Source of the DNA: a virus
Length of the DNA stretch: 22,239 nucleotides
Strand: one strand, 5' to 3'
IMG/VR virus record: IMGVR_UViG_3300044939_000362
Span: 1-22,239 of that record
Of this stretch, positions 1-22,239 are shown piece by piece. A program made the position numbers and the translations under genes. Every line of letters starts with the position of its first letter. Positions within the stretch are counted from its first letter, which is position 1. A model generated the notes under the pieces. The model was not told where the DNA came from. It made no database searches and was given only the letters and a program-made list of their open reading frames with translations.

Positions 1-275
1 CAGAGAGAAGTATAAATGGCTCCAAGCGAGCCATACAACAGGAGTGCACCGAAGCTGCGAGCGAGCCTAGGAGGAGGAGTATAAGCAAGCGAGCCGTGTT
101 TACGAGTACACTGGGAACACGAGCGAGCCATCAGAGCAGAGTACATCAGCTGAATCTAGCGAGCCAGACAACGGGAGGGTACCGGAAGGAGCCAGCGAGC
201 CATACAGTGGAGCATGCCAGGAGCAGAAGCGAGCCAATCAGGAAGAGAGCACCAATGGTTAAGAGCGAGTCAGGG
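1..275. repeat. degenerate two-box tandem repeat array, about 35-base period
   Basis: The core GCGAGCC occurs at 26, 61, 89, 123, 159, 195 and 229, with a variant GCGAGTC at 265. Spacings are 35, 28, 34, 36, 36, 34 and 36 bases. In each of the seven full units a second box, roughly GGAGTRYACC, starts 15-16 bases after the first. A second-box-like segment at 7-19 with no first box before it implies that the array continues beyond the left edge. Spacings are not consistently multiples of three, so this is unlikely to be a protein repeat. The units are too degenerate and the cores too short for a normal CRISPR array. It could be an iteron-like replication site, a packaging or regulatory binding array, or the source of a structured RNA. 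The function is unknown. Confidence 0.7.
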
Positions 276-343
276 TTGTGAGTATCCCCCGTGAAGCAGC
301 GCTGTTTATGATAGCCATTTGGAAGAGTACGAGGATGAGATCG

Positions 344-1171
344 ATGAGCGAGACGAAGTGGACTAACCTGCAGTGGACGGCGAAGTGGGCTGTCCGCGAT
401 GGGCACCAGAGTATGTCGGAGGATTTGTATGTCTTGTGCGAGATGCGCCGGCGCGTGCAAACCGATCGCATTCGGACCAACAACCGAATTGAGGCGATCA
501 AGCGAGGCGACAGTCGAATGTCTGAGCAGATGCTGACATGGCTCCAGGAAGAGTACTCACACTACATGGCTATGGAGCATCGCCTGACAGAGCGCATCAG
601 GGTGGTGGCGAAGGACCATCCCATGATTGCCAGGATGTGTCGGGTACCCGGCGTGGGGCCCGTGCTGGCGGCTATGCTGTATTCGTTGCTGGACATCTAC
701 AAAGCCCCCCATATCTCATCATTCTGGAAGTACTGTGGTATGGGGGTCGCGCCGGATGGCAAGGCAGATAGACTACAGAGGGGGACGAAGGCCAACTTCA
801 ACAGGAAGGCCAAGCAGGCCTGCTACCTCATCGCCATGTCTATCCTCAAGGCGCATGGGCGTCGCGAGAATCCATACGGCGCGCTGTATTACAAGATGCG
901 CGACCAGTATTCCGAGACAAGGCCAGGCTGGACAGAGGCTCATGTTCACTACGCAGCGCTGAGATATATGATCAAGCGCTTCCTGGCACATCTCTGGCTG
1001 GTGTGGCGTGAGGAAGAGGGCTTGCAGGTGCACCCGCCCTACGTGCAGGCACGCCTCGGACACACCCACATTGACTCACCCGCCGAGTACGGTTGGTACG
1101 CTGATGGTGAGTATATTCCGCCTGAGGATGACCTCTATGACGACGCAGTTGGAGACATAGATGGGCTATGA
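344..1171 (+). CDS. IS110-type transposase C-terminal domain protein, stand-alone
   Basis: This 275-residue protein resembles the C-terminal half (Transposase_20 family) of IS110/IS116/IS902 transposases. Residues about 25-90 are charged and helical, like the IS110 linker. A helix-hairpin-helix-like RVPGVGPVLAAM (100-111) follows, then FWKYCGMGVAP (127-137) and a basic segment ending in KAKQACYLIAMSILKA (155-170). The N-terminal RuvC-like DEDD nuclease domain is absent, and the serine-glycine segment usual after the GLxP-like motif is not visible, so it is probably not an active transposase. The start at 344 is chosen for the GAGGA 8 bases upstream; a GTG at 278 in the same frame would add 22 residues. 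It lies just after the two-box repeat array. A DNA- or RNA-binding role is inference only. Confidence 0.7.
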   Translation: MSETKWTNLQWTAKWAVRDGHQSMSEDLYVLCEMRRRVQTDRIRTNNRIEAIKRGDSRMSEQMLTWLQEEYSHYMAMEHRLTERIRVVAKDHPMIARMCRVPGVGPVLAAMLYSLLDIYKAPHISSFWKYCGMGVAPDGKADRLQRGTKANFNRKAKQACYLIAMSILKAHGRRENPYGALYYKMRDQYSETRPGWTEAHVHYAALRYMIKRFLAHLWLVWREEEGLQVHPPYVQARLGHTHIDSPAEYGWYADGEYIPPEDDLYDDAVGDIDGL

Positions 1172-1181
1172 GGATTGTTGA

Positions 1182-1418
1182 ATGAAGACGTGGTGGGAGC
1201 GTGCAGAAGATAATGCATTTGGTATTGTGGCCTATCTTTGCTATAACTCCTCAATACGCATTGTGGGGGATGGTGTCAAGAGCCACGGGTCCTATGTGAT
1301 GCGCTTGCCTTATAGTCGCAGGTCGCTGCGCATGAGGTCGGCGCTGGGTGGAGACTTACCTGATTGGTGGGAAGATCGACAGGATCAAGAGGTCAACGAG
1401 GGAGTTTGCTGTGAATGA
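1182..1418 (+). CDS. hypothetical protein, 78 aa
   Basis: I do not recognise this small protein. It starts at ATG 1182 with GAGGA about 7 bases upstream, overlapping the stop of the previous gene, and its end overlaps the GTG start of the DUF4417 gene by 8 bases. Tight spacing on both sides and the ribosome binding site support translation. It is rich in Trp, Arg and charged residues, with no signal peptide, membrane segment or cysteine cluster that I can see. The C-terminal part (from about residue 55) is mostly charged. No function can be assigned. Confidence 0.5.
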   Translation: MKTWWERAEDNAFGIVAYLCYNSSIRIVGDGVKSHGSYVMRLPYSRRSLRMRSALGGDLPDWWEDRQDQEVNEGVCCE

Positions 1419-2034
1419 GTATCGGGTCGCCTCTCCGCAGTACTCTCGGGATGATGTGCCGGACGCCATCTGGCCATCCAACAATGAGTATGGTATACCT
1501 ACACTGCTTACTAACCTGCAGGCTGAGAATCTGATCACTCCCGTACATGCTTGGGGAGAAGTGGCGAGATCGAGGTCCATGCTCGGCACCTGGCACTTCT
1601 ACGTAGACGATTATCGCTTCCGCCGGGTGTGGGCGCGACCCTATGAAGTCCTCAACACCAGCTGCGCAGCCTGCGTGGAGGTCAATTGGACGGTAACAGC
1701 CGAGATGCCGCGCGCAGTGCGCCTATTCCGCATCTACCAAAAGCGTTGGCTGGCGCGCTTCTGGCAGACGAAGGGCGTGCGCATATGGGCCGATGCTTCC
1801 GTGCCGCTCAACTGCCTGGATGATGCCCTGCTCGGCATCCCCCCCGGGTGGAAGGCATTTGCGGTGGGGGGCACATCGGCTGATGCGGAATATGTGCAGG
1901 ATATTGTCACGGAGTTGCGCCAGCGCTACGGCAATCCGATGATATGGATCGTCGGGGGCAGCGAGTCGGTGAAGAGGGTGGCGCTGGGTGAGTCTTGCCT
2001 GTGGACACCGGCAAGAAGGAGGAGAATGGTATGA
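1411..2034 (+). CDS. DUF4417 domain protein
   Basis: This 207-residue protein matches the DUF4417 family, common in phages and mobile elements and of unknown biochemical function. Recognisable parts are NEYGIPTL (25-32), the conserved WHFYVDDYRFRRVW (61-74), the MPRAVRLFRIYQKRW segment (99-113) followed by FWQTKGV (117-123), and a GIPPGW turn before a hydrophobic strand. The GTG start at 1411 is preferred because GAGGGAG lies about 6 bases upstream and the overlap with the previous gene is then only 8 bases. A GTG at 1348 would add 21 residues but bury the start far inside the upstream gene. Family assignment is confident; role is unknown. Confidence 0.75.
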   Translation: MNEYRVASPQYSRDDVPDAIWPSNNEYGIPTLLTNLQAENLITPVHAWGEVARSRSMLGTWHFYVDDYRFRRVWARPYEVLNTSCAACVEVNWTVTAEMPRAVRLFRIYQKRWLARFWQTKGVRIWADASVPLNCLDDALLGIPPGWKAFAVGGTSADAEYVQDIVTELRQRYGNPMIWIVGGSESVKRVALGESCLWTPARRRRMV

Positions 2035-2037
2035 TTG

Positions 2038-2394
2038 ATGGTCAGCTGCCAGCGGCGAGATGTCATGGGTAGGTCAGGGGGATTACGCGGTGGTGGTGGC
2101 GGGGTCAGCGGTCGGGAGCTAACCCCCGAAGAGGTGTCCGGCCTGGTGGGGGGTGTCGACCCCGCTGTGGCGGCAGAGCTCTACCCTGTGGGGAGCTCCC
2201 TGATTGTCGGTGCGGGCCCCGATGCGGTCACCTACATCGTCTCATCCTACGAGATGCTTCCCAATGGCACGGTCAGACCGCTGCTCCTCCAAATATCGGG
2301 GCCCGGTGCGGCCAGTGCTACTCGGGCCGTGAGCTCGGCGACGTTGGCAGGCATCGAGCAGCCTATCAGGCTTGTATCGATAACGACCGATTAG
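2038..2394 (+). CDS. hypothetical glycine-rich protein
   Basis: I do not recognise this protein of about 118 residues. After a basic, glycine-rich N-terminus it has ELTPEEVSGL, an acidic helix-like segment, and an alternating hydrophobic region that could be beta strands. The start is uncertain. A strong AAGGAGGAG at 2017-2025 is best spaced for ATG 2031, but that frame closes after 13 codons. ATG 2038 is 12-13 bases from it, and ATG 2065 overlaps the stop of the short frame, so translational coupling is possible. It is the last rightward gene before the bidirectional terminator at 2423-2456. Confidence 0.5.
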   Translation: MVSCQRRDVMGRSGGLRGGGGGVSGRELTPEEVSGLVGGVDPAVAAELYPVGSSLIVGAGPDAVTYIVSSYEMLPNGTVRPLLLQISGPGAASATRAVSSATLAGIEQPIRLVSITTD

Positions 2395-2422
2395 GAGATC
2401 GCGCATTTGGGCCCAACGCAAA

Positions 2423-2456
2423 AAAAACGCCGGCAGGCGTACCCACCGGCGTTTTT
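2423..2456. terminator. bidirectional intrinsic terminator
   Basis: An 11-base perfect inverted repeat, AAAAACGCCGG (2423-2433) and CCGGCGTTTTT (2446-2456), flanks a 12-base loop. The GC-rich inner stem with an A-tract on one side and a T-tract on the other can end transcription from both directions. It sits exactly between the rightward gene ending at 2394 and the leftward gene ending at 2464, as expected for convergent operons. Confidence 0.9.
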
Positions 2457-2463
2457 GTGGTGC

Positions 2464-2697
2464 TCACCCGGTCACGCGCAGGTTGCACCAACCTGCGCGG
2501 ACGCACAGGTCAATAGTCAACTGTGAGCCGTCCCACATGTGGACGGTCCATCGTTCTACGGAGTCGCGACGGCCATCGTCCCGGATTCGGCCCCAACCCT
2601 GGACCCTGACCAGGCCTAGGGCGAGGAGCGCGCGTAGGAATGCTCGCTCCTCCCGCCCCGTTTGATCCATTGGATCAAACGGAACCAGCTCTTCCAT
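2464..2697 (-). CDS. hypothetical protein, 77 aa
   Basis: This is an unrecognised small protein and the last gene of the leftward operon. The ATG at 2697 is chosen because it gives a 23-base overlap with the Toprim gene; an earlier start at 2793 would overlap it by almost 120 bases. No clear ribosome binding site is visible, so coupling to the upstream gene is likely if it is translated. The N-terminal half is helical and rich in Leu and Arg; the C-terminal half carries alternating hydrophobic residues (VERWTVHMWDGSQLTIDLCV) suggesting beta strands. The terminator at 2423-2456 follows directly. Confidence 0.45.
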   Translation of the reverse strand: MEELVPFDPMDQTGREERAFLRALLALGLVRVQGWGRIRDDGRRDSVERWTVHMWDGSQLTIDLCVRAGWCNLRVTG

Positions 2698-3517
2698 ACG
2701 ATACACTCTGCAGCGCCTGGAGCATGCACCTCCGCCGTACTGGAAGCGCGTCCCAGGGGTAGGGCGCACTCGACGCTGTGTCGCCACGTGCACGGCGTCC
2801 GCTGCGCGCGCGATCGCGCGTTACAACTGCGATGTGCGTGCCGTTGTCGTCACCGTGCGCCCCGTGGCCTGTGTTGTGCGCTGTGTACTCGACGGGCAGT
2901 GCCTGGAGCGTGCGCAGGAATGCGCTGCGGTCAAACTGGATGTCACACCACAGCGCATTACAGTCGTAGCCGGTGCGGGTGTCCGGGAGCGCGCGTACGG
3001 CAAACTCGATGTCGCTTGCGCGCAGCCTCGTCGCCAGCTTCCGTGCTGCACGCTTTCCGGACGCATCGCGGTCGCGCACATAATACACCGTGCGCACGCC
3101 CCACCCGCGCAGGATCTCAGCGACGTTGTCGGGTATTCGCAACTCTGTGTAGAAGCACGCAACGTTGTACAGACCAAGGGTGAACAGCGTCCACACGTCC
3201 ACAAAGCCACCCACCACCCACAGCGTTGCCGGGCGCATGTGCGCGATCCAGTCGCCGTGGTAGAGCACGAGGTCGGTCGGGAGCGTGGGCATGATGTACT
3301 TTGGCTTTGCAGCGCTGTTTGCATTCTTCCAGATCCGCAGCAGCGCCAGTCCGCGCGCGGCCGCGACGGGGAATGCGCAACCCGGCGCGCCGCGGCGCGC
3401 TTCGTACACAATCTTAAAGTTGCGGATTGCCGAATCGGTGATTCCCCGACGGCGCAGCCAGTCGAGGCCGTCATCCGGACGATCATGGTCACTGTTACAC
3501 TTTGTGTATATACTCAT
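2675..3517 (-). CDS. Toprim/DnaG-like primase domain protein, possibly degenerate
   Basis: This 280-residue protein resembles the catalytic core of DnaG-type primases without the zinc-binding domain. Residues 18-80 include WLRRRGITDSAIRNF and a KPKYIMP segment typical of the region before Toprim. The Toprim part has LWVVGGFVDVWTLFTLG (99-115), where the usual catalytic Glu of the EG motif appears to be Gly 103, and YYVRDRDASGKRAA (145-158), which keeps the DxD metal-binding pair. The last 60 residues are low in complexity and rich in Arg, Gly and His. The start at 3517 is set by AAGGAG 6 bases upstream. It follows the cysH-like gene by 90 bases on the same strand. It may be a phage replication protein or an accessory of the CRISPR operon; loss of the Glu raises doubt about primase activity. 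Confidence 0.7.
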   Translation of the reverse strand: MSIYTKCNSDHDRPDDGLDWLRRRGITDSAIRNFKIVYEARRGAPGCAFPVAAARGLALLRIWKNANSAAKPKYIMPTLPTDLVLYHGDWIAHMRPATLWVVGGFVDVWTLFTLGLYNVACFYTELRIPDNVAEILRGWGVRTVYYVRDRDASGKRAARKLATRLRASDIEFAVRALPDTRTGYDCNALWCDIQFDRSAFLRTLQALPVEYTAHNTGHGAHGDDNGTHIAVVTRDRARSGRRARGDTASSAPYPWDALPVRRRCMLQALQSVSYGRAGSV

Positions 3518-3607
3518 GATGTGCTCCTTCGCGGGTGCACCCCTTGCGCCCACCACATCTCAACAAAGCCATGCCCATGCCAGCGGGCACTGCTTGTTAC
3601 ACTGGCG

Positions 3608-4357
3608 TTAAAAATTTGCAACAACGGGGTTATCGGTGACGAAGGCGTTCCATAACTCCGGCCACAGGTGGCGGGTGGTCTCCAATAAGCCATACTGGTA
3701 GACGCGCACCGCCGTGAGTGGCCCAATGCGAGCGCGCTCGATGGGCATGCCCGCGTTGATCATCTGCGCGTAGGCGGGATGAATGGGGAGCTCATTCCCC
3801 ACGAGATAGGCGAAGACCTCTGGCGCGCTCCAATCGTGCAGCGGGGAGCAGTGCCAAAGCCCGTCCTGCGTCTTGCGCAGCGGTTTGCGCAGCGCGAAGC
3901 GTCGCCCTGTGCTCTCTTCTGCCCGTAACCCCATCGCAACCCCGTCGAATCCATAGTGCCCCACAATCTCGCCCCACGTGTCGGCCTCAAAGTCTACTGG
4001 GCGCGGATTGGAACACGTCGGCCAAGTGCCAAACTCGGCAAAGAATTCATCTGCGCTGCGGCGCTCTCGGACGCGCAAAATGTGGATGCCATAATGCTTC
4101 TCTGTGGCCTCCACCACCTCCAGCGTCCCAGGCGGCAGCCAGTCCTCATCATGGAAGACAACTTGGACCTCTGGACGTATGCGTAGCACAATGTCCACAA
4201 GACACTGGCTGTCTTTACCACCACTGTAGGCGACATAGGGGCGCTCCGTGCGGCGCAACAATGCGCGGACGAGGCGCTGTGCGCTGTTGACTCGGGCGCG
4301 CATTGGGGGCAGGCGCCAATGGAGCTTAGACATGGCCATTAAGGTATCGTAGTCCAT
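3608..4357 (-). CDS. cysH-like: CysH-like PAPS reductase-family PP-loop protein of type IV-B operon
   Basis: This 249-residue protein belongs to the PP-loop ATP pyrophosphatase / phosphoadenosine phosphosulfate reductase family. The PP-loop is AYSGGKDSQ (43-51), followed by VVFHDEDW, GLRAEES (about 163-169) and PLHDWSAPEVFAYL, the conserved PLxDW segment. The C-terminal ECGLH catalytic motif of true assimilatory PAPS reductases is absent, so sulfate reduction is unlikely; nucleotide-dependent modification of RNA or another substrate is possible but unproven. The start is one base after the csf3 stop (TGAGATG), so it is translationally coupled. A cysH-like gene is the characteristic accessory of type IV-B loci. 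Phages also carry unrelated PAPS-reductase-like genes, but this context favours the CRISPR link. Confidence 0.85.
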   Translation of the reverse strand: MDYDTLMAMSKLHWRLPPMRARVNSAQRLVRALLRRTERPYVAYSGGKDSQCLVDIVLRIRPEVQVVFHDEDWLPPGTLEVVEATEKHYGIHILRVRERRSADEFFAEFGTWPTCSNPRPVDFEADTWGEIVGHYGFDGVAMGLRAEESTGRRFALRKPLRKTQDGLWHCSPLHDWSAPEVFAYLVGNELPIHPAYAQMINAGMPIERARIGPLTAVRVYQYGLLETTRHLWPELWNAFVTDNPVVANF

Positions 4358-4358
4358 C

Positions 4359-5018
4359 TCACCGCTCCGGTAGCGCCAGCGTCCTCAGGTTTGCCCTGCC
4401 CCAATAGGGTGGTCGGATGCCATACATCCCCGTCGGCGCGCTTGGCGCTTCTGGAACTGGAACCCCACGCACGAGGCGCCCCCCCAACCACACCGAAGCG
4501 TCTTCCTCTATCGGCGTAATCTCCCATCGGATGACCCGCCCCCAGCCCTGCGTCGCTTTTTTTCCAATATGCGTCACGGTGCTGAGGAGGTACGCGATGG
4601 CGTCGAAGTCACCAACACAGTACCAGTCCAACCAAAGTGCGGCACGATAGTAGATCAGTGTATGGTATGACTTATAGCGACCCTTCCCCGTCTCGATCTT
4701 CCCCCGCCGACCCTGGAAGTCTACCAGATACTCGAGGGGCGTATCGAAGCGTTTGTTCCAATACTCTTTGGCGTGCACCGTGTGCTTCGGCCAGATGGCC
4801 CAGGAACACTTGTAGTACCAATCCGGCGTACCCTCATTGGCGACGGCCAACGGAAGCGTAATGTCCGCGCTTCCGTCGTACTCAGGCGGCGTGACCACCT
4901 GCACACCCAGCTGGTCGCGATGCGCTTGGTACAGCAGAATGCCGTCGAGCGGCATGTAACCGTCACTTACCACACCGCTGCGTAGGTATGCACGCACATG
5001 CAGGTTATTTAAAACCAT
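4359..5018 (-). CDS. csf3: Csf3, type IV Cas5-like RAMP subunit
   Basis: This 219-residue protein fits Csf3, the Cas5-type RAMP that caps the 5' end of the guide RNA in type IV complexes. Early residues LHVRAYLRSGVVSDGYMPLDGILL (6-29) form the expected first strand and loop of a ferredoxin-like fold. Residues 109-135 contain GKGRYKSY and a hydrophobic strand. The glycine-rich loop HIGKKATQGWGRV (150-162) is the RAMP signature near the second fold. The gene overlaps the csf2 end by 14 bases. Cas5 in type I systems can process RNA, but nothing here shows catalytic residues. Length and position between csf2 and the cysH-like gene agree with type IV-B. Confidence 0.85.
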   Translation of the reverse strand: MVLNNLHVRAYLRSGVVSDGYMPLDGILLYQAHRDQLGVQVVTPPEYDGSADITLPLAVANEGTPDWYYKCSWAIWPKHTVHAKEYWNKRFDTPLEYLVDFQGRRGKIETGKGRYKSYHTLIYYRAALWLDWYCVGDFDAIAYLLSTVTHIGKKATQGWGRVIRWEITPIEEDASVWLGGRLVRGVPVPEAPSAPTGMYGIRPPYWGRANLRTLALPER

Positions 5019-5982
5019 CGAGCAGCTCCCGAATCTCTTTGCTGTGCTTCTGGAGGTGGCGTATATACTGGTTGCCGAGTGGCAGCTGCAGCTCTCGTCC
5101 TTCCGGCGCTAGGCGTGGGTTGATCTCGATCCAGCGGTCGAAGTGGATCGCCACCTTCCCGTGCCCTACTGCGCTCTTGCCGCCGATATGTGGCGCTTTG
5201 CTGAATTCCACCAATGTGACACAGAATGCCTCAAATTCCAATGGCGTCACATCCTCCAACACGATGTCCCAATAGAAGCGCGTGCCGGCGGCCAGCGTCT
5301 CGACGTAATAGCGCATCTGTTGCTTCTGTCCGGTCTCGCCCGCAGGCGCGTTTGGGTCATCGAGCAGCAGTTGACGCTGCCTGGCGGCGCTCGCTTCCAG
5401 TAATGCCCGCTCGTTTGGGTCAATCAAAGCGCGTAGCGTCTCATTTTTCTCATCGTCGCGTCGGGTGTACGCTTCCACTTGACATAGATCCCAAATGCTG
5501 CAGCATTCCGCATGATATCTGTCTGGAATCAAATGCAAGGTCTCGGCGCAGAGGGGGATGAACTTGCCGACGCGCAGCTTCCCTGGCATGATTTGATTCC
5601 CCATCGCCCCCCCAAACACGGACACCAGCGGGATAAGCTCGCGCCAGCGACGGGCTTCGTCAAGGTCCAGCCCGCGCGATCCCGTCTTCGTCAATGCGCC
5701 ACCGGAGAAGAGGAAGTAGAAGGCGGCGAGGGGGAGGCCAAACACCTCTCCCGTCTCCTCATTCACCCCATACCCCAACGTCCTCAGCATGTGCAACATC
5801 CCCCGATCGCGAAGAATGCCGCGAATGCTGTTTCCGGAGATGATGGGAATCTCTTCGACGGTACCGTCGGGGAGGACAATGCGCTCACGGCGAAGTCTGG
5901 CGTTTACTCCCCCCGTCTCGCCAATCTGTGAGATAGATGTGAGCGCTGTCGCCATACCTTCAAAAACGTAGGTCTGCATCAT
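5005..5982 (-). CDS. csf2: Csf2, type IV Cas7 backbone subunit
   Basis: This 325-residue protein is a clear Csf2/Cas7. The N-terminus has ATALTSISQIGETGGVNARLRRE (11-33), then IISGNSIRGILRDRGMLHML (48-67), the conserved Cas7 strand-loop-helix that contacts RNA, and a glycine-rich FLFSGGAL turn. Near the C-terminus PHIGGKSAVGHGKV forms the RAMP glycine-rich loop. In type IV complexes several Csf2 copies line up along the guide RNA. The start codon is preceded by GAGGAGG and overlaps the cas11 stop by 4 bases (a second ATG follows immediately). Of the operon's genes this is the most securely identified, and it fixes the type IV assignment. Confidence 0.93.
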   Translation of the reverse strand: MMQTYVFEGMATALTSISQIGETGGVNARLRRERIVLPDGTVEEIPIISGNSIRGILRDRGMLHMLRTLGYGVNEETGEVFGLPLAAFYFLFSGGALTKTGSRGLDLDEARRWRELIPLVSVFGGAMGNQIMPGKLRVGKFIPLCAETLHLIPDRYHAECCSIWDLCQVEAYTRRDDEKNETLRALIDPNERALLEASAARQRQLLLDDPNAPAGETGQKQQMRYYVETLAAGTRFYWDIVLEDVTPLEFEAFCVTLVEFSKAPHIGGKSAVGHGKVAIHFDRWIEINPRLAPEGRELQLPLGNQYIRHLQKHSKEIRELLDGFK

Positions 5983-6341
5983 TCCGCCTCCTCAAACTCT
6001 CGGTAGGTTGCGTACTTCTCCTGAAGCGCAACGCGCACCATCAGCACAACGAGCGACGTCTCATTGCGTATAAGATTAAGTAACTCATGATCGTGACCTG
6101 CATTGAGTATCTTCACGCAATCGGCACGCTCTTCCTTGGTCATGCCCATCTGCGCGTTCAGCCTATCACAAAGCTTAGTGACGAATTTACCGAGATTATT
6201 TGTATATGTGCTGCTCTTCACCTCATCTTCGAATTGTCTCCAGATGGTCTGGCGGTAGCGCGCCTTATATGTCGAATCCATGCCCCGCCATATCGCGGTC
6301 AACAGTGTCACCGCTTGTGCTCTCAAATGATCAGTCTCCAT
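5979..6341 (-). CDS. cas11: Cas11-like small subunit of type IV-B complex
   Basis: This 120-residue protein is predicted to be all-helical, with no cysteine cluster or membrane segment. It has heptad-like hydrophobic spacing, basic helices (YKARYRQTIWRQFEDEVKSS) and a hydrophobic NETSLVVLMVRVALQEKY helix near the end. Size, helical nature and position between csf1 and csf2 fit the Cas11 small subunit of type IV-B, which bridges Cas7 subunits along the belly of the complex. The sequence alone is not diagnostic because Cas11 proteins diverge rapidly; the call depends mainly on the operon. It overlaps csf1 by 11 bases and csf2 by 4. Confidence 0.78.
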   Translation of the reverse strand: METDHLRAQAVTLLTAIWRGMDSTYKARYRQTIWRQFEDEVKSSTYTNNLGKFVTKLCDRLNAQMGMTKEERADCVKILNAGHDHELLNLIRNETSLVVLMVRVALQEKYATYREFEEAE

Positions 6342-6957
6342 TCTCGTCGCTCCTTTGGGCTAAGAATAAGGCGAGGTCAAAGAGGGGTTGGCCTCGCCAT
6401 TGGGATGCGGTGGCTTCGAGACGCATGAAGCGCTCGATACCGAATTGTTGAATGCTGCGCATCGCATAATGTCCAGTCGCTATCTCTGACTTTGTGAATA
6501 CCTGGTATAGCGCATCCACGACATCAAGCTTTGCGGCCAATTGTTTTGGTTCTACGAAGATGGGCGCCTCTTCAAACTGTACCCACCCTGCAGCAGCGTC
6601 TTCGTCGTTCCACCGCGCACGGAAGACGAGGTGCTTCTGGCCACTCACGGCAATGACGGCGAGCTTTGGGAATGGCACACCCAGGAGTATCTGTCGCATT
6701 CGCCACTTCTCCGCTTTGCTGAGTGGGATCCATTCGCCCGCTACGATGAAGTGGCTGTAGTTGCGCATGCGTTGGGGTTTGTCTAGGCCTAAGCGTTGTT
6801 GAAGCTCCACACTGGCCTCGTCCAACCAGAAGAGACAAGCGTCGCACACCACCGAGCCTGGGTATAACTTGTCATGATTCGTGAAGGTGTCCCGTACCCA
6901 TGCATCGAATGGCGTGCCATCGTCTACGCTTAGGCCACAGAAGCGGCACCTGTTCAT
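6331..6957 (-). CDS. csf1: Csf1, type IV Cas8-like large subunit with zinc finger
   Basis: This 208-residue protein matches Csf1, the signature large-subunit-like protein of type IV. A Cys4 zinc-binding module is formed by C4, C7, C38 and C41 (CRFC and CDAC). A helical region follows, then LLGVPFPKLAVIAVSGQKHLVF, the strongly conserved Csf1 stretch around SGQKH, and a C-terminal helical region (YAMRSIQQFGIERFMRLE). The ATG at 6957 is chosen because it places the CxxC next to the start as in relatives; a longer frame up to 7089 would run into the terminase gene. It is the first gene of the operon. No convincing ribosome binding site is seen, so it may be weakly translated or nearly leaderless. 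Confidence 0.88.
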   Translation of the reverse strand: MNRCRFCGLSVDDGTPFDAWVRDTFTNHDKLYPGSVVCDACLFWLDEASVELQQRLGLDKPQRMRNYSHFIVAGEWIPLSKAEKWRMRQILLGVPFPKLAVIAVSGQKHLVFRARWNDEDAAAGWVQFEEAPIFVEPKQLAAKLDVVDALYQVFTKSEIATGHYAMRSIQQFGIERFMRLEATASQWRGQPLFDLALFLAQRSDENGD

Positions 6958-7030
6958 GTTGTCGCGATCTGGTATATTAGTCTTCGTGTAGTATACTGCA
7001 ACTAGCCGGCACAAGCGAGGAAGGATTTGC
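6958..7030. promoter_or_regulatory. divergent control region between csf1 and terS
   Basis: These 73 bases separate the leftward CRISPR operon from the rightward terminase operon, so at least the leftward promoter should lie here. On the minus strand TTGCAG, 16 bases and TAATAT precede csf1 as a weak sigma70-like candidate. TATACT at 6992-6997 could serve the plus strand but has no matching -35 box. A good ribosome binding site, AGGAAGGA (7018-7025), precedes the small terminase ATG at 7031. Promoter placement is tentative. Confidence 0.35.
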
Positions 7031-7537
7031 ATGAAGTTTAACGATCCACGGGTGCAGCAGACGTTGTTGGACTGCATCGCATATGGCATGACGGTGCAGG
7101 ATAGCTGTGCTGCAGCTGGCGTATCGAAGAGGGCATATTACCATTGGCTCGGACAGGCTAGGGATGCCCTGCGCCGCCAGGCGGAGGGTGAAGACCTGTC
7201 AGAGTCTGACAAGCAGTACATCGAATTCTTGGAAGCCGTGAAGCAGGCTCGTGCGCTAAAGATTAGGAACCTGCTAAAGCAAATCGAGGAGCACGGACAG
7301 CGATCTTGGCAGGCGCTGGCCTGGATACTGGAGCGCACCGAGCCGGCCATGTTTGCCCAACGACGTGAGGTCACCAACTGGGAGGCCACCAGAACCGCGC
7401 TGATACGCATGGGGCTCACGCCGGAGGATGCAGAGCAGATTGTATCGGACATTGTCCGTCAATTCACCGAGGTGGCGGTGCGGGCAAAGCGCAAAGAAGT
7501 CTACGCGCTGCCGCCTGGCGAGGATGATGATGACTGA
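7031..7537 (+). CDS. terS: terminase small subunit
   Basis: This 168-residue protein recognises phage DNA for packaging and recruits the large terminase. The N-terminal third holds a helix-turn-helix: a helix around ALLDCIAYG-like residues 10-18, then VQDSCAAAGVSKRAYYHWLGQARD (22-45), the typical terminase small subunit DNA-binding motif. A helical middle (KQYIEFLEAVKQARALKIRN) is likely the oligomerisation region, and the C-terminus ends in acidic residues. Start ATG 7031 follows AGGAAGGA by 5 bases. It overlaps the large terminase gene by a few bases. It is the first gene of the late operon. Confidence 0.88.
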   Translation: MKFNDPRVQQTLLDCIAYGMTVQDSCAAAGVSKRAYYHWLGQARDALRRQAEGEDLSESDKQYIEFLEAVKQARALKIRNLLKQIEEHGQRSWQALAWILERTEPAMFAQRREVTNWEATRTALIRMGLTPEDAEQIVSDIVRQFTEVAVRAKRKEVYALPPGEDDDD

Positions 7538-9053
7538 TTATCCCCCTATCACGATACCCGATAGCATCGTCCAGGCGCTCATGCAGGAGGCTATTGTGCG
7601 TGCCGAGCGAGCGCTGCAGGTCCGTGCTGTTGACCTGTGGAAGCCCAACCCAGGTCCTCAGTCTGATGCATACTACAGCGAGGCTGACGAGTTATTCTTT
7701 GGCGGCGCGGCTGGGGGTGGCAAGACCAGCTTATTGTTAGGGCTGGCGATGACTGCGCACAAACGTTCCATCATCTTCAGGCGAGAATACTCACAAATGC
7801 GCGAGTTGGAAGACCAGTCAAGACGAATACTGGCTGGCACTAGAGCATCATACAATGGCCAGATGCATATCTGGCGTGATGTACCTGGCGGACGGGTGAT
7901 CGAGTTTGGTTCAGTACCCTATGACCATGATGTCCAGCGCTATCAAGGGCGCCCGCACGACCTCGTTGGCTTCGATGAGATTACGCACTTTACCGAGGAG
8001 CAGTACAGATTCCTGATTGCTTGGAATCGCTCGGAGGATCCCAACCAGCGGGTGCGGGTGGTAGCAACCGGCAACCCGCCGTCCTCACAAAGTGGAGAGT
8101 GGGTGATACGCTACTGGGCGCCTTGGCTCCATCCACACCACCCCAATCCGGCCAGGCCGGGCGAGCTACGCTACTTCGCCGTCATCGATGGCAAGGATGT
8201 CGAGGTGGATAGCGGCGAGCCATTCATGCACAACGGTGAGCTTGTCGTGCCCAGATCTCGCACTTTCATTCCGGCGCGCCTGGAGGACAACCCGCACCTA
8301 GCACAGACGAACTATCGAGCCGTGTTGCAGTCCCTGCAGGAGCCACTACGCAGCCAGCTTCTGTACGGGGACTTCAAGCTGACCATCCAGGATGATGAGT
8401 GGCAGGTCATACCGACCGAGTGGGTGCGTGTGGCTCAGGAACGTTGGCGCAAGCTGGGTAAGCCGGATAATCAGCCAATGCGCGCCTTGGGTGTGGATGT
8501 GGCGCGGGGCGGATCGCATAATACCGTACTGGCGCCTCTGTGGGGCGAGTACTTTGGCGAGTTAGTTATCATTCCCGGATACAAGACAAAGGATGGCGCA
8601 GCCACAGCGGCGTATGTCTATAAGCATCTCAAGGACGAGGCAGTGGTCTATATAGACGTCATTGGTGCCGGCTCGTCAGCGTATGATGTACTGAAGGAGC
8701 AGCTGGGTAGGCGAGTGGTGGGGGTTAATGCGGCGGGGAGAAGTAGGGGTAGATCAGCCGATGGCCACTTCCCCTTCCACAACATGCGCGCGCAAATGTA
8801 CTGGCGACTGCGCGAGGCGCTCGATCCCACCAGTGGAATTGCACTCGCTCTACCTCCTGACCACGACCTGCTAGCCGACTTGACTACGCCCCGGTACAGC
8901 GTGACCGCACGTGGCATACTGATAGAGAGCAAGCAGCAGGTAGCCGATAGGCTGGGGCGCTCGCCTGACAAAGGGGATGCAGTGGCTCTGGCGTGGTGTT
9001 GTGCACATACCAAGGCCAAGGTTGGCCGCGTGTTCTCGTCACCGATATACTGA
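7530..9053 (+). CDS. terL: terminase large subunit
   Basis: This 507-residue protein is the packaging motor ATPase and headful or cos nuclease. The Walker A motif is GGAAGGGKTS (58-67), Walker B with the catalytic Glu is DLVGFDE (144-150), and VVATGNPP is the coupling motif. The C-terminal RNase H-like nuclease keeps acidic residues in ALGVDVARGG, VVYIDVIGAG and SPDKGDAVALAW, the usual metal-binding triad. Three in-frame ATGs occur at 7524, 7527 and 7530; 7530 has the best distance from GGCGAGG (7517-7523). It overlaps terS by 8 bases, suggesting coupled translation. Confidence 0.95.
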   Translation: MTDYPPITIPDSIVQALMQEAIVRAERALQVRAVDLWKPNPGPQSDAYYSEADELFFGGAAGGGKTSLLLGLAMTAHKRSIIFRREYSQMRELEDQSRRILAGTRASYNGQMHIWRDVPGGRVIEFGSVPYDHDVQRYQGRPHDLVGFDEITHFTEEQYRFLIAWNRSEDPNQRVRVVATGNPPSSQSGEWVIRYWAPWLHPHHPNPARPGELRYFAVIDGKDVEVDSGEPFMHNGELVVPRSRTFIPARLEDNPHLAQTNYRAVLQSLQEPLRSQLLYGDFKLTIQDDEWQVIPTEWVRVAQERWRKLGKPDNQPMRALGVDVARGGSHNTVLAPLWGEYFGELVIIPGYKTKDGAATAAYVYKHLKDEAVVYIDVIGAGSSAYDVLKEQLGRRVVGVNAAGRSRGRSADGHFPFHNMRAQMYWRLREALDPTSGIALALPPDHDLLADLTTPRYSVTARGILIESKQQVADRLGRSPDKGDAVALAWCCAHTKAKVGRVFSSPIY

Positions 9054-9060
9054 GGTTGAT

Positions 9061-10551
9061 ATGCCAGCGATACCAGCAATATACAATCCTGATAACCAAG
9101 CCATCAATCAGTTGGCAGACGATGAGCGCACAAGACGCAATGGCCTGATTGATGCTTATTGGCGCTATTACGAAGGCCGACACCGGCGCTGGCTGCGACA
9201 GAGGCCCGGTGATCCGGACTTCAACATCACGCTTAATCTGTGCGGGCAGGCGATTAACAAGCTGGTGGACTTTGTTGCTCCTACTGCGCCGACACTGACG
9301 CTGCGTGGGGGCATTCAGCGCACAGTGGCCCCGGACGGCTCGCTGGTGGAGCAGAGAAGTCCGGAGCAGCAAGCCCTAGATCGCTTTTGGGATGTCTCCG
9401 ACCTGGACGTGGACTTCACCGATGTCCTCATATCTGGCTTCGTCACGGGCCACACATTCCTCAGGCTCATCATTCGAGAGGACAACAATGTCGAGGTGAG
9501 ACTCCTCGATCCCCGTCACGTCACGGTATTCTGGAATGTTGCCAACGTGCGCCAGAGGTTGTGGTACAGACTCTATTGGATGCAGGCCACCAACGAGGAG
9601 CGCCGCCAAGATATTGTACCAACAGCACTGCTAGTGGCATCGGGTCGCGTGCCTAGAGAGCAAATCGAGAATATGTCGGAAGAGGAGCTCAACAGCTTCC
9701 TGGCGTCATGGTCGGTATTGGAGTACGCCAAGCCGAGTACGGGAAAGTGGGAGGTAGTGGCAAGTGATATGTGGCCGTATCCATTCCCACCTATTGTGGA
9801 CTGGAAGAATGCCCACCGCCCGCATGAGTACTATGGTCTCTCGGACCTGGCCCATGCCGATCTTAACGATGCAATTAATCTGGTGGCCAGCAATATTGCC
9901 AAGATCATCTTCCACCATGCCGGCCCGCAGACGGTCATTGTGGGCGGCACACTCGGCCAGGCGGGGGGTGAGCGCACAGTGGATACAGGCCCCTCAACCG
10001 TGCTGGAATTCGAGGACCCCGACACCAAGGTGTACAATTTGGAGATGACCTCAGACCTGGCCGCGTCACTCAATATGATGCAGGTGTTGAGGGAGACATT
10101 CTTCAGTCAGATGAGGGTCTTTGATAGCAGCGCGCACAAGGATAAGTTGGCCCGTGTGACCAACTTCGGTGTCAGGATGCTGCACAATGACATGATTGGC
10201 ATGATGCGCTCCAAGCGCCACCTCATCGGTCGTGGTCTGGCGGAGACTGCGCGGCGAGCGCTGTTTATACAAGGGTTTGAGGTTGAGCGTGACCAGATAC
10301 AGGTGAATTGGGACGACCCGATACCGCAGAATCGGGTCGAGCTAGTCGGTGCACTGCTACAGGAGCAGCAGATAGGTGGCACATCTATACAGACGCTGCT
10401 GGAGGACCTGGGGCGCGATCCAACGGTTGAGCATTCACGGCGCAAGATTGAGGAGCGGGTGGCAACCGATGCCGTAGCGGATGTACTGGCTCGCATTGGG
10501 GAGCGAGGCGGGCCAGTCCTCGGTACCAGGCAACCCGGGAGAGTGAGATAA
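9061..10551 (+). CDS. portal protein (SPP1 gp6-like)
   Basis: This 496-residue protein forms the dodecameric DNA gate at the capsid vertex. It has the order typical of SPP1-type portals: an N-terminal helical region with WRYYEGRHRRWLRQ, then NLCGQAINKLVDFVAPTAPTL, a beta-rich region (VEVRLLDPRHVTVFWNV), the WKNAHRPHEYYGLSDLAHADLNDAINLVASNIAKII wing-stem segment, and a C-terminal helix with many Gln and Glu. ATG 9061 lies 7 bases after the terL stop, with GAGG overlapping that stop. The context between terL and the MuF gene confirms the call. Confidence 0.9.
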   Translation: MPAIPAIYNPDNQAINQLADDERTRRNGLIDAYWRYYEGRHRRWLRQRPGDPDFNITLNLCGQAINKLVDFVAPTAPTLTLRGGIQRTVAPDGSLVEQRSPEQQALDRFWDVSDLDVDFTDVLISGFVTGHTFLRLIIREDNNVEVRLLDPRHVTVFWNVANVRQRLWYRLYWMQATNEERRQDIVPTALLVASGRVPREQIENMSEEELNSFLASWSVLEYAKPSTGKWEVVASDMWPYPFPPIVDWKNAHRPHEYYGLSDLAHADLNDAINLVASNIAKIIFHHAGPQTVIVGGTLGQAGGERTVDTGPSTVLEFEDPDTKVYNLEMTSDLAASLNMMQVLRETFFSQMRVFDSSAHKDKLARVTNFGVRMLHNDMIGMMRSKRHLIGRGLAETARRALFIQGFEVERDQIQVNWDDPIPQNRVELVGALLQEQQIGGTSIQTLLEDLGRDPTVEHSRRKIEERVATDAVADVLARIGERGGPVLGTRQPGRVR

Positions 10552-10554
10552 GCA

Positions 10555-11598
10555 ATGGTACTGGCAGCGGAGCGCAATCCTAAATTGGCGATTACGAACA
10601 TTGTAGATAATGTGCGTGAGGAGCTGGAGTCTCGTCTACAACAGTTTATAAAATTCGCCAGGCGAGAATACATTGAGAATATGGAGAGTGTCAGGGCGCG
10701 CATTGGTGACCTAGAGGATGAATTAGAAGGTATTGTGGGCGAAGACCAAGTGGTAACACAAGAGGCCATCGAGTCCTCGTCAGTATATAACAGAATCATA
10801 GGTGAGTTGCTAGATAATGGTGACGACTATGCCAAAATCATTAAGGAGGCAATCATCGAATTTGGTGATGATGCAGTACTGATAGGCGCGAATATAGCCG
10901 AAGAGCTGGCGCTGGTTAGCGCAGGCGAGGGCGCCGAGGTGTTGTTCGATGTATGGTCACGGCCTGATCCCGAGGTGGTGTTGCGAGCGATAAGATATGT
11001 GGACCACCCAGAGTTTAGAGCAATCTTTGATAGGTTTGGTCAGGATGTGGCAGACGGTGCCACCGATCTCATCAAGAGAATGGTGGCGAGAGGTGCAAAT
11101 CCAAGGAAGATCGCACGGGCGCTGGAGGCATACTGGCTGTTGCCATATTCTTGGGTGGAGAACACGACGCGCACGCTACAGTTGTGGAGTTACAGGACGG
11201 CTACGCACGTGGCCTATGCGCTCAACGATCGTGTGGTGAGGGGGTGGATGTGGTGGGCTGTGTTAGATAACCGCACCTGTCCCCTGTGCTGGAGCATGCA
11301 CGGCCAGATATTTACCAACGACCAGATACTTAATGAGCACCACCGAGGGCGATGCACGCCGGTTCCAATCGTTGTGGGCAGCAGATGGGCAGACACGGTC
11401 GAGACGGGGAGAGAGATATTTGCCAGACTACCTACAGGCCAGCAGCAAGAGATAATGGGGGGCAGCCTGTGGGAAGCCTGGAGCAGCGGACAAGTGTCAT
11501 GGGATGACATTGTGTCTCCCTACCAGCACGCCGTCTTTGGGGAGATGTTGACCACAGCGACGTTAGGGCAGGCTCTTGCAAATGCCGCAGAGCGATGA
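10555..11598 (+). CDS. MuF-type minor head protein
   Basis: This 347-residue protein is a phage head morphogenesis protein of the SPP1 gp7 / Mu gpF family. The N-terminal 110 residues are helical and charged, with coiled-coil character (ELESRLQQFIKFARREYIENM). The family signature lies in the C-terminal third: WAVLDNRTCPLC with C242 and C245, then HGQIF, and EHHRGRCTP with H262/H263 and C267, a probable metal site. These proteins bind the portal and are injected or packaged in the head. No C-terminal toxin domain is fused. It starts 3 bases after the portal stop and is followed by a strong hairpin. Confidence 0.9.
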   Translation: MVLAAERNPKLAITNIVDNVREELESRLQQFIKFARREYIENMESVRARIGDLEDELEGIVGEDQVVTQEAIESSSVYNRIIGELLDNGDDYAKIIKEAIIEFGDDAVLIGANIAEELALVSAGEGAEVLFDVWSRPDPEVVLRAIRYVDHPEFRAIFDRFGQDVADGATDLIKRMVARGANPRKIARALEAYWLLPYSWVENTTRTLQLWSYRTATHVAYALNDRVVRGWMWWAVLDNRTCPLCWSMHGQIFTNDQILNEHHRGRCTPVPIVVGSRWADTVETGREIFARLPTGQQQEIMGGSLWEAWSSGQVSWDDIVSPYQHAVFGEMLTTATLGQALANAAER

Positions 11599-11623
11599 TA
11601 TTGTATAGTTGGGCTCCGTTGCG

Positions 11624-11662
11624 AATCAAGCGGCCAGCCGCAATCCGGCTGGCCGCTTGATT
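11624..11662 (+). terminator. perfect 17-base-pair hairpin after the MuF gene
   Basis: The arms 11624-11640 and 11646-11662 are perfectly complementary over 17 bases around the loop CAATC. Only three Ts follow the GC-rich stem, so it is not a textbook intrinsic terminator; it may be a partial terminator, an RNA stability element or a processing site. A smaller hairpin, GTGTGC (11668-11673) with GCACAC (11681-11686), follows at once. Confidence 0.6.
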
Positions 11663-11693
11663 TGGGAGTGTGCGAGGGAGGCACACGGGCATA

Positions 11694-11699
11694 TATAAT
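11694..11699 (+). promoter_or_regulatory. candidate -10 box before scaffold/capsid genes
   Basis: A perfect TATAAT sits 18 bases before ATG 11717 and just after two hairpins, as expected for an internal promoter restarting transcription. No good -35 box is seen 16-18 bases upstream, so the call is tentative. If used, the leader would be only about 10 bases long. Confidence 0.35.
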
Positions 11700-11716
11700 A
11701 GTATGGTGACCAACAC

Positions 11717-12058
11717 ATGTCAAGGAGTAAACCCATTGTATGTACGTGGTTGCAGCTGGCTGAGGCGCTAGCCCCCCTCCATGGGTGGGACAAGCGCTAC
11801 CTAGACAGATTGCACGACGTCTGGAAGCTAGGTGCACCAACTCCAGATTCGCATATCCTGGTGCCTGCCGGCTACGACGAGCGTAAGCTCCAGCCCGGCA
11901 ACACAGAGAGACGCATTGTGGCGCCGTCGAAGCTGGAAGCGTGGGTGGTTGAGGTAGCCCAGGCACGCGGGTGGCCCATGACCATGCAGGATGCATGTGA
12001 GATTATAGAAGGACGAGGTTATGTCAGAGGACAAGCTAGATCGCACACTCGCAGATGA
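11717..12058 (+). CDS. hypothetical protein, 113 aa
   Basis: This is an unrecognised protein between the MuF and scaffold genes. The first 45 residues contain LQLAEALAPLHGWDKRYLDRLHDVWKLGAP-type helices that could form a small DNA-binding or structural domain; the C-terminal half has KLEAWVVEVAQARGW and a basic tail. ATG 11717 lacks a clear ribosome binding site and lies close to the candidate -10 box, so the message may be almost leaderless. The last 38 bases overlap the scaffold gene. A prohead protease would be common at this place, but no protease motif is visible. Confidence 0.6.
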   Translation: MSRSKPIVCTWLQLAEALAPLHGWDKRYLDRLHDVWKLGAPTPDSHILVPAGYDERKLQPGNTERRIVAPSKLEAWVVEVAQARGWPMTMQDACEIIEGRGYVRGQARSHTRR

Positions 12059-12737
12059 GCCTCAGGATATTGGCGGGTCCGATCCTGAGCTGGGGGCAGC
12101 GCCGGCACCTCAGACCGAAGAGGCTGAGGCTGAAGGGGCAGATATGTTGCCACGCAAGGTTGTAGAGGAGGCGCGGCGCGAGGCTGCCAAATACCGCATC
12201 AGAGCGCGAGAAGCGGAGGAGCGGCTGAAGCAGCTGGAATCCGCACTGCAAGAGCGCGAGATGAAGGAGTTGGAAGAGCAGAAGCGCTGGCAAGAGATGA
12301 GCGAGAGGTACAAAGAGCGCGCATCTCAGTTAGAGGCTGAGTTGAAGGCGCAGAAGCTGGCCTTTTTCAGACAACGGGTCGCCAGTAGATATGCCTCTCG
12401 CCTGCCGGCGCAAGAGGGTGTAGATGTGGTTGGAGTATTCGCCGACCTTCTCCAAGGAGATGACGAGGAGGCAATGGCGAGGCACGCTGAGCAGCTTATT
12501 GCGTTGTTTGGTGTGCGGGCGCAGCAGGCACAAGCTCAGCCCTCCCCCACTGCATCGCAGGCTGTGCGTCAGACGACGCAGGCGGTCCCAGGCGGACAAC
12601 CCATTGGGCGGACAGACGAGGATCGCCGCCAGGAGTACTTCGGCGGTGGTGATATGTCTCGCTCGCCCATATTCCAGAAGGGTAAGGTTATCTATCACGG
12701 GAACCCTTCTGACTTGGAACGTCCGTTGAGTGAGTAG
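12021..12737 (+). CDS. capsid scaffolding protein
   Basis: This 238-residue protein has the hallmarks of a phage scaffold. The N-terminus is acidic and disordered (about 1-45), followed by a long charged coiled coil (about 46-125) rich in Glu, Lys, Arg and Gln, then a Gln/Ala/Pro/Ser-rich linker and a short basic C-terminal end that would contact the capsid protein. The product guides assembly of the prohead and is later removed. GAAGGACGAGG lies just upstream of ATG 12021. It directly precedes the major capsid gene, which supports the assignment more than any sequence motif does. Confidence 0.82.
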   Translation: MSEDKLDRTLADEPQDIGGSDPELGAAPAPQTEEAEAEGADMLPRKVVEEARREAAKYRIRAREAEERLKQLESALQEREMKELEEQKRWQEMSERYKERASQLEAELKAQKLAFFRQRVASRYASRLPAQEGVDVVGVFADLLQGDDEEAMARHAEQLIALFGVRAQQAQAQPSPTASQAVRQTTQAVPGGQPIGRTDEDRRQEYFGGGDMSRSPIFQKGKVIYHGNPSDLERPLSE

Positions 12738-12748
12738 GAGGAAATAAC

Positions 12749-13594
12749 ATGGCAGTTTCTACTGTCTCGTCGCTCAATGGCCTATTCAATGCGATCTTCG
12801 AGGATGCCATCTTTGTCGCACGCGAAGTCAATCTCATGGCTGGCCTGGTGACCAACTATACAGCCAACACGATGGCTAACCGTAGGCTGGGTATCTACCC
12901 AAAGCTTAATGCGACAGAGGTAACCGAGGGTGTGGACTTCACACTGGCTACTGAGTGGACGAAGACCGACCAGATGACCATCACACCAACAACCAAGATG
13001 GTGCAGGTGATCATCACCGATGAGCGCTTGATGACGGACCCGGACGACGCGCGCCGGGATGCCAGCACGGAGATGGGTGCTGCTATCGGTACTCGAATAG
13101 ACACCGATCTGGTAGGACTCTTCTCTGGCTTCTCTGCCCGCAAAGGTGCAGCTGGAACGACGCTGACTATCAGTAATTGTGCAGCGGCTGTTGCCGTGTT
13201 GCGCAACAATAACGTGCCCAACCCAATTTGGTTCGTGCTCCATCCATACCACTGGCACGACGTGTGGGTTGAGCTTGGTCAGCCGGCGGCAAACCAGGCA
13301 TTCCTCGGCGACACTGCCAATGAGGCGATGCGCAGCTACTATGTTGGCACCTTCCTCAATGCCCAGTGGTTTGTGGACGCCAACATCTCTGTAAACGCCG
13401 ACGACGATGCCTACAGCGCCGTCTTCCACCGCGAGGCCCTCGCGCTCGATACGCGCACTCCACCAACGATGGAGGTGGAGCGCGACGCTAGTCTACGCGC
13501 CTGGGAGCTCAATATGATCGTTCGCTACGGTGTTGCTGAGCGACGAGACAACTTCGGTGTCGGTCTCATCGCTGACGCCACCGAGCCAACGTAA
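12749..13594 (+). CDS. major capsid protein, HK97-fold likely
   Basis: This 281-residue protein follows the scaffold gene and has the composition of a major capsid protein: few Cys, many Asn, Thr and Ala, and alternating strand and helix segments. Recognisable parts include an N-terminal helical arm, a GVDFTLATEWTKTDQ E-loop-like region, an ITDERLMTDPDDARRDASTEMGAAIG spine helix, and an FVLHPYHWHDV strand with a C-terminal region ending IVRYGVAERRDNFGVGLIAD. The ribosome binding site AGGAGGAAA (12736-12744) is the strongest nearby, consistent with high expression. HK97 fold is inferred from family and context. Confidence 0.88.
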   Translation: MAVSTVSSLNGLFNAIFEDAIFVAREVNLMAGLVTNYTANTMANRRLGIYPKLNATEVTEGVDFTLATEWTKTDQMTITPTTKMVQVIITDERLMTDPDDARRDASTEMGAAIGTRIDTDLVGLFSGFSARKGAAGTTLTISNCAAAVAVLRNNNVPNPIWFVLHPYHWHDVWVELGQPAANQAFLGDTANEAMRSYYVGTFLNAQWFVDANISVNADDDAYSAVFHREALALDTRTPPTMEVERDASLRAWELNMIVRYGVAERRDNFGVGLIADATEPT

Positions 13595-13898
13595 TGAGAT
13601 GGACTGCAAGGAGGTGGGCATAGCAGCCGCAGAATTGGAGCACGGTGGGTACAGCCGTCAAGGCGACCGGAGGTGCGTCGGCGGCTGCTCGACTTCCTGC
13701 AGAGAAGCCTGGCGCCCTCACCCTTGTGGAGGGCACCATCTTCAAGGGATAACAGGTTGTACTGGATTACCAGTGTACTGGGGACTGTGTCGAAGGTGGC
13801 GGACAACGCCACCTTCGACTGTGTCCCAGGTCTTGGTAGCTGATTTGCGCAATGTATGTGCCCGGTTGTAGTACCGGGGTACATATTATAGGTGGACA
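13595..13898 (+). other. 304-base gap after capsid gene with possible broken small gene
   Basis: No standard gene is clear here. A perfect ribosome binding site AAGGAGG (13608-13614) is followed at the right distance by ATA (13620) rather than ATG. One base out of that frame, an open stretch from 13624 to the stop at 13750-13752 encodes an Ala/Gly/Thr/Val-rich, phage-like segment ending LTLVEGTIFKG; its first usable start is GTG 13645 (35 residues). This looks like a small gene damaged by an indel, one using a non-standard start, or a sequencing error. A large hairpin (13781-13827) and TATTAT (13884-13889) fill the remainder. Confidence 0.4.
13781..13827 (+). terminator. strong hairpin after capsid gene, no U-tract
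   Basis: TCGAAGGTGGCG (13790-13801) pairs perfectly with CGCCACCTTCGA (13807-13818) around the 5-base loop GACAA. An outer GGGAC (13781-13785) pairs with GTCCC (13823-13827) across a small internal loop. The lack of a following T-tract argues against efficient intrinsic termination; it may limit read-through into the glycosyltransferase genes or protect the capsid transcript end. Confidence 0.6.
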
Positions 13899-15083
13899 AT
13901 GAAGATATTGTGGCATAGTAACGGTCCCAACGTGCCCAGCGGTTACGGGGTACAGACTAAAATTTTTTGCAAACTTCTGGTAGAGGACGGTCACGATGTC
14001 ATTGTGTCTTGCAATTGCGGCTTACAGGGTATCCCGATGCGCTGGGAGGGCATGCTGATCCTACCCAGCACAGTAGATGAGGTGGGCAACGACAGCCTAA
14101 TAGCACATTATCTCGATAACTCTCCTGATGTCCTCCTCATCCTGTATGACGCGTGGCCATTCAATCCGGATGTGATCTCCCAGATACCCGTATCGCTGTG
14201 GGCCCCAATTGATCATCGCGAGGTACCGCCGCAGGTCGCCGACATCTTGCGGCTGGCGCGTCACCCAATCGCCATGAGCCGTCATGGTGAGCGGGCCATG
14301 CGCGCTGCAGGGGGCATTGACCCATTCTACGTTCCTCACGCTGTAGATACCGAGATCTATAAGCCGATAGACAGGCAGGAGGCTCGCAAGCGACTGGATG
14401 TTGGGAGCAACACATTCTTCGTCGTGGTCAACGGAGCCAACAAGGGTAATCGCAAGTCGCTGGAGCTCATCATTAAAGCATGGTCGATTTTTACAGAGCG
14501 CTACCATTACGATGGTATGCTTCTGTATATGCATTGTTATGCCGAGGCTACACACGGTATAGATTTACTGGCATGTGCTAAGTATTATGAGGTAGACCCC
14601 AAGACAATACGGTTTGCGAACTCATATCATTATGTTATGGGGCGCTTCTCCCCCCGCATTATGTGTGACCTGTATAACGCCGCTGACGTACTGCTACAAC
14701 CCTCGCGGGGTGAGGGTTTCGGCGTACCGCTCATTGAAGCGCAGGCGTGTGGTACCCCCGTCATCACCTGCGACGCTACGGCGATGAGTGAGCTCGTTGG
14801 GCCGGGGTATCTCATCGCTATAGATGCCATTGACGACTACATCTACACGCCAATGGGAGATGAGCAGGCCGAGCCGCCAGTGTCCCGGATTGTAGATGGC
14901 CTGGAGTGGGCGTATGCCCATAAAGGTAGCGAGCAATTGCGGTACAAAGCGCGTGCCTTCGCTATGGAATACGATAGCCAGTACGTATATAGCAAATACA
15001 TGAAGCCGGCACTGGAGTGGATGGCCGAGGTCAACAGGTCGGCAACTGGTACCGACGCAGTGATAGAGCATTATCCACAATGA
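13899..15083 (+). CDS. glycosyltransferase, GT4-like (GT-B fold)
   Basis: This 394-residue protein transfers a sugar from a nucleotide donor and resembles family GT4. The N-terminal Rossmann-like half begins MKILWHSNGPNVPSGYGVQ with the glycine-containing acceptor loop. The C-terminal donor-binding half has FFVVVNGANKGNRKSLEL (173-190), where the basic residues contact phosphate, and the E-x7-E motif E272-E280 in EGFGVPLIE, followed by ACGTPVIT. No signal peptide or membrane segment is visible, so it should act in the cytoplasm. It opens a four-gene cassette coupled by short overlaps. The acceptor could be a virion protein, DNA or a host glycan; none can be chosen from sequence. Confidence 0.85.
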   Translation: MKILWHSNGPNVPSGYGVQTKIFCKLLVEDGHDVIVSCNCGLQGIPMRWEGMLILPSTVDEVGNDSLIAHYLDNSPDVLLILYDAWPFNPDVISQIPVSLWAPIDHREVPPQVADILRLARHPIAMSRHGERAMRAAGGIDPFYVPHAVDTEIYKPIDRQEARKRLDVGSNTFFVVVNGANKGNRKSLELIIKAWSIFTERYHYDGMLLYMHCYAEATHGIDLLACAKYYEVDPKTIRFANSYHYVMGRFSPRIMCDLYNAADVLLQPSRGEGFGVPLIEAQACGTPVITCDATAMSELVGPGYLIAIDAIDDYIYTPMGDEQAEPPVSRIVDGLEWAYAHKGSEQLRYKARAFAMEYDSQYVYSKYMKPALEWMAEVNRSATGTDAVIEHYPQ

Positions 15084-15766
15084 CGGACATCGCTGTAGTA
15101 TCCGTATTCCGAGATAGTAGTACGTACCTGACACGTTATCTGATGCAGGTGCTGGGACTCAAGTCACACTTTGAGTATATCCACTTGGTATGGCTGGAGG
15201 GAGATAGTACAGATAACACGCTACACAGGCTACGAGCGGCAGCTAAGGAGATTGCAGATAGGCACCTGCATATTACGCTGGCAAAGTATGATTTTGGCGG
15301 GAGGCTGTGGCCATCACTAGACCATGCTGCACGCCTGCGACAGGTTGTGCACCTCTGGAATAAGGTAATGCAATATGTTCCCGCCTATGAATGGGTGTGT
15401 ATAGTGGTCAGTGAGCTCATATGGAGCGCAGATGTCGTCCCTAGGCTCATTGACCACGTGGCTCGAGGCCGGGCCGATGTTGTCTATCCGGCGCTATACA
15501 TCAAGGGTAGTAATCTGTGGTATGACACCAATACATTCCGCCTCGATGGAGAGCGATTCCTCACTCAACCGCCGTACCTGCCCCGACCCTTAACCGATGG
15601 GGAGCAACAGAATTGGCCGCTGGTCAAGGTGGACACAGGGGGCGGCATGATCATCGCGACCCGTGATAGGGTGAGTATGGCACATTGGCAGGGGAATTGT
15701 ATACTCACCTTCCCTGAAGATACTCGCTGCGTTGTTGACATGAGTGTACGGATAGAGCACCCATGA
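15080..15766 (+). CDS. glycosyltransferase-like protein, GT-A type (Anp1/GT62-like)
   Basis: This 228-residue protein starts at ATG 15080, overlapping the previous stop by 4 bases (ATGA). The N-terminus TDIAVVSVFRDSSTYLTRYLMQVLGL and WLEGDSTDNTL resemble the start of GT-A glycosyltransferases, particularly the Anp1/Mnn9 (GT62) group. A classical DxD motif is not obvious; SELIWSAD occupies its likely place, so metal use is uncertain. The C-terminal part has a VDTGGGMIIATRD segment typical of the acceptor side. It is cytoplasmic, with no membrane segment. Assignment rests on fold-level resemblance plus the neighbouring glycosyltransferases. Confidence 0.7.
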   Translation: MTDIAVVSVFRDSSTYLTRYLMQVLGLKSHFEYIHLVWLEGDSTDNTLHRLRAAAKEIADRHLHITLAKYDFGGRLWPSLDHAARLRQVVHLWNKVMQYVPAYEWVCIVVSELIWSADVVPRLIDHVARGRADVVYPALYIKGSNLWYDTNTFRLDGERFLTQPPYLPRPLTDGEQQNWPLVKVDTGGGMIIATRDRVSMAHWQGNCILTFPEDTRCVVDMSVRIEHP

Positions 15767-16668
15767 AGATCGCCGTCTTCTCGGATACACGACTACCCAC
15801 CTCGCACGACTATGGCGGTCACGGCTTGGGCCACTCTGTGTTGCAATTGGCGGAAGGGTTGGCCGACAGGGGGCACGATGTCACACTCTTTGCGGGCCCT
15901 GGCTCCTCTACCGAGTTGCGACTCATTGTCCGGGGCAGCGAGGATGACTTTGTGCCGTATGTGGAGCGCTTTGATGCAGTGCTGGACTCCGGTCACAATC
16001 ACCAAGCATCCAAGATTTATCCAGATGCTCCTATCGTTAATCGCTGTGCCGACATCGAGACTGACCCTGGCCCTAACGCCATATTCTTGTCAGAGTCTGA
16101 TAGGAGACACTTCCGGAGACATACCAACACCGGCAGGGTCATACATACGGGCATAAAGGCCCCGGCACATCGCATGACGAGAGACAAGCATCCTTACGTC
16201 ACCTATATGGGTGGATTCTGGGCCGGGAAGCAGGTTGTCATATGTATTGAGGCTGCGAGACTGGCCGGGGTCAAGATCAAGCTGGCAGGCCCCCCTTTAC
16301 CCAGCGCGCCGATAAGTTACAAGCATGTCGAGTATGTGGGGCCGGTGTATGGAGACGCTAAGTGGAACTTCTTGATGCGGTCATCCGTGCATCTTGTGCC
16401 TATTGGCATCAGATCGGCACTCGAGGCCCAGTCATGTGGCACACCGGTACTGACCACGCCGTACCGAGGTATGCCGGAGTACATTGCGCCCGGTACGTCT
16501 GGGTACATTGTGAGAGACATTATCGAGATGGCCGAGCACATCGGGTTGGCGATGCAGTTAGATCCTGAGAATGTGTACAGGTACATCGTGGATAATCACT
16601 CGTTTGAGAGAATGCTAGATCTGTATGAGGCGGCACTCATGGACGTTGTCCAGGGAATGAGATGGTAG
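15763..16668 (+). CDS. glycosyltransferase, GT4-like
   Basis: This 301-residue GT-B protein starts in a 4-base overlap with the upstream stop. The N-terminal part has MKIAVFSDTRLPTSHDYGGHGLGHSV with the glycine-rich acceptor loop, and LAEGLADRGHDVTLFAGPG, a typical GT4 first helix and strand. The donor half has YVTYMGGFWAGKQ (145-157) and SALEAQSCGTPVLTTPYRGMPEYI, containing the second Glu of the E-x7-E motif (E221). The first Glu appears to be replaced (Pro 213 by position), which may change donor handling. It is shorter than most GT4 enzymes (usually about 350-400 residues). It overlaps the methyltransferase gene by 7 bases. Confidence 0.82.
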   Translation: MKIAVFSDTRLPTSHDYGGHGLGHSVLQLAEGLADRGHDVTLFAGPGSSTELRLIVRGSEDDFVPYVERFDAVLDSGHNHQASKIYPDAPIVNRCADIETDPGPNAIFLSESDRRHFRRHTNTGRVIHTGIKAPAHRMTRDKHPYVTYMGGFWAGKQVVICIEAARLAGVKIKLAGPPLPSAPISYKHVEYVGPVYGDAKWNFLMRSSVHLVPIGIRSALEAQSCGTPVLTTPYRGMPEYIAPGTSGYIVRDIIEMAEHIGLAMQLDPENVYRYIVDNHSFERMLDLYEAALMDVVQGMRW

Positions 16669-17282
16669 ATTGGCGCGACGAGGCGTTGGTTGCGCTCAAT
16701 ACACAGGAGGCTCTTGATAAATTCTGGGCGCGCAAGAGCGTAAGAGATGGATACTTCACACCAATGCGCCTGTCATATTATGACAGAGTGGCGTCCTACC
16801 TTGAATTGAGCATTGATGATATGGACGACCCGATTAAAGTGTGCGATGTGGGATGTGGCCCAGGGTACATGCTAGCGGCGCTCAGTAGGCACTACCCTGA
16901 GCGCCACTTTGTTCTACACGGCGTAGACTGGTCACGGTCTGCCATCCGCTGGGCCAGGGAGGTGTGCCCGGATGCGACGTATCATGTTGCAAATATTACA
17001 CATGGCTTAGATATACACGACGTGGACATTGTCTTGTCCCTGCAGACGTTGGAGTATATTGTCGAATGGCGACAGGCTTTGGACAACATGATGGCGATGC
17101 TCCGACGAGGTGGAGAGTTAGTAATCACTGTGCCTGATGGCCGATATGACAGCTGGGAAGGCCATGTTAATAGGTGGACGGCAGATGACTTATTAACACT
17201 GCTCAAACCATACGGTTGCCGGCTGGTCTGGCAATTCACATCCACACAACCTATGATCCTGGCTCACATGATTAAGGTGTAG
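16662..17282 (+). CDS. SAM-dependent class I methyltransferase
   Basis: This 206-residue protein carries the seven-strand Rossmann methyltransferase signatures: motif I VCDVGCGPGYML (60-71) for SAM binding, acidic motif II GVDWS (87-91), an IVLSLQTLEYI motif IV-like segment, and GGELVITVPDG after it. The family includes UbiE/SmtA-type small-molecule methyltransferases. As the last gene of the cassette it probably methylates the sugar made or attached by the glycosyltransferases, but DNA or protein targets are not excluded. No target-recognition domain of a DNA methylase is present. The start overlaps the upstream stop. Confidence 0.85.
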   Translation: MVDWRDEALVALNTQEALDKFWARKSVRDGYFTPMRLSYYDRVASYLELSIDDMDDPIKVCDVGCGPGYMLAALSRHYPERHFVLHGVDWSRSAIRWAREVCPDATYHVANITHGLDIHDVDIVLSLQTLEYIVEWRQALDNMMAMLRRGGELVITVPDGRYDSWEGHVNRWTADDLLTLLKPYGCRLVWQFTSTQPMILAHMIKV

Positions 17283-17284
17283 GA

Positions 17285-17884
17285 ATGGCACGCACTGGCA
17301 TGAGTAGCCTCATTACCAGCCTGAGGCGTATGTCGGGGGCTGGCACTGCTGAATATGCACTGGGCACAACCACATACTGGACGGACGACCAGTTGGAGAG
17401 CGTACTGGACAGGTATCGCACAGATGTATACCGCGAGCCGCTGGTACTGCGACCAATCTACGTTAACGGCACTGCGCGCTACCACGATTACTACTGGCGG
17501 CGGGCAGAAGTCGAGCAAGCTACATCTGGCACTGCAGCTTGGAGGCTGGAGACGAGTGCGGGGGCGCTCATTGGAACCGCCAACTATAGCGTCAATTATG
17601 AGGCTCGCCATATCCGCTTCTCTGCCGATCAAGGTGGTGTGACCTATTACCTCACCTATAGGGCGTATGATCTAAATCGGGCCGCCGCCGAGGTGTGGGA
17701 GAGTAAGGCGGCACATGTTGCCGACCGCTTCGACGTAGAGACGGACAATCATAATCTACTAAGAAGCCAGCTATACAATCATTATATGAATATGGCAAAG
17801 ATTTATCGCAGACGATCTCCGGCAATGACAAGCCATAGGACGCGAGCTGATGTCAACCCGTTGGGGCACCTGGACGGTACGTAA
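17285..17884 (+). CDS. probable head-tail connector (adaptor) protein
   Basis: This 199-residue protein resumes the structural module. The N-terminal 60 residues include YWTDDQLESVLDRYRTDVYREPL, a helical segment similar to the start of gp15/gp6-type connectors. A beta-rich middle (SVNYEARHIRFSADQGGVTYYLTYRAYDLN) and a helical C-terminus with AAAEVWESKAAHVADRFDVETDNHNLLRSQ follow, similar to many siphophage head-tail adaptors. Position between the modification cassette and the head closure gene supports the call. ATG 17285 is 2 bases after the previous stop. Confidence 0.65.
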   Translation: MARTGMSSLITSLRRMSGAGTAEYALGTTTYWTDDQLESVLDRYRTDVYREPLVLRPIYVNGTARYHDYYWRRAEVEQATSGTAAWRLETSAGALIGTANYSVNYEARHIRFSADQGGVTYYLTYRAYDLNRAAAEVWESKAAHVADRFDVETDNHNLLRSQLYNHYMNMAKIYRRRSPAMTSHRTRADVNPLGHLDGT

Positions 17885-18155
17885 CGCTGCATACAACGCC
17901 TGCCAGACTATATCTGTCAGCCTGGATGATTTTGTCCTTGAGACACAAGACAACGGAAGCCGCTACGCCTATCGCATGATCATTGCGTGGGGCGGGCTAG
18001 ATGTGCTGTCTCAGGAGTCACGTAGGGAATTGGTCGTCAAAGTGGACTGTGCCGAGATTGACGCATGCGATAGCGAGGAGGCAATCGCTGCCCGCTTCCT
18101 GGAGAAGATAAGGGATGAGATTGATGCATATCGCAAGAGGTTATTAGGTGGCTAA
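17850..18155 (+). CDS. hypothetical connector-region protein, 101 aa
   Basis: I do not recognise this protein. It overlaps the previous gene by 35 bases, starts at ATG 17850 with no clear ribosome binding site, and shares its end with the next start (GTG 18148). The middle has alternating hydrophobic residues (YRMIIAWGGLDVL, ELVVKVDCAEID) suggesting beta strands, and the last third is a charged helix. Position suggests a small head-tail interface protein, but that is inference from gene order alone. Confidence 0.55.
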   Translation: MSTRWGTWTVRNAAYNACQTISVSLDDFVLETQDNGSRYAYRMIIAWGGLDVLSQESRRELVVKVDCAEIDACDSEEAIAARFLEKIRDEIDAYRKRLLGG

Positions 18156-18369
18156 GAGTAAGGATTGTGACAAGGTTGTTGCATCGGCGCGCGAGCTATT
18201 GAGCGCACTGGCCACTGTGCGATATATGGGATATGTCGCTAGCACGCCGCGCTTGGAACTAGCAGTTAAGGCTTTGCAGAATGCTCTTGACGAGGTAAGT
18301 AGCAATGGTGATGCTGACCAGTCTGGAGTTGGCACAGCTAAGAAGAGACGTAGACGATCTACTCCCTGA
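18148..18369 (+). CDS. hypothetical protein, 73 aa
   Basis: This small, unrecognised protein begins at GTG 18148, overlapping the previous stop by 8 bases. Residues 1-50 are helical (VVASARELLSALATV and RLELAVKALQNALDEV) and the C-terminus is a basic AKKRRRRS tail. Its last 65 bases overlap the start of the next gene. The first 50 residues have good coding character; the basic tail may simply reflect the overlapping reading frame. Confidence 0.45.
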   Translation: MAKSKDCDKVVASARELLSALATVRYMGYVASTPRLELAVKALQNALDEVSSNGDADQSGVGTAKKRRRRSTP

Positions 18370-18688
18370 CACGTGCAATATACTGCGCCCTGCGTCCACT
18401 GTGGATGATGCAGGCAATGTGATCGAGACGATGAGCACAGCGGTAGCTGGCACACCATGCCGATTGGATCCATTCCAGAAGTCTTCGGGAGAGTTGTCGG
18501 TGGTGAACCAGGAGATCGGTCGCAGCTACTGGTGGATGACGGTCAAGCACAACACGGATATACGGATAGGCGATCGCGTAGTATTCGATAGCGACAACTA
18601 CGAGGTTGTGCAGTTATTTGATGACCATAGCCTACGTGTAGTACGTCGTGTGATGTTGGCCAAATTACAGCCGGATCCAGGGATATAA
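18305..18688 (+). CDS. probable head closure / head-tail joining protein
   Basis: This 127-residue protein has an N-terminal helix (LTSLELAQLRRDVDDLLPDT) followed by a beta-barrel-like region: CNILRPASTVDDAGNVIETM, then PCRLDPF, WWMTVKHNTDIRIGDRVVFDSDNYEVVQLFDDHSLRVVRRVML. This pattern, with a GD-R-V turn before a strand reading the measured property, is typical of phage head closure proteins (SPP1 gp16 / HK97 gp7-like). ATG 18305 follows GAGGTAAG by about 6 bases. It sits just before the gp10-like gene as in many siphophages. Confidence 0.75.
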   Translation: MVMLTSLELAQLRRDVDDLLPDTCNILRPASTVDDAGNVIETMSTAVAGTPCRLDPFQKSSGELSVVNQEIGRSYWWMTVKHNTDIRIGDRVVFDSDNYEVVQLFDDHSLRVVRRVMLAKLQPDPGI

Positions 18689-18698
18689 CGGGTGTAAT

Positions 18699-19067
18699 AT
18701 GATTGTCTCGCGCATAACGATAGATAAGCACAAGCTGGATCGTGCACGCCGCATATCTGAGCGCAAAGCCGATGATGCTGTCGAGGCTGTAGCGCGGGAG
18801 GGCGAGCGCTATATCAAGACCTCATTCGGAACGTCCCCCTCGGCGCCCGGCGAGCCGCCCGGGGTTTTGACCGGCGCGCTGCGGGCCTCGATACATGTGG
18901 TCAACCTGGGCAATTTGAGGCGAGCCGTGCGTAGCGGCGTGGATTATGATGCTGCCCTAGAGTTTGGCACGGAGCGTATAGCGCCCAGGCCTTTCATGCG
19001 CCCCGGCGCTGAGCATATACGGCGCATACTACCGGATATATGGAATCACTTCCTAGAAGATGTGTAG
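18699..19067 (+). CDS. HK97 gp10-like tail completion protein
   Basis: This 122-residue protein matches the HK97-gp10-like family. The N-terminus is a helical, basic segment, followed by SAPGEPPGVLTGALRASIHVV, the conserved PGxPP..TG.L..S core, then VDYDAALEFGTERIAPRPFMRPGAEH, the conserved YA..LEFGT...PRPFM.P signature. Such proteins act at the head-tail junction or tail completion. The stop overlaps the GTG of a tiny membrane peptide by one base. Confidence 0.88.
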   Translation: MIVSRITIDKHKLDRARRISERKADDAVEAVAREGERYIKTSFGTSPSAPGEPPGVLTGALRASIHVVNLGNLRRAVRSGVDYDAALEFGTERIAPRPFMRPGAEHIRRILPDIWNHFLEDV

Positions 19068-19156
19068 TGCCCACGACGGATTTAGCTCTATTTATCATGA
19101 CCATCGGCGGTATATTGATCATCGCGGTGTCGTGGTTGCTGTACGAAGTCTACTGA
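19067..19156 (+). CDS. tiny single-pass membrane peptide, 29 aa
   Basis: A GTG at 19067, sharing one base with the upstream stop (TAGTG), opens a 29-residue frame consisting of a short polar start, a strongly hydrophobic segment (LALFIMTIGGILIIAVSWLL) and a short tail. That is a credible transmembrane helix. The lipoprotein gene overlaps its end by 25 bases in another frame. No ribosome binding site is clear; translational coupling to the gp10-like gene is plausible. It is too short for homology-based naming. Confidence 0.4.
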   Translation: MPTTDLALFIMTIGGILIIAVSWLLYEVY

Positions 19157-19341
19157 TGCTGTTGCTGCTCTCTGCTTGCACTATCATTATAGAGCTGGAA
19201 GATGCGCCGACCCCACCAACCGACACTACAGCTACGCTGACAGTGACGCCGCCGGCCACACCATCTCCTCAACCTACCCCAACACAGGAAGTGGGCACGC
19301 CGCTTCCCTGGTGGTGGACAGACACACCAACGCCGAGGTGA
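19132..19341 (+). CDS. small Thr/Pro-rich lipoprotein
   Basis: This protein of about 69 residues has a short lipoprotein signal: a positively charged start (VVAVRS), a leucine-rich core and the lipobox LLSAC, which would put a lipid on Cys 16. The mature part is low in complexity, rich in Thr and Pro (DAPTPPTDTTATLTVTPP and on), ending in WWWTDTPTPR. GTG 19132 gives a normal signal length; ATG 19156 would leave only seven residues before the Cys. A lipoprotein in a connector cluster is unusual; superinfection exclusion or a spanin-like role are possibilities without direct support. Confidence 0.55.
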   Translation: MVAVRSLLMLLLLSACTIIIELEDAPTPPTDTTATLTVTPPATPSPQPTPTQEVGTPLPWWWTDTPTPR

Positions 19342-19342
19342 T

Positions 19343-19747
19343 ATGCAGTACGTTATCCAGAAGGGGGTGTACTCGAAGCTCACGAGTACAGCTTCCTTGA
19401 CGAATGCCCTGGGTGGAGCAAAGATATACTATGCGATGGCCCCGGTGGGCACCCAATTGCCGTATGTTATCATACAGGTGGCCGGTGGAGGCCATACCAA
19501 CCGCACACCCCGTGACGAGTTTGACGTTGTCGTCAATGTCACGGTCAGAGCAGCCTCGGCGCAGGCCGCCGGGGCAATCGCGGACATTATCCGCGATACT
19601 TTACATCAGGCAGAGCTAACGCTAGATGCGCCTTGGACTGCCTACAACTGCCAGGAGACAGATATGATCCCCACCTTCCTGACGGAGGAGGACGGACGGC
19701 AATACTGGACTGCTGGTGGTGCATATCGTATACGAGCAGTGACATAG
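19343..19747 (+). CDS. tail terminator-like protein (DUF3168)
   Basis: This 134-residue protein resembles DUF3168 / gp17-type tail terminators that cap the tail tube at the head side. The N-terminal helix VIQKGVYSKLTSTASLTNALGG is followed by LPYVIIQVAGG, a strand with the DEFDVVVNVTVRAAS core, the helix AQAAGAIADIIRDTLHQ, and a final strand region with GGAYRIRAVT. ATG 19343 follows GAGGTGAT. It lies directly before the major tail gene. Confidence 0.8.
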   Translation: MQYVIQKGVYSKLTSTASLTNALGGAKIYYAMAPVGTQLPYVIIQVAGGGHTNRTPRDEFDVVVNVTVRAASAQAAGAIADIIRDTLHQAELTLDAPWTAYNCQETDMIPTFLTEEDGRQYWTAGGAYRIRAVT

Positions 19748-19756
19748 GAGGAGCAT

Positions 19757-20185
19757 ATGGCGTTTAGTAACCGCTATGTCGGCTCAGCGTTAGTCGTACA
19801 GTGGCGACGCGGCGGCAATATCTACACGCTGTCTGGTGACCAAACGGCATTTGAGATAACTTGGGAGACCCAGGCAGCGGATGTGACGGCTGCCAACGAT
19901 GGCGGTGTCTACGAGATACCAACGCTACAATCGGGCTCGGCGTCCTTGACTGTGTTCCACACGGGCACCGCTGGTAGTACCGCCTGGTCACAGGTAACCC
20001 CAGGGGCAGTCGGTACCTTGTGGGTGGGCCCTCAAGGGACAGCTGCAGGGAAGCCGCGCATACGAATGCTAGCGTATGTGCGCTCAAAGCCGCTGAGCGT
20101 GCCCTACAACGAGGGGGTCACGCGTCAGGTCGAATTTACCATGCGCGGCACGCTGCTCGGCGACGTTGACTCCGACACTTGGTAA
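19757..20185 (+). CDS. major tail (tube) protein
   Basis: This 142-residue protein builds the tail tube. It is beta-rich, with GSALVVQWRRGGNIYTLSGDQTAFEITWETQAADVTAAN, then SGSASLTVFHTGTAGSTAWSQV and a C-terminal strand EGVTRQVEFTMRGTLLGD. The ITWETQAADVTAANDGGVYEIPT pattern resembles the TP901-1-like major tail protein. A strong AGGAGGAG site precedes ATG 19757. A stable hairpin follows the stop, and tail chaperones and the tape measure gene come next, which fixes the identity. Confidence 0.85.
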   Translation: MAFSNRYVGSALVVQWRRGGNIYTLSGDQTAFEITWETQAADVTAANDGGVYEIPTLQSGSASLTVFHTGTAGSTAWSQVTPGAVGTLWVGPQGTAAGKPRIRMLAYVRSKPLSVPYNEGVTRQVEFTMRGTLLGDVDSDTW

Positions 20186-20194
20186 TTGGACAGA

Positions 20195-20217
20195 GAGGGG
20201 AGATTGACTCTCCCCTC
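20195..20217 (+). terminator. hairpin after major tail gene, no U-tract
   Basis: GAGGGGAGA (20195-20203) pairs perfectly with TCTCCCCTC (20209-20217) around the loop TTGAC. No T-run follows. It may lower transcription of downstream tail genes relative to the major tail protein, or shield the transcript end. Confidence 0.55.
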
Positions 20218-20234
20218 CAATGACAGGAGTGGCT

Positions 20235-20735
20235 ATGACTACAAAGAGGCCCGTTGCATTTGACATCTCTGAGATGACCGTCAGGGACGGTATGGCATTC
20301 CAGAGAGCGCTCAGAAGTTGGGACGTGCCGGAGATCGCGGCCCTGCTGGCCCGCTTTGCCACATCGTGCCCCTGGGGTGATCCCAATGACCCCGAGACAT
20401 GGGCAAATCTCCCCTTCTTCTCGGAGTTTAAGGGAGCAATTAGCGCATTCCAGCAGGCGCTGGAGATGGAGCGCACACGCGGGCGGTCGGAGAAGTATCC
20501 AGAAGTCGGCTTTGACTTGGAGCGCATCACGGCCATCGAGTTTGGGCGATTTGTCAAGGGCACCCAAGAGAATGATATTGGTGCCACAATAGACCTGTGG
20601 TCAAAGTGTGTGACCCGTTGCGAGTGGGGTGACCCCACCGACAAGCAGATGTGGATGCGTCTGAGGCTATGCTATGAGTATCAGTATGTGAGCGAGCGCT
20701 TCCTGGAGGAGGGGAAGCGTATCATGGGGGAATAA
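20235..20735 (+). CDS. tail assembly chaperone, upstream (G-like) frame
   Basis: This 166-residue protein lies between the major tail and tape measure genes, the usual place of the G protein of tail assembly chaperones. It has an acidic, helical composition with VRDGMAFQRALRSWDVPEIAALLARF and two similar CPWGDP/CEWGDP segments separated by about 95 residues, which hints at an internal duplication. ATG 20235 follows AGGAG by 5 bases. The next frame is in -1 and open through this gene's stop, suggesting a G-T fusion by frameshifting. Confidence 0.75.
   Translation: MTTKRPVAFDISEMTVRDGMAFQRALRSWDVPEIAALLARFATSCPWGDPNDPETWANLPFFSEFKGAISAFQQALEMERTRGRSEKYPEVGFDLERITAIEFGRFVKGTQENDIGATIDLWSKCVTRCEWGDPTDKQMWMRLRLCYEYQYVSERFLEEGKRIMGE
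20726..20732 (+). promoter_or_regulatory. candidate -1 ribosomal frameshift site
   Basis: GGGGGAA lies at the end of the upstream chaperone frame, just before its TAA stop. Slipping back one base leads into ATA AGT CAG, which stays open into the downstream frame. The first tRNA re-pairs perfectly (GGG); the second (GAA to GGA) has one wobble, so it is weaker than the lambda GGGAAAG site. Confidence 0.45.
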
Positions 20736-20749
20736 GTCAGGCTGTCTAC

Positions 20750-20941
20750 ATGAGTATGCTCTTCGATAAGCCAATGGGAGAGTATGATATGGACTATATA
20801 CGCTTCCGATTGGCAGAGCTATTCGGGTGGACATACGAGTACATAGACAACCTCCCCTACCGCCACCTCATTGCGATCTTTGGCATCCTGGCGGGTAAAG
20901 CACAGGCCGAGCAGTTTAAGTCACTGTCAAAGAGACACTAG
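20750..20941 (+). CDS. tail assembly chaperone, downstream (T-like) frame
   Basis: This 63-residue frame follows the G-like gene by 14 bases in the -1 frame. It reads MDYIRFRLAELFGWTYEYIDNLPYRHLIAIFGILAGKAQ, typical of T-frame chaperone segments. No ribosome binding site precedes ATG 20750, and the frame is open back through the upstream stop, so it is probably expressed as a G-T fusion joined near 20732. Independent initiation is not excluded. Confidence 0.65.
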   Translation: MSMLFDKPMGEYDMDYIRFRLAELFGWTYEYIDNLPYRHLIAIFGILAGKAQAEQFKSLSKRH

Positions 20942-20947
20942 GCGGCT

Positions 20948-22239
20948 ATGGCAACAAATATTGCCAATCTACAGGTTGAGATTGGCGCCGATATACGCGA
21001 TTTACAACGCGGTCTGGACACAGCAGACCGCGATATAGGCAGCTTTGCAGGCCGGGCGGAGCGTACTTTATCCAACGTCGGTGACGCCATAAGGGATGCC
21101 CTCATCACCTTTGGCGTTGCTGCTGTAGGGTCGGCGGCAAGTCGGGCCGCAATCGAGTGGGAGTCTGCTTTTGCTGGCGTCCGCAAGACGGTAAACGCAA
21201 CGGATGCGCAGCTTGCCGAGCTAGAGCGCGGTCTGCGTCGTCTGGGGACATCTATAGACAGCCCCGTAGCAGGTCTTGAGAATGCCAGTATACAGCTGGC
21301 GCAGATCGCTGAAGCTGCGGGTCAGTTAGGTGTAGCAGCCGACGACCTCCTGGCATTCACCGAGACGGTAGGCATGTTGGGTATGTCAACCAACCTCGCC
21401 GGCGAGGAGGCAGCCGTAATGTTGGCTCAGTTCGCCAACATTACAGATCTGGACCTGGGCGAGATGCGGAATGGTATATCCAACATAGAGCGCCTAGGTG
21501 CTGTCATCGTTGAGCTAGGCAACAACCTAGCCACCACAGAGCGAGACATTGTCGAGTTTGGTCAGAGGTTGGCCGGTGCCGGCGCTGCGGCAGGCTTTAG
21601 CGAGGCCGAGATACTGGCTATAGGCGGCGCATTGGCATCTGTTGGTATGAATGCTGAGGCTGGTGGTACTGCATTCAGCCGGGTCTTCAACGAGATGACC
21701 AGGGCTGCCGCGCTGGGCGGTGTAGAGCTGCAACATTTTGCGCGCGTCGCCGGAATGAGCGCGCAAGAATTCGCAGATACCTGGAGCAGCAATCCGGCAC
21801 GGGCACTGGAGGCCTTCATCACAGGCCTCGGCGAGCTTGACGCAGCAGCTCAACTCCAAGCACTCGAAGATCTCGGCCTAACAGAAGTCCGGGTGAGCGA
21901 CGCACTAAGGAGAATGGCTGGTAACTCTGAGCTGCTCTCTGAGGCACTACGACTGGCAAACAACGAGTGGGAAGAGTCAGACGCACTGGTTAATGAGGCT
22001 AACCAGCGCTTCAATACCACCAGGGCGCAGATGAATCTACTGCGCAACAACCTCACCAACGTCGCAGTCACGCTCGGACAGATGCTACTGCCTGGAATTA
22101 ATATGCTGGTTGGCGCACTTGTCCCATTGTTGCAAACAATTGCTGATGCCAATCCTCTGTTGATAAAGCTAGGTGCAGCTTTAGCGCTTATCGCTATTGG
22201 CCCTGGGCCAATTTTAGGGACACTCAGCCCAATTGGTGC
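20948..22239 (+). CDS. tail tape measure protein, 3' end outside window
   Basis: The first 430 residues of a tape measure protein (TP901 family) are present. The N-terminus IANLQVEIGADIRDLQRGLDTADRDIGSF is the typical start, followed by WESAFAGVRKTVNATDAQL, the conserved AAGQLGVAADDLLAFTETVGMLGMSTNL segment, AGAAAGFSEAEILAIGGALASVGMNAEAGGTAFSRVF, and a C-terminal hydrophobic stretch LVGALVPLLQTIADANPLLIKLGAALALIAIGPGP. These proteins set tail length and often help DNA entry. ATG 20948 follows the upstream stop by 6 bases. The gene is truncated by the window edge. Confidence 0.93.
   Translation, partial: MATNIANLQVEIGADIRDLQRGLDTADRDIGSFAGRAERTLSNVGDAIRDALITFGVAAVGSAASRAAIEWESAFAGVRKTVNATDAQLAELERGLRRLGTSIDSPVAGLENASIQLAQIAEAAGQLGVAADDLLAFTETVGMLGMSTNLAGEEAAVMLAQFANITDLDLGEMRNGISNIERLGAVIVELGNNLATTERDIVEFGQRLAGAGAAAGFSEAEILAIGGALASVGMNAEAGGTAFSRVFNEMTRAAALGGVELQHFARVAGMSAQEFADTWSSNPARALEAFITGLGELDAAAQLQALEDLGLTEVRVSDALRRMAGNSELLSEALRLANNEWEESDALVNEANQRFNTTRAQMNLLRNNLTNVAVTLGQMLLPGINMLVGALVPLLQTIADANPLLIKLGAALALIAIGPGPILGTLSPIG

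What the first reader, a model, noticed from the sequence alone, without database searches (positions are those of the whole stretch)
1..275. Degenerate 34-36-base two-box repeat array at the left edge
Eight GCGAGCC-like cores, seven with a second GGAGTRYACC-like box at a fixed offset of 15-16 bases, recur with near-constant period and continue off the window. This fits no standard element: too degenerate for CRISPR, not in coding register, and not simple sequence. It could be a replication or packaging site, a regulator-binding array, or the template of an RNA. Its period is near that of a guide unit, and the type IV-B operon here has no array, but linking the two is speculation.
Basis: seen in the sequence. 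Interest (0 to 1): 0.6.

Follow-up and report, generated by a model that had tools for sequence, protein, structure and literature searches.

The report
TIGR guide-RNA array beside TasA
The odd repeat at the left edge is a TIGR array, a recently described kind of RNA-guide store, next to the gene for its RNA-binding partner TasA in a phage genome; the system is known, but this phage also carries an array-less type IV-B CRISPR system, which is the unusual part.

Summary
The repeats are real and more than chance. [quoted passage not shown] One unit is broken (28 nt). The array starts off the left contig end and closes with a 3'-truncated edge (AGCG, 298-301). The gene immediately downstream (ATG at 344, to 1171) encodes a solo Nop-domain TasA: NCBIfam TIGR_Tas_endo at E=1e-51, a model with Z=22.9 to solved TasH, and no HNH or RuvC nuclease. 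The edge repeat is the same as in the experimentally studied Salicola phage CGphi29 array and in most Tas-linked arrays I fetched. By homology, the transcript should be cut into ~36-nt tigRNAs that guide a TasA dimer to DNA, one spacer pairing to each strand, without cleavage. The phage also encodes a type IV-B CRISPR operon without an array. Two of 27 other type IV-B phage contigs also carry TIGR-TasA, against 0 of 80 random viral contigs (p about 0.06), which is suggestive only. No target was found. Verdict: new member of a known kind.

The parts
1..24 (+). partial first visible unit: end of spacer A (1-8), degenerate loop AGTATAAAT (9-17), short spacer B (18-24); array continues off the contig
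   Evidence: sequence; register set by the edge at 25
25..59 (+). TIGR unit 1: edge AGCGAGCCA, spacer A TACAACAGG, loop AGTGCACCG, spacer B AAGCTGCG (35 nt)
60..87 (+). unit 2, broken: edge AGCGAGCCT, loop AGTATAAGC, spacer B almost absent (28 nt)
88..121 (+). unit 3: edge AGCGAGCCG, A TGTTTACG, loop AGTACACTG, B GGAACACG (34 nt)
122..157 (+). unit 4: edge AGCGAGCCA, A TCAGAGCAG, loop AGTACATCA, B GCTGAATCT (36 nt, 9/9/9/9)
158..193 (+). unit 5: edge AGCGAGCCA, A GACAACGGG, loop AGGGTACCG, B GAAGGAGCC (36 nt)
194..227 (+). unit 6: edge AGCGAGCCA, A TACAGTGG, loop AGCATGCCA, B GGAGCAGA (34 nt)
228..263 (+). unit 7: edge AGCGAGCCA, A ATCAGGAAG, loop AGAGCACCA, B ATGGTTAAG (36 nt)
   Evidence: loop equals the L012 array loop GAGAGCACCA
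264..297 (+). unit 8: edge AGCGAGTCA, A GGGTTGTG, loop AGTATCCCC, B CGTGAAGC (34 nt)
298..301 (+). 3'-truncated edge repeat AGCG closing the array
   Evidence: sequence; [quoted passage not shown]
344..1171 (+). tasA: solo Nop-domain TIGR-associated protein, 275 aa (frame open from GTG 278; ATG 344 preferred because GAGG lies at 331-334 and the homologous region starts there)
   Evidence: NCBIfam NF052498 1.4e-51; PDB TasH 1.5e-22 and TasR 1.1e-19; AlphaFold2 model pLDDT 83, Foldseek E 7e-13, VIA Z 22.9 to TasH

Best explanation
This is the 3' part of a TIGR array, followed by its tasA gene on the same strand. The array is transcribed rightward, probably together with tasA since no terminator lies between them. 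With TasA bound, an unidentified host RNase cuts the transcript in the middle of each edge repeat (AGCG|AGCC), giving ~36-nt tigRNAs: half edge, spacer A, loop, spacer B, half edge. A TasA dimer holds each tigRNA by the matching AG (box D) and CC(A) (box C) motifs of edge and loop. It opens a DNA site of the form spacerA-(0-2 nt)-reverse complement of spacerB, with one spacer pairing to each strand, and bends it. TasA has no nuclease, so the outcome is binding (roadblock, silencing or recruitment), not cutting. Shown here: array anatomy, homology and fold of TasA, and conservation of the edge repeat beside other tas genes. Inferred from published TIGR-Tas work: processing, dimer geometry and DNA targeting. 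Unknown: targets and the benefit to the phage (competition with other elements or host silencing is most likely).
For: The edge repeat is the same as in the experimentally studied Salicola phage CGphi29 (SpTIGR/TasH) array (AAGCGAGCCA, loop AAGACAACCA, period 36) and near-identical in Microcystis phage Mvi-JY20 (ATGCGAGCC / ACGAAACCC), each beside its tas gene. 14 of 20 IMG/VR loci found through TasA carry period-36 arrays, most with GCGAGC[CT]-type edges. The joint two-box scan gives 7 units in the array, 0 elsewhere, and at most 1 in shuffles. Units 4, 5 and 7 are exactly 9/9/9/9 = 36 nt. Box D/box C agree between edge and loop, as the paper says they should. TasA: NF052498 E 1.4e-51, above its cut-off; TasH/TasR as best PDB sequence and fold matches; only about 20 residues precede the coiled coil, so there is no room for HNH or RuvC. 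Mechanism from PMC12045711.
Against: The array is less regular than most: spacers of 8 or 9 nt, unit periods of 34-36, one 28-nt unit, two degenerate loops, variable loop centre. It could be decaying or only partly active. No transcript data exist. No spacer pair has a target in the window, and none in the fetched loci that stands convincingly above shuffled pairings. No terminator and no convincing promoter are visible; the promoter would lie off the contig. TasA was assigned by homology only.
Confidence: 0.9

Rival explanations
1. The TIGR array is a decaying relic: repeats remain recognisable but units with broken loops or lengths no longer give working tigRNAs.
For: 28-nt unit 2, loops AGTATAAAT and AGTATAAGC without box C, final edge GCGAGTC, spacers 8-9 nt.
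Against: Three units are perfect 36-mers and five edges are perfect AGCGAGCCA; tasA is intact with a confident Nop model. Characterised and relative arrays also contain odd units (37-39 nt, altered boxes).
Confidence: 0.12
2. The array supplies guides to, or works jointly with, the array-less type IV-B Csf complex encoded 3-7 kb away.
For: Type IV-B generally lacks its own array and its natural guide RNA is unknown (PMC7937560). TIGR-TasA also occurs in 2 of 27 other type IV-B phage contigs, once with TasA and two arrays directly upstream of csf1 on the same strand, against 0 of 80 random viral contigs.
Against: 25 of 27 type IV-B contigs have no tas gene and no TIGR array was seen near their csf genes. 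The enrichment is not significant (Fisher p about 0.06) and controls are unmatched. TIGR units carry boxes for a Nop protein, which is present, and none of 20 TasA-bearing contigs had a close Csf2.
Confidence: 0.04
3. DNA-level repeat (iteron-like origin, packaging site or regulator-binding array).
For: Short direct repeats in a phage genome, some kilobases from the packaging genes.
Against: Two alternating boxes with unconserved fixed-length spacers, the same edge repeats beside unrelated phages' tas genes, terminase about 6.7 kb away, tas gene adjacent.
Confidence: 0.01
4. Ordinary coding sequence of an Arg/Ser-rich protein (open frame 3-281).
For: Frame 3-281 is open off the contig end.
Against: The unit period is not a multiple of 3 throughout (35, 28, 34 shift the frame), spacers are unconserved, and Tas-linked arrays in other phages are the same repeat.
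Confidence: 0.01

Closest known systems
TIGR-TasH of Salicola phage CGphi29 (SpTIGR; PMC12045711, HQ634153)
   Same: Same edge repeat (AGCGAGCCA), period 36, homologous Nop domain (29% identity), tailed phage
   Different: SpTIGR has an N-terminal HNH nuclease and its array lies downstream of tas; here no nuclease, array upstream, loop AGTRYACC instead of AGACAACC, less regular spacing
TIGR-TasA systems (e.g. FpTasA of Flavonifractor plautii, described in PMC12045711)
   Same: Solo Nop-domain protein with dual-repeat array; TasA binds 36-nt RNA without a nuclease
   Different: No ParB-like partner seen here; neighbour DUF4417 and a type IV-B csf operon
Tas locus of IMGVR_UViG_3300022554_000318 (L041/L045) and Microcystis phage Mvi-JY20 (PP438412)
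   Same: Nearest tas genes found (39-40% and 33-35% identity), same edge repeat; L041 also carries type IV-B csf genes
   Different: Arrays downstream of tasA; loops GAAAACCA-like or CGAAACCC
IS110 bridge-RNA recombinases (IS621, ISCro4)
   Same: Related Nop-like C-terminal domain (VIA Z about 15; Pfam Transposase_20 weak)
   Different: No DEDD RuvC domain and no element ends sought or seen; scores far below TasH/TasR

Membership tests
TIGR-Tas system (TasA type) | Two alternating repeats (edge, loop) of 8-12 nt separated by about 9-nt variable spacers, unit about 36 nt | tested here: met
   7 units; edge and loop conserved, spacers not; spacers 8-9 nt, units 34-36 nt, one 28-nt unit
TIGR-Tas system (TasA type) | Array adjacent to a gene for a Nop-domain Tas protein | tested here: met
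   ORF 344-1171, NF052498 1.4e-51, about 42 nt after the array
TIGR-Tas system (TasA type) | Box D and box C motifs shared between edge and loop | tested here: met
   AG...CC(A) in both
[quoted passage not shown]
   AGCG at 298-301
TIGR-Tas system (TasA type) | Rho-independent terminator after the array (typical, not defining) | tested here: not met
   None on + strand in 1-1400; a typical rather than defining trait, and this array lies upstream of tasA
TIGR-Tas system (TasA type) | Nop fold of the Tas protein, no nuclease domain (TasA) | tested here: met
   Model pLDDT 83; Z 22.9 to TasH, 21.1 to TasR, match begins at residue 13-22; no HNH motif in alignment
TIGR-Tas system (TasA type) | Transcription and processing to 36-nt tigRNA bound by Tas | not testable with these tools
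   needs small RNA sequencing
TIGR-Tas system (TasA type) | tigRNA-guided tandem-spacer binding of DNA | not testable with these tools
   target search in held sequence gave nothing convincing against shuffled pairs
CRISPR array | Single conserved repeat of about 25-36 nt with spacers of like size | tested here: not met
   Two short repeats with 8-9-nt spacers
IS110 family transposon | N-terminal DEDD RuvC-like domain plus Tnp_20 domain | tested here: not met
   NF033542 29.7 bits against a 140 cut-off, C-terminal part only; only about 20 residues before the coiled coil

The most novel reading that the evidence does not exclude
Phage type IV-B complexes, which have no array, use or cooperate with tigRNAs/TasA, so that TIGR arrays are a natural guide source or partner for type IV-B in some phages.
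Probability: 0.04. Interest if true: 0.85.

Novelty: new member of a known kind. Interest (0 to 1): 0.35.

Why it matters
It places a nuclease-free TIGR-TasA system in a tailed phage that also carries a type IV-B CRISPR operon with CysH. Both are RNA-guided modules of unknown purpose on mobile elements, and two other phages share the pair. That gives concrete loci in which to look for TasA targets and for any link with type IV-B. It also shows that the edge repeat GCGAGCCA recurs across many tas-linked arrays and can be used to find unannotated TIGR systems, such as that of Microcystis phage Mvi-JY20.

Tried and rejected
Exact-peptide scan with TasA alone found no relatives; the alignment query did. 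Whole-window DNA has no near relative among phages (first 10 kb). Relatives cannot be drawn for a virus record. Rfam has no match in 1-1300. Folding of single 36-nt units is no more stable than shuffles, as expected for TIGR units. A target search with geometry A-(0-2)-rc(B), derived from the published 8-nt 3' overhangs, and the reverse geometry as control, in the window and fetched loci: the window units gave 5 hits with 2 mismatches, four of them to the short unit 8, none in the window itself, against about 1.2 expected from shuffled pairings; I do not trust this excess because it rests on one unit with two 8-nt spacers and on unrelated contigs. The 12-mer GTTGTGAGTATC shared by the last units of this array and of L041 looked like a conserved terminal element, but a scan with relaxed spacing found only L041's own contig plus 19 other contigs, a number not above a rough chance estimate; I did not inspect those for arrays. 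Left extension of the contig by an exact 22-mer: none in viral contigs. The tree of Tas proteins does not resolve whether the three type IV-B-linked TasA form a clade. L025's G-rich repeat is not a TIGR array. My notebook entry '17/20 loci with arrays' was a miscount; the figure is 14/20.

Full report
Observation. The region was re-read and parsed. Eight edge-like cores start at 25, 60, 88, 122, 158, 194, 228 and 264. Taking the edge as AGCGAGCCA, units 4, 5 and 7 divide exactly into 9+9+9+9 = 36 nt. Units 1, 3, 6 and 8 have 8-nt spacers in one or both places and measure 34-35 nt. Unit 2 is broken (28 nt). A partial unit lies at 1-24, so the array starts beyond the contig. Unit 8 is followed by AGCG (298-301), half an edge repeat. 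Edge columns average 1.87 bits, loop columns 1.18 and spacers 0.44-0.45. A joint scan for edge plus loop finds seven units here, none elsewhere in the window and never more than one in 20,000 shuffles. The periodicity test agrees.

Identity. The ORF after the array (frame 278-1171, likely start ATG 344) matches the NCBIfam equivalog TIGR_Tas_endo at 1.4e-51 (175.6 bits, cut-off 100), while IS110 transposase reaches only 29.7 bits. The best solved relatives are TasH (1.5e-22) and TasR (1.1e-19). An AlphaFold2 model from 17 sequences (pLDDT 83) matches TasH with Z 22.9 over 231 residues and TasR with Z 21.1 over 198, IS110-family recombinases at about 15, and Prp31 and SSU-processome chains of the snoRNP kind at about 8-9. 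Only about 20 low-confidence residues precede the coiled coil, so neither HNH nor RuvC is present: this is TasA.

The array matches the published TIGR anatomy (PMC12045711): two alternating repeats of 8-12 nt, 9-nt spacers, 36-nt units, boxes shared by edge and loop, closing truncated edge. The strongest independent support is comparative. Searching with the protein, not the repeat, brought in phage loci whose neighbouring DNA holds the same edge repeat. Salicola phage CGphi29, the experimentally studied SpTIGR, has AAGCGAGCCA/AAGACAACCA; Microcystis phage Mvi-JY20 has ATGCGAGCC/ACGAAACCC. 14 of 20 IMG/VR loci carry period-36 arrays, most with GCGAGCCA-type edges. One of them (L012) has the loop GAGAGCACCA, the same as unit 7 here.

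Mechanism. From the published work, the precursor is cut mid-edge into 36-nt tigRNAs when Tas is present, a Tas dimer grips the matching boxes of edge and loop, and spacers A and B pair with opposite strands of an adjoining or nearly adjoining site. By homology the same is expected here, with binding and bending but no cutting. Steps shown here are anatomy, homology and fold; processing and targeting are inferred. The reported 8-nt 3' overhangs imply the target order spacerA-gap-rc(spacerB) (my derivation). No such target was found in the window, and none in the fetched loci that is convincing against shuffled pairings.

Neighbourhood. The window is a whole 22,239-base virus record, a linear fragment. 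It encodes DUF4417, a toprim protein, a complete type IV-B operon on the minus strand (CysH 3608-4357, Csf3, Csf2, Cas11, Csf1 up to 7089), then terminase, portal, capsid and tape measure. Type IV-B systems usually lack an array and their guide is unknown (PMC7937560, PMC10848311), so a guide array nearby invites a link. Csf2 relatives gave 27 viral contigs. Two of them carry TIGR-TasA. In IMGVR_UViG_3300022554_000318 tasA and two arrays lie directly upstream of csf1 on the same strand. In IMGVR_UViG_3300033233_000061 tasA and its array lie about 7 kb from csf1. None of 80 random viral contigs has a Tas gene. Fisher's exact p is about 0.06 by hand, with unmatched controls, so the association is only a lead. 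Against it, 25 of 27 type IV-B contigs have none, and the array has its own effector. No held paper was found that treats the pair together.

Verdict. The finding is a TIGR array of a TIGR-TasA system: a new member of a known kind, somewhat irregular, in a phage that also has type IV-B.

Noticed in passing
L041 3217-4550 (IMGVR_UViG_3300022554_000318): tasA followed by two TIGR arrays separated by a small ORF, directly upstream of csf1-cas11-csf2 on the same strand: the tightest TIGR/type IV-B neighbourhood seen.
   Followed up: partly
window 275-286 and L041 4105-4116: The last units of both arrays share the 12-mer GTTGTGAGTATC (end of spacer A plus loop) though the proteins are only 39% identical; not clearly conserved elsewhere.
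   Followed up: partly
L002 5740-6075 (Microcystis phage Mvi-JY20, PP438412): Unannotated TIGR array with truncated edge and terminator after a tas gene annotated as hypothetical protein XAI95461.1.
   Followed up: partly
window 2678-3556, minus strand: Toprim protein with weak similarity to DnaG primase and to the PADLOC model RTasDnaG-like, between DUF4417 and CysH.
   Followed up: no
window 1348-2031: DUF4417 protein (PHROG annotated nuclease) just after tasA, same strand; possible partner.
   Followed up: no
window 13899-17282: Four ORFs between capsid and tail genes that read like glycosyltransferases and a methyltransferase (sequence impression only).
   Followed up: no
L016 8872-9417: Tas-linked array with a divergent edge (CAGTGAATCA) and loop (ACACCCA), still period 36.
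   Followed up: no

What the first reader, a model, noticed from the sequence alone, without database searches (positions are those of the whole stretch)
3608..6957. Type IV-B CRISPR-Cas operon carried by a tailed phage
The gene set csf1, cas11, csf2, csf3 and cysH-like is intact, tightly coupled and placed between phage replication-type and packaging genes. Type IV-B is mostly plasmid-borne and its function is unresolved, so a phage copy divergent from the terminase genes may point to a role in phage-phage or phage-plasmid competition, or in binding host small RNAs. Gene identity is from family motifs; the role is inference.
Basis: partly seen in the sequence, partly recalled or inferred. Interest (0 to 1): 0.9.

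Follow-up and report, generated by a model that had tools for sequence, protein, structure and literature searches.

The report
Phage type IV-B operon, swappable CysH
A tailed phage carries a complete but nuclease-free CRISPR-like protein complex (type IV-B), and comparison with relatives shows that phages keep the RNA-binding core together while repeatedly swapping its enzyme partner, which hints at what this unexplained system does.

Summary
Window 3608-6957 (minus strand) encodes csf1-cas11-csf2-csf3-cysH, the canonical type IV-B set, in a contig with terminase, portal, capsid and tail genes; no CRISPR array was found. IV-B on an archaeal virus and type IV on phages are in print, so this is a new member of a known kind. 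An alignment scan found 56 further viral contigs with a Csf2 relative; the window falls in a clade of viral contigs plus one MAG contig. Isolated phage Skermania SPI1 carries the same five genes, annotated 'hypothetical'.

What looks new is how the parts evolve. Csf3 and Csf2 trees agree (0 of 14 supported Csf3 splits conflict), but 13 of 18 supported CysH splits conflict with Csf2. In two phage pairs DNA homology covers csf1-csf3 and stops before cysH. Four contigs without a PAPS-reductase domain hold another gene in the slot: radical-SAM (two), RNA-methyltransferase-like (one), unidentified (one). I favour an RNA-binding core with an exchangeable enzyme that activates or modifies a substrate, used in conflict with host or rivals. 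Genes, exchange and purifying selection are shown; biochemistry and role are inference. The window also carries a TIGR-like array with a Tas-like gene.

The parts
6331..6957 (-). csf1 (Cas8-like large subunit), 208 aa, N-terminal CxxC...CxxC
   Evidence: PADLOC typeIV_Cas8 2.9e-26; TIGR03114 9e-6, under cut-off; translation. The ORF runs upstream to 7089, but that start would overlap terS.
5979..6341 (-). cas11 (small subunit), 120 aa
   Evidence: PADLOC typeIV_Cas11 5.6e-26
5005..5982 (-). csf2 (Cas7-like backbone), 325 aa
   Evidence: PADLOC typeIV_Cas7 9e-79; PDB 7jhy Csf2 1.5e-28
4359..5018 (-). csf3 (Cas5-like), 219 aa
   Evidence: PADLOC typeIV_Cas5 5e-48; TIGR03116 2e-21, under cut-off
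3608..4357 (-). cysH-like protein of ATP-pyrophosphatase fold, 249 aa; PP motif SGGKDS at residues 45-50; no cysteine in the last 70 residues
   Evidence: PF01507 4e-20; AlphaFold2 pLDDT 91; best structures APS/PAPS reductases, FAD synthase PAPS domain, ATP sulfurylase small subunit; residue census
6958..7030 (.). 73-b divergent intergenic stretch between csf1 and terS
   Evidence: sequence; no consensus promoter called here
2675..3556 (-). TOPRIM/primase-like gene downstream of cysH on the same strand; possibly co-transcribed, but no homologue in the related loci checked
   Evidence: Toprim_3 2.6e-5, under cut-off; phrog_47 4e-8; no phmmer match at 1e-4 in L002-L022
2423..2456 (-). terminator-like hairpin (15 pairs, then a T run), possible end of the csf1...toprim transcript
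   Evidence: pattern match only
7031..7537 (+). terminase small subunit
   Evidence: phrog_4102 5.7e-24
7428..9053 (+). terminase large subunit (ORF; start not settled)
   Evidence: phrog_979 8e-43
24..272 (+). TIGR-like array: GCGAGCC/T edge-like repeats at 28-36 b spacing (separate system)
278..1171 (+). Tas-like (IS110/Nop-related) protein next to the array
   Evidence: phrog_4285 5e-42; Transposase_20 9e-4, under cut-off

Best explanation
The operon makes a type IV-B complex: Csf2 and Cas11 form an RNA-coating double filament with Csf3 and Csf1, with no nuclease and no CRISPR array seen in the contig. It works with a separate, exchangeable enzyme, here a CysH-like ATP-pyrophosphatase without the reductase cysteine. 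The RNP binds short RNA (own, host or scavenged) and the enzyme then activates or modifies a substrate, most likely the bound or recognised nucleic acid, or a metabolite signal; the phage uses this against host defences or rival elements. Shown here: gene identities, operon order, phage setting, purifying selection in relatives, co-inheritance of Csf2 with Csf3, exchange of CysH, its replacement by other genes in four contigs. From the literature: filament architecture and RNA binding of a plasmid IV-B complex. Inferred: that the enzyme acts on nucleic acid, that the RNP directs it, and the counter-defence or competition role.
For: Five profile-identified genes in canonical order. In 17 related operons (16 viral, one MAG contig; 135 pairs, one near-identical pair left out) mean protein identity is Csf2 66%, Csf3 49, Csf1 48, Cas11 44, CysH 34; rank correlation with Csf2 0.72-0.79 for the core, 0.44 for CysH. 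Supported splits that conflict with supported Csf2 splits in 38 operons: Csf3 0 of 14, Csf1 4 of 15, Cas11 4 of 10, CysH 13 of 18. L007/L011: DNA 81.6% identical to the end of csf3, CysH 37% in protein; L005/L009: 73.4% through csf3 into a small HTH gene, CysH 34%; AU tests reject sister CysHs, p 6.7e-5 and 1.0e-6. PF01507 somewhere in 45 of 56 IV-B viral records against 1 of 34 control records, Fisher 6e-14. Four contigs without PF01507 carry another gene in the slot: B12-type radical SAM in L012 and L063, RNA-methyltransferase-like in L050, unidentified in L082. In 42 aligned CysHs S45, G47 and S50 are invariant, K48 is kept in 40 and D49 in 41; no CxxC or ECG C-terminal of residue 180 in 42 of 42. 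dN/dS 0.04-0.26 in the 22 of 25 gene comparisons (five pairs) where it could be computed.
Against: No biochemistry. PAPS-reductase-fold enzymes also act on small molecules (best structural matches: sulfur assimilation and FAD synthesis), so a nucleic-acid substrate is a guess. The replacements are four contigs only, one unidentified; the radical-SAM matches are to families of mixed substrates. Exchange fits any host-facing accessory protein, not only a modifying enzyme. Csf1 and Cas11 trees also show some conflict (4 each), and the trees are quick ones. Some relatives have Cas6-family genes or array-like repeats, which fits ordinary guide-directed interference.
Confidence: 0.4

Rival explanations
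1. RNA sponge: the Csf filament soaks up host guide RNAs (crRNAs or other small RNAs) without sequence choice and so blunts RNA-guided host defence; CysH is a helper of unknown kind.
For: The Mycobacterium IV-B complex assembles on heterogeneous, mostly non-crRNA (PMC7937560, passages) and the sponge idea is discussed there and in PMC8175902 (passages). No CRISPR array in the window. Phage carriage fits counter-defence.
Against: Gives no reason for CysH in 45 of 56 records, nor for its exchange and replacement. Some relatives have Cas6-family genes or arrays.
Confidence: 0.2
2. Guide-directed, nuclease-free interference as in type IV-A, with crRNAs made by the host or by an array elsewhere in the phage, silencing rival phages or plasmids.
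For: Cas6-family genes inside the operon in L066, L070, L071 and L077 and by eye in L068; array-like repeats in L059 (37-nt repeats) and L074, and a two-copy repeat in L056; mini-array in Fuxivirus (PMC10848311, passages).
Against: No array in the window; the repeat scan of the stretches held flagged arrays in only a few relatives, though whole records were not scanned and Cas6 was not sought in all. It does not explain CysH.
Confidence: 0.2
3. RNA-bound signalling: the RNP senses a viral or host RNA and switches on CysH (or its substitute), which makes a small nucleotide signal or adenylates a protein, like the exchangeable ancillary effectors of type III systems (that comparison is recalled).
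For: Exchangeable accessory next to a type III-like core; the CysH profile also matches the ATP-pyrophosphatases TtuA (3e-5) and Cap9 (5e-5).
Against: No sensor or effector pair seen; the Cap9 match is weak and its role in defence is recalled, not tested.
Confidence: 0.12
4. Passenger or decaying cargo without a function in the phage.
For: csf2 is cut short in L018, L019 and L087.
Against: dN/dS 0.04-0.26 in relatives; the gene set is kept in otherwise different phage contigs.
Confidence: 0.05

Closest known systems
Type IV-B CRISPR-Cas of actinobacterial plasmids (Mycobacterium JS623 complex, PDB 7jhy; Rhodococcus and other plasmids)
   Same: csf1, cas11, csf2, csf3, often a cysH-like gene; no array reported as typical
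   Different: Csf2 of the 40 listed plasmid hits (of 71) is 30-37% identical; the six actinobacterial plasmids sampled lie in another branch of the Csf2 tree; here the setting is a tailed phage
Type IV-B of the archaeal virus family Fuxiviridae (PMC10848311)
   Same: virus-borne IV-B with CysH next to Csf3
   Different: that locus has a mini-array; the host is an archaeon; its sequence was not compared here
Skermania phage SPI1 genes 40-44 (KR011061)
   Same: same five genes in the same order in an isolated tailed phage
   Different: Csf2 39% identical; groups beside the actinobacterial plasmids
TIGR-Tas systems (PMC12045711)
   Same: the left end of the window has dual-repeat-like units and a Tas-like gene
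   Different: a separate system from IV-B; the window array is irregular and Tas was not modelled

Membership tests
Type IV-B CRISPR-Cas | csf2 (type IV Cas7) present | tested here: met
   PADLOC 9e-79; PDB 7jhy 1.5e-28
Type IV-B CRISPR-Cas | csf3 (Cas5) and csf1 (Cas8-like) present | tested here: met
   5e-48 and 2.9e-26; NCBIfam scores under curated cut-offs
Type IV-B CRISPR-Cas | cas11 small subunit (absent from IV-A) | tested here: met
   5.6e-26
Type IV-B CRISPR-Cas | cysH-like ancillary gene without the reductase cysteine | tested here: met
   PF01507 4e-20; no Cys in the last 70 residues
Type IV-B CRISPR-Cas | no DinG helicase and no Cas10-like HD subunit (separates it from IV-A and IV-C) | tested here: inconclusive
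   none in the operon, but neither was sought by its own profile, not every window ORF was scanned, and the record is a fragment
Type IV-B CRISPR-Cas | no CRISPR array or adaptation genes | tested here: inconclusive
   no array in the window; cas1/cas2 were not sought by profile; the record is a fragment
[quoted passage not shown]
   needs purification
TIGR-Tas (left end of the window) | alternating 8-12-nt edge and loop repeats, about 9-nt spacers, 36-nt units | tested here: inconclusive
   clear in L014, 10 units at 36 b; in the window edge repeats at 28-36 b spacing with degenerate loop repeats
TIGR-Tas (left end of the window) | Nop-domain Tas protein | tested here: inconclusive
   phrog_4285 5e-42 and Transposase_20 9e-4, under cut-off; no structure predicted

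The most novel reading that the evidence does not exclude
Type IV-B is not an interference system but an RNA-guided nucleic-acid modification machine with a plug-in catalytic subunit: phages keep a fixed RNA-binding core and swap the enzyme (CysH-type ATP-pyrophosphatase, B12 radical-SAM, RNA-methyltransferase-like, possibly others) to fit the host or the opponent, a viral analogue of RNA-guided modification by box C/D snoRNPs.
Probability: 0.22. Interest if true: 0.9.

Novelty: new member of a known kind. Interest (0 to 1): 0.66.

Why it matters
What type IV-B systems do, and why cysH goes with them, is stated as open in PMC7937560, PMC8175902 and PMC11656645 (passages). The comparison here narrows it: Csf2 and Csf3 are inherited together and the enzyme slot is what changes, in a few contigs to a different kind of gene. 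That predicts a catalytic, host- or opponent-facing role for the slot protein. It also gives a tractable model: SPI1, an isolated phage with all five genes, annotated as hypothetical proteins.

Tried and rejected
Host: not settled. The only two near relatives found by pattern in bacterial and archaeal genomes are 8-9 kb contigs of Chloroflexota MAGs; one of them (L022) shares five gene clusters with viral contig L018, so it is probably a phage contig. In 400 genomes of that phylum 2 matched Csf2, one being the seed and one weak, 5.6e-4. The nearest TerL relatives in the phage collection infect other phyla, at 50% identity or less.

TOPRIM gene as part of the system: rejected for now, no homologue in the loci L002-L022.

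Link between TIGR-Tas and IV-B: Tas-like gene in 4 of 57 records (window; 2 of 18; 1 of 38) against 0 of 34 control records; Fisher 0.29, so not shown. The control was 34 of the 80 loci, those on contigs of 20 kb or more, and nothing rang in that search, its 14 named genomes included. tigRNA target search over the loci held: 31 near matches against 42 for shuffled spacers, no signal. A search for close viral relatives of the window's Tas-like protein found none.

Slot protein of L082: a DSGAF motif recalls tRNA-guanine transglycosylases by eye (recalled), but Pfam, PHROGs, NCBIfam and PDB gave nothing convincing and the model is poor, pLDDT 46, so it was not searched; left as unidentified. A weak TssR_M match (0.03) was discounted. 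No other viral contig with it was found.

L093, a viral contig with a radical-SAM relative of L063, has no csf gene in the 6 kb held. The radical-SAM of L012 was found in no other viral contig.

Rows left out: five partial Csf2s from the Csf2 tree (L018, L019, L022, L087, L088). In one search the script named L017, L067, L069 (near-duplicates), L084 (long branch) and L072, L081, L086, L089 (which lacked a gene anyway). The CysH tree used 35 rows of those found, the residue census 42.

Not in print: 'type IV-B' with 'radical SAM' gave one paper, whose type IV-B passage concerns phage PAPS reductases; titles and abstract openings listed (20 of 35 shown; 10 of 14 shown) mention no CysH exchange. 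Only open-licence PMC papers were searched; Pinilla-Redondo 2020, Moya-Beltran 2021 and Al-Shayeb 2022 are not held.
Full report
OBSERVATION. Five ORFs on the minus strand at 3608-6957 encode Csf1, Cas11, Csf2, Csf3 and a CysH-like protein in the canonical IV-B order. Scores against PADLOC models are strong (9e-79 to 2.9e-26); the three NCBIfam Csf models match under their curated cut-offs. Neighbouring genes overlap or lie one base apart. csf1 is divergent from the terminase small-subunit gene across 73 b. The plus strand to the right carries terminase, portal, head-morphogenesis, capsid, connector, tail and tape-measure genes. A TOPRIM/primase-like gene follows cysH on the same strand, and a terminator-like hairpin lies at 2456-2423. 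No CRISPR array, tRNA or Rfam family was found. The record is a linear fragment of 22,239 b.

RELATIVES. A scan of viral contigs with the single Csf2 found 18 loci at 54-74% identity; a scan with an alignment of Csf2s found 56, including those 18 and a few near-duplicates. A TerL match (phrog_2) is present in 12 of 18 and 16 of 38 of these records; a portal match in 9 of 18 (not run on the 38). So 15 of the first 18 have one or the other and the remaining three are contigs of 12.4 kb or less; for 22 of the 38 the viral label rests on IMG/VR. Among the first loci few genes outside the operon are shared, so the operon sits in different phage backgrounds. In L063 the surrounding genes include an integrase and a single-strand annealing protein. 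The phage collection holds one match, Skermania phage SPI1, whose genes 40-44 are csf1, cas11, csf2, csf3 and cysH. The plasmid collection holds 71 records, all under 60% identity. In the Csf2 tree of 63 rows the window falls in a 24-row clade (SH-aLRT 99) made of the window, 22 viral contigs and one Chloroflexota MAG contig; the six actinobacterial plasmids sampled group with SPI1 and two viral contigs (98); the Rhodovastum and Thermococcus plasmids lie elsewhere among viral contigs. Only eight plasmid records were used and support is SH-aLRT alone.

THE ENZYME SLOT. Within 17 related operons mean pairwise identity is 66% for Csf2 and 34% for CysH, with the other subunits between. Rate alone cannot explain this. 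L007 and L011 share csf2 at 89% and csf3 at 90% but cysH at 37%; their DNA homology (81.6%) runs to the end of csf3 and stops before cysH (the L007 contig begins inside csf1, so the other border is unseen). L005 and L009 share csf2 at 82% and csf3 at 75% but cysH at 34%; their homology (73.4%) covers csf1-csf3 and part of a small HTH gene, with one further 30-b match just before cysH, and stops there. AU tests reject each pair as CysH sisters (p 6.7e-5 and 1.0e-6). Across 38 operons with all five genes, conflict with supported Csf2 splits is 0 of 14 for Csf3, 4 of 15 for Csf1, 4 of 10 for Cas11 and 13 of 18 for CysH, which contradicts 14 of 18 supported Csf2 splits (quick trees, support of at least 90). 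For five close pairs, dN/dS is 0.04-0.26 in the 22 of 25 comparisons that were not saturated, so the operon is under purifying selection in relatives.

ABSENCE AND REPLACEMENT OF CYSH. A PAPS-reductase domain occurs somewhere in 45 of 56 records (15 of 18; 30 of 38), against 1 of 34 control phage contigs; it lies within about 650 b of a csf gene except in L086, where it is 2.5 kb away. Some records have a second, separate PAPS-reductase gene. Of the 11 without the domain, three have a shortened csf2 (L018, L019, L087), four end at or inside the operon (L064, L072, L088, L089), and four hold another gene in the slot. In L012 a B12-type radical-SAM gene starts two bases after csf3. In L063 a related radical-SAM protein (23% identity over 348 columns, E 1e-10) follows csf3. 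In L050 an RNA-methyltransferase-like gene (RrnaAD 3e-6, over cut-off) lies between csf2 and csf3, where its tree neighbours L015, L048, L052 and L053 have cysH. In L082 an unidentified protein lies between csf2 and csf3, where its tree neighbours L079 and L080 have cysH. The L012 and L082 records have a TerL match; L050 and L063 do not, and the L050 flanks gave only PHROGs of unknown function.

CYSH ITSELF. The AlphaFold2 model of the window protein from 42 CysHs is confident (pLDDT 91). Its best structural matches are APS/PAPS reductases (Z 14.7-17.2), the PAPS domain of FAD synthase (16.9) and the ATP sulfurylase subunit 1zun_A (16.0), then FMN adenylyltransferases (about 14) and tRNA-thiolation TtuA (about 12) (Foldseek). 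The PP motif is nearly invariant and no CxxC or ECG follows residue 180 in 42 of 42. L011 carries, apart from its Cas-type CysH, a second CysH with a CVLCP motif. This agrees with the published view of CasCysH as an ATP alpha-hydrolase without reductase chemistry (PMC8175902, passages). The fold does not tell the substrate.

GUIDES. The window has no CRISPR array. Relatives vary: Cas6-family genes sit in the operon of L066, L070, L071 and L077, 37-nt repeats at 72-75 b spacing lie downstream of the operon in L059 and 29-30-nt repeats at 61 b in L074, with a two-copy repeat in L056 (script of mine, no array caller, stretches held only). So some viral IV-B loci have the means to make or use crRNA, as reported for Fuxivirus (PMC10848311, passages).

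MECHANISM. I read the system as a conserved RNA-binding core plus an exchangeable enzyme. The identified replacements point to group-transfer chemistry, in one case with RNA-modifying relatives, which makes modification or activation of a nucleic acid my preferred guess; signalling or protein adenylation remain possible. The comparison with exchangeable type III ancillary effectors is from recall; that with box C/D snoRNPs is my analogy. A role in infection (counter-defence or competition) is inferred from phage carriage alone.

STATUS AGAINST WHAT IS KNOWN. Type IV-B on a virus is known; the window is a new, divergent member in a mainly viral clade. I found no description of CysH exchange or of radical-SAM or methyltransferase genes in the slot in the searches made, but three key papers on type IV are not in the library. 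Papers: passages only of PMC10848311, PMC8175902, PMC7937560, PMC11437467, PMC12669027 and PMC11656645; for PMC12045711 the outline, passages and section 6; others as search listings.

Noticed in passing
window 24-1171 (+): TIGR-like array (GCGAGCC-type repeats at 28-36 b; the motif with up to one mismatch occurs 20 times in the window against 8.2 expected) directly before an IS110/Nop-related Tas-like gene. With IV-B this makes two RNA-guided-type systems in one phage contig.
   Followed up: partly
L014 1178-1545 and 1559-2410: Regular TIGR array: ten 36-nt units (TGCGAGCCA, 9 nt, TGAAACCCA, 9 nt) upstream of a Tas-like gene, on a contig that also carries the IV-B operon. In the phage collection one of 50,697 records matched this Tas-like protein.
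   Followed up: partly
L059 2332-3640 and 10196-10790: Tas-like gene and TIGR-like units (by eye) upstream of csf1, and 37-nt CRISPR-like repeats downstream: three RNA-guide elements in one viral contig.
   Followed up: partly
L012 11639-13129; L063 7712-9253; L050 4167-4649; L082 6723-7394: Radical-SAM (two), RNA-methyltransferase-like (one) and unidentified (one) genes in the cysH slot of IV-B operons.
   Followed up: partly
L066 7862-8497, L070 6975-7622, L071 6969-7574, L077 6972-7511: Cas6-family genes within viral IV-B operons.
   Followed up: partly
L003 11587-12189, L005 11654-11974, L006 about 3031-3590, L008 5906-6502, L009 5854-6222: Small genes with weak HTH or sigma-like matches between csf3 and cysH in several phages; L006 by eye, L009 by similarity to L005.
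   Followed up: partly
L072 4620-9128: A second csf1 and csf3 directly after the first csf1-cas11-csf2-csf3.
   Followed up: no
window 13899-15083 and 16662-17282 (+): A glycosyltransferase-like and a methyltransferase-like gene between capsid and connector genes, perhaps for virion or DNA decoration; the two ORFs between them were not scanned.
   Followed up: no
window 1348-2034 (+): DUF4417 protein (PF14386 2.6e-24; phrog_940 'nuclease' 2.7e-29) near the Tas-like gene.
   Followed up: no
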